The translations under genes were made by a program, and so were the position numbers. A model generated the notes under the pieces. It was not told the origin of the DNA, searched no databases, and saw only the letters and a list, made by a program, of their open reading frames with translations. From a virus: 61,600 nt of DNA. Shown in pieces: positions 1 through 61,600 of the stretch. Every line of letters begins with the position of its first letter. The first letter of the stretch is position 1. The stretch spans positions 1 through 61,600 of IMG/VR virus record IMGVR_UViG_3300025168_000088; one strand, written 5' to 3'.

Positions 1-430
1 TCTTCGTCACCATACATTTGAATAGGGTGCGCTGAACGGTTTCGCATTCGTGAGTCCTTATGTGCGAGGAACACACCCGACCCGTCATCTACTTCATTGA
101 ATCCGAGGGTAGCGTTGGCTGATACCAAGCGAGATGCGCCGAAGTAGTAGGTGTTGAGGTTGTTCTGTGCCTCACTACGATTGTATGCCACGCTCGCTGT
201 GCTGTCAGCATCTCCCGAATCACCGAGTTCCCATGTGGGGATTTGCTGGTCGAGTGATGAGAAGTAGTCCTGTGCGCTTAACTTGATTGTCGGGGTGCGC
301 TCTACTGCTCCCATAGAATAATTAAGAGAGTTGATTGACCCTCGCCATAGTGGTCGGTCAATGTTATCTCGGAACATTAGAAGAGACCAGTCGGCATATG
401 ATGAAGCATTGAAGAACTCAAGCAACTTTA
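1..430. repeat. terminal direct repeat, left copy
   Basis: Matches 61171-61600 over 430 bp with 11 substitutions (30, 108, 159, 189, 225, 294, 309, 411, 423, 425, 426) and no indels. In the hub frame ten are synonymous, and one (426) changes Lys to Asn. This indicates circularity, circular permutation or terminal redundancy, with the two ends taken from different variants. Confidence 0.95.
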
Positions 431-1778
431 ACTGTGCATCGTCGTCAATTAAAGTGAGATTTAGAGTAGATACAGCATTCACCGAGGTGTTATATGCCAT
501 AGAGACCGCTGGAGGCATCTCTAAGCCGCTTGGATAGTCGTTAAGGGGTCTTACCAGCCCCACACGGTCAATGAGCACAGCGGCCTTCTTAGAGCAACTT
601 TTAGCCTGTATCATCCAACCATACATGTCGGAGGCTGTGAAGTTGGTTCCGTCAGCCTTTGTAGTCATGGCTTGGTTTGTCGCTACGGCAGTGCCGTTTT
701 TGTAGAGAGTGTAGCGATTGTTCGTATAGTCAATCACGAAGTCGTAGTCATCCCAAAGAGAAGCAACCGTAGGTGGACTGGCATATGATGATGAGTCGGT
801 TTCTTGGTATGCCACAGGAGTAATTTCTAATTCTATTGCGGCTCGTGAGTAGCCAGTGTCGCCCGATGCCGCACTGGTAAATGCAGTTCCCTCGCAACCA
901 ATACTCAATTTAAATCGAGCGGCTGATGTATCAACAGCGCATGCGTGCACACGCATAGTAAATATGTCTCCGTCGCCTTTTGAGTTAAGGCTACCGTCGA
1001 ATGAGAGAACTGGTGCGTAACTGGCCGAGGTCATGTAGACTTCACTTACTAAGAATGGTTTGCCAGCGGGAGACTCAATAGGATAAAGATACGCCTTTGG
1101 TGCGCTGTTGGTGTAGGCATTGTTAAACAAAACCTCTCCCGAATACACACCTGCGAGGTGAGTTCTTACGACGGTAGTTGGTGCTGATACACCAGTAGGT
1201 ATTCCAGCGGTAGAGTGTAGTTCACTTGTAGCACCTGCGTCGTAGTCGGGAGTCTTTGAGGTTGCTCTACCGTAGGAACTGTCGTTGGTTCCCACAGCGG
1301 AGTAGTAGCGACTGGCTGTGTTGTAGCCGTATGAGAATAGGAGATATGCGTCTTTGGCATCGGCGGCTTTGTATGCCTGTCCGAGTATGCCTGTTCCGCC
1401 GTCGAATCGCTGGCGGTTCGCATTTGTTAATGAGTCGGGATATTGCAGTTGAGCAGTTCCCTCGTATGTTCCGGCGTTGCGTCGGTTTTGGTCGTATGCC
1501 AACCACTCATTGATACCGCCGTTATGCTTGTATTGGTCGGCTGTGGCTATGGCGGCATTGTTGAACCTGCCGCTGGCACCGTCGCCTCGCTCACACCATG
1601 CGTAGGTGTAGCGTGTGTTTAGATTGGCCCACCCATTGATAGGGTTGCCGTGATGACTCTTTGCTGAGGACCATGTAGTTCCCTGTGTGTTTAGGTCATC
1701 GGGGAGTGCACGAGCACCGATGAAGTCGTCGTAATAGCCAGCCATCCAAAAGGTCAATCGTCGGTCTACATCTCGCAT
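1..1778 (-). CDS. giant tail hub / receptor-binding protein, N-terminal part (runs off window start)
   Basis: The frame is open from an ATG at 1778 to position 1. Its start follows an AGGTGA Shine-Dalgarno (SD) and lies just after the tape-measure stop. The first ~400 residues contain a beta-rich, LamG/concanavalin-like stretch. Around residue 465 begins a beta-barrel typical of siphovirus tail hubs (WRGSINSLNY, then KLSAQDYFSSL). Bases 1-430 recur at 61171-61600, so the rest of this protein is the minus-strand gene at 56223-61600. Joined, the coding length is 6,726 nt, exactly divisible by three, giving 2,241 aa. Inferred role: baseplate hub fused to adhesion modules at the tail tip. Confidence 0.7.
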   Translation of the reverse strand, partial: MRDVDRRLTFWMAGYYDDFIGARALPDDLNTQGTTWSSAKSHHGNPINGWANLNTRYTYAWCERGDGASGRFNNAAIATADQYKHNGGINEWLAYDQNRRNAGTYEGTAQLQYPDSLTNANRQRFDGGTGILGQAYKAADAKDAYLLFSYGYNTASRYYSAVGTNDSSYGRATSKTPDYDAGATSELHSTAGIPTGVSAPTTVVRTHLAGVYSGEVLFNNAYTNSAPKAYLYPIESPAGKPFLVSEVYMTSASYAPVLSFDGSLNSKGDGDIFTMRVHACAVDTSAARFKLSIGCEGTAFTSAASGDTGYSRAAIELEITPVAYQETDSSSYASPPTVASLWDDYDFVIDYTNNRYTLYKNGTAVATNQAMTTKADGTNFTASDMYGWMIQAKSCSKKAAVLIDRVGLVRPLNDYPSGLEMPPAVSMAYNTSVNAVSTLNLTLIDDDAQLKLLEFFNASSYADWSLLMFRDNIDRPLWRGSINSLNYSMGAVERTPTIKLSAQDYFSSLDQQIPTWELGDSGDADSTASVAYNRSEAQNNLNTYYFGASRLVSANATLGFNEVDDGSGVFLAHKDSRMRNRSAHPIQMYGDE

Positions 1779-1796
1779 CTACTTCACCTATTACTA

Positions 1797-4700
1797 TTAC
1801 TGTCCTCTACCTGCGAGAACTTCATTTACTATTCCTGTTATTCTATGTGCCGCTTCTTGTTCGTTAAAGAAGCCGTGAAAGTTCGTCGTCATTATGACTT
1901 CATTCTTATGGTATAAAGTGCCGACCCCTTGTTTCACTACTGTTCGATAAAGTGAGCCGGTGACATTCCCATACTTACCACCAAAGAACAACTCTTCACG
2001 AGCACCGGAGAAGTTGTAAATCTCATCGGTCAAGTTCTTTATGTCATCGGAGGCACTACTCATAGCACCATTGGTAATTTCTATTTGTTCTCCTAATGCC
2101 GCTTGAGCATATGCTTGAATCTCGGTAGTATTTACCAACTTATTCATGTTTCGTAAATGTTCGGTTATTTTGTCATTATTAAAATAGTCTTCGGCCATAT
2201 TCATTTGTTCGGCGGTTAATTTATTTTCTTGTTCCATGTATTGAATAATAGTGTTAAGGTTTCTTAGGGCCGCTCCTTCGGCGGCATATCCGAATGAGTC
2301 ATCAAAATCCATACCAAATCTATTTATGTCATCAAATAATTCTTGTCCGGCACTTATGTCAAAAGCATCACTCATGCCTCTTCTAAATCTCTTATAGGTG
2401 CTTGTTAATTCACCTCGTGCATCTCGTGCAGATTCACCAAATAATTCATCATTTAATGTGTTCTGTGCTAAATCAACAGTGGACTTGACGATATTAAGAT
2501 AGGTAAGTGCATTCTGTATCTGTTGGTTTTGTTCGGTAGTGAACTTACCCATGTTATTATTGAGAATTGAAATCATAGAGTCTATGTCGGCTCCGTTGTC
2601 AAGCATCTCACCGGTAGACATATTATCAATACCAAGAACTTTAGCGAGAGTATCGTCGCCAATTATTTCTTTTTCTCTTGAGATTGACCCCATCACATTC
2701 TCGAACTCAAGAGCCTCAGCATTTAATTTGTCTAATTGCTTTTGCGATTTTTCGGCCTGCTTATGAACATAATACATGCCTCCGGCGAGGAGGGCGAGCG
2801 GAGCAACCATAGCACCAAGAGTAAGAGTAGTAGAAACAGCGGCGGCATTAGTCAATTTCATACTCGCCGCTAATTGCATTTGCCTTTTGCTGGCTGTGCC
2901 TGCTATAATAGCGTTCCTTGTTTGAGCAACACTCATAGTAATAATTTGACCTGCGGCAGTGGCGGCTTGTTTTCCAGCCACAGCGACATTCCCAGCCATA
3001 AACGCCATTGATGCGGCGGCACCTGCCGGCCCACCAATTATTCCACCAAGCAACCCTATACTGCTTTGCATAGCAAATCCAAGTTGACGGAAAGCCATGC
3101 TTTTATCTTTGGCAAATTGAAGTTGCTCTTTATCATGGTCGGGTTTGTATTTTGCGACTATCTTCGCCTGCACATCGGACAATTCTTTTTCTTCCTGTGT
3201 TAAAATCTCAGTTAATGCTATTGCGGCTTTTTTCTTTTCGTTTTCCCCTTCTCGCTCATTAGCGACTTTTTTAATTAACGGGGCTATTTTTGCCATTATA
3301 TCAGCATCTAATTCATAGAGGGGAATTAGTTCTTGTGTTGTTCCTTGTAGGTGCCCCTCAACAGCCGAAAGAGCGTTCTTTACACTTGTCACTCTTCGTG
3401 TTGATTCGACTAAATCCTGTTGAGCGAGGTGGACTGTGCTCGTGACTCTTGTTGTTTGAATCATCTCGCCTTGAACTTGTTGCATAGCCCTTGTAAATAA
3501 ATCGGCTTCATAAGCACTAAAGGTTTCTATTTCACCATTGAACTTCTTTTGTTCCATAGCGGCGAGACCCGTCATGTCGGCGTAATTTTTGTAGATTTGC
3601 TCTTGATTCGCCATTCCATGACTCATATCCAGTAACTCTTTATTGCTTTTAGCACTTTTTAATTGTTCTTCGCTAAATGCCTCTCTAAATGCGAAACCAG
3701 CATCTTTAGCCATATGCCGCATACGATTCATTACCACTTCTCTTTCTCTATCACCGAATAGGATGCCCTGTCTACCTGCTATCATTTTGTCAGCGTCACC
3801 ATAGGTCATGCCTATGTGGTCCATTTGATTTAATCCTTTAGCCCTGTAATTTTCATTAGCGGCCTTGAGGTCTTGTAGAAGTGCGTGTTCCTCTCGCAAC
3901 AAATTATGCCGCTCCTCAATCTCAAGAATCTCCTCGTGAGTTAATCGCTTGGCCGCATCAAGGTCAGCGAGATACTGCCGCATCATGGCGTCTTGAGTTG
4001 CTGATTTTTCACTATATAGGTTGTTGACTGTCTCCAGCATATTACTTTCAAAGGACTGCTCGTATGTCAGTCGAGCAAACCTTCTTTCAGCAATCCCTGC
4101 TTGAGCGTCATCCTCGACTGTCTGTAATTTTTTAGCCGCACTTAACTTTCTTTGTAGGGCGAAAGATTTTTCTTCGAGTGTGTTATATCTTTCTCCGTGA
4201 TGCTCCATTAGGATGAATAGGTCTTTTTGGCCCCGCAACTCGTGCGAGATAACTTGTTCAGCAAATCTCCGCTCCTGTGCGTGCATGTTGATTTTCTGTT
4301 GAATAAATTGTAACCCCGATAAAAGGTCTCGCTGTGTTGCGGTTGCTCGCATATTATATTCTTGATAATTTGCCGCTTTGCTGTGTAGGTGTTCGTTGGC
4401 AACGAGGATGCCGTTGAGTTGTCGCTGGACCGATGTGAACATCTCGAAACCAATACCGAGAGATTGCGTAGCCAAACCTACTTTGATAAAGCCACCCATT
4501 ACCCCCATAGTTCCCTTTAGTCTACCAAGAACTACGCCGAGATTACCCAATGAATCACTCAAAGTCTCAGTCATTTGGAGGTAGTCATTTTGAACTTCGA
4601 CTTGTCCACGCATGAACGGTGTAAGTCCTTCTCCAATCTTAGCACGCAGGTTCTCATTTTCTACCTGCGCTTTCTTTAACAAGTTGACTTCTTCGGACAA

Positions 4701-5753
4701 CGCCTTATTTGCCTGCCCCAATGCCGAGTCAAAACCTGCCGCACCATCAGTGGCGAGTTGCATTGTTCGCTCGTAGTTCTCCATCAACTTGATGAAACGG
4801 ACATAGTGCCGGTTGCCAGCAATCGTTTGTGCGATAGCCTGCTTTTCAGCACCCTCTAATTCACTCCAGCCTTTTTCGCTGAGTTCTGTAAGGACTGCCT
4901 GCATGGTTTTCATGTTGTCGTTGCTATCAGTCAACTCAAAGCCCATAGCCTCGATTTGAGTTCGTGCGCCGGAGATGTCACCACCAAGACGAGCATACAT
5001 CATACGGAGGGCACGACCAGCAGTTCCTTGTTCTTCACCTGCTTCGAGTAGAGTTGCGGATGCCGCCGCCATGAACTCGAATGAATCACCGACCAACTCA
5101 CCCTGTGCGGCGAATGTGCCCATGACCCGAACCAAGTCGCCTTCAAGAGCAACCGAGCGGTTCGCAATAGTGTTCAGTGCGTCGAGGGCCTTAGCACCTT
5201 CACGAACAAGCACATTTTGTTGCTCTTGTAAAGATAAACGAAGGAACGATTCACGGTTCATTTCACCAAAGAGCATACCTGTCTGTTGGTGTAGTTGAAT
5301 AATGCCACGCTGTGCTTCTTCGGCGTTAAGGTCGGAGATTTCAGCCAAAGTCAGCGCCAACTTTTGAAGTGTTTGCACATTCCCTCTACCAATTAAATTA
5401 GCAACTTGGGCGGCACGAGAGCCTGCGGCTAAAGCCTCAACTCCAGTCTGTGCGAACTCCTGTCCGAGTTCCATGACACTATCACGCATAGCCTCCATTT
5501 CGGGCAGTGTTCCAAAGAACTTCTCGAACTCGACTGCGGCTAAACCGAGAGCCTCTTGTAGAGGACCGAGTTCGTCGGTGATTTGATTTATGCCTTGACT
5601 TAAGCCTTCTATTGGTTTGAGGATAGCCTCGAATGTATCGAGAGACACAGCCTTCATAACTGTGTTGATGGAGCGATAATCCTTAATCAACTTCTCGGCG
5701 TTGAATTGCGCCACGATGTTGAAAAAGACTTGGGATGCTCCGATTCGTGTCAT
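1797..5753 (-). CDS. tail tape measure protein
   Basis: At 1,318 aa this is the longest gene wholly inside the window and lies between the tail chaperones and the hub, the standard tape-measure position. The first ~350 residues resemble phage tape-measure N-termini (Gly-Asp-Ser-Phe-Glu around residue 220, then a stretch like GTAGRALRMMYARLGG). Long alpha-helical, Gln/Glu/Lys-rich segments follow. Hydrophobic stretches lie near residues 900-945 and 970-1000, which may insert in the membrane during DNA entry. The start has a near-perfect SD (GGAGGTGA) 4-5 nt upstream. Role: sets tail length and scaffolds tube assembly. Confidence 0.9.
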   Translation of the reverse strand: MTRIGASQVFFNIVAQFNAEKLIKDYRSINTVMKAVSLDTFEAILKPIEGLSQGINQITDELGPLQEALGLAAVEFEKFFGTLPEMEAMRDSVMELGQEFAQTGVEALAAGSRAAQVANLIGRGNVQTLQKLALTLAEISDLNAEEAQRGIIQLHQQTGMLFGEMNRESFLRLSLQEQQNVLVREGAKALDALNTIANRSVALEGDLVRVMGTFAAQGELVGDSFEFMAAASATLLEAGEEQGTAGRALRMMYARLGGDISGARTQIEAMGFELTDSNDNMKTMQAVLTELSEKGWSELEGAEKQAIAQTIAGNRHYVRFIKLMENYERTMQLATDGAAGFDSALGQANKALSEEVNLLKKAQVENENLRAKIGEGLTPFMRGQVEVQNDYLQMTETLSDSLGNLGVVLGRLKGTMGVMGGFIKVGLATQSLGIGFEMFTSVQRQLNGILVANEHLHSKAANYQEYNMRATATQRDLLSGLQFIQQKINMHAQERRFAEQVISHELRGQKDLFILMEHHGERYNTLEEKSFALQRKLSAAKKLQTVEDDAQAGIAERRFARLTYEQSFESNMLETVNNLYSEKSATQDAMMRQYLADLDAAKRLTHEEILEIEERHNLLREEHALLQDLKAANENYRAKGLNQMDHIGMTYGDADKMIAGRQGILFGDREREVVMNRMRHMAKDAGFAFREAFSEEQLKSAKSNKELLDMSHGMANQEQIYKNYADMTGLAAMEQKKFNGEIETFSAYEADLFTRAMQQVQGEMIQTTRVTSTVHLAQQDLVESTRRVTSVKNALSAVEGHLQGTTQELIPLYELDADIMAKIAPLIKKVANEREGENEKKKAAIALTEILTQEEKELSDVQAKIVAKYKPDHDKEQLQFAKDKSMAFRQLGFAMQSSIGLLGGIIGGPAGAAASMAFMAGNVAVAGKQAATAAGQIITMSVAQTRNAIIAGTASKRQMQLAASMKLTNAAAVSTTLTLGAMVAPLALLAGGMYYVHKQAEKSQKQLDKLNAEALEFENVMGSISREKEIIGDDTLAKVLGIDNMSTGEMLDNGADIDSMISILNNNMGKFTTEQNQQIQNALTYLNIVKSTVDLAQNTLNDELFGESARDARGELTSTYKRFRRGMSDAFDISAGQELFDDINRFGMDFDDSFGYAAEGAALRNLNTIIQYMEQENKLTAEQMNMAEDYFNNDKITEHLRNMNKLVNTTEIQAYAQAALGEQIEITNGAMSSASDDIKNLTDEIYNFSGAREELFFGGKYGNVTGSLYRTVVKQGVGTLYHKNEVIMTTNFHGFFNEQEAAHRITGIVNEVLAGRGQ

Positions 5754-5766
5754 GTATTCACCTCCT

Positions 5767-6045
5767 CTATTCTTTCACAGGTATGCCCCGTTGTTTTAAT
5801 AATGCGATTGCATCACTGTCGGATATGGTCGCACGCTTTTGTCGTCGTTGCTTTCTACGAGCCTCCATAGAAGCACCATCATTAGAGGATGATTGGCTTT
5901 CTTGGATTTGCTCATGGATAGTATTTAGACATGCGAGGTCATATTCTAATCGGTTCATCCCTCCCTTCTTGGCATACTTATCGAGTAAGTCCGAGGGGAG
6001 AACGCCTTTATAGGAGGAGCAAAGTGCGGGTGCTACTTTACTCAA
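5767..6045 (-). CDS. tail assembly chaperone, downstream (frameshifted) part
   Basis: This 92-codon frame begins with TTG at 6045 and overlaps the stop of the upstream gene as TTGA. It is rich in charged residues, with a basic patch near residue 65 (RRKQRRQKR). Its frame is the -1 frame of the upstream gene and is joined to it by a slippery heptamer at 6057-6051. Most likely it is made mainly as the C-terminal part of a ~208-aa fusion, as lambda gpT is of gpGT. It lies directly before the tape-measure gene, where such chaperones act. Independent translation from TTG is possible. Confidence 0.7.
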   Translation of the reverse strand: MSKVAPALCSSYKGVLPSDLLDKYAKKGGMNRLEYDLACLNTIHEQIQESQSSSNDGASMEARRKQRRQKRATISDSDAIALLKQRGIPVKE

Positions 6046-6392
6046 GAGTCCAAAGGGACTGCTCCCTCCGGCTCATCGTCTGTTCCACGGACAAAATCGA
6101 AAATATCCATGAGAGTATCACGGTCGATGAGATTAAGGTCTGTCTCATCCATAAGACAAGGAGGAACAAGGTCACGGATTTGGTCTTCCATAGCCCCACC
6201 TACGCTTTCAAGTTCAACGAGGAACTCTTCTTGTTGTTCTTCGGTCCATTCCAAGTTGTTCGGGCCAAAATGCCGGAACTTTCGGAATGTTTTTGCGAGC
6301 ATGGTTTCATACTTCAAGCGTTCCATACCGGATGCTTGTCGAACCCACACTTTCTTGCTACCTATTTCAAATTGTTTCTTTAACACTGTCAT
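6042..6392 (-). CDS. tail assembly chaperone, upstream part (gpG-like)
   Basis: A 116-aa acidic, helical protein. It begins with a short beta-like segment (KKQFEIGSKKVWVRQ), then a helical region, as in many siphovirus tail chaperones. It sits between the tail tube and tape-measure genes and ends in a -1 slippery site that leads into the next frame. It overlaps the upstream Lys-rich gene by 26 nt. Assignment rests on position and the frameshift arrangement, not on close sequence similarity. Confidence 0.65.
   Translation of the reverse strand: MTVLKKQFEIGSKKVWVRQASGMERLKYETMLAKTFRKFRHFGPNNLEWTEEQQEEFLVELESVGGAMEDQIRDLVPPCLMDETDLNLIDRDTLMDIFDFVRGTDDEPEGAVPLDS
6051..6057 (-). other. programmed -1 ribosomal frameshift site CCCTTTG
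   Basis: Read on the minus strand, the heptamer is C CCT TTG in the zero frame and fits the X XXY YYZ rule. It lies two codons before the stop of the 116-aa gene. A one-base backward slip gives Pro-Leu-Gly-Leu-Leu-Ser-Lys and continues into the 92-codon frame without a stop, making ~208 aa. Confidence 0.7.
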
Positions 6393-6591
6393 CTTTCTTC
6401 ACTTCACTTTTCTTTGCTTTACTTGTCTTTTTCTTAGCAGGTGCTTTCTTCTTTGGCACTACTTTCTTTTCGACCACTGGTTCGGGTGCTTCGACCCTTG
6501 TATCAACTACGGGGAGGATGCCCAACTTAGGCTTTGTTCCTTTTCGTAGTGCGGAGAGTTCTTGTCCTTTAATTGGTTTGTTATTCTTCAT
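6367..6591 (-). CDS. small Lys/Pro-rich basic protein
   Basis: A 74-aa protein whose C-terminal half is a low-complexity basic tract of Lys, Ala and Pro (like PKKKAPAKKKTSKAKK), resembling histone H1 tails. The N-terminal half is Pro/Val-rich. It lies in the tail operon and overlaps the chaperone gene downstream. It may bind nucleic acid or be a disordered virion or assembly factor. No family recognised. Confidence 0.6.
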   Translation of the reverse strand: MKNNKPIKGQELSALRKGTKPKLGILPVVDTRVEAPEPVVEKKVVPKKKAPAKKKTSKAKKSEVKKDDSVKETI

Positions 6592-6602
6592 TCTTAATCA
6601 CC

Positions 6603-6794
6603 TCATTGGTCTTCAAAGAGTATGTATGCAGTGACTCTATTTGGGTTTTGAGCATTACGCAAATATACAACATTGTATAAATTGTCGCCCGTAGCGAGAT
6701 TTGCTCTAAGATATACTTGAACAGCGGCGGCAATAGTTGTTATCTCACCGGATATAGTGTGAGTTGTTAACTTTGTTGGGTCATTGACTGGCAA
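6603..6794 (-). CDS. small tail-operon protein, unknown
   Basis: A 63-aa protein translated from TTG at 6794. An SD (GAGGTGAT) lies just upstream and there is no in-frame ATG. It looks like a small alpha/beta or all-beta fold and contains no cysteine. It lies between the tail tube gene and the Lys-rich gene, so a virion or tail-assembly role is likely. No family recognised. Confidence 0.55.
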   Translation of the reverse strand: MPVNDPTKLTTHTISGEITTIAAAVQVYLRANLATGDNLYNVVYLRNAQNPNRVTAYILFEDQ

Positions 6795-6804
6795 TTAAAT
6801 CACC

Positions 6805-7914
6805 TCAAGCCTGTGAATACTTAATACCAGTAGCGAGGGCAGAGGATGGGTCATCAAGTGCTAAAACCGTTTGGCACATTACGCCAGTTGTAACATCTAC
6901 CAAAGCGACAAATGACATTGTAAGAGTAGAGGTATCTCGACCCGAAACATTTGACTGTGGTGCCTCCCATCGGACCTTTTGAATAGCGATTTGAAGACTT
7001 TGATTGCCGTTATTGAAATCCAATCGAACTGCTGGGTGAGAGGTAGCACCGTCAAAGATTTTACCACCTGTTGATAGTGCGGTTTCGTAGTCGGGTGTGT
7101 TGGATTCGGACACTGAATCTTGAGAAGTAGAGAACTCGACTGTTCCTGTAATCTCTCGCATCTGTGGTTGAGGCTGTCGGCGGTAGGTTCGGCTACCGAT
7201 TGAACAAGCCGCATCAGTGTCAAGATTCATGTTGAACTCAAGACTGATTGACTTAACATTAAGGGAGGTAGTAGAAGCGACCCCATCATCGGAAAAATTA
7301 ACTGTTCCTTCGGCAAAGTGAAATCCGTCAAGTGCGGCACCACCGAAGGTAGGTGTAACAAGAGGGGACAATGCCGATTCGGATTTACCGGTAAAGTCAG
7401 CGGAGATTGTTGCGTATTCTCCGTGGGATGCGGAGATTGAAAGAGATTGAAGGCACATACCAGTGTATGTGTGCTCCTTTTCTTCTCTACCAACTTCGAT
7501 AGTAAATGAAGGAAGTATAAGTCCACTCACCTCTTTCCATGTGTGAGTAAAAGACGACACAGTGTAGCCAGTTGCCGCAGGGCTTGTTGACGCAGTTAAG
7601 ACTGTGCCGTCATCCGCATACTCATCTCCATACAAAGCGTATAATAAAAGACCGAGTGTGTCGTCGGGTTGCATAACAAGGTTAAGTCCACCCTCGGAGT
7701 ATTCTTTGCCATTGACCGACTTAGCGGCACCATAGCGAGACATGTCAGCACGAGTCATTAAGTCAAAGTTGTATGCGAGTGATTCGTCGTCAACTTCTCC
7801 AAATATAGCATTGGAGGCGGTCATAGCCGACTTTATTCCATACGAGCGTGTGCCATTTATGGTAGTGTGTTCGGGAGTAATACTTACATATCGGTTTACA
7901 AAATTAGATGTCAT
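6805..7914 (-). CDS. major tail (tube) protein
   Basis: A 369-aa beta-rich protein lying between the tail terminator and chaperone genes. The central part (FTIEVGREEKEHTYTGMCLQ, then SISASHGEYATISADFTGKS) is the alternating strand pattern typical of siphovirus tail tube proteins. It begins with ATG at 7914 after an AGGTGA SD. Expected to polymerise into hexameric rings around the tape measure. At 369 aa it is longer than minimal tube proteins, so an extra surface domain is possible. Confidence 0.8.
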   Translation of the reverse strand: MTSNFVNRYVSITPEHTTINGTRSYGIKSAMTASNAIFGEVDDESLAYNFDLMTRADMSRYGAAKSVNGKEYSEGGLNLVMQPDDTLGLLLYALYGDEYADDGTVLTASTSPAATGYTVSSFTHTWKEVSGLILPSFTIEVGREEKEHTYTGMCLQSLSISASHGEYATISADFTGKSESALSPLVTPTFGGAALDGFHFAEGTVNFSDDGVASTTSLNVKSISLEFNMNLDTDAACSIGSRTYRRQPQPQMREITGTVEFSTSQDSVSESNTPDYETALSTGGKIFDGATSHPAVRLDFNNGNQSLQIAIQKVRWEAPQSNVSGRDTSTLTMSFVALVDVTTGVMCQTVLALDDPSSALATGIKYSQA

Positions 7915-7962
7915 ATAGATTCACCTTAGTAGTGGCTACGAGTGGGCCGACACTTAAGGGTT

Positions 7963-9051
7963 TCACCGATGTAGCATATTTAGGCGACGCATATAGGTGA
8001 CTTCGAGCCGGTGAACACATACCACTTCGTCGTTATCCATCTTGGTATCAAAGTTGATTTCATAGTTAGTAAGACTGTCTGTATTACCTTTCAGTCCAGT
8101 GTTCGTGTAGAGTTCATCGAAGCAATCTCCAGCAATCTCTAAGCCCATGCGGTAAGCATTTTTGTAATCAGTTCCCCTTGTCGTAATAAAGATAATGACT
8201 GTATAGTTCTGCTCGATACGAGTGCCACCAAGACTGGTAAAGTCGGGCGAGTCCAACTTACGGAGAATGACATGAACCGAAGGTTGGGGGATGCGTGAAA
8301 TCATTTGAGATGAGATGTCATATCCGTATAGAATTGATGCGTCACCAACTTGATTCTTGAGATAGAATCTCTTACTGTTTTGTAGTAGTTCTACGATTGA
8401 CAGGGCCATACGCATAAGACTATCAGTGACGAATGGGGAGGTCGATAGTTCGTCGGGACTGTATGCGCCAAATGTTGAAACATAAACATTGTTCCATAGC
8501 ACTGTGCCGCTGTCGTTGCCCCACTTGATTGTCTTACTGGAGCCACTCGCTCCGGTAACTTGTAGATAATTTACCACGCCTGTGTCGTCTTCGATAATCT
8601 CTCGGCAATACATAGTGGCTACACCTGCCGAGGTAAGAGTCAAGCGAATCATAATAGGCACTGAATCAAATGAATCGGCCTGCCCCAAATCAAGGTCTGT
8701 TTTAGTTACTGTGGTGGCACCTACTAACTTTAGGGTCTGTAAGTCACCTGCGGCTTTTACCTGTGCTTTATGGGTGCCGTTGTCAAGTTCCATGAGAACT
8801 GTATTATCGGTAGGTGTGCTCGTAAACTTAAAGCACGCTACTATCGTGTAGTCATTGGTAGTAGGAGTAACGGCCCAGTATTGACCGCTACCAGCGTTGG
8901 CGATTTGCCAAGCCCCTCCAACGGCTGAACCATCGGAACCTGTGCCTGTGAGAGTAAATGATGTGTTGTCCTGTCCGAACTCCGTAAGAGAAGACGGGTC
9001 TCCTCCATTCATCCGGCTGGTCCAGTATTCTGTTGTTGTTGCTATGCTCAT
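7963..9051 (-). CDS. LamG-like domain fused to tail terminator / completion protein
   Basis: Two parts are visible in 362 aa. Residues ~1-205 form a beta-sandwich resembling LamG/concanavalin lectins (YTIVACFKF, then VLMELDNGTHKAQVKA). Residues ~210-362 resemble tail completion proteins: helix SLMRMALSIVELLQN, strands ending in NYTVIIFITTRG, and a helix EIAGDCFDELY. It overlaps the upstream gene as ATGA. The terminator half would cap the tail at the head-tail junction, and the lectin-like half would decorate the neck. The fusion is unusual; usual terminators are ~130-150 aa. Confidence 0.6.
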   Translation of the reverse strand: MSIATTTEYWTSRMNGGDPSSLTEFGQDNTSFTLTGTGSDGSAVGGAWQIANAGSGQYWAVTPTTNDYTIVACFKFTSTPTDNTVLMELDNGTHKAQVKAAGDLQTLKLVGATTVTKTDLDLGQADSFDSVPIMIRLTLTSAGVATMYCREIIEDDTGVVNYLQVTGASGSSKTIKWGNDSGTVLWNNVYVSTFGAYSPDELSTSPFVTDSLMRMALSIVELLQNSKRFYLKNQVGDASILYGYDISSQMISRIPQPSVHVILRKLDSPDFTSLGGTRIEQNYTVIIFITTRGTDYKNAYRMGLEIAGDCFDELYTNTGLKGNTDSLTNYEINFDTKMDNDEVVCVHRLEVTYMRRLNMLHR

Positions 9052-9614
9052 GCGTATGCCTCCTCTAATGCTCTTTTGATACGGGCCTCAATTTTAGGAG
9101 CGGCTCTATCACGAGTCTTACTCAACCAGTCCATAGGCTCAAATCCTTCGTGAACCATATTACCTGTTGTCTTAGCGTTGATGAATCCTCCACCAATAGC
9201 ACCCCAAGATGTTGAGTTCTTAATAGTCTTGAATGTAAATCCATACTCAAAAGGTCGCACTCCGTATTCAAGGATAGCGGCTAATTTACCACCACGAGTT
9301 CCTTCAACACCACCGTTGTCTATTGGGTCGGAACCAAAGCGAACTTCGGCTTCGTTATTTGCATTATTACCTACTTCTACTATGAGTGAGTCGGCAACTA
9401 TGCCAGCCATAGCCCTCAACTTCGGACCTGCATCACGGATTAACTCGCTTTGCGTTTGACTTACTTCTTCTCGTAGGACTTCTTTAATCGCTCTCGCCAT
9501 AATCTCGCCTGATGTTTTTTCCATTCTCTTCGACATCGAATTAAATGGGGCATCGGACATTTTAAAATGAACGGATGCAAAGTCCGTTGTCATGTCAATG
9601 TTAAGACCGACCAT
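9048..9614 (-). CDS. HK97 gp10-like neck / minor tail protein
   Basis: A 188-aa protein in the position of HK97 gp10 (between connector and terminator). An N-terminal helix with many Glu/Lys residues is followed by the family-like pattern of a Gly-rich stretch, LAAILEYGVRPFEYG and a C-terminal basic helix. Likely a head-tail joining protein. It overlaps the downstream gene by 4 nt (ATGA). Confidence 0.65.
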   Translation of the reverse strand: MVGLNIDMTTDFASVHFKMSDAPFNSMSKRMEKTSGEIMARAIKEVLREEVSQTQSELIRDAGPKLRAMAGIVADSLIVEVGNNANNEAEVRFGSDPIDNGGVEGTRGGKLAAILEYGVRPFEYGFTFKTIKNSTSWGAIGGGFINAKTTGNMVHEGFEPMDWLSKTRDRAAPKIEARIKRALEEAYA

Positions 9615-9615
9615 A

Positions 9616-9951
9616 TCAAGACACCGTTCCTAAGTGTGCAAGCCGTAGGAGTTCCCCAACCCCTCGCATTCTTAGGATGTTGGACCGAACAGGGTCAGCA
9701 CCGGCTTGATGAAATGCTGATTCATCTTCAAGATAAATAGATGCGGATAGGTCAGCGCATATCTCTTTGAGGACTGCGGCCATGTTACCAGTAGCACCAG
9801 TTGGTGCGGCTCTACCGTAGTCACGAAACTCTTGGTCTATTTGAATAGTGGCTCGACTCACTGCGCTTGTAATGCGAGTAGCCGCTCTTGCTTTCTGTGC
9901 TGAGTCAAGTCCGAGGCGGATTGCTACATCAGTGTTGGTGCAGTATGTCAT
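9616..9951 (-). CDS. head-tail connector (adaptor-like)
   Basis: A 111-aa mostly helical protein beginning MTYCTNTDVAIRLGL, the pattern of phage gp6/gp15-type adaptors (an initial helix placing a Cys/Thr turn, then helices with Ala and Arg). It lies between the small membrane genes and the gp10-like gene. Expected to form a ring below the portal. Its start overlaps the upstream stop by one base (TAATG). Confidence 0.6.
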   Translation of the reverse strand: MTYCTNTDVAIRLGLDSAQKARAATRITSAVSRATIQIDQEFRDYGRAAPTGATGNMAAVLKEICADLSASIYLEDESAFHQAGADPVRSNILRMRGVGELLRLAHLGTVS

Positions 9952-10109
9952 TACATGACCCCCTGCACATCAACACCAAAGGAAGCGAACAGGGCGATAG
10001 CGGCGTATTTAATGTATTTAGCCATAGTCGATAACTCAAGAACTGCTTGTTCAAGTAGACGAACTCGGTCGTCTAATTCATCGAGTCTGTCATCTTCACT
10101 CCTTGACAT
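9951..10109 (-). CDS. small coiled-coil / membrane protein
   Basis: A 52-aa frame with ATG at 10109 that overlaps the genes on both sides (14 nt upstream, 1 nt downstream). The N-terminal ~28 residues are acidic and heptad-like (DRLDELDDRVRLLEQAVLEL). A short hydrophobic helix follows (YAAIALFASFGV). This resembles small phage proteins near lysis or neck genes, but function is unknown. Confidence 0.5.
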   Translation of the reverse strand: MSRSEDDRLDELDDRVRLLEQAVLELSTMAKYIKYAAIALFASFGVDVQGVM

Positions 10110-10407
10110 CTTCAATCACCTTCTTTGCTTCTTCGAGTCGGGAGATAAGGTCAGCCTTTGTCCCATCAACTGCGAGGCCGTTGTCGTTGGCAAGCGCAAT
10201 CAACTCAGCCTTTTTCATTTTCTTAATGGAGGATAGCGAAGGTAAATCTTCGACAATATCTTTCAGGTCTTCGGCCAAGTCAAGAACTTCGTCAAGAGTA
10301 ATCTTTCCGTCAGCCATCAATTTTTTGTATGCTTTGTAGCCAGCCAGTCCAAGACCGACGGCGATAGCGGCAATTAGTATAATCATTTCAATGTCCATGT
10401 ATCTCAT
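10096..10407 (-). CDS. membrane-anchored SAP-domain protein
   Basis: A 103-aa protein. Residues ~7-26 are a transmembrane helix (MIILIAAIAVGLGLAGY). Residues ~64-95 look like a SAP/HeH helix-extended-loop-helix DNA-binding motif (KKAELIALANDNG, then TKADLISRLEE). Such motifs occur in phage head-joining proteins. A membrane anchor together with a DNA-binding motif suggests attachment of DNA or capsid to the membrane, but this is inference. The start overlaps the upstream stop as ATGA. Confidence 0.6.
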   Translation of the reverse strand: MRYMDIEMIILIAAIAVGLGLAGYKAYKKLMADGKITLDEVLDLAEDLKDIVEDLPSLSSIKKMKKAELIALANDNGLAVDGTKADLISRLEEAKKVIEDVKE

Positions 10408-10574
10408 TCCTTATATTCAATTTGCTTCACAGCGGATGTCGGGATGAACGAAAACGGCTTGGATTCGCCTACCCTATATACTGCGTAGCCGTGGTCCGTC
10501 TTTTCAATGTTCACATTTGTATAACATCTTTCGGGCGGGATATAGATTATTTTTCCTTTTCTTTTATCGTTCAT
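10404..10574 (-). CDS. small hypothetical protein
   Basis: A 56-aa frame from ATG 10574, with its stop overlapping the SAP-protein start (ATGA). The sequence is basic and beta-prone (KGKIIYIPPER, then TDHGYAVYRVGESKPF), without membrane or cysteine features. Tight coupling on its downstream side and two bases of spacing upstream support a real gene. Function unknown. Confidence 0.5.
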   Translation of the reverse strand: MNDKRKGKIIYIPPERCYTNVNIEKTDHGYAVYRVGESKPFSFIPTSAVKQIEYKE

Positions 10575-10576
10575 AT

Positions 10577-10750
10577 TTAACTCTCCAAGAATGCTTTGAT
10601 TTCATCGGAACTCCATGCTGGTAATCCGACAGGCCAATTTGAGCCTAAATGGTATTGCCCCCTAAAGTAATTGAAGCAGGTATCGTCATCCATAAACGAC
10701 CAATCTTCATCGGGGAATCTTGTTTCTAATTTTTCTTTTATTGTTGTCAT
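10577..10750 (-). CDS. small acidic hypothetical protein
   Basis: A 57-aa frame with ATG at 10750 that overlaps the stop of the fibre gene (TGATGA). It is acidic and rich in Trp/Phe (FPDEDWSFMDDDTCFNYF). It may be a small chaperone for the fibre encoded just upstream, a common arrangement, but no family was recognised. Confidence 0.5.
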   Translation of the reverse strand: MTTIKEKLETRFPDEDWSFMDDDTCFNYFRGQYHLGSNWPVGLPAWSSDEIKAFLES

Positions 10751-13527
10751 CAAGCATCACCTAATCTAATTACTTTTACTGATGTTCGGTAGTCGTTATA
10801 TGAGGCGAGGTAATACCCACACCCATTAAGATAAGCGGAAAAATAAATGTTCACTGCCGAACCGCCGGTTCTAATTTTTGCTGTTGTTTGGTGATTGTAT
10901 TTTACCTGCACACCATTTATTCTAAATACTTCTCTCGTAGTAGCATAGCGTCTATCCCCACTATTGTTTGTTGATATTTCAACAAAAGAATCAATGTTGG
11001 CGGCACCTGTTCCGTGTCCGAAAATATCAGTCGAAAACCATACATCGTAAATACCATTAGCGGCTAAAGTAAGGTAGCCATCGGAGTGTAATACAATACT
11101 TGTATGGTCGCTTGATGTAGTCGCTTGAGTCCAATAATTCGTATCGGCTAAATCCGCAACCCATCTTGTGTTGCTGTTAAAGTCATTGCTTGAGGATGTT
11201 GAGGGGTTGTGATTAACCATACGCCACTCTCCGAACTCCAATGCGCTACCTCCACCACTCATAGCGGCCCAAGTTAAACCACCGGTCGCTCCACTTTGCG
11301 CTGTGAGTGCGTAGCCGTTGGTGGGACTGTTTGATACCTTGAGGTTTGCCTCATCTACTACATCGTCAGCAATAGTTAAAGCGGTTGCCCCTGTAACTTC
11401 GCCACTGTGTGTAGCGTTGGTAACTTTTGCTGTGTTGGCGGCAACATCTGTTGCTATGTCTATACCATCAACTGTGCCTCCTACTGCTATGCTACCTGCT
11501 ACGGTTATGTCGGTTGAGCCATTGGCAACAGTAATTGCTGTTGTTCCACCAGAAGCACTTGTTCCTGTTCCGAGATACAACCCGTCGTTGTAGGCGAATA
11601 CTTGACCCCCACCATCAACCAAAATTGGTTTGCTAAAATAAAATTGGTCGGCATCTGTATAAATATGAGCATACGCACCGGAGTTGCGGCCAATTTGGAT
11701 ATTGCCTCTATTAGTCTGTATTTGAAACATATTGCTTGAGCCACCCGACTCACCGATGCGAACTTTGTCGTCGGTGGCAGGGTCGGCGGGTATAGCGTTA
11801 AGGGTGATTGTCGTTGCCTCAATCTCGCCGGTCATCGTTCCTCCGGCTTTTGGTAAAGCACCATCAACTTTAGCGAGCGTTGCGTTGGCTAATTTGTCGT
11901 CATTAACTGAGTCATTAGCAATAGTAGCGGCCACTGAACCGGAGCCACTGGCGGTTACATCTCCTGTAAGAGCAGTAATTCCACTACCGCCACCACCACC
12001 TACTTCGCTTGACCCAAAGTATAATTTGTTTGAGTCGCCACTGTTCACCCATATTGTTTTTGCTGGATTAGCGGATGATGGATTAGCACCAACAGCGGTG
12101 AACTCCATACCTGTCGGGTCAATAAGACCGGTAACAGTTAATTTACCATCAACAAGTAGTGTCGATGTAGCGGAGGTCCATAGCAGTTTTTCGTTGGAGG
12201 TGAATGTGCCTCCGGCGTTTGATAGTTGCACCCTACCCACTGGGCCATCGGAGGGAGTAATCGGGAATGTATCGGACATAAGTGAGACATATACTCCGTC
12301 GGATAATTGAGAGAAGTTCCATGACCCTTTGATGACTGGCCTACGGACAGAACAAATAGTGCTTGTTGCCCCACTACCTGCTGTGATGTGGCCCTTGAGA
12401 ACTGCGTCAGCCTCTACTGTGAGACTGTTGACTGATAGAGTGCGATTGTTTGGTATCAAGGCTTTGAACCCTGCCGTAGCGGGGGTGCGTAGAATAAGAT
12501 TGTAGAACCTACAAACGAATGGTGCTGTGCCGAATGTAGTATCTCCTGTGACGGGGATAGTCCAGTCGGTAGCATTCATAGTAAATGCAAAGGTAGAAAA
12601 TCCAGCATCAAATGTAGTTCCCCCAATAGCAAAGGTAGATGTGTTTAGAATCTCAAACACTTTAGTTGCGTTTAGAGTAGAGGTTTCTGTTGCACTACCC
12701 ATTTGAAATGTAGATGCCGAGCCTATATTCATAGAGTAGAATGTAGCCGCACCATGAGTGGTAGAGGTAGGTATGCAGTATTCTGGATTAAAGTAGGATG
12801 TTCCGGCTGTTGTCATATTAGGGTATGGTCCATCATCGAACTTCATAGCACCTGTTCCGTTTGCCGAAGTATTGAATGTGTATGTAAGAATGTCTTGGTT
12901 TTCAATAACAGCGTTTTCACCGTTAAGAACATAGCGATTACCAGTGCCCGAAGGATAGCCGCCGCTTAGAGTAATGGTTTTATTTGAACCAGTAGAGTTT
13001 CTCATTGTTGTATCAAGTGTGAACTTACCAGTAGTTATATTTTCATTCATGGCTAATTTAATAGTGGCGAGAACTGTGACCGATTGCCCCGCTGATTCAC
13101 TTTGCAGGGTTGATTGAGTAGTAGTAATTGTATTAGATGAAATAGCGGCAATATCAAAAGTTCCGTTGTTGGCGGCAGTGCTCGCTCCCGATACTACAAT
13201 TTGCATACCAACTCTAAAACCTAAGTCGGCCCAGTTGGTATTAGCATGTGTTATAGTTTGCCCTGCTGTAAATGAAATAAGAGTAGATGTAGTAGTGGCG
13301 GTGTTATACCCACTGTATGTAGTAAATGCCCCAAGAGTAAGTGCTAAATCCCACAGACAGGTGGCATTACCTTTGTCAGCCGTTAATGTGTCGGGATGAC
13401 CTATATGCACATTGTCACTTGAAGAAGGTATGCCGGCTGAACCCGACCCATTAGCCGCTGTGTTCCAAGCCGAAGCAGTATTGGCACTTGTAGAGCCACC
13501 ATTTTGAACCCAGTATCTATCAGCCAT
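10750..13527 (-). CDS. tail or neck fibre / adhesin
   Basis: A 925-aa protein rich in Ser, Thr, Gly and Ala with few charged residues. A Gly-rich hinge (GGGGSG) near residue 510 separates a beta-helix-like N-terminal half from a repeat region of phage-fibre type (LTGDVTASGSGSVAATIAN, then DKLANATLAKVDGALPK and GGTMTGEI). The C-terminal ~130 residues form a separate beta-rich domain that could bind a receptor. It lies among head-tail connector genes rather than after the hub, so it could be a collar fibre. Confidence 0.7.
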   Translation of the reverse strand: MADRYWVQNGGSTSANTASAWNTAANGSGSAGIPSSSDNVHIGHPDTLTADKGNATCLWDLALTLGAFTTYSGYNTATTTSTLISFTAGQTITHANTNWADLGFRVGMQIVVSGASTAANNGTFDIAAISSNTITTTQSTLQSESAGQSVTVLATIKLAMNENITTGKFTLDTTMRNSTGSNKTITLSGGYPSGTGNRYVLNGENAVIENQDILTYTFNTSANGTGAMKFDDGPYPNMTTAGTSYFNPEYCIPTSTTHGAATFYSMNIGSASTFQMGSATETSTLNATKVFEILNTSTFAIGGTTFDAGFSTFAFTMNATDWTIPVTGDTTFGTAPFVCRFYNLILRTPATAGFKALIPNNRTLSVNSLTVEADAVLKGHITAGSGATSTICSVRRPVIKGSWNFSQLSDGVYVSLMSDTFPITPSDGPVGRVQLSNAGGTFTSNEKLLWTSATSTLLVDGKLTVTGLIDPTGMEFTAVGANPSSANPAKTIWVNSGDSNKLYFGSSEVGGGGGSGITALTGDVTASGSGSVAATIANDSVNDDKLANATLAKVDGALPKAGGTMTGEIEATTITLNAIPADPATDDKVRIGESGGSSNMFQIQTNRGNIQIGRNSGAYAHIYTDADQFYFSKPILVDGGGQVFAYNDGLYLGTGTSASGGTTAITVANGSTDITVAGSIAVGGTVDGIDIATDVAANTAKVTNATHSGEVTGATALTIADDVVDEANLKVSNSPTNGYALTAQSGATGGLTWAAMSGGGSALEFGEWRMVNHNPSTSSSNDFNSNTRWVADLADTNYWTQATTSSDHTSIVLHSDGYLTLAANGIYDVWFSTDIFGHGTGAANIDSFVEISTNNSGDRRYATTREVFRINGVQVKYNHQTTAKIRTGGSAVNIYFSAYLNGCGYYLASYNDYRTSVKVIRLGDA

Positions 13528-13536
13528 TTAATCAAC

Positions 13537-13923
13537 TCATACAAGGCGGGTCTTTGAATTACCAGTAGCAAAGGTTGCAGTTCCTAAGTCAGTAATCAAA
13601 GCCAGTGCCTCGTCAGCCCTTTGCTGAAAAGTCAATATCTGTTGTTGAAAACGCCTGTCATATACCCTTTGCTGGTCTTCACTATAATATGACGGGACAG
13701 TATCTATGAGTATGTTAAGGCAGTCAAGAGCGACCAACATTTTGATTGCTCCTTCTTTGAGGTCAGTGCTTGGTGCTTGACTCGCTCCGACTCCGTATGA
13801 AGTTCCACGAGCGACTTTATTTACCTCGTTGGTCCGAATTGAAATCATCTCGGTTATGGTGCCCTCATTCAAACCTCTCGGTCTGTTTAGGACATCTCGA
13901 ATGTTGTCACTCGTCACTGCCAT
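13537..13923 (-). CDS. head-tail connector-like protein
   Basis: A 128-aa helical protein directly downstream of the capsid genes. The layout (MAVTSDNIRDVLNRPRGL, then a helix with ITEMISIRTNEVNKVARG) resembles phage adaptor proteins. It overlaps the upstream HeH-domain gene by 17 nt. Expected to attach to the portal. Confidence 0.5.
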   Translation of the reverse strand: MAVTSDNIRDVLNRPRGLNEGTITEMISIRTNEVNKVARGTSYGVGASQAPSTDLKEGAIKMLVALDCLNILIDTVPSYYSEDQQRVYDRRFQQQILTFQQRADEALALITDLGTATFATGNSKTRLV

Positions 13924-14263
13924 TATCTACACCTATTCCCCATCTGTCGTTAAAGTCTTTTGGAACATCAAGTAGAGTAGCACCTTTTGGTGCGTTAAGT
14001 TCTCTACCCATGATAAAGACCAAGCGGGTTTCGGCAATTAGTCGAGCAAATCTACTATTGGGAACCCAGTAAATGTTACCGAACTCAAGTAGATGGGCTG
14101 GATTATCCAGTCCCTTACGAGAAGGGGGGATAGCGAGTCTAAAGAGGTAGCCTTTGCCACCATCCCAAGTATCAAGTCGATGCTTTAATTCATCGAGACC
14201 TGCGCCTTTCGGCACTGGGATGTCTTTAGCCTTGAGTCTCTTTATGATTTGAGCCTTATTCAA
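13907..14263 (-). CDS. HeH/SAP-domain head protein
   Basis: A 118-aa protein. Residues 1-33 form a HeH/SAP-like motif (AQIIKRLKAKDIPVPKG, then LDELKHRLDTW), which in phages often begins small head-completion proteins. The rest is a compact alpha/beta region. It is next to the major capsid gene, so it is likely a virion component that touches packaged DNA. It is the second SAP-like motif in this operon (the other is at 10096-10407). Confidence 0.55.
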   Translation of the reverse strand: MNKAQIIKRLKAKDIPVPKGAGLDELKHRLDTWDGGKGYLFRLAIPPSRKGLDNPAHLLEFGNIYWVPNSRFARLIAETRLVFIMGRELNAPKGATLLDVPKDFNDRWGIGVDNGSDE

Positions 14264-14279
14264 GGAAAATCACCAGTAA

Positions 14280-15188
14280 TCAAACGACTCCAGTGATTTT
14301 AAAGATACGATTGTTCTTGCCGGAGGCGGCACCATCTTGCATCTCGTGAATCACTGAACCCATGTATGAGGTGAGAAGCCATGAGAAGCCGACACCTTCA
14401 ATTCGAGTAAGTTCTGTTTCGGTAAATCCGTCACCGTTGTATTGGAAAAACTCAGCAGTCTGTGCTCCACCAATCAAAAGGAGAGCGTCACTACCGATTG
14501 CTCCACCTGCACCGAAGTCACGGGTGTAGTAGACTGTCAAGTTAATCATGGTGTTCAAACGCTCTTGGAGAGATTGGAGAACATTCGTGTAAAGACGAGT
14601 GTTCAACATTTGAGCACGACATGATGCAGGGAGGATAAGAGCGAGTGGTTCGTTACCGGAAACACGAGCGTTCTCAAAGATTTTATCCATTCCAGTAAGA
14701 ATGTCGAGTTCTTCATCAGCACCACCAGCACCCCAAGCCGCAGTAGCGGCGGCAGTTTGACCTGCACCAGCATGCAACTTAGCGAGGATGTGGTTGTCAA
14801 TCAAATCGGCTCGTGCTTGCACGATTGCCATTTGTTGACGGTTCATGTTTTCCCATGTTTCGCCACGAAGTAGTGTGGAGTCAAGGAAAACACATCGGCC
14901 TTGTCCCTTTTCGAGTTTGACGGAGTAGTTTGCTGTTCCAATCTTGGTTGGGTCAACGACTGCGTTATCATCGAGAGGGTAGGTGAAGGTTCCTGTTGCA
15001 CCGCTATACCAAGTAAAGGTAAGCCACGGCACAGTTCGGACACCAACGACTTGAGTTCCGACAGCAATCGTAGTAGATTGAAGTTGGATAAAGTCACGGA
15101 GGGTTTGTTCAAGCACTGCGTCGCCCTTTCCAAAAGGTCCAGTAGCGGCACTTACATTCAATAGTTGTTCTAAGGATTCGTTAGCCAT
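14280..15188 (-). CDS. major capsid protein (HK97 fold)
   Basis: About 302 aa. The start at 15188 (MANESLEQ) follows an SD-like GGAAGTGA with 5-nt spacing; an ATG at 15203 would add five residues. It lies downstream of the protease/scaffold and decoration genes. Mid-protein features fit an HK97-type E-loop and P-domain helix (NMNRQQMAIVQARADLID), followed by A-domain strands (NEPLALILPASCRAQML). No long N-terminal delta domain is present, consistent with a separate scaffold in the upstream protease gene. Confidence 0.8.
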   Translation of the reverse strand: MANESLEQLLNVSAATGPFGKGDAVLEQTLRDFIQLQSTTIAVGTQVVGVRTVPWLTFTWYSGATGTFTYPLDDNAVVDPTKIGTANYSVKLEKGQGRCVFLDSTLLRGETWENMNRQQMAIVQARADLIDNHILAKLHAGAGQTAAATAAWGAGGADEELDILTGMDKIFENARVSGNEPLALILPASCRAQMLNTRLYTNVLQSLQERLNTMINLTVYYTRDFGAGGAIGSDALLLIGGAQTAEFFQYNGDGFTETELTRIEGVGFSWLLTSYMGSVIHEMQDGAASGKNNRIFKITGVV

Positions 15189-15230
15189 ATTATTCACTTC
15201 CATTTATTTTTATCATGCTTTCAGTCAGCC

Positions 15231-15656
15231 TCAAATGTGGGCACCTCGACAGAAGACAGGAATTAGGTCGCCAGCGGCAGGGGTAATGCCATCTTCACCG
15301 AAGTAATATCCGACGAAGGTAGCAGAGTTGGATGCTGTGGTGTGCACATGGCCGTCAGCCTCAGCAGTCTGTGAAACATACAATGCTTCTCCAGTTTTTA
15401 GAGCACCGCCACCAACGCACTTAATCATTTGCACGCCGGTAAGAGGTAGGATTGAAACAGTTCCGGTTCCAGCCGCTTCAAGGGTGCCATCGACACCACG
15501 GCTTGATTCATCAATTGTTACACCGATTGGTTTGTCTGTAACACTCGCAGTTATCATAATACCTGCGGCGTTGTATTTCACCAGCAAGCCCATGCTTGCG
15601 AATGTGTTCTGTATATCTTTTGCGTTGACGGGGGTTTGTCCACTGTATGCACTCAT
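15231..15656 (-). CDS. capsid decoration / cement protein (DUF2190-like)
   Basis: A 141-aa beta-rich protein between the protease and major capsid genes. The pattern of small strands with Gly (KPIGVTIDESSRG, then GALKTGEALYVSQ and GYYFGEDG) resembles DUF2190-type head-stabilising proteins. Expected to form trimers on the capsid surface. It starts with ATG after AAAGGTGATTT. Confidence 0.7.
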   Translation of the reverse strand: MSAYSGQTPVNAKDIQNTFASMGLLVKYNAAGIMITASVTDKPIGVTIDESSRGVDGTLEAAGTGTVSILPLTGVQMIKCVGGGALKTGEALYVSQTAEADGHVHTTASNSATFVGYYFGEDGITPAAGDLIPVFCRGAHI

Positions 15657-15671
15657 TTAAATCACCTTTAT

Positions 15672-17939
15672 TTATTGTAGTTCCTCGTATAACTTAGCCT
15701 TTTGCATATCGGCTCCAGCCATAACAGTATTGTAGGCGTTTGCCCAACTGTTGTAGCATCGTGCATAGAGGGATTCGGAGGATTCGACAACTTTACCGTT
15801 TAGGTAGTTGGCGACAACTGGTTCGGAGGATTCTTCGGAAGCCTCGACTGGTTCGGAGGTTGCTGGAGTTGCAGGTGTCATTTCAACAACTGCTTCTTCA
15901 ACTGGCGCAGGTCGGGAGGATTCCCAAGATGCGATAACGGAGTTCAATGTTTCTGTTGAGAAGTCGTCGTGACCTTTGAGGCCCATGTCGGATGCTTTCT
16001 TAACAAGAGCGAGTCTTGATTCCTCAGCACGAGCGAGGTCAGCGGCTTCGTATTCTGCAATTTTTGCTTCTCGCAAAACGAGTTCGGCTTGTAGTGCTTC
16101 CATATCGGATGCGGTTGATTCAATTTGTTCATCGGTCATATTATTCACCTTCGAGTAATCAGTGCTACTTTCGGGTTGATACATAAAGGTTTCATTGGCA
16201 ATCACCTTTTCCGCTGTTTCTATGTTCGCTTCGGAATAAGCCGGCCTGTGAACAATGGCGAGATGGTCGAACTCAAAGTCATCAGCGAACCACATAGTAG
16301 GGCGACCGCCATCTTCGTCAGCCTCGACTATTTCACTTGGCACTCCAGTTCCGCCAATAGATACCCCGTATTGAGGGCGCATCCATAGACCGGATTCAAG
16401 AGAAGCAAATAGTTCTGTTCTGTGAACTTCGGCTACATATCGAACTTGGTAGCCTTTTTTAGTAGCGTGGTATGATGCTTCGGTGACAACGCCTACTGTG
16501 GCTTCGTCAACTCCGCCATCCATGTTTCGACGGAACCTACCCATCTCGGACTTAGGATGATTAAGTGTAACATCGGCACCTACCATTTCATCAGCGAGTC
16601 GCTGTGCGAGAGCAGGGCGAACTCCCCATGAGTTCTTGTTAATACCATCAGTAAATGCAATACCACTAATTCGCATAATGCTTTTGCCGGTGCTCGCTTC
16701 GATTCTTGTTTCGATGTTTTCAATTTCAATATCACAGGTTACTGCGATACGAATACATTCTCCGTCAACCATTTCTTGTCCAATAGGACATTCGGTGTCG
16801 CACTCGGAGGCATACTTCTTTTTCTTTTCATCGTCGTGGTATGCTTCGTGGCTTTCGTCATCATGTGCTTCGTCTTGGTCTTTGAACTTATGACCTTCAT
16901 GAGCCTTCATGCACTCAGCCTCGGAGTAACCCATCTTTTGACAGCGGGACATGTATTGGTCGTGTGTTTCGTCCGATGTTGGCTTAGGTTCAGCCGCCTC
17001 GACTGATTCGCCAGTGCATCCACAGCCACATCCGCCCATACTACTTTCGACTGTTTCGTTTGATATATCATCATTGGCTTCTACTTTATTTGTAGACCAT
17101 TGACGACACGACCAGTAGCCGGCTTTTGTTCTATCTTTTTTATTTGCACAGTCATGGCGGTCACGGAATGCCTTTCGACGCTTAGGGTCGTCACGCTTAA
17201 TCTCCATGTTGGGGTCGCCAAATCGAACAATAATAACTCGACCGGCTTTGTTTTGAACATACACTGCGAACTTCTTTGGACCACCCTTTGTTCGGAATGG
17301 TTTATTAAGCGTAACTTTGCGCCCTTGATATTCGGCGGCAATAATTGGCTCGCCCCAATCTTCATACTCTTCGTCAGCACGAGGGTGGGACTTGGGCAGT
17401 AGGTCGTTGTCTTGCTTGTAATTTGGGTTGGATGGTCTACCGTTTCGCAAAAGGTAAAGGAATGCTTTGACTCGTGCAAGACCCCAACCGTTTCTTGACA
17501 TGTTGGGAGCATGTGACCTACTGAAAGCACCAGCACCCCTACGAAAGACTGATTTAAGCATACCCATAGAGGCTTTGCTACCCTTGTCTTTCTTGTTATG
17601 TTCTGTCATTAACTTACGAATGCTGGCCTCAGTTGACTCGCTCATCTTGATTGAATCGTTAGGTTTGCTCGCTGAGTCTTTTTTGTTTTTCTTAGAGCCT
17701 TTACGACGCTCGCTTGGTTTAGCAGGGGTCTTTCGTGCGTCATCTTTATCGGGCTTACCATATTGTAAAGCCTCTACTGTCTCAAGTGATGCTGTCTTTT
17801 CCTTACCTTTGTCCTCAAAGTATGTATTGCATACTGCGGCTCTTTGAGCAGGGTTGCCAAACTCATCTACCATTTTACTGTCGCCCATGCACCGGTCCAT
17901 CCAGTCATCTTTACTTTCATTTGGTTTTGGTGTTGGCAT
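15672..17939 (-). CDS. prohead protease-scaffold polyprotein
   Basis: About 755 aa; the ATG at 17939 follows GAGGAGTGAT, so it is preferred over GTG at 17948. Residues ~1-40 hold a Cys/Trp motif often found in phage head proteins (WMDRCMGDSKM then QRAAVCNTYFE). A second region near 225-290 has the pattern FGDPNMEIKRDDP, RRKAFRDRHDC and YWSCRQW. Residues ~290-400 are Cys/His/Asp-rich. Residues ~400-580 look like a prohead protease (DVTLNHPK, later FDHLAIVHRPAYSEA). The C-terminal ~150 residues are Glu/Ala-rich coiled coil, a likely scaffold. Role: capsid assembly and maturation. Confidence 0.75.
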   Translation of the reverse strand: MPTPKPNESKDDWMDRCMGDSKMVDEFGNPAQRAAVCNTYFEDKGKEKTASLETVEALQYGKPDKDDARKTPAKPSERRKGSKKNKKDSASKPNDSIKMSESTEASIRKLMTEHNKKDKGSKASMGMLKSVFRRGAGAFSRSHAPNMSRNGWGLARVKAFLYLLRNGRPSNPNYKQDNDLLPKSHPRADEEYEDWGEPIIAAEYQGRKVTLNKPFRTKGGPKKFAVYVQNKAGRVIIVRFGDPNMEIKRDDPKRRKAFRDRHDCANKKDRTKAGYWSCRQWSTNKVEANDDISNETVESSMGGCGCGCTGESVEAAEPKPTSDETHDQYMSRCQKMGYSEAECMKAHEGHKFKDQDEAHDDESHEAYHDDEKKKKYASECDTECPIGQEMVDGECIRIAVTCDIEIENIETRIEASTGKSIMRISGIAFTDGINKNSWGVRPALAQRLADEMVGADVTLNHPKSEMGRFRRNMDGGVDEATVGVVTEASYHATKKGYQVRYVAEVHRTELFASLESGLWMRPQYGVSIGGTGVPSEIVEADEDGGRPTMWFADDFEFDHLAIVHRPAYSEANIETAEKVIANETFMYQPESSTDYSKVNNMTDEQIESTASDMEALQAELVLREAKIAEYEAADLARAEESRLALVKKASDMGLKGHDDFSTETLNSVIASWESSRPAPVEEAVVEMTPATPATSEPVEASEESSEPVVANYLNGKVVESSESLYARCYNSWANAYNTVMAGADMQKAKLYEELQ

Positions 17940-17944
17940 GATAA

Positions 17945-18379
17945 TCACTCCTCGCTCATCTTATGAACAGGTGTTAATTTTACAATGGTTTCTTTATGCT
18001 TCTCAACAATGTGAGAATGTTCTTGAGCGGCCATTAACATTTGTTGTTGGTGGATTTGCTCGGACTTTTCAAGTTCAATCATATGTTGCTTACGCAATCC
18101 ATCACGAATACGCTCGTGTTCCATTTCAACACCCATGTTGTCAATCTCAATTGTTTGTTCGGATTCCCACATACGAAGAACTGTTTGTAGGGCTGGTGCC
18201 GAAACACCACTGATGATTGCGATAAGTGCGATAAACCCGTCAAGGTTGGTGAGGACAACATCGGGATGAACAATACCCATGCCTACTACTGCGCCGGCGG
18301 CGAGAAGCCAAAGGTAAATTGCAGGTAGAACTGTTCGCTTAACCATACGGTCGTTAAAGGTATCTTTATTTTTCATCAT
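17945..18379 (-). CDS. two-helix membrane protein with coiled coil
   Basis: About 144 aa from ATG 18379, which has a strong SD (GGAGG) 8 nt upstream; a longer frame to 18436 would run into the portal gene. There are two predicted transmembrane helices (PAIYLWLLAAGAVVGMGI and LDGFIALIAIISGV), then a long charged helix rich in Glu, Gln and His. This architecture is holin-like or like a membrane-bound packaging or assembly factor. Overlap with the protease gene as GTGA or close spacing indicates co-translation. Confidence 0.6.
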   Translation of the reverse strand: MMKNKDTFNDRMVKRTVLPAIYLWLLAAGAVVGMGIVHPDVVLTNLDGFIALIAIISGVSAPALQTVLRMWESEQTIEIDNMGVEMEHERIRDGLRKQHMIELEKSEQIHQQQMLMAAQEHSHIVEKHKETIVKLTPVHKMSEE

Positions 18380-18380
18380 T

Positions 18381-19790
18381 TCATATTCCTCCAGTGTCAC
18401 TTTCGGATTCTTCGGGCGGTTTGTTTTCGTTGTCACGGGGCAGTTCTCCTACATTACTATCGGAGGCCGGCCCCTTATATCGTTGTTTTCCAACGCTGGC
18501 CTTTTCAGCAGGTAGACTTAACTCAAATCGTGCTTCGTTAAGAGTAGTGATTCCCGATTCAAATGCCATACTTGCTCGGCGTGTTTGCTCAAATGGGGAT
18601 TCTTCATCCATTGGTTCAAACATAACCTTTGGTAAATCACCATTGATGTGTGCAATACCAAGCAGTTCTAAGTGCTTAGAAAATAATGCCTGCATAGATT
18701 GAGCGAGAATAGATTGTAGACGGCGAATTGCTTGGACCGACCACTGGCTCGCATTGTATGTAGCGGCAAAGGTAGAACCCCGCTCTTGACCCATACTTAC
18801 TCTTGGCACATGTAGAACAGATGAAATGTCAGCGTTGACCGAATCTAAGAAGCCGGAGTTATCGGGCACTGTATTCTTGAGGTCAACGAACTCCATGTTT
18901 ACATAGTGGGGGAGAATAGGCACTTGGTCCGAGCGTAGGCCATCAAGTAGAGTTCCTACTGAATCCATAACATAGTTAAGGCGAGCCTCGGCTTCGTCGG
19001 GGTCGTTGATATTTTCTACTGCTTCGGGGCCAATAGTAATGTATTGCTTTGTAAGAGAGTCTTCAAGAGCGATACGATTGTTCATGCTGTTGTATTTTGC
19101 ACGAATGGCTTGTTTGAGAGCGGTAAATCGGGATGCGCCCCAAACACCATAAGTCCAGCGACCTAAGCGGTCACGAAGCCAATTGGAGCGGTAATCAATT
19201 CGTATGTGTAGAATCTCGTCAGCCGAAAATGTTTGGGGGTCACGGACTTGTTCTCGCAACAAATACTTTTCCGCTTTCATAATAGCGTTTTCTTTGTCAG
19301 TCTGTGTGGAGGCTACTCGGTCATCCATAATAGTGACTTGAGCAATAGGTAGTGATTGTAGTTCTGTCACACCAACTCCAGTCTTACCAACATACTTTGA
19401 GATGTCGTTGCCGTAGACCATGAGGTTTCGCATGCCGTTGATAAGCAGGTCGTCAAAGTCAAGTGTCTCTTCGGTGAGAGTCTTGATTGCGTTTCTAATG
19501 GAGGCGTTCTTGCCGCCTATGATTTGATACTTGTTTGCTGTAAGACTGATAGTTCGGACTGCGCCGTTAAGTTCGGGGTCGTAGTTGAGCATGTCGTCGT
19601 ATAGGTCGAACTCATTTGTATGGTCGAAAGCACCACGCAGTGCTTCGGTATTCTTTACAATTTCATCAATGCCAGCGGCCATGACCGCAAAGGGACTATC
19701 CCCTCTACGACTTGCCGTAGTTCTAAGAGGAATGACAGGCTCCTCGGTTGCCGTGACAATGCGATTTGAAAATGGATTCCACCACGCCAT
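18381..19790 (-). CDS. portal protein
   Basis: A 469-aa protein upstream of protease and capsid genes and downstream of terminase. Its pattern fits phage portals: an acidic N-terminal third (YDDMLNYDPELNGAVRTISL), DDLLINGMRNLMVYGNDISK, and a later region with VLHVPRVSMGQERGSTF and many Gln/Arg helices. Forms the dodecameric DNA channel at one capsid vertex. A TATA-like stretch (CATATAACATACC) lies ~33 nt before the ATG, so it may have its own promoter. Confidence 0.85.
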   Translation of the reverse strand: MAWWNPFSNRIVTATEEPVIPLRTTASRRGDSPFAVMAAGIDEIVKNTEALRGAFDHTNEFDLYDDMLNYDPELNGAVRTISLTANKYQIIGGKNASIRNAIKTLTEETLDFDDLLINGMRNLMVYGNDISKYVGKTGVGVTELQSLPIAQVTIMDDRVASTQTDKENAIMKAEKYLLREQVRDPQTFSADEILHIRIDYRSNWLRDRLGRWTYGVWGASRFTALKQAIRAKYNSMNNRIALEDSLTKQYITIGPEAVENINDPDEAEARLNYVMDSVGTLLDGLRSDQVPILPHYVNMEFVDLKNTVPDNSGFLDSVNADISSVLHVPRVSMGQERGSTFAATYNASQWSVQAIRRLQSILAQSMQALFSKHLELLGIAHINGDLPKVMFEPMDEESPFEQTRRASMAFESGITTLNEARFELSLPAEKASVGKQRYKGPASDSNVGELPRDNENKPPEESESDTGGI

Positions 19791-19822
19791 GATTTACCCA
19801 CATGTGGTATGTTATATGAACA

Positions 19823-19951
19823 TCACTCGTGCCAAATGCTTTTTTTCTTTCCTTTTCTTTTATATATGAAGTAGGCCACTCCAATCCAAAAGAGACATTC
19901 TATAACTATAAGTCCATAAACGGCTAAGAATGGGTGTATCATTGGACTCAT
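19823..19951 (-). CDS. small single-pass membrane protein
   Basis: A 42-aa frame starting at ATG 19951, between terminase and portal. One transmembrane helix (FLAVYGLIVIECLFWIGVAYF) is followed by a very basic tail (YKRKGKKK). A longer in-frame version from 20065 would overlap the terminase C-terminus and is less likely. No SD is evident. Could be a holin-like or small accessory protein. Confidence 0.45.
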   Translation of the reverse strand: MSPMIHPFLAVYGLIVIECLFWIGVAYFIYKRKGKKKSIWHE

Positions 19952-19982
19952 GTTTGGTATTTTTTCATGCGAGGCTTTAACA

Positions 19983-21503
19983 TTACGCCCCAAAGCGCAC
20001 ATATTTTCCGCCGGAACCTCTACTTCTTGGAGTTTTAGTAGGTTTTTTGTCTTTGGACCATCCACCCATGCTTGTCGTTTTAGATGCCATAGGCATAAAG
20101 TCGGAACGCTTTGCTTTGAATTGGTCTATTGCGTGGGCCAGTGCCATAACCGTATCGTTATGTTTGCCAACATCTACAATCTCTCCATTTTTCCACACAT
20201 GGTTTTCGAGTTCATCAAGAAGAATGCCAATTTTTTTCCGCATATCGGCGGTAGCATACGGGAAAACGATAAGTTCTCGCTCAAACCATACCCTTAACCG
20301 GTTCATTAGTCCCTGTTTAAGTCCTTTGTTGGATGCTTTTGAGGGCCGGTAGTCTAATACTGCGCCCTTTTGCTCGATAATTGTTTCATAAAGTCTTTGA
20401 AACCCTACATCTTCGGCGGCTACTGGTGCTTTGAAATGGTCGGCCCATTCAATAATGACATCGGCTTGTTTATCCGGCGGAAAGTCATTCTTACGCCACA
20501 TATCAACAAAGTGGATATAGCCCTGCTCATCTTGGCGTAATGATATTAACACGGAGTAGTCTTTACCAATACCATGCGAAGGGTCGAAGCCGAGGATGAA
20601 ACGGGAACCATCATCGAGTTGAGTATTGAAACCTCCCTCGGCACTTATGTCTATGTTTTTTCGGATGAGGTGCCTATTGAAGACTTGGGCATCATCATCC
20701 ACGACCTTACACAGATACTCTTGAGCGAAGGCGAGGTCGTCGTCCATGCTGATTTTTTGTTCCAAAAGAAAGGTAGTAGGTCGGAACTTGGGCCAAAGTG
20801 GAGATAATTCTACTTCTGGATTTTCTCGGTGCTCATCCCAATTTGGGAATGCCGACCATACGCCGGATTGCCACACTTCTTTAGCCTTTTCTGATAGCAT
20901 CTCGGTTTGATAGAGGTCAGTGTGTGACATAGGAGTGCCTACACAGAACAATGAGGTTTGAGGGTCAAGCATCGGAGTGACTACTTTCTTGAACCACTCT
21001 CGCACCGAGTCCATCGTCATATCCCCCATTTCAGCGAGGACATCATCAAGGGCTACTACGGCAGGGTGCTCACCACGAATAGCGGAACCTACACCGGTTG
21101 CTTGAATCCAAGCACCGTTGGTGAAAGAGATTTTTTGCTTGTTTGATTTGCGCTCATCGAGATACTTTCGTAGTTCGGGATGTCGGCGCATATCAGTCTT
21201 AATCTCTTCAAGACGGTTTGTTGCTTGGCGGATAGAAGCGGAAAATAACCACACCTCCATAGGGTTGCCGTTGCGTTCTTCAAACAAACACATGTGGAGT
21301 AGTTTGACACGCAGTGTTGCTGATTTGCTATGTGAGCGGGGAGCGATAATACAAACACGATGAACTGCCGCACCTTTACGGTCGCCGTATAATTCCATCC
21401 ATTCGCCTATGTGGTCGGCCCATTCGTATTCGGGCGAGAGCCATTCATAAAAGTGTCTAATGTCATACTTGGAGCGTTGAAAATTAAAGTTGGGCATACT
21501 CAT
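19983..21503 (-). CDS. terL: terminase large subunit
   Basis: A 506-aa ATPase-nuclease that cuts and packages DNA. The Walker A region (54-61, APRSHSKS) lacks the usual first glycines but keeps Lys-Ser. Walker B ends in Asp153-Asp154 (VVALDD). The RNase H-like nuclease has Asp307 (FILGFDPSHG), Glu364/Asp365 (AAEDVGF) and Asp450 (KHNDTVMALAHA). The length is normal for phage TerL. It overlaps the upstream zinc-protein gene as ATGA. Confidence 0.9.
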   Translation of the reverse strand: MSMPNFNFQRSKYDIRHFYEWLSPEYEWADHIGEWMELYGDRKGAAVHRVCIIAPRSHSKSATLRVKLLHMCLFEERNGNPMEVWLFSASIRQATNRLEEIKTDMRRHPELRKYLDERKSNKQKISFTNGAWIQATGVGSAIRGEHPAVVALDDVLAEMGDMTMDSVREWFKKVVTPMLDPQTSLFCVGTPMSHTDLYQTEMLSEKAKEVWQSGVWSAFPNWDEHRENPEVELSPLWPKFRPTTFLLEQKISMDDDLAFAQEYLCKVVDDDAQVFNRHLIRKNIDISAEGGFNTQLDDGSRFILGFDPSHGIGKDYSVLISLRQDEQGYIHFVDMWRKNDFPPDKQADVIIEWADHFKAPVAAEDVGFQRLYETIIEQKGAVLDYRPSKASNKGLKQGLMNRLRVWFERELIVFPYATADMRKKIGILLDELENHVWKNGEIVDVGKHNDTVMALAHAIDQFKAKRSDFMPMASKTTSMGGWSKDKKPTKTPRSRGSGGKYVRFGA

Positions 21504-21643
21504 CTAATCACCCGCATATACCCACAGTATATCATTTTCTTTTTAATAGGGCACCATTTTTTATGACTGTTATATCGAGCAGTCGTAGTGTGGCCGCAGG
21601 TTTGGCACTGTCGTTCTTTTTTATGTAAAGGACTGGCTGGCAT
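21500..21643 (-). CDS. small zinc-binding protein
   Basis: A 47-aa frame from ATG 21643 whose stop overlaps the terminase ATG (ATGA). Cysteines at CQTCG and later at WCP and YC give a C-x2-C ... C-x(n)-C pattern with a basic background, as in small zinc ribbons. Immediate coupling to terL suggests a packaging helper, possibly DNA-binding. No family recognised. Confidence 0.55.
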   Translation of the reverse strand: MPASPLHKKERQCQTCGHTTTARYNSHKKWCPIKKKMIYCGYMRVIR

Positions 21644-21648
21644 AACTC

Positions 21649-23019
21649 TCACTCATGTGATACTGGAGCAAAGAGAGAACCAATGTAGCCTTCTTTGTAA
21701 TCAATTAGATATGCGGCGAGACCGGCTTTACTGGTAGTGTAGCCGGAGCGTGCATGGTATCGGTCATGCCCTGCGAGGGATGGCATCTGTATAATGAGGC
21801 ACCCGTCTTTTTCGTGCATGCGTTGGTGGTGAAGGTGACCGTGGAACCAAACCTTATGTTCGTTTGTTCCCCATAGTTCACGGGCCTCAACAGCCATAAG
21901 AGAACCGAGAGACACTTTACCGAGACCGTCACCGTGTGTGAAGCCAAGTAGCGTGTTGCCGTATTCGATATAACGACGATTGTTCGGTGTAATAACAATA
22001 TCAACATCATTAACGCCCTCGTATGCGGCGGATAGATACATCATTAGTGCGAGGGATGAATGGCGGTCGTGATTACCTGCCATCATTATGATTTCAACAG
22101 GGGCGACTTGACGCAGTAGGTCAATGTGCTCACGGGCTAATTTACATCCGGTGATTAAGATTTCAGCGGGGGTAGCGCACATATCCTGTGGTGTGCCACG
22201 AGTAGTAAGTCCAGCATCATTATCTACATGGAACCAGTCGGAACCTGCGCCAACATAGATTTTTTCCGGCTTGGTAGAGATACGAGACACGAGTGTTTCG
22301 GTCTTTTCCATCAATCGGTGTCGTGCCTCATCAAAGTTGTAAGACTCCCCTACTTCATCAGCCCATCCGTATTTACCCCAATGAAAGTCAGTAGGGCATA
22401 CTACGAGAGCATATGGGTTCTTAGCCTTTGTTAATTTGATTTTGGGCACAGACTTAGGTGCTTTGGTGAGTGTTGTCATGTGTGCCACATAGTCATCCAT
22501 GAGTGTTCTCCAGTTCTTAGAGTCCTCGGCCATTCGCTTATGCTGTTCTTTTGCGAGGTCGGCGGCGAGCGTGTGACGACGGGAGATAATAATGTCATCA
22601 ATTAGTCCGTCTTGGTCGTCAACCTCCATCAGTTGTTCTCCTGTCACGGGGATAGAGCCACGAGTAATTTTATGAATACGCTTGTATTGCTTAAAGTGAG
22701 ATTCGGCAATTTTATGCGTATGGCATATTTGCGCCGTTGACATACCAGCAGACCACTCCGCCATAATTTGCCGGTGCGTTGCACCCGACATGGTGATTGA
22801 CCCAGTGCCTAAGTGCGTAGTGTATTTGTCATTCTTCTCGTCATATGTGTATGTCCCCGTCTTTGTTGGCGACGCTTTCCTTTCGCAATGCCGAATAAGC
22901 CGCATCTCCCAACCTTTCACGGAGAGGAACGGGTAATGTTCGCTTAGGAATCGAGCGAAGGCGAGTCGGCTTGGGTGGTCTTCTATGCTATGCTCGGATA
23001 GTATGGTATCTATGTCCAT
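21649..23019 (-). CDS. HTH domain fused to calcineurin-like metallophosphoesterase
   Basis: About 456 aa from ATG 23019; a TATA-like box 28 nt upstream supports this start over a longer frame to 23205. Residues ~80-118 look like a helix-turn-helix (THRQIMAEWSAGMSTAQI). The C-terminal half has all metallophosphoesterase motifs: Asp211-x-His213, Asp261 (GAGSDWFH), Asn316-His317-Asp318 (AGNHDRH), His362 (THGDG) and HGHLH 393-397. Likely a DNA-linked phosphodiesterase or nuclease. Its position before terL is where a small terminase often lies. Confidence 0.75.
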   Translation of the reverse strand: MDIDTILSEHSIEDHPSRLAFARFLSEHYPFLSVKGWEMRLIRHCERKASPTKTGTYTYDEKNDKYTTHLGTGSITMSGATHRQIMAEWSAGMSTAQICHTHKIAESHFKQYKRIHKITRGSIPVTGEQLMEVDDQDGLIDDIIISRRHTLAADLAKEQHKRMAEDSKNWRTLMDDYVAHMTTLTKAPKSVPKIKLTKAKNPYALVVCPTDFHWGKYGWADEVGESYNFDEARHRLMEKTETLVSRISTKPEKIYVGAGSDWFHVDNDAGLTTRGTPQDMCATPAEILITGCKLAREHIDLLRQVAPVEIIMMAGNHDRHSSLALMMYLSAAYEGVNDVDIVITPNNRRYIEYGNTLLGFTHGDGLGKVSLGSLMAVEARELWGTNEHKVWFHGHLHHQRMHEKDGCLIIQMPSLAGHDRYHARSGYTTSKAGLAAYLIDYKEGYIGSLFAPVSHE

Positions 23020-23037
23020 TAAATAGTATGGTATGGT

Positions 23038-23051
23038 CGCCACCTTATCAA
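23038..23051 (-). promoter_or_regulatory. promoter TTGATAAGGTGGCG (class B-like)
   Basis: The TATA-like centre is about 28 nt before ATG 23019, matching the spacing of the rightward TATATAGTGGCG promoters. It predicts a leaderless transcript for the metallophosphoesterase and probably the packaging-head operon. Confidence 0.55.
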
Positions 23052-23058
23052 TGTTTCT

Positions 23059-23079
23059 AAAAAAAATTACCCAAAAAAA
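23059..23079 (-). terminator. two T-runs, probable terminator
   Basis: On the minus strand this is T7 then T8, separated by six bases. It lies after the coiled-coil gene (stop 23240) and just before the next promoter, as expected for an archaeal poly-T terminator. Confidence 0.5.
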
Positions 23080-23175
23080 CGCATGGTGGTTGGCTGTCCC
23101 TATATGTGCCCTATACCTTGTTTTTGGCGACCTCATCGAACAAGGCGTGGCCTCAAGAGAGAGAGGGGCTACCCC

Positions 23176-23193
23176 CACCCGCCGAAGCGGGTG
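23176..23193 (-). other. stable hairpin with UUCG loop
   Basis: On the minus strand CACCCGC/GCGGGTG form 7 perfect pairs closed on a UUCG tetraloop. Together with the palindrome CGGTTAAACCG at 23206-23216 it forms a structured 3' region downstream of the coiled-coil gene, before the T-runs. Confidence 0.5.
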
Positions 23194-23239
23194 AAGGAGC
23201 GGCATCGGTTAAACCGTTTACTGTATGCGAGCGAACAAC

Positions 23240-23605
23240 TCATTCAAGGTTGCATACGGATGATAGAATATCTATCAAACCGGCTACCTTTTCTTCAAGG
23301 TCATCAATTCGACCTTGCATCTCACTGATGGTCGAATCCATCTGTGGTGTGTTTTGTTGTTCGGACAGGATAGCGTGGATTTGTTCACCAATTTTGGTGT
23401 TCATATCCAACAGTGCTCTTTGAGTGCTGTCAATTGCATCCTCAACATCAGCCACGCTGTTTTCGTTTTCCTGTATTCTCTCAATCATTGAGGCCTGTGT
23501 CTCAATGACTTCGCTCACCATAGGGTATGCGACACTGTGTGCAATGGTATGCACTGTGTCAAGCATCCCCATTGCTCGGTTCATTTGTTCTTTGTCGTAT
23601 ATCAT
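23240..23605 (-). CDS. coiled-coil protein, unknown
   Basis: A 121-aa acidic, mostly helical protein (MERIQENENSVADVEDAID-like heptads through to the C-terminus). It overlaps the upstream 49-codon gene as ATGA. Its own SD-like GGAG lies ~12 nt before ATG. It could form a multimeric scaffold or regulator at the head of the leftward cluster. No family recognised. Confidence 0.6.
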   Translation of the reverse strand: MIYDKEQMNRAMGMLDTVHTIAHSVAYPMVSEVIETQASMIERIQENENSVADVEDAIDSTQRALLDMNTKIGEQIHAILSEQQNTPQMDSTISEMQGRIDDLEEKVAGLIDILSSVCNLE

Positions 23606-23751
23606 TTTTCATATCTCCATTTTGTCGGCCGACTTCTTCTGTTTTCTTCGTCGGTTATTCCGACATGGGGAGCCACTACTATATCAATACTCACCGAATT
23701 ACCCCCATATTTTACATGATTTGAGTATGATTGAGGCGAGCCGTCGGTCAT
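23602..23751 (-). CDS. small basic protein, unknown
   Basis: A 49-aa frame from ATG 23751 with its stop overlapping the coiled-coil start (ATGA). The C-terminal part is basic and aromatic (EENRRSRPTKWRYEK). A TATATA box and a G6/C6 hairpin lie upstream on the minus strand. The tight coupling supports a real gene; function unknown. Confidence 0.5.
   Translation of the reverse strand: MTDGSPQSYSNHVKYGGNSVSIDIVVAPHVGITDEENRRSRPTKWRYEK
23671..23687 (-). promoter_or_regulatory. internal promoter-like box TTGATATAGTAGTGGC
   Basis: Resembles TATATAGTGGCG with a two-base insertion. It lies inside the 49-codon gene and 66-82 nt before the coiled-coil start, so it could give a second transcript. Confidence 0.4.
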
Positions 23752-23769
23752 GGTTGAATCTCTGGGTTT

Positions 23770-23801
23770 GGGGGGGACTGGCCCCCCGTGTATGTATATA
23801 G
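23770..23801 (-). promoter_or_regulatory. TATATA box plus G/C hairpin (class A-like)
   Basis: Read on the minus strand: TATATA near 23801-23795, then a G6...C6 hairpin (23787-23770), then ATG at 23751. This matches the arrangement of class A promoters in the 31-38 kb cluster. Confidence 0.45.
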
Positions 23802-23872
23802 TCTTATTAGTCTTATCTTAGGAAGAAAATTGCGGGAGAGAGAGCCGTAGGGAGAGAGATTCTCAAACCTAC
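23797..23872. repeat. TAAGACT/AGTCTTA operator-like element alpha
   Basis: Contains AGTCTTA twice and two GGGAGAGAGA tracts. Related to the elements at 24571-24640, 29829-29910 and 29955-30041. Confidence 0.5.
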
Positions 23873-23941
23873 AAAACCCCAATTGAATATGCCACCACCA
23901 CCGACGGATTGAAGGGCCGTCGCCCTGCCTGTCCTACCTAC

Positions 23942-24415
23942 CTACTCAAGCAACTCAAGAAGGGCTGTGTAGGCCATGACAATACCTTCAACTTGAGTAT
24001 TGATTGAAGGGCCGGTCTTTGTCTTCTTGTATTCAGTGGTTCGCACTTCTTTCATTGGTATGAGTTCGGTCTTTGTTCTTGCTGATGCTCCGGCGCACTC
24101 GCCATGTTCTCTACCGGCTCCGGTTCGCTTGTTTGCTCCGGCCAACTTAATCGGGCCTGTAGAACGACCTAATGAGTTGCCACTGATGAGTGATTGAGTT
24201 TTCTTGACTCTATAACGGCCTGTAAGGAATGTTTCACGCTTTGCTCCTTTGGTGGTGGTTCTATCGTGGGTTTTGTCACATTCAACGGCCATTTGACCTT
24301 GAGCCTGATATTGGGCCATGTCCTTCTTAATTCTCTTGAGTAGTTGCTTCGATGCTTGAGGCTTCGCTTCATCTATTCCGTAGTGCTTCATCAGTGTTAT
24401 TATGGGGTTCGCCAT
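23942..24415 (-). CDS. basic protein, unknown
   Basis: A 157-aa protein with high Lys/Arg/Thr content and a Gly/Ala/Arg-rich middle (AGANKRTGAGREHGE). The C-terminus is acidic and helical (EGIVMAYTALLELLE). A TATA-like box (TGATATAC) is centred 25 nt before its ATG. It is the first leftward gene from the divergence point, so it may be a regulator. No family recognised. Confidence 0.55.
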   Translation of the reverse strand: MANPIITLMKHYGIDEAKPQASKQLLKRIKKDMAQYQAQGQMAVECDKTHDRTTTKGAKRETFLTGRYRVKKTQSLISGNSLGRSTGPIKLAGANKRTGAGREHGECAGASARTKTELIPMKEVRTTEYKKTKTGPSINTQVEGIVMAYTALLELLE

Positions 24416-24435
24416 GATACTCCGAGGGAGTGGTA

Positions 24436-24443
24436 GTATATCA
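24436..24443 (-). promoter_or_regulatory. TATA box for the first leftward gene
   Basis: TGATATAC on the minus strand, centred about 25 nt before ATG 24415, predicting a leaderless transcript. Confidence 0.45.
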
Positions 24444-24570
24444 ACTGCCCTATGGCTCGTTTACCGTCTGGAGTAAGCAGGGTTTGCCCCACGCATGGCC
24501 CCGCCGCCGGTGTAAGACTGTTAAATAGAAAATGCGCTTGGGGAGAGATACTCGGCGCTTGGCCTCTGTA

Positions 24571-24640
24571 GTTATATTAGTCTATAGTCTTAGGAAGGAA
24601 CCACGACCGAGAGGGGTCTTGGGAGAGAGATTTTGACTTG
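24571..24640. repeat. operator-like element beta
   Basis: AGTCTATAGTCTTAGG followed by GGGAGAGAGATTTT. On the minus strand TAAGACTATAGACTA directly abuts an AATATAAC TATA-like box. Confidence 0.5.
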
Positions 24641-24656
24641 TCCAAAAGTCCAAGTT

Positions 24657-24912
24657 TTCGATGCACTCCGCTCATGCTTTGCCGTTGATGTTTGAGGTTA
24701 TGAACCCTTTGTTTTTGTTGTTTTTCGGCTGTTTTCATTTGGTGCCGGCCTGATGAGCACTTTTTCTCTATTCGATGGACTGCGTGACCGATGGCCCCTA
24801 ATTCGCTCGGATTCGTGAAATGTGCGTTTTTGGGCTGTTTTGGGGGGTTCGGCGGCCTGTGTCAAGCCGACGATTTAGGGCACCCTAATTTCGGCTATTC
24901 GATGCACTGCGA
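24657..24912. repeat. iteron-like repeats TTCGATGCACTGCG (three copies) in a gene-free stretch
   Basis: Copies at 24657-24670, 24771-24784 and 24899-24912, differing by 1-2 bases, spaced 114 and 128 bp. The stretch 24416-24950 has no convincing gene. It holds T-rich tracts and an interrupted hairpin near 24867-24896. Candidate binding array for a replication or divergence-region regulator. Confidence 0.5.
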
Positions 24913-24921
24913 GCCATTTTT

Positions 24922-24933
24922 GTTATAGGTGGG
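24922..24933 (+). promoter_or_regulatory. promoter GTTATAGGTGGG for the structured RNA
   Basis: Resembles class B TTATATAGTGGCG with one base missing. It places a transcript start near 24950, at the upstream edge of the hairpin-rich stretch. Confidence 0.45.
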
Positions 24934-24949
24934 TTCATATACTATACCC

Positions 24950-26090
24950 CACTATGACTGTTTGCTCAACCAACAACACCGGTTGGAGCCGAAGCGAAAC
25001 TTGCCGAGAATCGGTCTACCCTTACGGGAGCCGTCGGCGCTCATACGGCCCTTGATTCATCAAGGGTTCTTGAGGCACCACAGACCGAAAACACTTGATT
25101 GAGTCCTTCGGAAAACCCAGAATATCGGGTATATGGAGGGACTGCGTAGCCTCGCACTGCCTCTCTTTGAGAGGTGGGGTAGAGGACTCTTGAACCCGTT
25201 TCTAAATACCTATTAGACGCATATTGAAATAGCGAAGGGATGGTCGTGCCCCCAAAGGGAATAACACGGACATATGACAGACAGTGTGAGAATGACTCGC
25301 ACTTCATCGGAGTTGCTGAAGACGCCACCAATGGACTTTCATCCCTATCGACGGGATGCCGGTTCGGTGGCTACATTAGGCACTGAAAGCATCAATCAGC
25401 GAAGGGTTGAGAAGCATCACTTCTCGACAGGGGCGACCCGACTCCCTTCAATGATGACGGCTTACAATCCAATGACAGTAGACCTAAGACCCTACTTGAG
25501 GACATATATGGCATACGAGACCGCAGTGAACATAACGGATTCATATTCCCTAAGAAGGCGGTCAAGAATCAAGGCATCAGATTCGGGTCGTGCCCGACTG
25601 ATGACACTATTTAGTAGCGAACTATGAATGACAGTGGCAAACGGTGACGGGAGCCACATTCGGATAGATTCCACGGGATTATAACTATCCCGATGCCAGA
25701 TTATCGGCTTAGGACTTCATTCATAGGGAGTATCTATGCGGGGAATAAACCGGCGGAGTGTCTATGATGCAGTGGGGGAGCGGGTGCTTTTCCGATAGGG
25801 CGAACCTCGCCCGAATCCACCCCTCTCCGATATTCTCTCCTGTGACTCCGGCATGGGTGCCTCGGCACCTATGCCCTTCATGGTCAATGACGAGCCGGCC
25901 TACGGGCCACCTCCGAGACCACATCCGATTCACACCGGTGTAGATAGAAGCAATCGCACCTCGGCTACTGCCGACTACACCAGACCCAAGAATGCGGCGG
26001 AGACTCTACCGCCAGCGAACTCTCTCCCTCAAAGAAAGAGAGCGGTTGAAAGAGACCAAGAAAAGAGAGGGGAATGCGCTTAGGCAAGGC
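24950..26090 (+). ncRNA. large structured non-coding RNA (candidate)
   Basis: About 1.1 kb with no credible protein but many perfect hairpins. Examples: 25049-25066 (7 bp), 25160-25174 (6 bp), 25283-25303 (8 bp), 25340-25358 (6 bp), 25406-25428 (9 bp), 25583-25597 (5 bp, plus 5 more beyond a 2-nt bulge), 25674-25692 (6 bp), 25722-25738 (5 bp), 25798-25812 (6 bp), 25850-25875 (11 bp), 25961-25974 (5 bp). The G-T pairs in three stems (25283, 25406, 25850) pair only if the plus strand is the RNA. Boundaries are estimated from the upstream promoter and the next gene. It may act alone or be a long leader of the amidoligase gene. No known RNA family recognised. Confidence 0.6.
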
Positions 26091-26114
26091 CCATATAAAA
26101 ACGGAGGACAAAAA

Positions 26115-28859
26115 ATGTATGAAAATGCAATAAACGGAGCAGACGGCGCAATCGGTGCGATTATCGGCATGCTATGGGTGTTTACACTCATGGGTGCGGT
26201 AGTTGTTACCTTTGCGGCCAACAGAAGAGAAGAAACAATGCGTATGCGTGTTGGTATTGAAATTGAGGCAATTCGTAATGAACATGCCCAAGAAGCACCA
26301 AACACCAGTATCGCTAACTGGCTTGACACCATGCGTTCACAGCATGGTGACAAACATGTGGACAAATACTTGGCTACCTTGAAAAAGCGGCGAAGTCAGT
26401 GGATAAAAACTCGTGCTGAAAGGCGACGGGTAATACATGCCGCTCTACCACACAGTTATCGTGGTAGTAGATTCCGCATTCGTGACGAATCATGGAGTGC
26501 GGGTCAAACCACATTCTACACCAAAGTCACCACCGACGGTTCGCTGTCATCAGGTGGTTTTGAAGTCGTGTCGCACCCTTTAACAGATGGTGCACATCAC
26601 GGATGGATTGCTAAGGTATGTAATGCACTACGACACATCACACGGGTGGACCGTTCAACTGGCCTCCATGTGCATGTCGGATTGCGTGACCCCGAAGCAA
26701 GATTCGGTGACGAAGGACAAATTACCCGACGACAAGCAGTTGCGATTGCTGGCCGTGTGGCTTGGGCATATGCTCACTTCACACCCGCTTTCAACAAATT
26801 GGTTTCATCAAGTAGGCATCACGGTCAATACTGTGCGCCTGCCAACCACATGACGAACACATATCCAAACCCCGTAGAACATCAGCGGGTCGAAAGATTA
26901 CATCATGTGATGGAGATACCAGACGAACAACACGACATCAACATTCGTTATACACCATTGTCAAGTCATCCAAATGACGAAGGCTACTGGTGCGAAAGAG
27001 TGCATACCCTCACAGGTCCGGCACTTCACGAAGCAATGTATGACGCATCTCAAAATGCGGGTCGTTACTACCACTTGAACACCAACAGTCTACTTAACCG
27101 TAACTTTGGCACTGTCGAGTATCGACAACATCAAGGCACTACCAACCCAGTGAAAATTAGTAACTGGGTCGAACTGACCTATCAGTTCACACTGGCATGT
27201 GCTGACGAGACCAACTTCGACGGAATTATGCAATACCCACCGACTCTTGAAGGTCTTTGGGCATTCATGGATTTCGCTGACGACGACCCACTCGTAGACT
27301 ACTACAACAAGCGTGCATCAGTTCTCGCTGGTTCTCAACTTATTCGGGCTTGTTCCGAGTGCGATAGCCACACCTGTGTGCACTACGAATGTGTCGGTGG
27401 AAATGACCAGCAGGTCATGCAAAACATCGGCACACACCTCGCTCCGGCGGCTTACGAGTGCGTAGATTGTGGATGTCACATCGAAACACATAATGTTGAT
27501 GCAGAAGACATGACAGCCTCATGTTATGAGTGCGACCAGTATGTCGAGGTATGTTATGCCTCCGGCTTAATTGCATCACTCGCCCTCGGCTTCTTTGTAG
27601 CCGCACCACTCGTGGGTGCAGTTGCACTGGTAGTCGGTTGCGGTATAGGTGCTATGCACGCTGGTTCAAAGAAGTTCATGGCGAAGCGGTCGTTCAAGAA
27701 GTTATGGAACGACCTCGCATCCCGTGGCGGTCAAGCGGCTGGCTTTGCGTGGCAAAAGCGTAAGGATAAGCATGTGTGGCATCTCAAGGCACCGGCGTCG
27801 TCGGTCTACCTCAAGAAGCATGTCAACAAGCACTTGGATAAGTCAACGGTATGGGCTATGGCTCACACACGATATGCAACACACGGTGTCAACAACAAGG
27901 CAAACGCACACCCGCACTTTGGTTATGACAACAAAGGTGTAGCGGTAGTGACATTAGTGCACAACGGAGTGGTTCACAACCACGATGATGTATGGCATGC
28001 ACTTGGGCGTAAGCCTACTGGCCCAGTTGACAGTGAAGCAGTTGCCGCCGCCCTTGCGGTCGGTGGTATCGAAAAGGTGGTTGAGACCTGCAATGGCTCA
28101 ATGTCACTCATATGGTCGGACACACGAGACCCGAAAGGGACACTCAAGTTCTGGTCTAATGGTGGCAACCCACTGTGTGCAGGGCGACTCGACCATCCAA
28201 ACACCGGAACAGTTGTTGTTGCATCGACACTCGACATACTCGAAAAGTCTCAAGGCTCACGCCTCAAGACTTCTTGGGCATGCACAGTCGGTCGTGAATA
28301 CACCATCGACCCAAGCGGTAGCATCACTGGTCGTGACATCAAAGGTAGTGCCGACACAGCATACGGTGCATACTCGTGGCGCACATACGCTACCCTCACA
28401 GGTGGCGGCAAGTCGAAGTCCAACAAGACTCGACAGTTGAGCGTCAAGTCCAAAAAGCCAAAGGGTAAAACCGATGGTAATGCGGATAACTGTGCAGTCG
28501 TGTTCAGTCCAACGGAGCGCAACTCCGATTGGCAATACGAATACGACGACATGTTGCTCAACGAGGCATTGTATGACGCATGGGCGGCTATGAGCATGTC
28601 TGGTTTTCCAGCAATTGACGACTATCACGGTTACGATGGTTACACACATGAAGGCGTCCGTCCAAACGGCAGTAAGTATTACCTGCCCAACTACATCTAC
28701 GGTCTACCTGTAGACCCTACCACCAACACGGACATGCAGGTCATGCTAATGCTCGGTGACTTCGACCCTCAAAAGTCCAAGTCCGACTTTGACTTTGCCG
28801 ACGAACCATACGACGACCACTGGGTGCCGACCGACCAACTCGGTAATCCACTGTATTGA
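26115..28859 (+). CDS. membrane-anchored amidoligase / zinc-ribbon / class-II glutamine amidotransferase fusion
   Basis: 914 aa from ATG 26115 (SD GGAGGA, 6 nt before). Residues ~12-34 are a membrane helix. Residues ~45-370 match amidoligases (glutamine-synthetase-like COOH-NH2 ligases, PF12224 type): GIEIE 47-51, DGSL...FEVVS 141-153, HVHVG 185-189, FGTVEYRQHQGT 331-342. Cysteines 413-480 form two zinc-ribbon-like clusters. A second hydrophobic segment (484-507) runs into an Ntn-type glutaminase domain: Cys509-Gly-Ile-Gly, HTRYATHG 584-591, NAHPH 597-601, HNG 616-618, Asp639. In this family the Cys must become N-terminal, so cleavage after Gly508 is predicted. Expected chemistry: ammonia or amine transfer from glutamine to form amide bonds; substrate unknown. 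Confidence 0.8.
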   Translation: MYENAINGADGAIGAIIGMLWVFTLMGAVVVTFAANRREETMRMRVGIEIEAIRNEHAQEAPNTSIANWLDTMRSQHGDKHVDKYLATLKKRRSQWIKTRAERRRVIHAALPHSYRGSRFRIRDESWSAGQTTFYTKVTTDGSLSSGGFEVVSHPLTDGAHHGWIAKVCNALRHITRVDRSTGLHVHVGLRDPEARFGDEGQITRRQAVAIAGRVAWAYAHFTPAFNKLVSSSRHHGQYCAPANHMTNTYPNPVEHQRVERLHHVMEIPDEQHDINIRYTPLSSHPNDEGYWCERVHTLTGPALHEAMYDASQNAGRYYHLNTNSLLNRNFGTVEYRQHQGTTNPVKISNWVELTYQFTLACADETNFDGIMQYPPTLEGLWAFMDFADDDPLVDYYNKRASVLAGSQLIRACSECDSHTCVHYECVGGNDQQVMQNIGTHLAPAAYECVDCGCHIETHNVDAEDMTASCYECDQYVEVCYASGLIASLALGFFVAAPLVGAVALVVGCGIGAMHAGSKKFMAKRSFKKLWNDLASRGGQAAGFAWQKRKDKHVWHLKAPASSVYLKKHVNKHLDKSTVWAMAHTRYATHGVNNKANAHPHFGYDNKGVAVVTLVHNGVVHNHDDVWHALGRKPTGPVDSEAVAAALAVGGIEKVVETCNGSMSLIWSDTRDPKGTLKFWSNGGNPLCAGRLDHPNTGTVVVASTLDILEKSQGSRLKTSWACTVGREYTIDPSGSITGRDIKGSADTAYGAYSWRTYATLTGGGKSKSNKTRQLSVKSKKPKGKTDGNADNCAVVFSPTERNSDWQYEYDDMLLNEALYDAWAAMSMSGFPAIDDYHGYDGYTHEGVRPNGSKYYLPNYIYGLPVDPTTNTDMQVMLMLGDFDPQKSKSDFDFADEPYDDHWVPTDQLGNPLY

Positions 28860-29032
28860 TTGTTTCTTCATCTGTTGAGACCTTCCCTTAATCCGCTGGA
28901 TTGAGGTTGCCGCCTACTCTTGGGGCTTCGGCCCCTTGAGAGGCCCCCGCTGGCGAGCGGTTTACAAATACGCACTCACATTCACGCCTTCGGGCATCAC
29001 ATTCCCCCACAGGAAAGGAGGTGAAAACAAAC
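28860..29032 (+). promoter_or_regulatory. structured leader of the 29033 gene
   Basis: Hairpins GGGGC-UUCG-GCCCC (28922-28935, extended by CTCT/AGAG) and CCGCT-GGCG-AGCGG (28947-28960) precede a perfect SD (AAAGGAGGTGA) before ATG 29033. An ACCTTCCCTT stretch near 28880 could pair imperfectly with the SD. Confidence 0.5.
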
Positions 29033-29368
29033 ATGGATAAATACAAGCAACAAATTATGCAACTGTATGCTACGCTACTGCGTGCACACATAGCATTACT
29101 TGATGAGATATTGGATGCGGCTACAAGTAAAGCCGCACGCCGATGTGCAACCATAGCCAGTGAACAAATCTGTTCAACTGTGTATCATTTGATAGATGAC
29201 ACTGGCATTATGCCCAACAGCCACATGATACCATACATCGAAGACTTGGCACCAACAGCCGATGACTTTGATTTTGGTCTCATGGAATCTGTTCGGGATA
29301 TGGAAAAGCGAGTGTTCCCGTCGACAGTCGGCGGTCGCACTGGTTTTGGCATATACCCAAGCAACTGA
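29033..29368 (+). CDS. small helical protein, unknown
   Basis: About 111 aa from ATG 29033, chosen because the SD (GGAGGTGA) is 8 nt upstream; a GTG at 29021 would fall inside the SD. The first half is helical (AHIALLDEILDAATSKAARR), the second more acidic with Phe/Asp. It is part of the amidoligase cassette and is separated from its neighbours by structured leaders. No family recognised. Confidence 0.6.
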   Translation: MDKYKQQIMQLYATLLRAHIALLDEILDAATSKAARRCATIASEQICSTVYHLIDDTGIMPNSHMIPYIEDLAPTADDFDFGLMESVRDMEKRVFPSTVGGRTGFGIYPSN

Positions 29369-29517
29369 TGTCTCATTGGTAATCCAGTATATCGGTATGT
29401 CGCAGATAACTCGGCAATACCGTTCCCGAAAGGGTAGCCGCACTGCCCCTCTCTTCGGAGGGGGGTGGTGCCCAACACCTCCTCTCACATCACACTCCAA
29501 CAGGAGGTATAACAAAA
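29369..29517 (+). promoter_or_regulatory. SD-masking leader of the 36-codon Cys-rich gene
   Basis: ACCTCCT at 29477-29483 is a perfect complement of the SD AGGAGGT at 29502-29508, so the ribosome site can be masked. Two further hairpins lie upstream: CCC-GAAA-GGG, and CCCCTC/GAGGGG with a UUCG-containing loop near 29447-29464. Confidence 0.55.
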
Positions 29518-29628
29518 ATGGAAAACGAATGGGAATGCGGTTGCATTCAAACAGGAACAAATTGGATTCTGTGCAAAGACTGTAAGGCGGCGCGTGAGCA
29601 CCCCCTCGCATGTGCTTGTTGCCAGTAA
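29518..29628 (+). CDS. 36-aa cysteine-rich protein
   Basis: ATG at 29518 follows SD AGGAGGT by 9 nt. Seven cysteines (CGC, CKDC, CACC) suggest a tiny zinc finger. It is the last gene of the amidoligase cassette. Short length limits certainty, but a strong SD and ordered leader support expression. Confidence 0.55.
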   Translation: MENEWECGCIQTGTNWILCKDCKAAREHPLACACCQ

Positions 29629-29828
29629 GCATAATCCAAATGCCAAGCCAAAAATACCAAATGGATGACGGGCATTTTAACCCGACGGTTGAGGAACCAC
29701 CCACGATAGATGCGCAGGCGTGCGCTATACAAATACGCTTCATTTTTTTAATCAGCGAGAGGACAGTGCATACCGGCGGGGTAGGTGCTATCAATTACAT
29801 AGGGGCATAATTGCGCACGACTGGAGAT

Positions 29829-29910
29829 GCTCTCTCTCCCCCCCATAGTCTTAAGACTTAAGACTAAACCACATGTGCTAAGGAGAGCGATTTTTGGCGG
29901 CGAAAAATCC
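29829..29910. repeat. operator-like element gamma
   Basis: GCTCTC ... AGTCTTAAGACTTAAGACT ... GAGAGC, then a hairpin GATTTTT/AAAAATC (29889-29909). The inverted GCTCTC/GAGAGC arms enclose the palindromic core. Confidence 0.55.
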
Positions 29911-29954
29911 AAACACTCACGCCCGCACACACACATGCGTCATACACTACTAAA

Positions 29955-30041
29955 ATCGAGGCTCTCTATGCACATACAGTCTTAAGACTGAATCCCCCAC
30001 TGCATGCGTATTAGGAGAGCGGATTTTCACCTAAAAAAATC
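29955..30041. repeat. operator-like element delta
   Basis: Same order as the element at 29829: GCTCTC, palindrome AGTCTTAAGACT, GAGAGC, then hairpin GGATTTT/AAAATCC. The spacing is nearly the same, which argues for one conserved functional unit. Confidence 0.55.
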
Positions 30042-30169
30042 CAAATCAAAATGCTCATAAGGCACACACACATACACACACACGAACAGGTGAGGTTTTA
30101 GGGCATACGAAAAAGCCCCCATACAGGCGAAAAAGCGAACATATGTGCGGAAACAGGCGTAAAGCACTC

Positions 30170-30252
30170 CGATTACGCCAAAAAACGGGGCAATCGTATG
30201 TGCATGGGTAGGCTCACGCATCATATGCGAGTGTTTCGATTACGCCAAAAAC
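30170..30252. repeat. direct repeat CGATTACGCCAAAAA
   Basis: Perfect 15-bp copies at 30170-30184 and 30238-30252, 68 bp apart, within the gene-poor region upstream of the small-gene cluster. Confidence 0.6.
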
Positions 30253-30407
30253 CAAACACCTTATAATGCGTATGTGCGAGAACGCTCTACTTTCGCACCC
30301 GTTCCGCATACACATCCATACATGACGCATATACACACACTTACGCATAGGGCCAGCAAACAGGGGAGCAGTGACCTCTTTAAGTAGCAGGTGTAGGGGG
30401 AGAATGC

Positions 30408-30420
30408 TAATATAGCGGGA
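30408..30420 (+). promoter_or_regulatory. promoter TAATATAGCGGGA
   Basis: TATA centre about 27 nt before ATG 30439, predicting a leaderless transcript that begins the small-gene cluster. The GCGGGA part is a variant of the class B GTGGCG tail. Confidence 0.55.
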
Positions 30421-30438
30421 ACCTCACATTTCACTTTG

Positions 30439-30846
30439 ATGACAACCCAAACGGATGAAATCGAAGCGAGAGGCTCACTGAGTCTCGATAACATAAAGGA
30501 CGGCACCTATTGGTTGGCCGACGGCATTTTACGCCGGTCTGGGGCGACGAAGGGATTTTGGGTAGCCTCGCATAGAGGGACTGATGCCCTGCTTGACCGA
30601 GACCTCACGCTGTTCAACCCAAGCATCACCGGAGCCACTGTGAAAGCCATGCTTGAAGCCCCTCGAATCCTTAACCAAACTCGCACATTTTATGTGGGTG
30701 TTTGGACTGATAACTCCGGCAACCAACATCTCGACTACTCATATCATGTGGATAAGTATAACGAGGCAATGGCAATAGCAAAACACAGAAACCAACTCGC
30801 AATATGGGATATTTTCATGGGTCGTGAAGTGGCGGTGGTCGCATGA
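30439..30846 (+). CDS. hypothetical protein, first of the small-gene cluster
   Basis: 135 aa from ATG 30439, chosen by promoter spacing rather than an upstream TTG. The sequence is mixed alpha/beta (LDNIKDGTYWLADGILRRS, later WVASHRGTDALLDRDL). No motif or family was recognised. The stop overlaps the next start (ATGA). Confidence 0.6.
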   Translation: MTTQTDEIEARGSLSLDNIKDGTYWLADGILRRSGATKGFWVASHRGTDALLDRDLTLFNPSITGATVKAMLEAPRILNQTRTFYVGVWTDNSGNQHLDYSYHVDKYNEAMAIAKHRNQLAIWDIFMGREVAVVA

Positions 30847-30998
30847 GTCCAACAGAATACATAAACAGGTTGATTGAGAAGGATAAAACCGGCACTCTCG
30901 CAAATGACATACGCATACTGAAAAGCATAGGCTGGACTGATGAGAAGTTGGCTAATGCTCAGTATGAGGTTCAAGATTTACTGGGGTTGTTCGCATGA
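30843..30998 (+). CDS. small hypothetical protein
   Basis: A 51-aa helical frame (EYINRLIEKDKTGTLANDI then SIGWTDEKLANAQYEVQDLL) joined to both neighbours by ATGA overlaps. It looks like a small helical adaptor. Function unknown. Confidence 0.5.
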   Translation: MSPTEYINRLIEKDKTGTLANDIRILKSIGWTDEKLANAQYEVQDLLGLFA

Positions 30999-31135
30999 GT
31001 GCCGTTGAAATCATGGGCTACGAAGCCGCCATCAAAAGCCCTGCCGTTTGCATGGTTACATACTGGCGCTACTTCGGTGTGGATGAGATATGTGAATGCA
31101 ATACCTGCATGGATGAACATGGGGTGAACGAATGA
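30995..31135 (+). CDS. small Cys-containing protein
   Basis: A 46-aa frame with ATGA overlaps on both sides. A C-terminal ICECNTC pattern plus an upstream Cys could bind metal. Function unknown. Confidence 0.5.
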   Translation: MSAVEIMGYEAAIKSPAVCMVTYWRYFGVDEICECNTCMDEHGVNE

Positions 31136-31317
31136 ATCCGAGCGATAACCCCCTGTCTAAAGGTTGGTTTTCCGGCGAGATTTTCAAGCCGTCATTTGGA
31201 TTCACTCGAATAAAATTACAGTATGTAACAAGGGAAACCGCACGAGACAAGAAAGGCAACACCTACACATGGCACTCATACAAGGCATACTGGCGAAAGG
31301 ATGAGGTGAGCGAATGA
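31132..31317 (+). CDS. small hypothetical protein
   Basis: 61 aa, basic and aromatic (FSGEIFKPSFGFTRIKLQY, then a Lys/Tyr/Trp-rich tail). Overlaps the upstream gene as ATGA. A 19-codon frame (31314-31373) follows and connects to the next gene. No family recognised. Confidence 0.5.
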   Translation: MNPSDNPLSKGWFSGEIFKPSFGFTRIKLQYVTRETARDKKGNTYTWHSYKAYWRKDEVSE

Positions 31318-31369
31318 TTACAGCGTGGCTAATACGCATGACGATTCGATACAACAGGTGGCGATTTCA

Positions 31370-31564
31370 ATGAGCAACGACCCAAACCACTGCCCTCAAC
31401 GCTATGAGGACATACAGGTGTGCAAAGACACATCATGTGTATGCCTACCTGCCCTGCTCGCAACGCCTCGCAAATGTGAGGATTGCGGAGTAGATGTGAA
31501 TTACTCATGGATGGGCGCATACTGCAAAGGGTGCCTACAAACAGGTTCGGGGTTGTTTGAATGA
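31370..31564 (+). CDS. small zinc-ribbon protein
   Basis: 64 aa from ATG 31370, whose ATG overlaps the stop of a 19-codon frame (31314-31373). Cysteines at CPQR, CKDTSCVC, CEDC and CKGC give one or two zinc sites. Zinc ribbons of this size often bind nucleic acid or protein partners. It overlaps the next gene as ATGA. Confidence 0.55.
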   Translation: MSNDPNHCPQRYEDIQVCKDTSCVCLPALLATPRKCEDCGVDVNYSWMGAYCKGCLQTGSGLFE

Positions 31565-31806
31565 ACGCATTCACTGCCGATAGAGACCGAACACTATATA
31601 TGGGGGAGGCCACCCATAGGAAAACAACGGCCAACAAACCGAAACAAGGAGAACTGAAAATGAAAACAGCAATAGATGAATTGATAGAAACGATAGACGA
31701 AAAGTTCGATGAGGTGTCACACATGCTCATCACGGATTACCCGAAGGGGGATTACATGGATGGCTACATAGCCGCCCTCGGATGGATATTGGGGTTGATT
31801 GAATGA
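31561..31806 (+). CDS. small acidic helical protein
   Basis: Two starts are possible. ATG 31561 overlaps the upstream stop (81 aa). ATG 31660 has an SD (AAGGAGA) and lies downstream of an internal class A promoter (31594-31615), giving 48 aa (MKTAIDELIETIDEKFDEV). Both may be used. The conserved part is acidic and ends in a hydrophobic helix. Function unknown. Confidence 0.55.
   Translation: MNAFTADRDRTLYMGEATHRKTTANKPKQGELKMKTAIDELIETIDEKFDEVSHMLITDYPKGDYMDGYIAALGWILGLIE
31594..31615 (+). promoter_or_regulatory. class A promoter (TATATA + G5...C3)
   Basis: CTATATATGGGGGAGGCCACCC lies ~45 nt before an SD-led ATG at 31660. Other members: 33287, 34605, 36862 and 37838. Confidence 0.5.
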
Positions 31807-32009
31807 GCGTAGCAGTAGATAGTTCAGTGTTTGCAGACTGCCCAAAGTGCGGTGCTGAAAATGATGCAGTAGACCTATGGGATGCAAACATCGAATCATT
31901 CGATGGCGACCAAGTTACAATGCGAGCCGAGCAAACATGCGAAACATGCGGCGATTCATACAGCGTCATATGGTATGCAACCATTCACTCGACGGAGGTG
32001 GAGGAATGA
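31803..32009 (+). CDS. zinc-ribbon protein
   Basis: 68 aa with two CxxC knuckles (CPKCG near residue 13, CETCG near 46) separated by an acidic stretch, a classic zinc-ribbon spacing. It overlaps both neighbours as ATGA. Likely binds nucleic acid or acts as a transcription helper; function unknown. Confidence 0.65.
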   Translation: MSVAVDSSVFADCPKCGAENDAVDLWDANIESFDGDQVTMRAEQTCETCGDSYSVIWYATIHSTEVEE

Positions 32010-33289
32010 GTAAGCACGAGATAGTCGTCACGGTTGCATCACAGCCACGCATTGAGAAGTTGCTGGCTCGCCTTGAGAGGGCACATGAGATGCGAGGACT
32101 GGATTTCTCGTATGACTTCACGGGCCAGTGGACTCGAAAGCGTCGAGTAGGCCCAAAGGCGTTCATACATGAGACTGTGCAAACACTTGAGGTGAACATG
32201 GAGGAACTCTCGGATGACTGGCAACTGCTATTCAAGACCGAGCCGGTGGATATTAACGCCGAGACTCTTGACGGCTCACCTGCAATACGCAAATGGAATC
32301 CGATGATAAGCAGTGAAGACCATGCGATTGAATCTACTCATGGCGACTTCGAGGACAGATGCGACCACTGCACATCAGGTCGGCGTGGTCGTCACAGAAC
32401 ATACACGCTCCAGCGTCGAGATGACCCTTCGATTACAAAAACGGTAGGCTCATCATGCCTGTATGAATACACGGCCATAGACCCTGCGGATGTCGAAGCA
32501 TTACTTCGGCTCAAAGGATATGCTGAGACTGGATATGCTGGGCCTCGCAATAGGCGTAAGCACCCAAGCATGGACTTGGGGGATTTTGCATTGCTCGCTG
32601 GAGTATGGGCATACAACGGATTACATTATCAAAAAGGACTCGGTAGTATGTTCTTCAACCAAGTGATATTTGCCAAGTATAGAGGCAGAGGTAAGCATGA
32701 CTTAGGCCATTACAGAAGCGTAGACCAAAAGTTCGTTGCCGTGATTAAGGGCGTAGAAGGATTGAATGGTGAAGGTGGATTGCTTGACGGTGATGTCGAG
32801 TTCGATTTGGCCGTAGCGACTCATGCCAACAACTACATGCTCTACATGCGTGAACTCGCAGGGCTGAACTCGTTTGAGCAAAATGTGCGCAACATAGCCA
32901 AAGCAGGTGTAGTCACCAGCAAAACAGCGAACCTCGCAGGGGGCGCAGTGTCCGGCTACCTGCGTGAGAACAAAAAGCGTGCCCAAGAACACCTGCGTAA
33001 AGCACAGGAGCGTAAGCAGTCGAACTCAAAGTGGGTAGGCGAAGTGGGTAAGCGACAATCATTTGGTGAATGCACAGTAGCGTTCACCCGTAGGCTTGAG
33101 AATCAGTGGGGTTCAACCACACTCACACGCTTCACGGATAGCGAGGATAACATACTGGTGTGGTTCCGTAGCGGCGACCATGACGATTTACAGGTGGGGA
33201 TGAAGGTGAACCTCGTCGCCACCGTCAAAAAGCATGACTCCTACAAGGAGGCACAGCAAACAACGATTACAAGGGGGAGGATAGAGTGA
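32006..33289 (+). CDS. zinc-knuckle / OB-fold nucleic-acid-binding protein
   Basis: 427 aa from ATG 32006; a longer frame begins at 31877 but overlaps the zinc-ribbon gene and lacks an SD. Residues ~115-160 hold a phage-type zinc motif (CDHCTSGRRGRHRTYTL, then VGSSCLYEY). The C-terminal ~90 residues look like an OB-fold barrel (CTVAFTRRLENQWG, then LVWFRSGD and KVNLVATVKKHD). Families with this layout occur in many phages without a fixed function; single-stranded nucleic-acid binding is likely. Confidence 0.6.
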   Translation: MSKHEIVVTVASQPRIEKLLARLERAHEMRGLDFSYDFTGQWTRKRRVGPKAFIHETVQTLEVNMEELSDDWQLLFKTEPVDINAETLDGSPAIRKWNPMISSEDHAIESTHGDFEDRCDHCTSGRRGRHRTYTLQRRDDPSITKTVGSSCLYEYTAIDPADVEALLRLKGYAETGYAGPRNRRKHPSMDLGDFALLAGVWAYNGLHYQKGLGSMFFNQVIFAKYRGRGKHDLGHYRSVDQKFVAVIKGVEGLNGEGGLLDGDVEFDLAVATHANNYMLYMRELAGLNSFEQNVRNIAKAGVVTSKTANLAGGAVSGYLRENKKRAQEHLRKAQERKQSNSKWVGEVGKRQSFGECTVAFTRRLENQWGSTTLTRFTDSEDNILVWFRSGDHDDLQVGMKVNLVATVKKHDSYKEAQQTTITRGRIE

Positions 33290-33310
33290 TATACCGGCGA
33301 CCCCTAATTG
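33287..33310 (+). promoter_or_regulatory. class A promoter
   Basis: TGATATACCGGCGACCCC followed by TAATTG; just upstream of the SD-led TTG at 33333. Confidence 0.5.
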
Positions 33311-33332
33311 AAACGAAAATGGAGGAATTGAT

Positions 33333-33809
33333 TTGAGATACCCAAACATACCGAAAGACAAGCGAAACGATGTGATTACTATTCACACCGTCGAAACCAC
33401 CGAAAAGGTAACAAGTTACTACACAGTAGTAGGATTGAACAAAAAGCAAAGCATCGAGGCCGTTGAAAATGATGGCTACTATGACGCCGATGGCAAGTGG
33501 GTGAATGTGTATTACGATGACGACCACAAAGATTACGGCTCAATGACAAAGCCCAAAATTAGCGATACAAAGCACTACATACCATGCGTCAATCACGGCC
33601 AAACCATGTATAGACCCACCCCACATTTTCGCCATCCTACGCAACATAAGTGCACTCAAATTATGGAGATACCCAAGCATGTGCTTGAGGGCCACCGCTA
33701 TGTTGTAACCGATAAGGCCGCATGGATTCGACAAAATCCTGTGTGCGTTGAATGCCGTAGAAAAATCAAACAGGGCTACTCATTGGAGAAGCCGGAGGTG
33801 ATTGCATGA
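33333..33809 (+). CDS. hypothetical protein (TTG start)
   Basis: 158 aa starting with TTG at 33333, with SD GGAGG 7 nt upstream. Mostly alpha/beta with cysteines and histidines in the second half (CVNHGQTM, HPTQHKCTQ, CVECRRK) that may bind metal. Overlaps the next gene as ATGA. No family recognised. Confidence 0.55.
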   Translation: MRYPNIPKDKRNDVITIHTVETTEKVTSYYTVVGLNKKQSIEAVENDGYYDADGKWVNVYYDDDHKDYGSMTKPKISDTKHYIPCVNHGQTMYRPTPHFRHPTQHKCTQIMEIPKHVLEGHRYVVTDKAAWIRQNPVCVECRRKIKQGYSLEKPEVIA

Positions 33810-34180
33810 GTGATGTTCAGCGATTCAGCCAAGACAAGAAGGTGCATGTTCGCATGGAGTCATCATTTGGTGCAACCGAACCGGAGTTCAAGACCATGCG
33901 ATTCACTGCGTGGGCATCGAAAGAACGACAACGAGGTGGATTTGAAATCTACGATACAGACGGTAGCGAACAATACTACGCCGAAGGCGGGCTGTGGTTC
34001 ACAGACCCATCAACACGAACAGACGGTGGGCATTACCTGTGTGACTACGACGGCATCTATTCCCTGCCCATTGAGATTCAATTATGGCTCGATGAAATCG
34101 GTATGATTAGTCAAAACGAAAATGACTATCACCGAAGGGATATAGTAGCGCACTTCAACAGAGTGGAGGTGAAGGAATGA
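33806..34180 (+). CDS. hypothetical protein
   Basis: 124 aa, acidic alpha/beta (MRFTAWASKERQRGGFEIYD, later LWFTDPSTRTDGGHYLCDY). Joined to its neighbours by ATGA overlaps. No family recognised. Confidence 0.5.
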   Translation: MSDVQRFSQDKKVHVRMESSFGATEPEFKTMRFTAWASKERQRGGFEIYDTDGSEQYYAEGGLWFTDPSTRTDGGHYLCDYDGIYSLPIEIQLWLDEIGMISQNENDYHRRDIVAHFNRVEVKE

Positions 34181-34347
34181 GGGATATGAGTGTAGATGTA
34201 ACACCATCACGCAAACAATATGTGCGAATGCTCTACTTTCTTGTCACACACTCTACGAATGATGATGACAAGGCATGGGCCGAAGAACAACTGGATAAAC
34301 TCGAAGTCTCACAGTTCTTGGTCGGTCGCTTGGAGGCGGTATTATGA
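34177..34347 (+). CDS. small helical protein
   Basis: A 56-aa frame beginning MRDMSVDVTPSRKQYV, with an acidic helix (DDDKAWAEEQLDKLE) at its centre. ATGA overlaps on both sides. Function unknown. Confidence 0.5.
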   Translation: MRDMSVDVTPSRKQYVRMLYFLVTHSTNDDDKAWAEEQLDKLEVSQFLVGRLEAVL

Positions 34348-34565
34348 GTGTGCTCACGACACAGGAGATACAGAACGCCATAGATGAGGCATGGGTGATA
34401 GGGGAATTACTACACCGTGAGATGCACTTGTCGGGGCGAGTCAATGAATATACCAAAGACGAACTCGATTGGATGCACGAAGCCGAGGGTGCGTGCCTGT
34501 GTCACATTAGACAGATGAGTTCCTTACTCGGAGACTTCAATCCATTCGGAGGGCGAAAAGCATGA
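34344..34565 (+). CDS. small hypothetical protein
   Basis: 73 aa, acidic and helical (IQNAIDEAWVIGELLHREM), with a CLCH pair near the C-terminus. Overlaps both neighbours as ATGA. Function unknown. Confidence 0.5.
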   Translation: MSVLTTQEIQNAIDEAWVIGELLHREMHLSGRVNEYTKDELDWMHEAEGACLCHIRQMSSLLGDFNPFGGRKA

Positions 34566-34604
34566 ACAATCCTACGGATTGGTATGATACCATCGACCAA
34601 AACG

Positions 34605-34636
34605 AATATATAGGGCCGGCCCCCCTAATTGAAAAC
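34605..34636 (+). promoter_or_regulatory. class A promoter with GC hairpin
   Basis: ATATATAGGGCCGGCCCCCC then TAATTG. It lies inside a longer reading frame that starts at 34562 and upstream of the ATG at 34667. Confidence 0.55.
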
Positions 34637-34666
34637 AAGGGTCAAGACCCAAACGGAAGTGAAAAT

Positions 34667-35062
34667 ATGAACACGACGAACATTAGCGAAAGCACAGCGA
34701 AGGAGGCATTCTACAATGCCACCGGATTTACCCCCGAACTACCCCAAGTTATCAACTGGGCGATACAATGCCTTACGGACTTTGAGATTGAGCCTACTGC
34801 CGAGTTCGCAGACTTTGAGCGAGTTCTCGCAGACTATGCCGATACAGAAGCGAGTCGCAACACCTACTACCTCAACGCATTGATTGCCGCCGACGGTGGC
34901 ATTTGGGCTACTAATTGGCTTGACGGCTGGGGCTTCGGCAACAGCAACCCAAGCGGCGAATTACAGATGGATGAGGTGCTCACAGCCTATGCTTACGAAG
35001 TGACAGTAGCGTTGATTATGGAGTATGTTCTCATGGTCGGAGACATGGAGGTGAAGGCATGA
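34667..35062 (+). CDS. hypothetical protein
   Basis: 131 aa from ATG 34667, downstream of a class A promoter; the frame also has an ATG at 34562 that overlaps the upstream stop. Acidic and helical, with Trp (GGIWATNWLDGWGFG) and a hydrophobic C-terminal helix. No family recognised. Confidence 0.55.
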   Translation: MNTTNISESTAKEAFYNATGFTPELPQVINWAIQCLTDFEIEPTAEFADFERVLADYADTEASRNTYYLNALIAADGGIWATNWLDGWGFGNSNPSGELQMDEVLTAYAYEVTVALIMEYVLMVGDMEVKA

Positions 35063-35979
35063 GTAATGTAGAACGAACCAAACAAAAAGTTGTCCGAGGT
35101 GGAGGCACTGTTGAGCAATATCACTTTATGAAAATAATGCACGACGCCCGCCGAATGGTCAAGACATACATGGGTAGCGACGGCAACGAATACCCGAACA
35201 CCAAGTTCCGAAAGTGGGACAATGATGGTAAAATACTGGCCGTGAATTACCAACCTAAAGAATGGTATGGTATAGACTACTTGACTACACTAATAACACA
35301 GCCCCGAACCGATTACTCAATTGTAAGAACCATACAAGCACTAAGACACCCATCTGTTGAGGATTTGCTACGGCTTACACACGGCAATCAACCCGTTACA
35401 GTGGCAGTAACAGTGTATGACATCCATAGCGACAAGCATGTTAAGTTGTATCAACACCCCGATGGCCCAAATTACGACGCATCCGGCAACGAAACGAATT
35501 ACCCTGTGTATCAACAGTGGTTGAACTCATGGAAAAACCGAATAATCTTGATGCCCAACAGGGCGAAGGAGTTTCGTAACTGGATGGCTCGCAACAAGTC
35601 GCTCATGGACACCATCGAGGCCAAGTATGTGCTTAAGCAAAGCCATAGTAACTACATACGACTAAAGGCAGACCTCAATTATGCCAAGATGGACACCTCT
35701 CGTAGAGCAAAAGAATTAAATGAGTTCGGTCATAAGTATGCTACGCACTGCGAAGAGTGGGAGGCAGAGGAGGCGTGGTTCAAAGCCGCACCGAAACACT
35801 TGAACACGATTACTCGAAATAACCTCAAATCCACCTATACACACACACTCATGCGAGATGCACCAAAAGATACAATGGTAATGCTGGAGCGCAATTTGGA
35901 AAGGGCTAATAAGAAGGTCAAAGATTTACAAGGTCAAATAGACACACTGGCACATACATTCGGAGGTGAGGAGGAATGA
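35059..35979 (+). CDS. hypothetical protein with C-terminal coiled coil
   Basis: 306 aa. The N-terminal two thirds are mixed (MVKTYMGSDGNEYPNTKF, later WLNSWKNRIILMPNRAK), with helices rich in Lys, Arg and Asn. The last ~40 residues (LERNLERANKKVKDLQGQI) are a coiled coil. It lies between small genes of the cluster. No family or active-site motif was recognised. Confidence 0.55.
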   Translation: MSNVERTKQKVVRGGGTVEQYHFMKIMHDARRMVKTYMGSDGNEYPNTKFRKWDNDGKILAVNYQPKEWYGIDYLTTLITQPRTDYSIVRTIQALRHPSVEDLLRLTHGNQPVTVAVTVYDIHSDKHVKLYQHPDGPNYDASGNETNYPVYQQWLNSWKNRIILMPNRAKEFRNWMARNKSLMDTIEAKYVLKQSHSNYIRLKADLNYAKMDTSRRAKELNEFGHKYATHCEEWEAEEAWFKAAPKHLNTITRNNLKSTYTHTLMRDAPKDTMVMLERNLERANKKVKDLQGQIDTLAHTFGGEEE

Positions 35980-36062
35980 TTGACACAGACGAATACGAAG
36001 AATTAGATTGCGGTTGTTGCCCGAAAATAGGATGCGGTATTGATTGCGGAGTTGAGGAGTAA
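35976..36062 (+). CDS. 28-aa cysteine-rich peptide
   Basis: A short frame with ATG overlapping the upstream stop and TAA overlapping the next ATG (TAATG). The composition is acidic with five cysteines (DCGCCP, GCG, DCG). Double overlap suggests it is real; it may bind zinc. Confidence 0.4.
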   Translation: MIDTDEYEELDCGCCPKIGCGIDCGVEE

Positions 36063-36673
36063 TGAATATCTTTGCACTATCAACCGACCCTGAGATGGCG
36101 GCGCAAATGGTGTGTGACAAACACGCCAGTAAAATGTGCGTCGAGACTGCACAGATGATGGCTTCGGCCATGCTTCGCAACGGATTCGAGCCGGAGGATA
36201 TGCCACTCACACAGAAGGGCACGCCTTACAAGGGTGGCTACAAACACCACCCCTGCACAGTATGGGCCGGCGATAACTGGGCTAATTTTCTATGGCTCGC
36301 TCAACATGGACTGGCACTATGTAAGGAGTTCAAGATGCGATACGGCGACGGGCGAGTAGAACATGCTTGTCGTTTGCCTATACAGATTATGCTCAACAGG
36401 GCCATAAACCGCCGAGACACAGGCATATACAATCACCTGCGAGGCAGGGATGATGAGACATGGGCGAAGAAAACTCCCTTCGCTATGGCTATGCCCGACG
36501 AGTTCAAGCGTGATGATGGCAAAGAGGTGCTCGCATACCGAGAATACTACAAGTCAAAGGTGTTCAAGGATGGCTCCCGCCCTACATGGGCAAAGGGTCG
36601 TGGACGCCCTAATTGGTGGCGTCGCTACCAAGCACCGCTGGGTTGGAACGGGAGGGAATGGTTTGGTGAATAA
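36062..36673 (+). CDS. conserved phage protein (CDKHxxKM family)
   Basis: 203 aa. The N-terminal pattern (ALSTDPEMAAQMVCDKH, then VETAQMM) followed by a His-rich segment, WAGDNWANFLWLAQHGLAL and an acidic RYG region is common in marine phages. Such proteins are sometimes annotated as pyrimidine-dimer glycosylases, but the function is unproven. The C-terminus is basic and rich in Trp/Arg (GRPNWWRRYQ). Confidence 0.6.
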   Translation: MNIFALSTDPEMAAQMVCDKHASKMCVETAQMMASAMLRNGFEPEDMPLTQKGTPYKGGYKHHPCTVWAGDNWANFLWLAQHGLALCKEFKMRYGDGRVEHACRLPIQIMLNRAINRRDTGIYNHLRGRDDETWAKKTPFAMAMPDEFKRDDGKEVLAYREYYKSKVFKDGSRPTWAKGRGRPNWWRRYQAPLGWNGREWFGE

Positions 36674-36863
36674 TCGCCCACACGACCAAATACGCACCAT
36701 GATTGATGATGCCGATGCGCTCAAAGAAGTATGGTTTGACAAGATGGCAAACGCTACCTCACGGAGCGAGCGAGCAGAGGCTATACGGAATTACAACGCC
36801 CTGCGTGGTGTCGTCAAGGCACTGCGTTGGGCATACTTCGGTGGAGATTCACCGCTGAATTGA
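36666..36863 (+). CDS. small hypothetical protein (GTG start)
   Basis: 65 aa from GTG 36666, overlapping the upstream stop by 8 nt. Helical and basic at its C-terminus (EAIRNYNALRGVVKALRWA). A longer reading of this frame runs upstream inside the previous gene and is not supported. Function unknown. Confidence 0.5.
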   Translation: MNNRPHDQIRTMIDDADALKEVWFDKMANATSRSERAEAIRNYNALRGVVKALRWAYFGGDSPLN

Positions 36864-36889
36864 TATAGGGGGAGCCTCAATTGACAAAC
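36862..36889 (+). promoter_or_regulatory. class A promoter
   Basis: GATATAGGGGGAGCC then TCAATTG, ending just before ATG 36890. Confidence 0.5.
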
Positions 36890-37159
36890 ATGGACAAATA
36901 CAAAATACACTTCATCGACGGCTACATCGAAGTCGAAGAACGCAAATCGCCCAACGGAACACCCGAAGCCAAGTGCACCCTGCATCTATGGGATGCACCA
37001 TATGTAACCAAAATGCCAAGACTCTTTCGAGAGGTAGTGGCATGGGCAAACGAAAACAATTACACCCACACCAAGTTGCTTATGCAGGGTGTTGATAATG
37101 AGGTGCCTACACCTTATGTCATAGCATGGCAACAAATCCAAATGGAGGAACACGAATGA
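36890..37159 (+). CDS. hypothetical protein
   Basis: 89 aa from ATG 36890 (MDKYKIHFIDGYIEVEERK). Beta-rich with conserved-looking aromatic residues. It begins a new transcript directly after a class A promoter. It overlaps the next gene as ATGA. Function unknown. Confidence 0.55.
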   Translation: MDKYKIHFIDGYIEVEERKSPNGTPEAKCTLHLWDAPYVTKMPRLFREVVAWANENNYTHTKLLMQGVDNEVPTPYVIAWQQIQMEEHE

Positions 37160-37467
37160 AAAAATATAGTGAATACCTAAACGAGCAATATACCCCGCTT
37201 ACACGGGATGAAGTAATGAAATTACAGAGGACAGCGAACAACTACTTGGGTCAAATTGACCCGAACAGTGAGGCCCAAGACGAGTTGCGACAGATGACTG
37301 TTAATCTCAATGTGGCCTTAAGTGAGGTCGCATTCCTACGGGAGCAAATGGCAGTTGCCTACCAATACATAGGGCGACGAGCACCAAACCCAGCACCGAC
37401 TAAGTATCGTGAGGTCATGCACCATGCGACACGGATTCGGGCTGAGGAACGGGGGGTGAAGCAGTGA
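37156..37467 (+). CDS. hypothetical helical protein
   Basis: 103 aa from ATG 37156 (MKKYSEYLNEQYTPLTRDE). Long central helices with Gln/Leu heptads (DELRQMTVNLNVALSEVAFL). Overlaps both neighbours. Function unknown. Confidence 0.5.
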   Translation: MKKYSEYLNEQYTPLTRDEVMKLQRTANNYLGQIDPNSEAQDELRQMTVNLNVALSEVAFLREQMAVAYQYIGRRAPNPAPTKYREVMHHATRIRAEERGVKQ

Positions 37468-37724
37468 TTATGCACAGCGACTACCTGCTCATCACAGATG
37501 ACATGAAGGTGGGCGACATGCTATGGACTGCGCCGGACAAAGAGCCGCAGGCAGTAATCAAGTATGCCGCTAAAATGAAGAAGTTTTCCGAGAGCAACTT
37601 GGAATTGATTAAGGCCCAATTTGAACGGACTAAGATTCAGTATGAGCGGCAACTCAAGAACGCTACCTACTGGGGCATGGCCGTGTCATTGGCTAAAGAA
37701 GACTTGAAGGGGGGCTTACAATGA
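37464..37724 (+). CDS. small hypothetical protein (GTG start)
   Basis: 86 aa, GTG at 37464 overlapping the upstream stop as GTGA. Helical with a Lys/Arg-rich middle (LELIKAQFERTKIQYERQL). Overlaps the next gene as ATGA. Function unknown. Confidence 0.5.
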   Translation: MIMHSDYLLITDDMKVGDMLWTAPDKEPQAVIKYAAKMKKFSESNLELIKAQFERTKIQYERQLKNATYWGMAVSLAKEDLKGGLQ

Positions 37725-37882
37725 ACGCTCTCGCTACAACGACAGACATAGCCCTCGATGCGATAAAGATTATCCGCATGCTTGGGCACGACGAACTCGC
37801 AAACATATTAACAAAGAGGCTATTGATAGCACAGAAAAATATATATGGGGGCAACCCCGCAATAACAAATGGAGGCAACTGA
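37721..37882 (+). CDS. small hypothetical protein
   Basis: A 53-aa frame starting in an ATGA overlap and running through the class A promoter at 37838. Helical (ALDAIKIIRMLGHDELANIL) with a Gly/Asn-rich tail that is partly the promoter sequence read as protein. Function unknown. Confidence 0.4.
   Translation: MNALATTTDIALDAIKIIRMLGHDELANILTKRLLIAQKNIYGGNPAITNGGN
37838..37858 (+). promoter_or_regulatory. class A promoter
   Basis: AATATATATGGGGGCAACCCC, with G5...C4 arms around a 3-nt loop. It lies inside the preceding small gene and upstream of ATG 37884. Confidence 0.55.
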
Positions 37883-37883
37883 A

Positions 37884-38096
37884 ATGAATAGAGAACTTTT
37901 AGAAGCGGCGACGGACTTACTACGGTGGGTCTTGATTAAGAACGACGGAATGATACCATTAGACTTATTGGATGCACAGCATACAATCAAGGAGGAACAG
38001 CGTGCTCAAGATATAGAGGACTACCAACATACTATGAGGGAGCAATTTCACTCGAACATAATGTATGTGTTATACGGAGATGAACCACATGAGTAA
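37884..38096 (+). CDS. hypothetical protein
   Basis: 70 aa from ATG 37884 (SD GGAGG, 8 nt spacing). Helical N-terminal half (NRELLEAATDLLRWVLI) and acidic C-terminus. Overlaps the next gene. Function unknown. Confidence 0.5.
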   Translation: MNRELLEAATDLLRWVLIKNDGMIPLDLLDAQHTIKEEQRAQDIEDYQHTMREQFHSNIMYVLYGDEPHE

Positions 38097-38298
38097 TGCT
38101 GAATATGCCGAATACCACGAGACAACGGTGCACGCAATCCTTGACGAATACATGACGAAGGAAAGCGCAATAGCGGCACTCATGGACTACTTTCGCAAAG
38201 CCGATAAACATGTCGTGATAGACGAGTTGGCCGAGTGGGTGTATGCCGACGAAGGATGTAGCATAGTAGATATTCGGGGGTGGGTTAAGTATGAGTGA
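38089..38298 (+). CDS. hypothetical helical protein
   Basis: 69 aa from ATG 38089, overlapping the upstream gene by 8 nt. Acidic helices (AILDEYMTKESAIAALMDY) and a final WVKYE. Function unknown. Confidence 0.45.
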   Translation: MSNAEYAEYHETTVHAILDEYMTKESAIAALMDYFRKADKHVVIDELAEWVYADEGCSIVDIRGWVKYE

Positions 38299-38458
38299 AG
38301 GTCGAAGAGTATGCAACAATCCATACTGTGAATCCACACCTAATTGGTTTGGCAACTTCGCACTATGCTCCAAGTGCTTACATGAAGCGGTGGATGTGTT
38401 TGTTATGAACAAGTTGCTCGAAAAGACTCTTGGTAATATCAAGGAGATGAGCGAATGA
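38291..38458 (+). CDS. small zinc-finger-like protein
   Basis: A 55-aa frame with ATG overlapping the preceding gene by 8 nt and its stop overlapping the next ATG. Cys at RVCNNPYC and later LCSKC give a four-Cys zinc site. Function unknown. Confidence 0.5.
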   Translation: MSEGRRVCNNPYCESTPNWFGNFALCSKCLHEAVDVFVMNKLLEKTLGNIKEMSE

Positions 38459-38727
38459 TTGGTGGCTACATAGACCGTTGGGGAGTGCGCCATACCTTCG
38501 AGATAGGACAATGCACCACATGCGGCAAAGGCGGCAAAGTGATGGGGACTACTGAGACCCCATCTAAAAGAGCCGCAACCTTTATGTTAAGCAAACCTGT
38601 GCGTTGGTTGTATGACAAGACGGACATTGAGGGTAACACCCATGACCGACTTTGCGGCCCTTGTATCGAGCGCATCGAGTTACTCGAAGTGAAGCGAGCA
38701 GGTGAAAAAGAGGTGCCTAATCAATAA
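38455..38727 (+). CDS. zinc-ribbon protein
   Basis: 90 aa with CTTCG (residues ~20-24) and CGPC (~67-70) knuckles separated by a basic stretch. The last gene of the small-gene cluster, ending just before the class B promoter at 38730. Likely a nucleic-acid-binding accessory. Function unknown. Confidence 0.55.
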   Translation: MIGGYIDRWGVRHTFEIGQCTTCGKGGKVMGTTETPSKRAATFMLSKPVRWLYDKTDIEGNTHDRLCGPCIERIELLEVKRAGEKEVPNQ

Positions 38728-38729
38728 GG

Positions 38730-38742
38730 CTATATAGTGGCG
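38730..38742 (+). promoter_or_regulatory. class B promoter CTATATAGTGGCG
   Basis: First of a series (40187, 45514, 46453, 50507, 52762, 54283). Here the next start is ~150 nt away, so the transcript has a long leader. Confidence 0.6.
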
Positions 38743-38756
38743 TGGGTAGATAGCAT

Positions 38757-38884
38757 ACTACAACATGGGGTGGGCTTCGGCCCTCATCAATTCATCTTAG
38801 GATGAGTTGCCTCCGTTTAGTTGCTTGGTTTCTCCTGTTTGGTCGAACCCGCCCCGCCATTGAGCAACAACGGAGATGAATAAT
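38757..38884 (+). promoter_or_regulatory. structured, SD-masking RNA leader
   Basis: Three hairpins lie in ~125 nt: GGGC-UUCG-GCCC (38772-38783), TCATC-TTAG-GATGA (near 38792-38805) and a long stem in which CTCCGTT/AACGGAG (7 bp) and GTTGCT/AGCAAC (6 bp) pair across a 2-nt bulge. The 3' arm ends in the SD GGAG before ATG 38885, so folding hides the ribosome site. Possible riboswitch, thermosensor or protein-controlled leader. Confidence 0.6.
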
Positions 38885-39172
38885 ATGAGTAACACATACA
38901 TTTTAGCGGATAGCGTAGCACGATTACTGGTAGCAAACCCCGAAGGTTTGTCATCATATGAGATATTTAATCACTTGGCGGATAGCGACTTGAATAGTCG
39001 TTGGTTGCCGACACGCAATTCCATCGGCCCTAAATTACGGGCAATCGGTGGGCTTGAGAAGAGTGGTAAAAGCACAGCCTATACTACCGTAAGCACACGA
39101 AGCGTAGTAGTTTGGCGTTTGAACATAGAGGATTATATCAAATGGAGGGGTGAGGATGTTATCGGTAATTGA
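38885..39172 (+). CDS. winged-helix DNA-binding protein
   Basis: 95 aa from ATG 38885 (SD GGAG, 9 nt). Helical N-terminus (YILADSVARLLVANPEGL) and a winged-helix-like pattern (SSYEIFNHLADSDL, then a basic beta-hairpin ending VVVWRLNI). Likely a transcription regulator or replication initiator. Controlled by an SD-masking leader. An in-frame ATG at 38876 is possible. Confidence 0.55.
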   Translation: MSNTYILADSVARLLVANPEGLSSYEIFNHLADSDLNSRWLPTRNSIGPKLRAIGGLEKSGKSTAYTTVSTRSVVVWRLNIEDYIKWRGEDVIGN

Positions 39173-39926
39173 TTTGAAAACAATTCACTACGAGCGCACA
39201 TACCCTTACACTCGTAGCCGACAAGGGCGACTGGTTCAAGAGCCATACTTTACAGTATGCGACGGTGGCGACACTTATCACTTGAGAGGTAAGACAGTAA
39301 TGTGGTCTTTCCTTGACTCGCTATACCCCAAAGACCCTCTACCAAGAGGGCCGGTCGAGGATGATTTATTCGCACCGAACATAGATACTCCTTCAATGCT
39401 ACACTTGTTTAACGACTTCGCCAAAGAAGCGGCGAGCACCAACAGGTATCTTGTCATAGAACATGATAAACACGAGGTTTCTTTTGTTCGTAATCTCGAT
39501 GCTTTCTCCCTCTCTACGGACATAGAGAAGGTCGGAGGAATGCTACAAAGTGCTGGCTTCTCAGTAGAGTATAGGCCGAGCGTCTATATTGACTCACGAG
39601 GCAGTCACTTACGAGCCTCTTTGTTTTGTCGCATAGGCAAACATACACTGCGTGTCACGGACATAGGTAGTAAATACTACCTTAGTATCAGTATTCTCGA
39701 CCCGACGGGTAAAAAATACTGCATCATGCCGCCGAACACGATAGGTAAGAGCCATGACAAAAATGTTATTGGCGTATTGCGTAACATACTCGATGTTGCT
39801 TCTGTTGGTATTACTACCCAAGTAGCAATTCAACTAAGCACAGTGCCGGCAGTAAATGAGTCACCTTACATGATGACTCGTGAATTAGATACATTACTGC
39901 ATGATAGATTGCGGAGGTGCATATAA
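39156..39926 (+). CDS. hypothetical protein
   Basis: 256 aa from ATG 39156 (SD GGAGG). Mixed alpha/beta, with a central acidic region and several Tyr/Asp residues (PSVYIDSRGSHLRASLFC, then LRVTDIGSKYYLSI). Overlaps the upstream gene by 17 nt. Located immediately before the replication-module intergenic region. No family recognised. Confidence 0.55.
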   Translation: MLSVIDLKTIHYERTYPYTRSRQGRLVQEPYFTVCDGGDTYHLRGKTVMWSFLDSLYPKDPLPRGPVEDDLFAPNIDTPSMLHLFNDFAKEAASTNRYLVIEHDKHEVSFVRNLDAFSLSTDIEKVGGMLQSAGFSVEYRPSVYIDSRGSHLRASLFCRIGKHTLRVTDIGSKYYLSISILDPTGKKYCIMPPNTIGKSHDKNVIGVLRNILDVASVGITTQVAIQLSTVPAVNESPYMMTRELDTLLHDRLRRCI

Positions 39927-40215
39927 GTATTGCGGAATTAAGTTGGTATAATTTTTTTTTGACAACGAAAAAAAACCAACTCACTGCGCCTCTATTGCTC
40001 TAATTAAGTTATTTCGTTAAAGACATTTATCTTAATACAGGATATACTATACTATTACTATACTATACTATAACCTTTTTATTGAATACCTCTTATACGA
40101 ATTAACTTATTACATGCGAATCGAGGAGCAGTGTCACGGTTTAATTTCGTTTGCTGGATTGAAGTTACCAACTTAATTCGGGAACACTTAAGTAGTGACG
40201 AAGGATTGATGAAGA
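39927..40215. other. AT-rich candidate replication origin
   Basis: No gene. GAATTAAGTTGGTA (39935-39948) and its perfect reverse complement (40166-40179) bracket ~217 bp that are very AT-rich, with repeated TATAC/ACTATA units near 40046-40076 and related motifs near 40002 and 40101. A T9 run at 39952-39960 may terminate the upstream gene. It lies directly before the replication genes. Confidence 0.5.
40187..40200 (+). promoter_or_regulatory. promoter CTTAAGTAGTGACG
   Basis: TATA-like centre 26-27 nt before ATG 40216. Same tail as the polymerase promoter at 50507. Confidence 0.55.
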
Positions 40216-41055
40216 ATGATGATGACTAAACATAACACCATAGACATATACCAACGAAGTGAATGGCCGGATGTTCTACAAGGAGTGTTGCTATACTCCG
40301 AGAATGAATACGGTTGCGCTTCGCACATAGCCATGAACTCGTTTGTTGAAGACAGCGAACCCGATGGTAGAATACTTACGCACCTAATTAACCAAATGGT
40401 TTTCAATCAAACAAAGGACTATGAGCAGGTGGGCTGGACTTACCACTTCTACAACGGCTACATGATTGTCAATATCAACAAGTGGCCCCAAACACCTATC
40501 GTGCCTTTGCATGAAGCACAGGCAACATGGATTCATTGCTACCCACCAGTGCGTGACTTAGTTTCTTTTCTCAAAGAAAAGTATGACAACCTATCACTGT
40601 TGGCGTATGTGACATCAACTACAATGCACGACGCACTGAACACGGATATTTTCGCAGTGCACTCGCCCGAACATTTGATGGGTTACTCTCACACTAATGG
40701 CACTAAGTTTACAATTATGCCTAAACATAAGACTGGCATCAAAGGTGATTTATTTTTCAGTCCTCCCTCTTGGATGTTCCCTCATCTCGCAGTAGGAATG
40801 GGCTTTAGTCAAGCCATTACTATATTCAGTGGGCACGACCCCGAATCGGGTGACATTGATGAGATAGCGGCTCTTACATTATTCCGGTGGCTTAACACAG
40901 TCATGGGTAATCCCATAACAAAACACTCATACAATCGTTCTCTAAGGAAAACTAAGAAGGATGTGAAGGCCGCAATTGAAATGCGAAACGACCTTGAAGA
41001 ACTACTTGAGAACGCAAAGAACACTGATGACGCACCTAATGTGCTATGGGGATGA
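40216..41055 (+). CDS. possible PAC2-like proteasome-assembly chaperone homologue
   Basis: 279 aa from ATG 40216. The C-terminal half has the order of PAC2 family members: a segment with IFSGHDPESGDIDEIAALTL, a helix, and a C-terminal helix of alternating Lys/Glu (KKDVKAAIEMRNDLEELLE). The N-terminal part begins with a long strand and Gly/Ala turns. PAC2 proteins chaperone proteasome assembly, and a viral copy could modify host proteolysis. Evidence is pattern-level only; a viral protein of unknown role is also possible. Confidence 0.4.
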   Translation: MMMTKHNTIDIYQRSEWPDVLQGVLLYSENEYGCASHIAMNSFVEDSEPDGRILTHLINQMVFNQTKDYEQVGWTYHFYNGYMIVNINKWPQTPIVPLHEAQATWIHCYPPVRDLVSFLKEKYDNLSLLAYVTSTTMHDALNTDIFAVHSPEHLMGYSHTNGTKFTIMPKHKTGIKGDLFFSPPSWMFPHLAVGMGFSQAITIFSGHDPESGDIDEIAALTLFRWLNTVMGNPITKHSYNRSLRKTKKDVKAAIEMRNDLEELLENAKNTDDAPNVLWG

Positions 41056-41059
41056 TTGC

Positions 41060-42376
41060 ATGAATGTCTTTGATGCTATGGCTGAATATGTGAACCGTAA
41101 TCACTATGTTGATGTCGAAGACAAGGTTCCTGTGTTCCTGTGTTCTATTGGCACTCACATATTCAACGGACTCAATAAGTGCGGCACATGTCCGTTCATA
41201 CCTGTTGAGGGTGTCGAAGGATTCGAGATTGAATCTTGTATTCTAAGACATGACAAAGACCCAATCTATACGCCTATGTCTCATGTCGCTGATACGAGAC
41301 TTCACATACTGATGCGGGGTATGAAAGGGTCGGGTAAATCGGTGCTCATACAGTTGTTTCTAAGCCCTAAAACAGGGCTACTCTCGAATGTGGCTAATGC
41401 TGAAATAGGCATGGGCTTTAGAACCGACATCGGGCCGAACTCAATTACCGAAGCAGGTATGTTTGGTTCTGTTGATGAAGAGGGCAATATCATGGGGCGA
41501 CCACTCGCTCGTGAATTATGTGGTGGGTTCCTCGGTTTCGAGGAGTTCTCCTCCATCACTGATGCTGGTAAAAAGGAGCACAGCACAGATATTAAGAATC
41601 AACTATTGACTTCTACCGATAACGGTCGGGTCAAGAAGGTTATGCGTGCTGGGTGGGTAGAATACATTACCCGCTACACTTTATGGGCTGGCACCCAACC
41701 TGCTCGATTCGAGATGGAGTCCGGTCTTGACCGGCGATTCTTCATCATTGACATAGAGATGAACCCCGAAAAAGAACGCCTGTTCAAGATAGCACAGGCC
41801 AAACAAGCGAGCATGACTCCGAGTGAGCGTGCCGAACTCATAGGCATGGCCGATAAATTACGCAACTTCTTTACCGACCGAGCATTGGATGTTATTATGA
41901 ATCCACCCACAGGGCTACGCTTCGATGACGAGTTCAATGAGTGGTTGTTCCGACCCGAAGTGCGTAGCCACGAGGCCGACTTGTTTCGACGCTTGGCTCT
42001 CGGCTACTCTATCATGTCCCCCGAATACAAAGGCGGCGGCATACTACACATCAAAATGACAGACCAATTACGAACTATACTTGACCGTTGCTTAGATATG
42101 CGACGAACTGTTATGGACTCCGACCTGCGCCTCATCAAGACGGCGTTTTGGAACCAAGCCATGTCACGCTCCAACCTCATTAAAGAGGTAGCACGAATGA
42201 TTACTAATGGCGATTATCAATCCGCTAAAAGGTGGATTGAGGACAACCTACATATACAGGCGTGGTATAATGAAGAAAGGCCGAAGGGCGGAGGTAGAGG
42301 GCGCAAAGGAGTGTCGTGTTATATCGGCTATCCTCAAGCATCCTACGAACCCGCCAAAGCGGAGAAGGTGAACTAA
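41060..42376 (+). CDS. AAA+ ATPase, probable MCM-like replicative helicase
   Basis: 438 aa from ATG 41060. Walker A GMKGSGKS (87-94), Walker B GFLGFEE (156-162) with two Glu, and a sensor/finger region around residues 205-231 (WAGTQPARFEMESG, LDRRFF) resembling the MCM sequence before its arginine finger. A CxxC pair (41-44) may be the remnant of an MCM N-terminal zinc site. The C-terminal third is helical and basic with Gly-rich ends (GGGRGRKG). Shorter than cellular MCM, so the N-terminal domain is reduced. Likely unwinds the virus origin. Confidence 0.65.
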   Translation: MNVFDAMAEYVNRNHYVDVEDKVPVFLCSIGTHIFNGLNKCGTCPFIPVEGVEGFEIESCILRHDKDPIYTPMSHVADTRLHILMRGMKGSGKSVLIQLFLSPKTGLLSNVANAEIGMGFRTDIGPNSITEAGMFGSVDEEGNIMGRPLARELCGGFLGFEEFSSITDAGKKEHSTDIKNQLLTSTDNGRVKKVMRAGWVEYITRYTLWAGTQPARFEMESGLDRRFFIIDIEMNPEKERLFKIAQAKQASMTPSERAELIGMADKLRNFFTDRALDVIMNPPTGLRFDDEFNEWLFRPEVRSHEADLFRRLALGYSIMSPEYKGGGILHIKMTDQLRTILDRCLDMRRTVMDSDLRLIKTAFWNQAMSRSNLIKEVARMITNGDYQSAKRWIEDNLHIQAWYNEERPKGGGRGRKGVSCYIGYPQASYEPAKAEKVN

Positions 42377-42377
42377 G

Positions 42378-42650
42378 ATGAAATACAATAAAAGATTTAT
42401 TCAGCGAGCAATAGAATACATTAAGACAAACGGGCCGGCTACTGCCGAAGAACTACATGACGCACTAAGGTTTACTAAAAAGGGTAGACCCGAAGTGCAC
42501 CCTCGGACAAAGCCACAGGTTCAACAGATACTTTGTCGAAGTAAATTGCTTAAATCACATTGGACTAAAGTTGCTCGTGCCGACAATAAGGCCTATCCTC
42601 GATACACCACTTATAAAGTGAGACAATACTCGGTGGCAGGTGAAGAGTGA
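42378..42650 (+). CDS. winged-helix protein (first of a pair)
   Basis: 90 aa, a basic winged-helix-like pattern: a helical start (FIQRAIEYIKTNGPATAEEL), then helices and a basic strand. The following gene is similar in length and arrangement, so these look like two diverged copies. Likely DNA-binding. Overlaps the next gene as GTGATGG. Confidence 0.5.
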   Translation: MKYNKRFIQRAIEYIKTNGPATAEELHDALRFTKKGRPEVHPRTKPQVQQILCRSKLLKSHWTKVARADNKAYPRYTTYKVRQYSVAGEE

Positions 42651-42919
42651 TGGGTAGATACACTCAATGGTGCGACCGAGCACGAGAACAGATACTACGA
42701 AACGGCGAGATGTCATCTCGCTCACTCATGTATAATATAACACAGTCGGGATTTAGCCAAAGGCGCAGTCCCACCAGTGTCGCCTCGGCATCCCAAGCCC
42801 TGCTTCGAGACAACCGCTTTGTATCACATGAACCCGAAGTCGGTTCATATCAATTCGGTGAAGGCGAAGTAGCGAGAGGCTATCACTACAAAGTAAAATT
42901 ATGGAGTGTGACACGATGA
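42647..42919 (+). CDS. winged-helix protein (second of a pair)
   Basis: 90 aa with the same order of elements as the upstream gene (CDRAREQILRNGEMSSRSL, later a basic strand). Overlaps its neighbours. Probably a DNA-binding accessory to replication. Confidence 0.5.
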   Translation: MMGRYTQWCDRAREQILRNGEMSSRSLMYNITQSGFSQRRSPTSVASASQALLRDNRFVSHEPEVGSYQFGEGEVARGYHYKVKLWSVTR

Positions 42920-43545
42920 AGACCCGACGACAAATCCAAGACCGCATAGATGAAACCCGCAACGAGGTAGTAATCAATACACTCCAGTGGGTAATCGAAG
43001 ACAACAACTGTGCTGTGTGTCAACTGGCAAACAAGCGTGATGTCGAAGTAAAAATACACAGGGGCGAGATGACGAGCACATTCCTTGAATCAAAGTATTC
43101 TTGGCCGGTTGGCACAGTAATGACTCACATGGATGAGCACCTGCAATACGACCCCAACGAAGCATCACATATCGAACAAATGCGTGATGAGTCCATCAGC
43201 ACACTTAATGTTGCCGAGAACCTCGTGCAACGCCTTGTATCGTGGCTCGATGAACTTGAGCAACGCAAAGTCACAGAAGGCTTAACCTCGGAATGGATTG
43301 GTGACGCAACCAAATTACTTTCTCAAGGTCAAGGCTTCTTGAAGTTGGTAGGTCAACTTAAGAGTGAGATTGGCGTTGATTCTCAACTGCTATTGGCCGA
43401 CCGTAAGGTCGAGAACATGATGGGTATTCTTGTAGAAGTTCTACGCAACGAACCAATTTACCTCGACCAAATACAACTTCGCCTCGCTACCATGCAGGCA
43501 CCAGTCGTCACCTATGACGATGCCGACTTTGAGGTGATTGAATGA
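42916..43545 (+). CDS. zinc-binding DNA-binding protein, possible small terminase-like
   Basis: 209 aa from ATG 42916. CAVCQL near residue 32, then WPVGTVMTHMDEHL form the CxxC...H...H pattern common in phage DNA-binding proteins, some of them terminase small subunits. The middle is helical with Leu/Gln heptads. It lies among replication genes, so a replication or packaging-recognition role is possible. Confidence 0.5.
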   Translation: MKTRRQIQDRIDETRNEVVINTLQWVIEDNNCAVCQLANKRDVEVKIHRGEMTSTFLESKYSWPVGTVMTHMDEHLQYDPNEASHIEQMRDESISTLNVAENLVQRLVSWLDELEQRKVTEGLTSEWIGDATKLLSQGQGFLKLVGQLKSEIGVDSQLLLADRKVENMMGILVEVLRNEPIYLDQIQLRLATMQAPVVTYDDADFEVIE

Positions 43546-43586
43546 AGCGTGAATGGGATTGGATGCTGGATGGTGAAGAGGAATGA
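43542..43586 (+). CDS. 14-codon peptide (possible)
   Basis: MKREWDWMLDGEEE, with ATG and TGA overlapping the neighbouring genes as ATGA. It may be a spacer keeping translational coupling, or a real tiny peptide. Confidence 0.25.
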   Translation: MKREWDWMLDGEEE

Positions 43587-43846
43587 GTATTAAATCTTGG
43601 CGTAGCAAAAGTGCTACTATGTTGTTCACACGACCTATCTATGAGCGTGAGTTTCCCGCTCTCTCCCAAGCCATGTCCGATGATGGTTTAAGTATTCGCT
43701 TAGTGAATAAAGGTAATGGTTATGAGTTGTATGTTGCAGACTATCAAGTCCCTGCGAAGTCGGTGCGGGAGGTGTGGGGATTATCACCACATCAAATGCG
43801 CCGATTCATAGATTGGGTTTTAACAAATGATACGGAGTTGATGTGA
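43583..43846 (+). CDS. small hypothetical protein
   Basis: 87 aa, alpha/beta (TRPIYEREFPALSQAM, later KSVREVWGLSPHQMRRFI). The final helix-turn region could bind DNA. Next to the 222-aa gene. Function unknown. Confidence 0.5.
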   Translation: MSIKSWRSKSATMLFTRPIYEREFPALSQAMSDDGLSIRLVNKGNGYELYVADYQVPAKSVREVWGLSPHQMRRFIDWVLTNDTELM

Positions 43847-43847
43847 T

Positions 43848-44516
43848 ATGGGAGTAGTAATTTTTACCAAAGACGATGAGCGATACCGGACTGGCGACTA
43901 CTTCACCATGTATGGTGGACTCACAGTCTCCCCCTCTCTCCCACACACTACTTACATTCTACACATTAACAAGTTCAGTGAACAAGACGCTCTCTATTGG
44001 ACTAAGATTGTTCCTTTCCGACTTGTAGTGGTTTGTGACAAGTTGCCTAAATTGACAAAGGCGAGTGACGAATGCGTCATCCTCGACCAATCAATCAAGA
44101 CAGACAAGCCCGACTACTCTCGTAAAATGAGAGCCGCCCTATGCTGGGCCGACCGTGACCGAGCGCATACTGCTCTCGGCCCTATCCCTCTCCCCTTAGC
44201 CAACGCATTCATCAAGGTTAATGTTCACGACATCAACCTCGGTCGCCTCTTGGCTCGGTGCCGCTACACGCTACACGAAAATTACACTCGTGCCGCTATT
44301 GCATACGGCATCAATCCAGTTCGTAAGTTCAAGTGGCCTTCTAAGAAGGCCAACAAGGACTATATAGTGCCGATGGGTATTAGACAATCAGACAAGCACA
44401 TAGCGACAATCATCAATAATGATGTATTGACTGCTAATGAGTTGCGCATCAATGATATGACTGCGCTACCTGCTGGTCTAAATAAAACAAAACAGGAGGC
44501 AATACAATGGGTATGA
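43848..44516 (+). CDS. hypothetical replication-module protein
   Basis: 222 aa. An alpha/beta N-terminal part (TYILHINKFSEQDALYWTK then RLVVVCDKLPKLTK) and a C-terminal helical, basic part. The layout (Rossmann-like beginning, helical end) faintly recalls a degenerate clamp-loader subunit, but no motif supports that. Overlaps the next gene. Confidence 0.5.
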   Translation: MGVVIFTKDDERYRTGDYFTMYGGLTVSPSLPHTTYILHINKFSEQDALYWTKIVPFRLVVVCDKLPKLTKASDECVILDQSIKTDKPDYSRKMRAALCWADRDRAHTALGPIPLPLANAFIKVNVHDINLGRLLARCRYTLHENYTRAAIAYGINPVRKFKWPSKKANKDYIVPMGIRQSDKHIATIINNDVLTANELRINDMTALPAGLNKTKQEAIQWV

Positions 44517-44881
44517 TGATACAACAAGAAGCAATAGATACGGTGTTCGTTTACGGGACACTAAAGAATGGATATAGCAATCACGGATTGGTAAAAGACT
44601 CTCTCTTTCTTGGCGAGTTCTCCACTAATCCAAAGTGGGGGTTAATTGACTTAGGCTTATACCCTGCTATGGTTCGTGGTAGATTTGAAGTGAAGGGCGA
44701 GGCATACGGTGTCTCGGAGTCTACTCTTGAAAGACTTGACTACCTCGAAGGCGTAGACCGAGGACTTTACTCTCGCCGTAGAATCAATGTCAAAGATAAT
44801 CTCGGAAATAAAATTAGTGCTTGGGTCTACATTTACAATGCTATTCCACATGACACTGTTCAACTTATGGAGGAGTGGTGA
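44507..44881 (+). CDS. gamma-glutamylcyclotransferase-like protein (GGCT/AIG2 fold)
   Basis: 124 aa from ATG 44507 (SD AGGAGG). The hallmark YGTLKNG (16-22) is followed by YPAMVRG (52-58), GEAYGV (64-69) and the catalytic Glu of RLDYLEG (Glu81). Such enzymes release pyroglutamate-like cyclic products from gamma-glutamyl amines or peptides. In bacteria they can be encoded near amidoligases, so this may act with the fusion protein at 26115. Length is normal for the family. Confidence 0.8.
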   Translation: MGMMIQQEAIDTVFVYGTLKNGYSNHGLVKDSLFLGEFSTNPKWGLIDLGLYPAMVRGRFEVKGEAYGVSESTLERLDYLEGVDRGLYSRRRINVKDNLGNKISAWVYIYNAIPHDTVQLMEEW

Positions 44882-44883
44882 GT

Positions 44884-45072
44884 ATGGATTACGGCAGTGG
44901 CGGCTTATTTATTATCTTCGGGTTCTTACTGATGATTATTATTCCTACTTTACTCAATCCCGAAACATACGATTACGGCGGAGCATACCAGTTCGACACC
45001 AAGACTACTATTGAGTATGAGCAACGAGCCATGCGTTCCGAATCACTTATTTGGATGAACCAAGACGAGTGA
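44884..45072 (+). CDS. small membrane protein
   Basis: 62 aa from ATG 44884 (SD GGAGGAG). One hydrophobic helix (GLFIIFGFLLMIIIPTLL) then an acidic tail. Directly after the cyclotransferase gene. Function unknown; a holin-like role is possible. Confidence 0.5.
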   Translation: MDYGSGGLFIIFGFLLMIIIPTLLNPETYDYGGAYQFDTKTTIEYEQRAMRSESLIWMNQDE

Positions 45073-45076
45073 CGCT

Positions 45077-45082
45077 GATATA
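45077..45082 (+). promoter_or_regulatory. TATA box GATATA
   Basis: Centred 25-26 nt before GTG 45105, predicting a leaderless transcript. Confidence 0.5.
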
Positions 45083-45104
45083 GCATGAGTCATTACGCTT
45101 AAGT

Positions 45105-45512
45105 GTGTCGGCCAATAATAATAACAAGAGGGTGCGCCGAGCAATAGTAGAATTACTGCTTGAGCATGGCCCTGCTACTCGTGAAGAAGTAGCGGAACTG
45201 CTACAAAATTACAAAGGTGTAAAGAATGTTCCATCTCCTAATTCTATATCGGCTCTTATGTCGAAGAATCCTCAAGTAGTAATTGTTGGAAAACAAAAGG
45301 TCGAGATGACTCTTGGTATCAACACACATCACATGATGTTTGATATTGACCGAGAAGTAATTAAGACAAAGGATGATTTGATTTTAACTCGACCAATATC
45401 TGTTATGACTCCCTCCGAGCGACGCAAAGCAATTCAGTGTAAACACTGTGGCCGAACTCGAATCATGCCTAAAGGCTCTACTAAGTGTCTCGCATGTCAT
45501 CGTAGAGAGTAA
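45105..45512 (+). CDS. winged-helix plus zinc-ribbon regulator
   Basis: 135 aa starting with GTG 45105, fixed by the TATA spacing. N-terminal winged helix (AIVELLLEHGPATREEVAEL), then a C-terminal zinc ribbon (CKHCG, CLACH). Such proteins often act as transcription factors. It lies between the membrane protein and the clamp-loader gene. Confidence 0.6.
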   Translation: MSANNNNKRVRRAIVELLLEHGPATREEVAELLQNYKGVKNVPSPNSISALMSKNPQVVIVGKQKVEMTLGINTHHMMFDIDREVIKTKDDLILTRPISVMTPSERRKAIQCKHCGRTRIMPKGSTKCLACHRRE

Positions 45513-45513
45513 G

Positions 45514-45527
45514 GTTATATAGTGGCG
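45514..45527 (+). promoter_or_regulatory. class B promoter GTTATATAGTGGCG
   Basis: TATATA centred 26-27 nt before ATG 45545, predicting a leaderless clamp-loader transcript. Confidence 0.7.
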
Positions 45528-45544
45528 TAGACTCATGTTAAGGC

Positions 45545-46447
45545 ATGAGACAAGTATGGGCTACCAAGCACCGACCTTCTACTCTCGATGAGTTCGTAGG
45601 CCAAGAACACATTGTTAATGAGTTCTCAAATGTTATCCACGACCTTAAATCAATGCAACATTATATTTTTCATTCTCCCGAAGCGGGAACAGGTAAGACT
45701 TCTCTCGCTCACATATTGGCTAATCAACTTGGCTACACCATTCACATGTATAATGCGTCGTCTAAGAGACAGCGTGGTATTGAGTTTATTGAAGATGAAC
45801 TCGCACCTATGACTCGACTCGGCCAATGGGAAACGATTTACTTTTTAGATGAAGCCGACCAACTTACTGATGCGGCGCAGTCGGCACTGAAAGGTGTTAT
45901 CGAAGGCGCTCAAGGCTACTTCATCCTCACCTGCAACGACTTGACTAAATTATCGCCGTGGCTAAAATCTCGGTGTCAAGTAAGAACCTTTCGCCCCATA
46001 GAAGACAGTGAAATGTTTGTTCGGCTACATCAAGTAGATGGCAAAGAGGGATTCTTTACAAAGAACGATGACATTTTCAAAATCATCTATGCCAACAAAG
46101 GCGACCTACGAAACGCAATCAATACCCTCCAAGCATATCACACTATGCCGGAGGAACAACGACAACAATTCTTACTCTCAATATCCGAACCCGAAGTTGA
46201 TGCGGCTAAAATCCTCACACTTTGCATTAAGGAAAAGCAGGTAGAAGAAGCCGTGAAGTGCATGGGCACTCCGGTCAACCTGCGAAAGACAATAGACGCC
46301 GTGTTTAACTACGGCATTCACTCCCCCGCTAAACCCGAAAGCAAATTGCTCTTGGTGGATGCCGCTACACAGGCCCAAAGGGATTTGTTAAGTGGTGTCG
46401 AGTCTCACTATGTTATGTGGGATTTTTGCCGGAGATTGGCTGAATAG
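45545..46447 (+). CDS. RFC small-subunit-like clamp loader
   Basis: 300 aa. KHRPSTLDEFVGQ (box II), Walker A SPEAGTGKT (44-52), Walker B LDEAD (101-105), sensor-1 Asn131, SRC motif (142-144). All elements of RFC small subunits are present. Opens the sliding clamp during replication. It lies upstream of the SSB-like, recombinase-like and clamp genes. Confidence 0.85.
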   Translation: MRQVWATKHRPSTLDEFVGQEHIVNEFSNVIHDLKSMQHYIFHSPEAGTGKTSLAHILANQLGYTIHMYNASSKRQRGIEFIEDELAPMTRLGQWETIYFLDEADQLTDAAQSALKGVIEGAQGYFILTCNDLTKLSPWLKSRCQVRTFRPIEDSEMFVRLHQVDGKEGFFTKNDDIFKIIYANKGDLRNAINTLQAYHTMPEEQRQQFLLSISEPEVDAAKILTLCIKEKQVEEAVKCMGTPVNLRKTIDAVFNYGIHSPAKPESKLLLVDAATQAQRDLLSGVESHYVMWDFCRRLAE

Positions 46448-46452
46448 ATAGG

Positions 46453-46466
46453 GTTATATAGTGGCG
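46453..46466 (+). promoter_or_regulatory. class B promoter GTTATATAGTGGCG
   Basis: TATATA centred about 37 nt before ATG 46495. An 8-codon frame (46482-46508) overlaps the start and sits at the usual leaderless distance, so it could act as an upstream ORF. Confidence 0.6.
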
Positions 46467-46494
46467 GAGATACATGGAAATATGAGGTATTACA

Positions 46495-47685
46495 ATGGTA
46501 GATATTGAACAGATGATAGAAAGAATTAGCAAAAATGTAAATTGCACGACCGACGCACTAAGTGCTCGGATGAATACGGTGCTCGACGCAAATCGAGCGG
46601 CATGGATGGATGCTGGAAAGACAGAAGAGGAGTGCTCCATCAACGCACTTCGTATTGCTGGCCGACAAGTTAAGAGCGAAGGTGAACGCCTCAAGCGTTC
46701 CGGCGCAACTCTCTTTGAAGGAATGTTTATTAGCGCACCACGATACAAAGACTGGGCCGACTTCGCTTACAAGAAAGCGGCTAAGAGTATTGGTGACTCC
46801 GCTATTGCGGATGCTATGGTCGAAGATGGACTGGCGACAGTCTACGAAGACAACAACGACGGCACATACACTAAAAAATACAACGGCTCTTTGGCTCGTG
46901 GCGAAGCATTCGACCCCGATGTCACTACAACAGACATCTCCGAGTTGCCAAAGAACACATATGATGCTGGCAACGGACTGCACTTTCATTTGATTTGGGA
47001 TAAGGCCAGCCCTACATTCCCTTCGGGCGATAAGAACTTCAAGTATGGCAACCCTCGCCCACTAAGCGAGAAAGACCGCAACTGTATGTTCTTGGGTCGC
47101 AAACAAGGTGACACCGACATGCAAATCTATTCGATGCGCTTTACTGGTGCATTGGCCGAAGTAGACCACCCAACATTCGTAGCAGGCACTATCGCTATGC
47201 GACCTGCACGCAACGGTAACACTGCCTACGCTAAGGCTGGTGTCTCCACATTTGCTGTTGACGACTCTCTACAATCCGTCTTCTCCGACGCTCCCGATGC
47301 CATGAACTATGACGGTATCAAGCGACTCGAAGGCGGTCTACAAGACATCGAAGCATATGTTGGTGGACTTAGCGACAAAGAGAAGTGGGATGCTCTCGTT
47401 TCTGTTGTTGTTGAAGTGGTTCACATTGACCCACGAGACAACGGTGGCTACATTATGACTGTTGGCGACCTTGATATTATGAGTATGGCTGGCACTACGG
47501 ACATTTATGTCCCTGCCTCCCAAGAATCTCTTGTTGACTTCTCGGTCGGCTCGACTCTCATGGTTGTAGGTCAACCCTACATGAGCCGTGACGATGAAGC
47601 ACGCCTCGTCACTACTGGTTGGTGGTGCGCTGAGTCCATTGGCTCCGGCGAATCCACCACTACTGATGCTGAGGGGTGGGATTGA
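46495..47685 (+). CDS. probable single-stranded DNA-binding protein (RPA/OB-like)
   Basis: 396 aa between clamp loader and recombinase. N-terminal helical half, then beta-rich halves with OB-like elements (GNTAYAKAGVSTFAVD, later GSTLMVVGQPYMSRDD). The C-terminus is acidic and disordered (TTTDAEGWD), as in many SSBs. Assignment is from position, length and the acidic tail. Confidence 0.5.
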   Translation: MVDIEQMIERISKNVNCTTDALSARMNTVLDANRAAWMDAGKTEEECSINALRIAGRQVKSEGERLKRSGATLFEGMFISAPRYKDWADFAYKKAAKSIGDSAIADAMVEDGLATVYEDNNDGTYTKKYNGSLARGEAFDPDVTTTDISELPKNTYDAGNGLHFHLIWDKASPTFPSGDKNFKYGNPRPLSEKDRNCMFLGRKQGDTDMQIYSMRFTGALAEVDHPTFVAGTIAMRPARNGNTAYAKAGVSTFAVDDSLQSVFSDAPDAMNYDGIKRLEGGLQDIEAYVGGLSDKEKWDALVSVVVEVVHIDPRDNGGYIMTVGDLDIMSMAGTTDIYVPASQESLVDFSVGSTLMVVGQPYMSRDDEARLVTTGWWCAESIGSGESTTTDAEGWD

Positions 47686-48614
47686 TGGCTTGGGCACAGT
47701 CTAAGACCGAGGCGGCACCTGCGAAAGCGGGTGCTACCTACGGAGCAGACTACTACCGTGAGTTGTTTGACAAGAAGCGTGAGAACCACGCTCCGATTCG
47801 TATGGCGCTGGTTGGCAAAGAGAACACGGCAAAGACTGGTCTATCTCTTGACCTCGCAATAAAGCATACAGACAAGCAAATTATTGTCCTCGATTGCGAC
47901 AACTCGGCACAGAACACAGTTGATTACCTGCTCTCTACCAAAGTTGAGGGTGCTGAAAGAATCCGTGTCATCCCTATGATTGACGAGATGGATGATGCTA
48001 TGTGGAATGACGACAACACTACCGATTGGCTCGCAGTAGTCAAGAAGTTGGAGTGGTTCACTGCCTACTTGGGCGAGAATCATTCCGATATTGGTGCAGT
48101 GGTTATGGATGGCGGTTCTACTTTCCTCAAGTGGTGTGAGTTCGTAATGACTGAGCGACTTGTTGAGCGTGGTGTCATCAAAGACGAAAGCGACAACTTC
48201 AATCAGAAAGAGTGGCGTGAACGCAACCGTGTGTTTAAGGGTGTCCTTAACCGCTTGACTGCTCTACCAATTCCTTACATCTTCTTTACCTTTCACTTGA
48301 AGGATAAGAAGCAGTTCATGGATATTGGTAACGGCACTAAAGCCATGATGAAGATTGGCGAGATTGTTGATTGGGTTGACGGCACACAGCGTTTCGTGAG
48401 CCAACAGATTCTACTACGGCGATACACTAAAAAAGGCGATAAGACCGCTGGTGTTGAGGCTGACAAAAAGTTGGGCGAGGATGACTTCGTTATTCGTGCC
48501 ACTGTCAACGAGATGAAAGGTCGCAATATGGAACACTTGGGTAAGCAATATGACTTGATGAGTGTTGTCAATAGCAAAGTGTCTTGGAATGGATTACCTT
48601 TCGGGTGGGACTGA
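47685..48614 (+). CDS. RecA/Sak4-like recombinase ATPase
   Basis: 309 aa from ATG 47685. Walker A GKENTAKT (44-51), Walker B hydrophobic strand ending AVVMDGG (Asp142), and a central region with acidic helices. Sak4-like phage recombinases have this short RecA-like core. Overlaps the upstream stop as TGATGG. Likely works with the adjacent SSB-like protein. Confidence 0.65.
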   Translation: MAWAQSKTEAAPAKAGATYGADYYRELFDKKRENHAPIRMALVGKENTAKTGLSLDLAIKHTDKQIIVLDCDNSAQNTVDYLLSTKVEGAERIRVIPMIDEMDDAMWNDDNTTDWLAVVKKLEWFTAYLGENHSDIGAVVMDGGSTFLKWCEFVMTERLVERGVIKDESDNFNQKEWRERNRVFKGVLNRLTALPIPYIFFTFHLKDKKQFMDIGNGTKAMMKIGEIVDWVDGTQRFVSQQILLRRYTKKGDKTAGVEADKKLGEDDFVIRATVNEMKGRNMEHLGKQYDLMSVVNSKVSWNGLPFGWD

Positions 48615-48808
48615 TGGCGTTTGAGGCTAAGTTGTTTGAGATGGGTAAGGAATTAACCCGCCTACGCTCAAAAATTGCAGACCTTGAGACAATCATTGAT
48701 GAGATACCCAACTTGGGTGCCATCTTTGCCGCAGTCCAAGAACTACAAAACGAACATGATGCTCCGGCATCTAAGTTCACTCACTATCTTGGGAGTTGGG
48801 TAAAGTGA
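48614..48808 (+). CDS. small coiled-coil protein
   Basis: 64 aa from ATG 48614, overlapping the recombinase stop. Helical heptads (KLFEMGKELTRLRSKIADLE). Between recombinase and clamp, possibly an adaptor. Function unknown. Confidence 0.5.
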   Translation: MAFEAKLFEMGKELTRLRSKIADLETIIDEIPNLGAIFAAVQELQNEHDAPASKFTHYLGSWVK

Positions 48809-49614
48809 GCGGCGTGGGGCCATTTGTCCGTAACGCTGTCGTGAGTCTACTCTCCGTGACTGGTAGAGAGCAACACATCAACGGTAAATCACAGAAGCAG
48901 GTTGCAGGTTGCATTCTTTCGCTAAATGAAAAAGTGTTATCTACTACATCCATAGTTAAGGATGGTAAGACATCCCTATCTCGATTCTCTATACTTACTG
49001 ATGCTGAGAATACTGCTACAATCCCAGTTCCCGACATAGAAAGAATGCTTGGTGTTTTAAAACATCACGGCGAATATGTCACTATTGATTACAAGGATGA
49101 CAAAGTAGTGATTAAGTCTAAGAACAAACAGACTACGCTTACTGGTGGCTTCGGGGCTAAGGCATTTGCCAACAGCCAAAGCACACTCAAAGAGTGGTGG
49201 ACTCAAGCCAAAGAGCGAGCAAAGCAAATCAAAGGTAATGTGTATTTGACTAAGGATGGAGATACAATTGCTCCTTTCTTTGTTGCCGAATTGCCAGCCG
49301 AAGAATTACATGATGCTCTCAAATGTGACGGCATCAACGGACAGAAGTTGAATCGTTATACCTTTAAGGTAGATGAAGGCTCTCTTACTTTGACAGTGGG
49401 CGACGCATTCAAGGGCGCAACTACTGTTGATTTTGGCCCACACACATGTAAAGATTTTACAGCCACCTTCGAGGGCGGTCTTGAGCACATAGTCAAACAC
49501 TATTCAAATAACATCAAATTGTCATTTATGGACTTCACAGAATACGGACAAGGCATACGCCTTCTCCTCACTATGGGGAACGGAGACTGGGTGTTCCAAG
49601 CGGGGGTGCTCTAA
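48805..49614 (+). CDS. PCNA-like sliding clamp
   Basis: 269 aa, GTG at 48805 overlapping the upstream stop as GTGA. The layout (SRFSILTDAENTATIPVPDI, then a loop with KSKNKQTTLTGG, and a C-terminal domain with LEHIVKHYSNNIKLSFMDF) matches the two-domain PCNA fold. It tethers the polymerase to DNA and pairs with the RFC-like loader. Confidence 0.75.
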   Translation: MSGVGPFVRNAVVSLLSVTGREQHINGKSQKQVAGCILSLNEKVLSTTSIVKDGKTSLSRFSILTDAENTATIPVPDIERMLGVLKHHGEYVTIDYKDDKVVIKSKNKQTTLTGGFGAKAFANSQSTLKEWWTQAKERAKQIKGNVYLTKDGDTIAPFFVAELPAEELHDALKCDGINGQKLNRYTFKVDEGSLTLTVGDAFKGATTVDFGPHTCKDFTATFEGGLEHIVKHYSNNIKLSFMDFTEYGQGIRLLLTMGNGDWVFQAGVL

Positions 49615-50018
49615 TGAGCATCTTCGATACTGGGAAAACCGGTAATAATGGTAATGGTTTTAAGAAAGGTAGAAGGGATAGCATATTCGGATTTAGCATA
49701 GGCGAAGTAGAAGAGGCATGCGGATATGCGCCTCTCAATCACTGGATTTACCGAGGCTCGCACCGCCGAAGGCGTATGCGTATAGTGCTTGGATGCGTGT
49801 GGTATCACGAAATGCTACCCGATGTGTGGTATTCAACAGAAGAGATTACTCAAATGTGCTTGGCGCATGATTCAAAAGGAACATCGGCTATGGTTATTAC
49901 AAATCAAAGAATAGGAACTCTATTTAGGGTTTTTATTGCCCGTAATTTAATCGAGTATAGAGTCGTCAAGGGCAAAAGAGAATATAAGAAAGGTGAAATA
50001 AATGAAAATGAAGTGTGA
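49614..50018 (+). CDS. hypothetical protein
   Basis: 134 aa, ATG overlapping the clamp stop (TAATG). Helical and basic (YRGSHRRRRMRIVLG, later KGTSAMVITNQRIGTL). May be a small DNA-binding winged helix. Function unknown. Confidence 0.5.
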   Translation: MSIFDTGKTGNNGNGFKKGRRDSIFGFSIGEVEEACGYAPLNHWIYRGSHRRRRMRIVLGCVWYHEMLPDVWYSTEEITQMCLAHDSKGTSAMVITNQRIGTLFRVFIARNLIEYRVVKGKREYKKGEINENEV

Positions 50019-50319
50019 TAAGTGCAATAAAGAACAAATTATCAATCAACAGCAACCTATGGTTGCCGTGGGTGAGATTGCTGAACAGATGTTGGCGTGC
50101 ATTCACTGCCACTCCGTATTTAAATTATGCTTGACTCTTAAGTCTCTCCGAGATGACTACCGTGACCCGCACTGGTTGCGTGAGCACTATGTGGATAAGG
50201 GCTACTCTATGGCGGCAATAGCCGACATGTGCGCTGTTACTCCTATGACTATTCAAAATTGGCTACGCCGACACGACATCGAAACAAGAGGCCGTGGTTA
50301 TCGAAGGAATGATGACTAA
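50002..50319 (+). CDS. zinc-ribbon / helix-turn-helix protein
   Basis: 105 aa. N-terminal CDKC and CIHC knuckles form a zinc ribbon. The C-terminal half has an HTH (SMAAIADMCAVTPMTIQNWL, then RRHD). Overlaps the upstream gene by 17 nt; SD AAAGGTGA. A likely DNA-binding regulator. Confidence 0.6.
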   Translation: MKMKCDKCNKEQIINQQQPMVAVGEIAEQMLACIHCHSVFKLCLTLKSLRDDYRDPHWLREHYVDKGYSMAAIADMCAVTPMTIQNWLRRHDIETRGRGYRRNDD

Positions 50320-50513
50320 TGACTAAGACTGGTGCCTCACATACATTTACTGCCGAGGTATGTAATAAATGCGACGGCATTATTACTGGTCGGTCACATC
50401 CAGTAGCCCCTAATACAAGCAAAATTATACACACCCTCCTTCTACATCATGGTTGGTGTAGATGCGAGCGATACTATACCTATCGAGAGTCTTTTCTCGA
50501 CCTCATAGATTAA
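50319..50513 (+). CDS. small zinc-binding protein
   Basis: 64 aa with CNKC (residues ~15-18) and later CRC near the C-terminus. Between the HTH protein and the polymerase promoter. Function unknown. Confidence 0.5.
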   Translation: MTKTGASHTFTAEVCNKCDGIITGRSHPVAPNTSKIIHTLLLHHGWCRCERYYTYRESFLDLID

Positions 50514-50522
50514 GTAGTGGCG
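50507..50522 (+). promoter_or_regulatory. promoter AGATTAAGTAGTGGCG
   Basis: The TATA-like centre lies 28-29 nt before ATG 50540, predicting a leaderless polymerase transcript. The GTGGCG tail matches class B. Confidence 0.6.
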
Positions 50523-50539
50523 AAGGTTAATGATTAAGT

Positions 50540-52762
50540 ATGATAGTAACGCAGGTAGGCGGTAGGGACATCCGCATAAGAAGTAGGAATCCCGAAACAC
50601 TCGTGCGCCAAGACATCAAAGTCTCCGCATATCCTTACTGCTTTACACAGAATGTAGGTGATACATACGGCTTGGTTAAAATCCAAGAAGGGTTCGAGGG
50701 CTTATACGGACAGAAGTTAAACAAGGTGTATTTTCGCACTGAGTATGACAGGCGCATATGGTCTAAAGGCAACAGGACTTGGGAGGCGAATGTGACATTC
50801 CCCAACCAAGTGTTGATTGACCGACTCGACAAGGGCGAAGAACCCATACCCAACTATCAGCACCGTATTTGGTATCTTGATGGTGAGTGGAAAACAACCT
50901 CCGGTGAAATAACCATGTTGTCGGTGAAAGACTCATACACCGGTAGAATGTATTCATGGGTTTGTCACCCCGACATAGAAGCGGGAATCCATAAATCCCT
51001 AAACGAATATGAATATGATACTCCGATTAAAGCATTCGCCAATGAGCGTCAATTGCTGGCCGACTTTGCCTCTCATATGGCAAAACAAGACCCCGATATT
51101 ATCGCTGGTTGGTATGTGGTTGATGCCGACATAAAACAGATATGCGACCGTATGAGAGCAGTGGGATTAGACCCCAAGAGTCTATCTCCATACAATCGAC
51201 ATGACTTCAAATACAACTGGAGTGACAAGCATTGGTCGCAACCGATAGCAGGTAGACTATGCTTTGACTTGATGGTCGGATTCAAGAAATTATGGACTAT
51301 TAAGAACGGTCAACTCGCATCACAGAAGTTGGATGATATTGCTTGGCAGGTTTTACAAGAAAAGAAAGTAGAGTTGCCCGACGGCCACGATACCTACTAC
51401 TCCGACCCTGCTCTTTACCTACACTACAACAGAATAGATGTGGACTTGTTGCCCAAGTTGGATGAAGTGGTAAATGCTACTGGTTACTTTACTTCTATGC
51501 AACATGTGGTGCAGTGTCAACTCGCCACCACTCCTCTTATCACTGCCATGAGCACGAGTCTGTTCCTCCAAGATAATAAGTTTGACCTTCGCATACCCGA
51601 CTCTCCTCAATTCGAGAAGAAGGATTACGCAGGGGCCGACATTCAAGAGCCGGAACCGAACCGCTATGAGAACATGGCTATCATGGATATTAAGGCCATG
51701 TATCACAGTAATGTAAAGTTACACCGTATATGCTGGACCAACCTCGGTGAAGATGGAGTTGATTGCGGCAACGGAATCAAGTTCACTCAAAGAGAAGGAC
51801 TGCTGGGTAGGACTATGGATAAATTAACTATCAAGCGCAACGAATACAAAGCACTGATGAAAGAAGCGAGAGCCGCCGATGACAAAGTAGCCTACAAAAA
51901 GTGGGATGCGGCGCAGTTCGCTACGAAGTCAATGGTTGCTTCTCTTTATGGCATCTGTGGCGACTCTAAATACGGTATGTATCACCCCGATATTGCCGCC
52001 GCTATCACATTCACATCTCGCCAAACGCTGTTCCGATTACGGGATGAGTGCAACGAGCGAGGTTATCCAGTCCGATACGGACATACAGACTCGATTTTCT
52101 GTGAAGTTCCCTCTCCCGAAGAGGGCATGGAATTGGTGGCTGAAATTAACAAGGCTATGGCTCCTATCGAAACCGAGTTCGAGAAGTGGTGCGAATCTAT
52201 GGTCCTCAAGGCTAAGAACCGCTATGCCGGTAAGGTCACATGGACTGATGGCGAATACCACGAGCCGGAATACTACTACAAGGGCTTAGAACTCATACAG
52301 GCACGCATGCCAAAGGCCATGAAATCGGCTATGGATTCTACCCTCCGAGGCATACTTGACGGTAAGCCAAGAGATGAGGTAGATAGTGACCTAAGTGCGT
52401 TGATTACCAAAGGTATCGCTGGCGAACTTGGTGAGGAACTGTTGATGGTCGGTAAATTGAAAAAAAGGCTCAGTGAATATAGGGTCTTGTCGGGCGCATC
52501 AGCAGGTGCTAAATGGGCCAAAATGTATCTCGGTAAAGACTACAAGGTAAATGAGTCATTCTTGACTGCTGTGGACCTAAGAGGACAGCATATTGCGTTT
52601 GATAAGATTGAGGAGTTGCAGGGTAAAGCCGAGATTGACTGGTCCGAGATGACCGAGAAGTTCATTGTCAATAAAGCGACCAGTATCTATGAATTAGTGG
52701 GTTGGGATAACATGGAGTTACTCAACGCTCACCGAGGACTGGGTGCTGTTCAATGGATATGA
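50540..52762 (+). CDS. polB: family-B DNA polymerase
   Basis: 740 aa. Exonuclease motifs: Exo I Asp114-x-Glu116, Exo II Asp197 (GWYVVDADI), Exo III Tyr296...Asp300. Polymerase motif A DIKAMYHS 383-390, motif B KSMVASLYG 463-471. Motif C is YGHTDS 513-518: the usual first Asp is His, while Asp517 remains. Also Ala replaces the usual Asn of motif B. The protein therefore looks proofreading-competent with an altered polymerase site. No intein was seen. Confidence 0.9.
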   Translation: MIVTQVGGRDIRIRSRNPETLVRQDIKVSAYPYCFTQNVGDTYGLVKIQEGFEGLYGQKLNKVYFRTEYDRRIWSKGNRTWEANVTFPNQVLIDRLDKGEEPIPNYQHRIWYLDGEWKTTSGEITMLSVKDSYTGRMYSWVCHPDIEAGIHKSLNEYEYDTPIKAFANERQLLADFASHMAKQDPDIIAGWYVVDADIKQICDRMRAVGLDPKSLSPYNRHDFKYNWSDKHWSQPIAGRLCFDLMVGFKKLWTIKNGQLASQKLDDIAWQVLQEKKVELPDGHDTYYSDPALYLHYNRIDVDLLPKLDEVVNATGYFTSMQHVVQCQLATTPLITAMSTSLFLQDNKFDLRIPDSPQFEKKDYAGADIQEPEPNRYENMAIMDIKAMYHSNVKLHRICWTNLGEDGVDCGNGIKFTQREGLLGRTMDKLTIKRNEYKALMKEARAADDKVAYKKWDAAQFATKSMVASLYGICGDSKYGMYHPDIAAAITFTSRQTLFRLRDECNERGYPVRYGHTDSIFCEVPSPEEGMELVAEINKAMAPIETEFEKWCESMVLKAKNRYAGKVTWTDGEYHEPEYYYKGLELIQARMPKAMKSAMDSTLRGILDGKPRDEVDSDLSALITKGIAGELGEELLMVGKLKKRLSEYRVLSGASAGAKWAKMYLGKDYKVNESFLTAVDLRGQHIAFDKIEELQGKAEIDWSEMTEKFIVNKATSIYELVGWDNMELLNAHRGLGAVQWI

Positions 52763-52775
52763 CTATATAGTGGCG
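52762..52775 (+). promoter_or_regulatory. class B promoter ACTATATAGTGGCG
   Basis: TATATA centred 26-27 nt before ATG 52793, favouring that start over GTG 52784. Confidence 0.65.
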
Positions 52776-52792
52776 TGGATAAAGTGAGTAAT

Positions 52793-53074
52793 ATGACCGA
52801 AGAACGGACACCTCGCAAAATGACAACGAAAGAACTCACAGAAGCAGTGCATAACATTGGCTCGTCACTGAACGGCCTTGCTCATGCACTTTCAAACGAC
52901 ATATCTCAAATTATGGGTGTGCTTTCGGGCATCCTTGTTCACATGGACTTGCTCGAAACAATTAACTGTCCCTCCTGTGGCAGTGAATTACAGCATCCTA
53001 AATTAGAAGGTGTGCCGGAACCTACTCACTGCCCTCACTGTGGTAGCGATTTGGACCTAAATGAAGAAGAATGA
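52793..53074 (+). CDS. coiled-coil zinc-ribbon protein
   Basis: 93 aa from ATG 52793. N-terminal coiled coil (ELTEAVHNIGSSLNGLAHAL), then a zinc ribbon (CPSCG, CPHCG) near residues 65-85. Downstream of the polymerase, overlapping the next gene as ATGA. Possibly a polymerase accessory; function unknown. Confidence 0.55.
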   Translation: MTEERTPRKMTTKELTEAVHNIGSSLNGLAHALSNDISQIMGVLSGILVHMDLLETINCPSCGSELQHPKLEGVPEPTHCPHCGSDLDLNEEE

Positions 53075-53364
53075 TTATTAAACAAACGGGGCGTGGAATA
53101 AATATGGCACGAGTATTGTTACAAAGTATGGATGAAGAATTAGTCGCTAAGGCAATTAAACTTCACGGAAAAAGAGATGTTTATGTTGCAGTAGATGCGA
53201 CAGTCCTATCTCGTATGAAAGCACTTGAACTCGGACTTGACACTCACGCATTGGTCGGCGTTGACGCCGATGCTTCTATTTACGAAGTATTCCCTGCCCC
53301 TACAAAGAAGGCTGTAAAGCCTAAGAAAGTAGAGGCGAAGAAAGATGAACCAAAGTCCGAGTAA
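53071..53364 (+). CDS. hypothetical protein with Lys-rich tail
   Basis: 97 aa from ATG 53071 (overlapping the upstream stop) or 86 aa from ATG 53104. The C-terminal ~25 residues are Lys/Pro/Glu-rich (TKKAVKPKKVEAKKDEPK), like the tail-operon basic protein. It overlaps the nuclease gene. Function unknown. Confidence 0.5.
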   Translation: MIIKQTGRGINMARVLLQSMDEELVAKAIKLHGKRDVYVAVDATVLSRMKALELGLDTHALVGVDADASIYEVFPAPTKKAVKPKKVEAKKDEPKSE

Positions 53365-54310
53365 ATACAGCAAAGAGTGGTTTGAAATCCACGGCCCCGA
53401 ACACGGACATGCTAATCCCTTCAAAGCGGCTAATAATAACTGGCCGGTTCGACTATCTAAATCAGCATTTATGACATATTTAGGTTGCCCTCGTAAGTAT
53501 TGGTGGGGTAATGTTGCCGAGATACGGGGGCCGAGGAATCATTTTATGGTTCATGGGACCGCTGTGCACCGTTCACTTGAGAATCTCTATGGTAATTGGT
53601 CTGTTGGCACTGAACAGACTTTCTCTACTTTAATGCTCCAAGATTGGGAGGATAAGTCTACCCATGAACCGCACTTAGAGTGGGATGAAATGCAAAAACA
53701 AATCTACACTGGTTCTGTCGAGGCTCTCGCTCAACTTGAAGAGGAGCGGTTGCGTCGATGGGGTGCTGATTCATTTGCGCCCGAAGAGTTCGAGGTAAAA
53801 CACACTATCAAGGCACCGGACAATAATTTTATTCTCGTAGGCATGATTGACGGAGTGCATAGGCACCCCGACGGTGGGCTTGTTATCACTGAATTGAAGA
53901 CAGGCAAAGCAACCTCCGGTAAGTTATCCAAGACTCGTAAGGAACTATGCTATTACCGCTACATGTTGGCTCTTTTGGGTTGGGATGAAGCAGTCTACTT
54001 CTACTACCTGTTCCCCGAAGCAACCAACACTAAGTTGTTTCACGAACTTGACGGTAAGAAAAACACTGAGGTGTGGCTTGGCGACCTTCAAGGCATGGCT
54101 GTTTTAGAGAAGGTGCAAAAGCGTTCTGTAACGGCTATGCACAAGTCTCTCGACAAGACTTTCGAGGGCATTAGCAATTCTCTATGGGATATTAAATGGA
54201 ACGACTACTTCTGTTCGGAGTGGTGTGACTTCAATATGTCCTGTGAGTCTCAATTGATGGGTATTGATGAAGACCCAACGGTCTTATATAGTGCCGATGA
54301 GGAATGGTGA
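53345..54310 (+). CDS. Cas4/AddB-like PD-(D/E)XK nuclease with Fe-S cysteines
   Basis: 321 aa. LSKSAFMTYLGCPRKYWW (Cys48), GTAVHRSL (His75), catalytic Asp169 (VGMIDG) and Glu183-x-Lys185 (ITELKTGKA). Cys290, Cys294 and Cys300 can complete a 4Fe-4S site with Cys48, as in Cas4 and AddB. Likely a 5'-3' or flap-processing nuclease in viral recombination. Normal length for the family. Confidence 0.75.
   Translation: MNQSPSKYSKEWFEIHGPEHGHANPFKAANNNWPVRLSKSAFMTYLGCPRKYWWGNVAEIRGPRNHFMVHGTAVHRSLENLYGNWSVGTEQTFSTLMLQDWEDKSTHEPHLEWDEMQKQIYTGSVEALAQLEEERLRRWGADSFAPEEFEVKHTIKAPDNNFILVGMIDGVHRHPDGGLVITELKTGKATSGKLSKTRKELCYYRYMLALLGWDEAVYFYYLFPEATNTKLFHELDGKKNTEVWLGDLQGMAVLEKVQKRSVTAMHKSLDKTFEGISNSLWDIKWNDYFCSEWCDFNMSCESQLMGIDEDPTVLYSADEEW
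54283..54296 (+). promoter_or_regulatory. promoter CTTATATAGTGCCG
   Basis: TATATA centred 27-28 nt before ATG 54315, with one base differing from class B in the tail. It lies inside the nuclease gene. Confidence 0.6.
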
Positions 54311-54314
54311 TAAC

Positions 54315-54467
54315 ATGCAAACCAAGATAAAGTGCCCCGAATGTGAGTCTAAAGATTTTGATACTGATGCTATGATGCTTGTCACAGGACAAGTTGGTGG
54401 CGAACAGAAAATGCTTATTGTTCATACCTGTAAAGGGTGCGGTCATAAGTGGAGGGGTCATGCTTGA
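54315..54467 (+). CDS. TFIIS-like zinc ribbon protein
   Basis: 50 aa from ATG 54315, fixed by promoter distance. CPEC, then CKGCGHKWR form the zinc ribbon seen at the C-terminus of TFIIS and RpoM-like subunits. It may bind the host RNA polymerase. It overlaps the next gene as TTGA. Confidence 0.6.
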   Translation: MQTKIKCPECESKDFDTDAMMLVTGQVGGEQKMLIVHTCKGCGHKWRGHA

Positions 54468-55492
54468 CCCTGCTCTCTTTTCCAAGAGAGATAGGTTTGA
54501 AGCGTGCCGTGATTACCAAGCATTATCAATACAAACATTATCTCGACAAGATGCGCTCAAAGACATCGTGTTATACCAGCCTATACTCCTTTAATAAAAT
54601 GAATGATGAGGGCAAACCCGATTACAGATACGCAATAATTGATAGAGCATGGTGGGACTTTGATGCGGGAGAGCGAGGCGGAATTGAACTTGTCAAGCGG
54701 GATGTGGCCGAACTCATCCGCCGCTTGGAGGGAGACATTCGTGTCGTTGCCACCGGCAGAGGTTTTCATGTGCACCAACTCTTCAACGATTCAGTCTGTG
54801 GACCGGAGTTCCGCTTAACATTAGAGCACTACCAGCGAAGAAAGGCAAAGGGACTCGTTACTCTTGATGGAGTAGGGTTCCCCGAAAAAATGACTCGTAT
54901 TCCAAACACATTCAATCCTAAGCGTGGTCGCTGGTGTGTAGTTATTGATGGTCGAAAGTTTGCTCAAGACCCCGATAATTTCGTAATCCCTAAATCTCCC
55001 TCTCCTACTGAAAGAACTCTCCATCCTTTCGGAGAATCTACTTCAAATGGCTTTGATTTCATAACTTGGGCTAATAACTACGCCCCTCTACAAGAAGACT
55101 ACAACTTCACAGAAGGGGTCTGTTTGGACTCCGATGCCCTCACTGCTGGGTCAGTGCCTTTGATGCCCTGTTTGGCTCGTGCAGTGCACGAGAACAAGCC
55201 TAATCACCATGTCCGTGTTGCACTCGTGCAACATATGGCTGATACTCTACGAGATTTTGCCGACCCCGACGCTTTGACTAAGGAACAAAGGCTGGTAATT
55301 GAGGATGAGATTTTTGACTACATCAAAGGTCTTAATTGGTCCAACTGGAATGCAACAAACTCTCGCAAAGGAATCAAGAGCACCATGAAATACCGAAGAG
55401 TTCCTTCGTGTGCGTGGTTTGTAGCGAGAGGGATGTGCGCATCTAAGTGTTGGCGTTATGATGGCACCGTAGAAGTGCCCCAACAGCCGTAG
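54464..55492 (+). CDS. PriS-like archaeal primase
   Basis: 342 aa starting with TTG 54464 (SD GGAGGGG, 6 nt; stop-start overlap TTGA). Catalytic Asp65-x-Asp67 in WWDFDAGE, His-containing TGRGFHVH (97-104), and a Cys/His-rich C-terminus (CAWFVARGMCASKC). These match archaeo-eukaryotic primase small subunits. The N-terminal 40 residues are in the same frame; an alternative ATG frame at 54460 lacks primase features and ends early. Confidence 0.75.
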   Translation: MTLLSFPREIGLKRAVITKHYQYKHYLDKMRSKTSCYTSLYSFNKMNDEGKPDYRYAIIDRAWWDFDAGERGGIELVKRDVAELIRRLEGDIRVVATGRGFHVHQLFNDSVCGPEFRLTLEHYQRRKAKGLVTLDGVGFPEKMTRIPNTFNPKRGRWCVVIDGRKFAQDPDNFVIPKSPSPTERTLHPFGESTSNGFDFITWANNYAPLQEDYNFTEGVCLDSDALTAGSVPLMPCLARAVHENKPNHHVRVALVQHMADTLRDFADPDALTKEQRLVIEDEIFDYIKGLNWSNWNATNSRKGIKSTMKYRRVPSCAWFVARGMCASKCWRYDGTVEVPQQP

Positions 55493-55524
55493 TCCTCTTA
55501 AACCACTTAGGATAAGCATATACA

Positions 55525-56235
55525 ATGCTCATCGTAGATGACCGAGAAAACGACCTTCTAAAACATAAATTACTTGTCGCTATGGGCGAACATGTCAAGG
55601 TCAAAAGACTGATTTCAGCCGACTATATCATCGGTGAGATTGGTATAGAGGCCAAAGAAATAAATGACCTTTATCACTCAATCATGGGGCATGGTAGAAG
55701 CCGCACTATCGTAGGCCAACTCCATGACCTCAACGAGAACTTCGAGCGACCTATGCTCGTAGTCTACAACACTAAGTTGAAGCCGTATGTGCGTGGTGGA
55801 GGGCGTGCCGCAATCGGTAGAGAACTAAGAAAAATGCACGCTGTCATCAAAAAGTTCAAACAGAACTTTGCTATCCAATTCCCCAACATTCAATACATGG
55901 AGTTATCCAGTATGGATGAGTTCGTGGACTGGCTAAACGCTATGCACCACGGCCTAAGAGTCCGTAAAATTACTACGGCTGAACCTAAAGAGATTCAAAA
56001 AAAGAGCAACCGTAATGTAGACCCAAGAGTAGCAGTTCTCTCGTCTATCGAGGGCGTGTCCGAAAGAGCGGCGCATGATTTGCTATCGCACTTTGGTTCT
56101 ATTCCTCGAATCCTACGCTCAAGAACAAGCCAGCGTATGCTAATGGAGATTGAAGGTATAGGTCGCAAAAGAGCAAAGGCTATCCTGTCCCTGCGTGAAA
56201 GATACCCCGACCAACCCGATACTCATTCCGAGTAA
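55525..56235 (+). CDS. XPF/ERCC4-like nuclease with HhH
   Basis: 236 aa. ERCC4 core: DDREND (5-10), SADYIIG (31-37) and EAKE...D48, the GDxnERKxxxD-type signature. The C-terminal ~55 residues hold helix-hairpin-helix repeats (SSIEGVSERAAHDLLSHFGS then EIEGIGRKRAKAIL). Likely a structure-specific nuclease in replication fork repair. Its last 13 bases overlap the opposing hub gene. Confidence 0.8.
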   Translation: MLIVDDRENDLLKHKLLVAMGEHVKVKRLISADYIIGEIGIEAKEINDLYHSIMGHGRSRTIVGQLHDLNENFERPMLVVYNTKLKPYVRGGGRAAIGRELRKMHAVIKKFKQNFAIQFPNIQYMELSSMDEFVDWLNAMHHGLRVRKITTAEPKEIQKKSNRNVDPRVAVLSSIEGVSERAAHDLLSHFGSIPRILRSRTSQRMLMEIEGIGRKRAKAILSLRERYPDQPDTHSE

Positions 56236-59200
56236 GTAAAGGAACTTGATTGCGATTTACCCGCTACTGAACGGTTGTCGGTAGCAATCTGTATGTTATG
56301 CAATTCAACGGAGGCGTGAGATGCGTCGTCATCACCTTGACCTGCATTCCTCTCCACTGTCACCTTGATAGTGTTGTTCGATACATCGGCACCGACTACG
56401 CTACCACTAAACAATACCACATTACCACGCTCGACCTGCCCAACCGACACAGTGTTGGTGTATCTTACGGCAGTCTCCACACATTCAACAGTTACCAGTA
56501 GAACTGCACTGCCGGAGGCGGCACCCATACTGGCTCTACCAAACACTCTAATGCTGTTCGATTGAGCGTTGGGTGGTATTCGGGCAGTAGCAGTAAAAGA
56601 TGTAGGCGGCGACACCCAATCTCCAGCACCAGCAAAGACCATGCCGTCTTCGCCCATGATTGCATCTCCCGATGTAGGGGAGATAAACGAGTCAATGCCG
56701 GATATACCGTTGCCATCTCTCGGAGCCGCTGTTGGTTTTGTTTGACCGAGAACTCCGAATGAGCCACCGGTAACACTGTCATTGTTAAAGTCCATAGTTC
56801 CCTTGACACGATTAAGGGTAGTATTACCTAATGCCGATGACGATAGCGTATGCACTCCGTTGATTGAAGTGCTTAGTCCGTCGGGTCGAGAGACACGATT
56901 TGGATTTGTAATTGGATTCAGTTGAGAACTGCTTGTTTGAGCAGGTCCACCGTCACCCCAACCTCCCCAATCTTGCCATCCTCCACCTTGAGGATTACCT
57001 GCGTTATCTCCACCTCGACCACCAGTAGTGCTACCTCCCGATGGAGGAGTCTGTGGGGCTACGCTACCGCCGCCACCTTGATTACCTTGACCGGATGACT
57101 GAACGCCACCTCGTGCTACCTTTGGTAGAATGTAGGAGGTGAAGTTCTTTGCCGCTCGTGATACATCACGCTCAAGTCCGATTGATAGTGCTTCGCTATC
57201 TCGACCGTTGATAGACCAATTGATACTACGAATAGAAAGCAACTCATTACTAAGTCCCATCTGAGCATCAGTGTAGCGTAGTGTAGTTGCTGGCACGAAG
57301 TTCCAATCGTCAACAATGTGAAGACGAGGGGCATACCATTCAGCATTCTTGTTCCAGTAATCGGCCTGTCCGAACTTACGAACTCCGAGAGGGAAAATAC
57401 TATCGGTGTTATGTCCTTTACTGTATGTCACACCAGCCCAATTATGTGCATTTAAATGAGTGTTACTACCGCCGCAACGGTTGCGTAGGAGAGAGGTCAA
57501 GTAATCGTAGTTCACTGAAATAACCATTTTTTCATTACCTGCTTGGTCGCTCCAGTATGTAGAGGGTATGCCTATTTCGTAGAAACCATTTGATGCAACG
57601 CTAATTGAACTACTGCTTCGGAGAGTAGGAGTAACACCAACTATGCCAGCATCCCAATCGTAATCCAATAAGTATATTCGGAACATGGCGAGGTTGGGGT
57701 CAGTGAATGCGTCTTGTCTGTCGTCAATATCAATTGCGATTCTCAAGTGTCCGTCAGCGTTATAGTCACCACTGCTGGGCGTTTTCATTGTAGTCTTAGG
57801 CATACCTTGAGGAACATGCACTACCTGCATAGCGTAGGATAGTGAATTAGAACCAAGCCAATAATAATTTGCTGAGTATGCCAGTGTGCCCTGCTCATCA
57901 GTGTTGTTTGGTGTTGCGCCATCTCGACCATCAAGTGCATTTTGAATACCACTAAACAAGTTGCCACCCCAAAGAGAAGCCCAAGCCCATGCCTTATCAT
58001 CAGTATAAGACCCTGCCAAATTGCATGTTCGGGGGATTGTTCGGGATTGGTCGGCCACATATCCGTAGCGAGCCTCGTAAAGCATAGTGTCGTTGAGTCC
58101 GTTGAGAGTGTGACTGTCGCTAAATCGAATAATCTCGGCTGTCACTGCGAATGGTGCGGCCTTGTTCTTCTCATATTCTTGTTTGGCTACAATCAATGCC
58201 TCGTTTCTTGAGGTCACTGAGTCCACATTGATAATATCCCAACGAGGGCGTGTTCCGAGCGTAGCCGAGGGGTAATCAACGAATGCTGTTCCGCCGTTGT
58301 AGAAGACACGAACATTGGAGATTTGTCCACCGGATTCGGTATTCAAGTTGGAGATTTTTAGGTTGGTAGTGTTAAACACGAAACCGTTGCCATATGTAGG
58401 TCGGAATGACGGCTGTGAGTCTCGACCCATAAGCCAAGACATAACCGACCGAGTTCCGTCGGTATGGCCTATACCACTACCGCTTTGAGTAGAGGAGAAT
58501 ATGTTGGCAATAGTAGTGTTGCGGCAGTCATTGACCGAGCCAAATGTATCTACCGACCCTACCTTACGCCAATAACCTGCATTGATTGTCGCACTCTTAC
58601 CTGCAACAGTCACTTTAAAATTATGAGGTCCATTATGCCCGACTTCGGAGACAACATATCTCGTCTTGTAATTATCAGCGGCGAGGCTTAACTGTGAATT
58701 ATTGACAATTTCAACAGTATCTCCATTATTGAGTATTCCATCTACCGGCAATCCTTGATTATTACCTACAATAATTACTTTACCGTCGCCACCAGTGCTA
58801 CTTGTTGAACTGATTATGGCGTTTTCCGAACCACCCGAAGCGTCGGTTTGAGTGGTAGTCATGTTGCCCATCACAGGAATAGATGCGAGAGAAGGTATTC
58901 CGTAGAGGGATGATTGAGATAACCAATTCTGTGTGAGTGAGTCGAGCCATGTAACACGGAACTTATCATCCTCGTTAAAGGTGAGGCTCGCTTCATTCTC
59001 GATAAAGCCGTCAACCTGCATCATCAATCGCATAGGGAATACATTAGCGAGGCCGACATGCACTGTCGCATCCTCGTAAGCATCTTGATTCAAACCTTCT
59101 TCTTTTTCAATAGGAATGTCTACACTTTTATTACCGAAAAAGAAAGATGTGGCGTGTTGCACTAAGGATTCAGCGTCATTGTTCCCGCTACCATATCCAG

Positions 59201-61600
59201 CACCGTTCCACTCATCTACCGCAGTAGTTCCTTCTACCGGCACTCCTAAATCAACCATAGTTTCGACTATGTAAGTAGCACCAGCGCCGATAATTGTCGC
59301 TGTTCCGCCGCTCGACATTGTAGTTGAAATATCAATTGCGATTTTAATTTCCCAATTAGAAGTTCCATGTAATCCGTTGTCAGCAATAATGGTGTGAGTG
59401 CCGTCTACATTAGGAGTTGTATTTGAACTTGAAATTACAATTTGCTGTCCTGTTCTAAAGTATTTGATAACATCACTACTGCCCGATATTGCCACCACTC
59501 CTTGACCGTCAGCCGCAACAGTCATGCCTGTGACTGCGGCAGGTTGGCTTTTTGCATTGAAGTGAAATATCTTCTCTTTACTTTGGCTTGTTATCGAACC
59601 TGCTACTCCGGCTCCGCTGGCGGGAAAGTTGATGATGTCGTCAGTCAATTGTAATAAGTTGTCTCCGCTTTCAAAGCCGACAAGTAGAGTAGTGCTTCGG
59701 CTGTTAAAGTGTTTGTAATTACTATTCCAATTTGCTGAATCGGCACCGTCGAGATTGTAAGGCCCAGTGGGTGCTCTCTCCCAATAGTTGTCAATGAGAA
59801 CAGGAAACCCTTCTGTTTCTACGAGGTAGTCGCCTATCTCCTTTCTACCACCGGATGCTTGACCTGTTCTACCTCCATTTGATTCAGTGTTGAGATTGAA
59901 GAACTTGGATGCGTCAACAAAGACAAACGACCCCGCCTTACCCTCCCAGTTCTTGTATCGGTTATCGTCGGAACTGGGGAAAGAGTCCGGCGTGAATGAG
60001 TCGGAGTTGACGGAGGACCAAGTGTTGCCTGTGATTGGGTCTTGGGTCGCATCCATTTGCCATAGGTCAACATCAGTTCCTATCGCTAAATCAATGAACT
60101 CTTGTCTCTCGGAATCATTCGATACCGTAGAGTCAGCGAGGACCATAGATACTGCGTAGTTCTGTGCGTATGGTGCCATCAATCCGAAGTTCTTTTTACG
60201 GAACCCTAAGTCAGCATCAGCCGAGCCATCATTCCTCATGTCAGCCCACATAACCCACACATGCTTGTAGTCATCAGTGTGGCTTCTTATTTTAACAGTA
60301 GCACCGCTGTCGTGGTCTCTTTGAAAGAAGTTCGTCGCTGGCGCAACTGCGGTAGTGCCGAGCATGTGCAAAGTTCCGCCCGTCGCTTCTGTTGCTAAAA
60401 CCTGCCCCAAGCCGAAAAGGGGCTGTGCATTAGCATCACTAAGGGCAGTTGGATTTGTAGTGTAGACTCTTCCTGTTTGAACTGATTGAGGGGTTCGGAC
60501 ATTTGTAAAGCCCATAATGTCGGTTTTAAATGGAGAAGGTCTGTTAGGAATGTTCCTTAGAATAAGTCGCACACACGCAACTCCGTTTCTTGTTGTTAAT
60601 GCACTAAATGTAGTAACTGAACCACCAGCAGTTGCCGCAGTGGTAGCATACATAGGGTCCGGCCTCCAATAACTGTTTAGATTAGCATTTGAGCACCCAG
60701 TGATTGTCATTATTTTATCGTTCATATTGGCATTCCATGCTGATGCGGCGATATACACTACGGGGAACCATGTATAGGGTTGATGGGTTCCGTATGAAGT
60801 TCTAAGTCCATGAACAATCCAATCTATCGCTACTATTGCAGTAGAGGTAGTAGAAGTTGCGCTGGAGACTACGCCGGAGTCAATTGTTCCGTCGGCATCA
60901 ATGATTTCAATACTACCGCCACTCGACAAAAGATGCTGTGCGTTGGCTACCAAGTCAATTTGAGTGTCACCAACAGTGAATGCTGATGCGAGAGTCGTAG
61001 CCGGTGCCTGCTCCTCTATGCGGCCAAACATGTGTTTGAACCATAGAGAGTTCTTGAAATCTTGCATCCAGCGAGAGTGTAGTGCTCGATACTGCGCTGA
61101 TGCGGTTGCTGTTCCGTCATCACACGCGTCATCCCAATTGGAGTAGGGAGCGGTCGGCCCAATGGATGTATCTTCGTCACCATACATTTGAATAGGGTGT
61201 GCTGAACGGTTTCGCATTCGTGAGTCCTTATGTGCGAGGAACACACCCGACCCGTCATCTACTTCATTGAATCCGAGAGTAGCGTTGGCTGATACCAAGC
61301 GAGATGCGCCGAAGTAGTAGGTGTTGAGATTGTTCTGTGCCTCACTACGATTGTATGCTACGCTCGCTGTGCTGTCAGCATCTCCCGAATCACCAAGTTC
61401 CCATGTGGGGATTTGCTGGTCGAGTGATGAGAAGTAGTCCTGTGCGCTTAACTTGATTGTCGGAGTGCGCTCTACTGCCCCCATAGAATAATTAAGAGAG
61501 TTGATTGACCCTCGCCATAGTGGTCGGTCAATGTTATCTCGGAACATTAGAAGAGACCAGTCGGCATATGATGAAGCATTAAAGAACTCAAGTAGGTTTA
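56223..61600 (-). CDS. giant tail hub / receptor-binding protein, C-terminal part (5' end continues at position 1-1778)
   Basis: The frame is open from 61600; an internal Met lies at 61547. Residue order, counted within this part: hub barrel (SINSLNYSMGAVERTPTI), long beta-rich central stretch with many Gly/Asn/Asp turns, a second hub-like segment (LNDTMLYEARYGYVADQSR, later SINWSINGRDSEALSIGLE), then a Gly/Gln/Trp-rich linker and a C-terminal beta domain with Ser/Thr/Val repeats. The frame continues across the circular junction into 1-1778 (total ~2,241 aa). Ends convergent with the nuclease gene. Probable baseplate hub with receptor-binding end. Confidence 0.7.
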   Translation of the reverse strand, partial: NLLEFFNASSYADWSLLMFRDNIDRPLWRGSINSLNYSMGAVERTPTIKLSAQDYFSSLDQQIPTWELGDSGDADSTASVAYNRSEAQNNLNTYYFGASRLVSANATLGFNEVDDGSGVFLAHKDSRMRNRSAHPIQMYGDEDTSIGPTAPYSNWDDACDDGTATASAQYRALHSRWMQDFKNSLWFKHMFGRIEEQAPATTLASAFTVGDTQIDLVANAQHLLSSGGSIEIIDADGTIDSGVVSSATSTTSTAIVAIDWIVHGLRTSYGTHQPYTWFPVVYIAASAWNANMNDKIMTITGCSNANLNSYWRPDPMYATTAATAGGSVTTFSALTTRNGVACVRLILRNIPNRPSPFKTDIMGFTNVRTPQSVQTGRVYTTNPTALSDANAQPLFGLGQVLATEATGGTLHMLGTTAVAPATNFFQRDHDSGATVKIRSHTDDYKHVWVMWADMRNDGSADADLGFRKKNFGLMAPYAQNYAVSMVLADSTVSNDSERQEFIDLAIGTDVDLWQMDATQDPITGNTWSSVNSDSFTPDSFPSSDDNRYKNWEGKAGSFVFVDASKFFNLNTESNGGRTGQASGGRKEIGDYLVETEGFPVLIDNYWERAPTGPYNLDGADSANWNSNYKHFNSRSTTLLVGFESGDNLLQLTDDIINFPASGAGVAGSITSQSKEKIFHFNAKSQPAAVTGMTVAADGQGVVAISGSSDVIKYFRTGQQIVISSSNTTPNVDGTHTIIADNGLHGTSNWEIKIAIDISTTMSSGGTATIIGAGATYIVETMVDLGVPVEGTTAVDEWNGAGYGSGNNDAESLVQHATSFFFGNKSVDIPIEKEEGLNQDAYEDATVHVGLANVFPMRLMMQVDGFIENEASLTFNEDDKFRVTWLDSLTQNWLSQSSLYGIPSLASIPVMGNMTTTQTDASGGSENAIISSTSSTGGDGKVIIVGNNQGLPVDGILNNGDTVEIVNNSQLSLAADNYKTRYVVSEVGHNGPHNFKVTVAGKSATINAGYWRKVGSVDTFGSVNDCRNTTIANIFSSTQSGSGIGHTDGTRSVMSWLMGRDSQPSFRPTYGNGFVFNTTNLKISNLNTESGGQISNVRVFYNGGTAFVDYPSATLGTRPRWDIINVDSVTSRNEALIVAKQEYEKNKAAPFAVTAEIIRFSDSHTLNGLNDTMLYEARYGYVADQSRTIPRTCNLAGSYTDDKAWAWASLWGGNLFSGIQNALDGRDGATPNNTDEQGTLAYSANYYWLGSNSLSYAMQVVHVPQGMPKTTMKTPSSGDYNADGHLRIAIDIDDRQDAFTDPNLAMFRIYLLDYDWDAGIVGVTPTLRSSSSISVASNGFYEIGIPSTYWSDQAGNEKMVISVNYDYLTSLLRNRCGGSNTHLNAHNWAGVTYSKGHNTDSIFPLGVRKFGQADYWNKNAEWYAPRLHIVDDWNFVPATTLRYTDAQMGLSNELLSIRSINWSINGRDSEALSIGLERDVSRAAKNFTSYILPKVARGGVQSSGQGNQGGGGSVAPQTPPSGGSTTGGRGGDNAGNPQGGGWQDWGGWGDGGPAQTSSSQLNPITNPNRVSRPDGLSTSINGVHTLSSSALGNTTLNRVKGTMDFNNDSVTGGSFGVLGQTKPTAAPRDGNGISGIDSFISPTSGDAIMGEDGMVFAGAGDWVSPPTSFTATARIPPNAQSNSIRVFGRASMGAASGSAVLLVTVECVETAVRYTNTVSVGQVERGNVVLFSGSVVGADVSNNTIKVTVERNAGQGDDDASHASVELHNIQIATDNRSVAGKSQSSSFTYSE
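61171..61600. repeat. terminal direct repeat, right copy
   Basis: Same as 1-430 with 11 substitutions. It lies inside the hub gene. Confidence 0.95.

Follow-up and report, generated by a model that had tools for sequence, protein, structure and literature searches.

A candidate large structured RNA directly upstream of an amidoligase gene in a probably archaeal virus

In the virus record IMGVR_UViG_3300025168_000088 of IMG/VR (61.6 kb; the window analysed here covers the record in full), the stretch that directly precedes an amidoligase gene shows noncoding conservation, conserved motifs and compensating changes, and it has a fixed position before the gene. Based on these observations, we consider it highly likely that the stretch contains a structured RNA. 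This RNA is very probably large and intricately folded, and comprises ~1.1 kb at the head of the amidoligase gene.

Results

The virus and its amidoligase gene

The leftward genes of the window include those for a tape measure protein, a portal, a large terminase and a DNA-repair exonuclease. The rightward genes include a gene for an amidoligase fused to a class II glutamine amidotransferase, and genes for an RFC-like AAA ATPase, a family B DNA polymerase, a PD-(D/E)XK/Cas4-like nuclease and an ERCC4/XPF-like nuclease. A host link was sought through bacterial and archaeal genomes and none was found; however, an archaeal host is likely because the distant matches of the terminase include haloarchaeal phiH and PhiCh1, and because the best-listed match of the DNA polymerase is Halorubrum tailed virus 27. 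The virus probably infects marine archaea. Separately, a gamma-glutamyl cyclotransferase-like gene (AIG2/GGACT) is present at 44507-44881 on the plus strand; this family is known to co-occur with amidoligases.

As the first-pass annotation of the window had noted, the stretch at 24950-26090 lies directly before the fusion gene, the start of which has the following features:

26103-26108, plus strand: Shine-Dalgarno-like GGAGGA (from the sequence; kept in homologues)
26115-28859, plus strand: amidoligase + class II glutamine amidotransferase fusion, 914 aa (PF12224 and PF13522)

The start codon at 26115 is common to homologues. The longest possible ORF begins at 25992 and would overlap four of the hairpins described below (A to D); this extension is not conserved, and in the relatives L006 and L004 it is interrupted by nearby stops and, therefore, hairpins A to D are not coding. 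Gene callers that are run automatically may pick the wrong start and thereby mask the 3' end of the RNA.

The stretch is conserved in position and in motifs

Relatives were gathered with the exonuclease and later with amidoligase profiles; the amidoligase as a single query did not find them, but profile searches did. A homologous element is present at the same place in five related virus contigs, i.e. L006, L004, L005, L007 and L010. In L006, the nearest relative with an amidoligase that is ~60% identical, noncoding blocks are kept at ~80% identity and gaps remove a whole hairpin. The pairs L004/L005 and L007/L010 share the gene order of the window and likewise have a noncoding stretch in that position; little of this stretch can be aligned by sequence search, yet the motifs GAGCCGAAG, GGCAUCAGAU, UAUGAUGC, the GACUCU loop, UUGAAAGAGA...AAAAGAGAGG and UAGGCA recur in order. 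The first motif, which belongs to hairpin P1, is found in 6/6 viruses (in L005 as GACCGAAG), and the middle and 3' motifs in four. While these short motifs are kept, the stems between them change in sequence and stay paired. On this basis, we propose the following parts:

about 24960-26110, plus strand: proposed structured RNA, ~1.15 kb (noncoding conservation, covariation, folding)
24961-24995, plus strand: P1, 5' hairpin UUGC-stem-GAGCCGAAG (six viruses, five different stem sequences)
25104-25142, plus strand: P3, two-part stem with outer CCUUC/GGAGGG and inner CCC/GGG (CUG/CAG in L006)
25283-25303, plus strand: P5, hairpin AGUGUGAG/CUCGCACU; in L006 GGGUCGGG/CUUGACCC, which pairs fully over 8 bp
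25324-25371, plus strand: peripheral stem, expansion-segment-like, in the window and not in L006 (alignment gap, fold)
25406-25445, plus strand: P7, hairpin followed by the GGGCGACC motif (stem differs yet pairs in L004 and L005)
25574-25770, plus strand: domain between GCAUCA (25574-25579) and UGAUGC (25765-25770), a possible long-range helix
25850-25875, plus strand: 11-bp hairpin (in L004, L007 and L010, a 71-nt branched module lies at the corresponding distance from the gene)
25938-25981, plus strand: PE, stem GGUGUAG/CUACACC (different paired stems in L006, L004 and L005)
25996-26013, plus strand: hairpin A, GACUCU in the loop
26020-26042, plus strand: hairpin B, CUCUCU/AGAGAG (GAGAU/AUCUC in L004, CACAU/AUGUG in L005)
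26044-26057, plus strand: hairpin C, conserved loop UGAAAGAGA (stem covaries: GGUU/GACC in the window, GCUU/GAGC in L006)
26075-26093, plus strand: hairpin D, UAGGCA in the loop (stem covaries; one C-C mismatch in the window)

The GCAUCA/UGAUGC helix is a candidate pairing: its halves are invariant in four viruses and thus offer no variation, and the window offers a local alternative pairing. The 71-nt module, for which a branched fold is predicted, has 91-94% identity between L004, L007 and L010, with immediate flanks that cannot be aligned; it is located about 285-215 (L004), 244-174 (L007) and 242-172 nt (L010) before the amidoligase gene, and other exact copies of its core were not found in IMG/VR. 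It looks as if it had been exchanged or were strongly constrained.

Conservation is also observed next to the gene, i.e. from -225 to +60 at 85% in L004/L005, from -120 to +60 at 88% in L128/L130, and from -317 to +53 at 80% in L012/L015. Moreover, a second lineage (L011, L013, L126-L130) has a different leader upstream of the amidoligase gene, with blocks of ~70-150 nt and 75-90% identity at changing distances from the gene. In amidoligase relatives down to ~30% identity, long ORF-poor stretches precede the gene; the location immediately before a single gene family is constant among the amidoligase relatives. Distant blastn searches of phage genomes with the stretch gave no match, and an exact-motif search of IMG/VR for further homologues returned only the known contigs and unrelated coding sequence.

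Among 20 further records of the exonuclease clade, many of which are fragments, the amidoligase was undetected in 19, and the record of L025 is the sole carrier. In this record (G031, 26484-28567), the amidoligase homologue is split across several frames and has an in-frame TGA, suggesting a broken gene or an assembly error.

The stretch does not encode a conserved protein

No conserved ORF lies in the interval from a leftward ORF of 157 aa (23942-24415) to the amidoligase start at 26115. The claim that 24950-26090 is free of protein is borne out: the longest internal ORF (25274-25627) is not conserved, translated comparisons match in each of the six frames and score similarly, and DNA blocks that are 100% identical between the window and L006 are read in different frames. 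Thus, conserved coding in homologues, which had been named as an observation that would speak against an RNA, was not found, i.e. there is no frame-specific conservation.

Hairpin counts and folding energies

Hairpin density had been an argument for an RNA in the first-pass annotation. Stems of the described kind exist, i.e. 12 stems of 6-11 bp that do not overlap and have loops of 3-10, with G-T pairs in 10/12; however, the assumed chance level of one or two is too low, as dinucleotide shuffles with G-T pairs allowed give 8.5 ± 2.6, and the average over the window is 11.5 stems per such length (6-11 bp, G-T allowed). The statistics of that annotation are therefore weaker than claimed and, because 12 versus 8.5 ± 2.6 is not significant, we dropped hairpin counts as evidence for an RNA. 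Stems with Watson-Crick pairs only are enriched (6 versus 1.7 ± 1.2 in shuffles).

In the stretch, folding z-scores average -2.1 (plus strand) and -1.6 (minus strand); elsewhere in the window, the plus-strand mean is -0.67 (sd 1.3), with similar lows reached in other parts. Thus, the stretch folds modestly below the remainder of the genome in energy and is more stable than shuffled controls, equality with which had been expected if there were no RNA. In total, hairpin counts and folding z-scores alone are insufficient to carry the claim of a structured RNA.

Base pairing is preserved by compensatory changes

When four sequences were aligned automatically by structure, the result was poor outside the anchors and, therefore, helices were matched by hand between the conserved motifs. 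In one alignment, the L007 row had incorrect coordinates and was disregarded. Hand matching may favour paired readings; doubtful entries were excluded from the evidence and, for this reason, three further tests were run, based on single-sequence structures, on coding controls, and on hairpins C and D.

In the less biased covariation test, the structure was predicted from a single sequence, the alignment was made by sequence only, and 500 controls were used. Compensatory double changes were in excess in three homologue pairs: 27 versus 10.3 expected in window/L006 (control maximum 19), 36 versus 19.7 in L004/L005 (control maximum 31), and 6 versus 0.5 in L007/L010 (control maximum 3). By contrast, coding controls had no excess (9 versus 15, 7 versus 6, and 8 versus 4.5). 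The covariation score of hairpins C and D was 0.483 compared to 0.233 when shuffled (1/500 as high) and ≤0.067 when slid. Moreover, RNAalifold z-scores relative to column shuffles were about -2 to -6.6 on the plus strand for most of the stretch in window/L006. In the second lineage, plus-strand covariation was found in L126/L128 (20 versus 7.1, maximum 16) and L128/L130 (14 versus 7.1, maximum 14). Support was weak in L012/L015, and none was found in L011/L013, L133/L136 or L143/L144. With covariation present, conserved coding absent, folding more stable than in shuffled sequence, and no match in Rfam (see below), the initial proposal of a candidate new large structured RNA is supported.

Strand and upstream block

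The first-pass annotation also argued from G-T pairs that the plus strand is transcribed. This argument survives weakly in the stems, where the ratio of GT to AC mismatches is 17:9, and fails in a strand-neutral test (155:173), in which there is no asymmetry. Folding favours the plus over the minus strand in 6/6 leaders when leader windows are averaged and in 5/6 in a second analysis, and pairing survives single changes in L126/L128 and L012/L015 more frequently on the plus strand; compensatory pairs also occur in antisense folds. Because these statistics are mixed, the orientation leans mainly on context, i.e. TATA-like elements before P1, no terminator-like site between the stretch and the amidoligase gene, and, directly 3' of hairpin D, the Shine-Dalgarno site followed by the start codon. 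From these elements, we infer that the plus strand is transcribed.

A "class B-like box" had been placed just upstream; we could not identify it as such, and found instead a conserved block with a repeated element:

24768-24929, plus strand: conserved upstream block, likely promoter or operator (sequence conserved among six viruses)

The block contains two copies of CTATTCGATG[GC]ACTGCG (24768-24915), a GTTTTTGGGCTGTTTTGGG block and a T tract. At 24923-24929, the window has the TATA-like TTATAGG, and L004, L005, L007 and L010 have TTTAAGG at the corresponding place. The element CTATTCGATG[GC]ACTGCGAG, located at 24768 and 24893 of the window, recurs with ≤3 mismatches intergenically in many relatives (L039, L042, L066, L067, L081 and others), and some of the contigs carrying it are without an amidoligase gene.

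Comparison with known RNA families

Neither the window nor any of 13 related loci gave an Rfam match at gathering level, and at E≤5 the region 24600-26300 gave nothing but an unrelated 17-bit snoRNA match. None of the Rfam models for riboswitches, ribozymes, introns, rRNA and RNase P RNA matched; a hammerhead-like string, CUGAUGA...CGAA, at about 25592 had no Rfam ribozyme match and was rejected. The covariance models of GOLLD, ROOL and OLE did not match either and, by this measure, the RNA is not a member of these families, which it resembles in size and build only. Membership would also entail a homo-oligomeric RNA complex.

GOLLD RNA is found in phages and prophages and in many cases exceeds 800 nt (PMC12286853). 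Like GOLLD, the proposed RNA is virus-encoded, large and multi-domain with one part better conserved than others (PMC12286853). Unlike GOLLD, it precedes an amidoligase gene in a virus that is probably archaeal, and it is not near tRNAs, as the window contains no tRNA or tmRNA. ROOL RNA (about 660 nt) is similarly large, virus-encoded and without known function; however, its neighbourhood is different, with tRNAs being frequent neighbours of GOLLD and ROOL and absent from the window. OLE RNA (about 600 nt) is likewise large and ornate, and its variable stems alternate with conserved motifs, as proposed here, but it comes from Gram-positive extremophiles. Like the proposed RNA, OLE RNA is tied to neighbouring protein genes, in its case through an operon. 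Cis-regulatory leaders and riboswitches, including glutamine-sensing ones, lie directly before one gene and are structured up to the ribosome-binding site. By contrast, the stretch is several times larger and matches none of the known families, and conserved sequestration of the Shine-Dalgarno site was not seen.

To our knowledge, few large structured RNAs from viruses of bacteria have been described, and their functions are unknown; for archaeal viruses, we found none described in the open-licence literature.

Discussion

The best explanation for these observations, to which we give about an even chance, is that the stretch serves as a structured and very long 5' leader in the amidoligase mRNA and acts in cis. 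Transcription of the plus strand would begin near 24950-24965, and the stretch would be co-transcribed with the gene as the first ~1.15 kb of its mRNA. The RNA would fold into multiple domains in which the motifs of loops and junctions are conserved and the helices change fast, and the leader may set the timing or efficiency of amidoligase translation, or the retention of the transcript. We favour the cis leader as the best single mechanism because the element is tied to the amidoligase gene and because several pairs show good conservation of the part proximal to the start codon. The Shine-Dalgarno site right behind hairpin D, the lack of an intervening terminator-like site and the covarying plus-strand leader of the second lineage also speak for it. 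Four points count against it: the sequence statistics on the strand are mixed, with compensatory pairs in antisense folds and no G-U excess in the strand-neutral test; conserved sequestration of the Shine-Dalgarno site was not seen; the RNA evolves fast; and its size is far above that of known regulatory leaders.

In an alternative reading, the stretch is a large "ornate" noncoding RNA with a function in trans, by itself or together with a protein, and is just transcribed along with the amidoligase gene or processed from the region before it, in the way that GOLLD, ROOL or OLE RNAs are separate entities in bacteria and phages. Its size and complexity match those of the large ornate RNAs, which span 600 to over 800 nt (PMC12286853), the conserved motifs here extend over the whole length rather than being confined to the gene-proximal end, and entire peripheral domains are gained, lost or swapped; such an RNA might form RNA-only assemblies or a ribonucleoprotein with the amidoligase. 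We regard action in trans as possible but doubtful, as the element is always tied to one downstream gene, conservation adjacent to the start codon is strong in several pairs, and a terminator-like site that would separate the RNA from the gene was not found.

An element acting at the DNA level, i.e. a replication origin or a packaging or recombination site with hairpins acting in single-stranded or supercoiled DNA, is unlikely. The stretch does sit between divergent gene blocks, where transcription direction and AT skew switch, and both the compensatory pairs on either strand and the equally common GU and AC changes in the strand-neutral test fit such an element. However, the better plus-strand folding in both analyses, the GT:AC ratio in stems and the pairing-preserving single changes in L126/L128 and L012/L015 argue against it, as do the well-conserved gene-adjacent end and the presence of origin-type repeats in another region, 29800-30400.

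Finally, an unrecognised or decayed protein-coding region, which would accord with the possible start at 25992 and with a run at about 25442-25535 in which window/L006 differences are spaced by multiples of three, is rejected by the frame tests and is very improbable, as the phase shifts inside this run, whole pairs show no comparable lag-3 peak, six-frame scores are alike, invariant blocks lie in different frames and the N-terminal extension is closed by stops.

Beyond the cis leader, we tentatively raise the idea of a new class of kilobase-scale ornate RNA in archaeal tailed viruses that is built of exchangeable modules and is paired and acts with the amidoligase/glutamine amidotransferase; it may act as a ribonucleoprotein, serve as a scaffold or a substrate, or be a giant leader that senses a ligand. 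The neighbouring gene is constant, the second lineage has a different structured leader in that position, and the homologues suffice to establish parts of the secondary structure; therefore, the role of the RNA is directly testable together with the amidoligase.

Other regions were observed in passing. In the window, 29800-30400 is a candidate replication origin or regulatory region containing the intergenic repeats TAGTCTTAAGACT, GGAGAGCGATTTT...AAAAATCCAAA, GATTACGCCAAAAA and CACACACACATGCG, and similar strings are also found near 23815 and 24580. In L081 (12980-13365) and L033 (13140-13374), which belong to a sister clade without the amidoligase, DNA that forms strong hairpins on both strands is present with z-scores down to -8.6.
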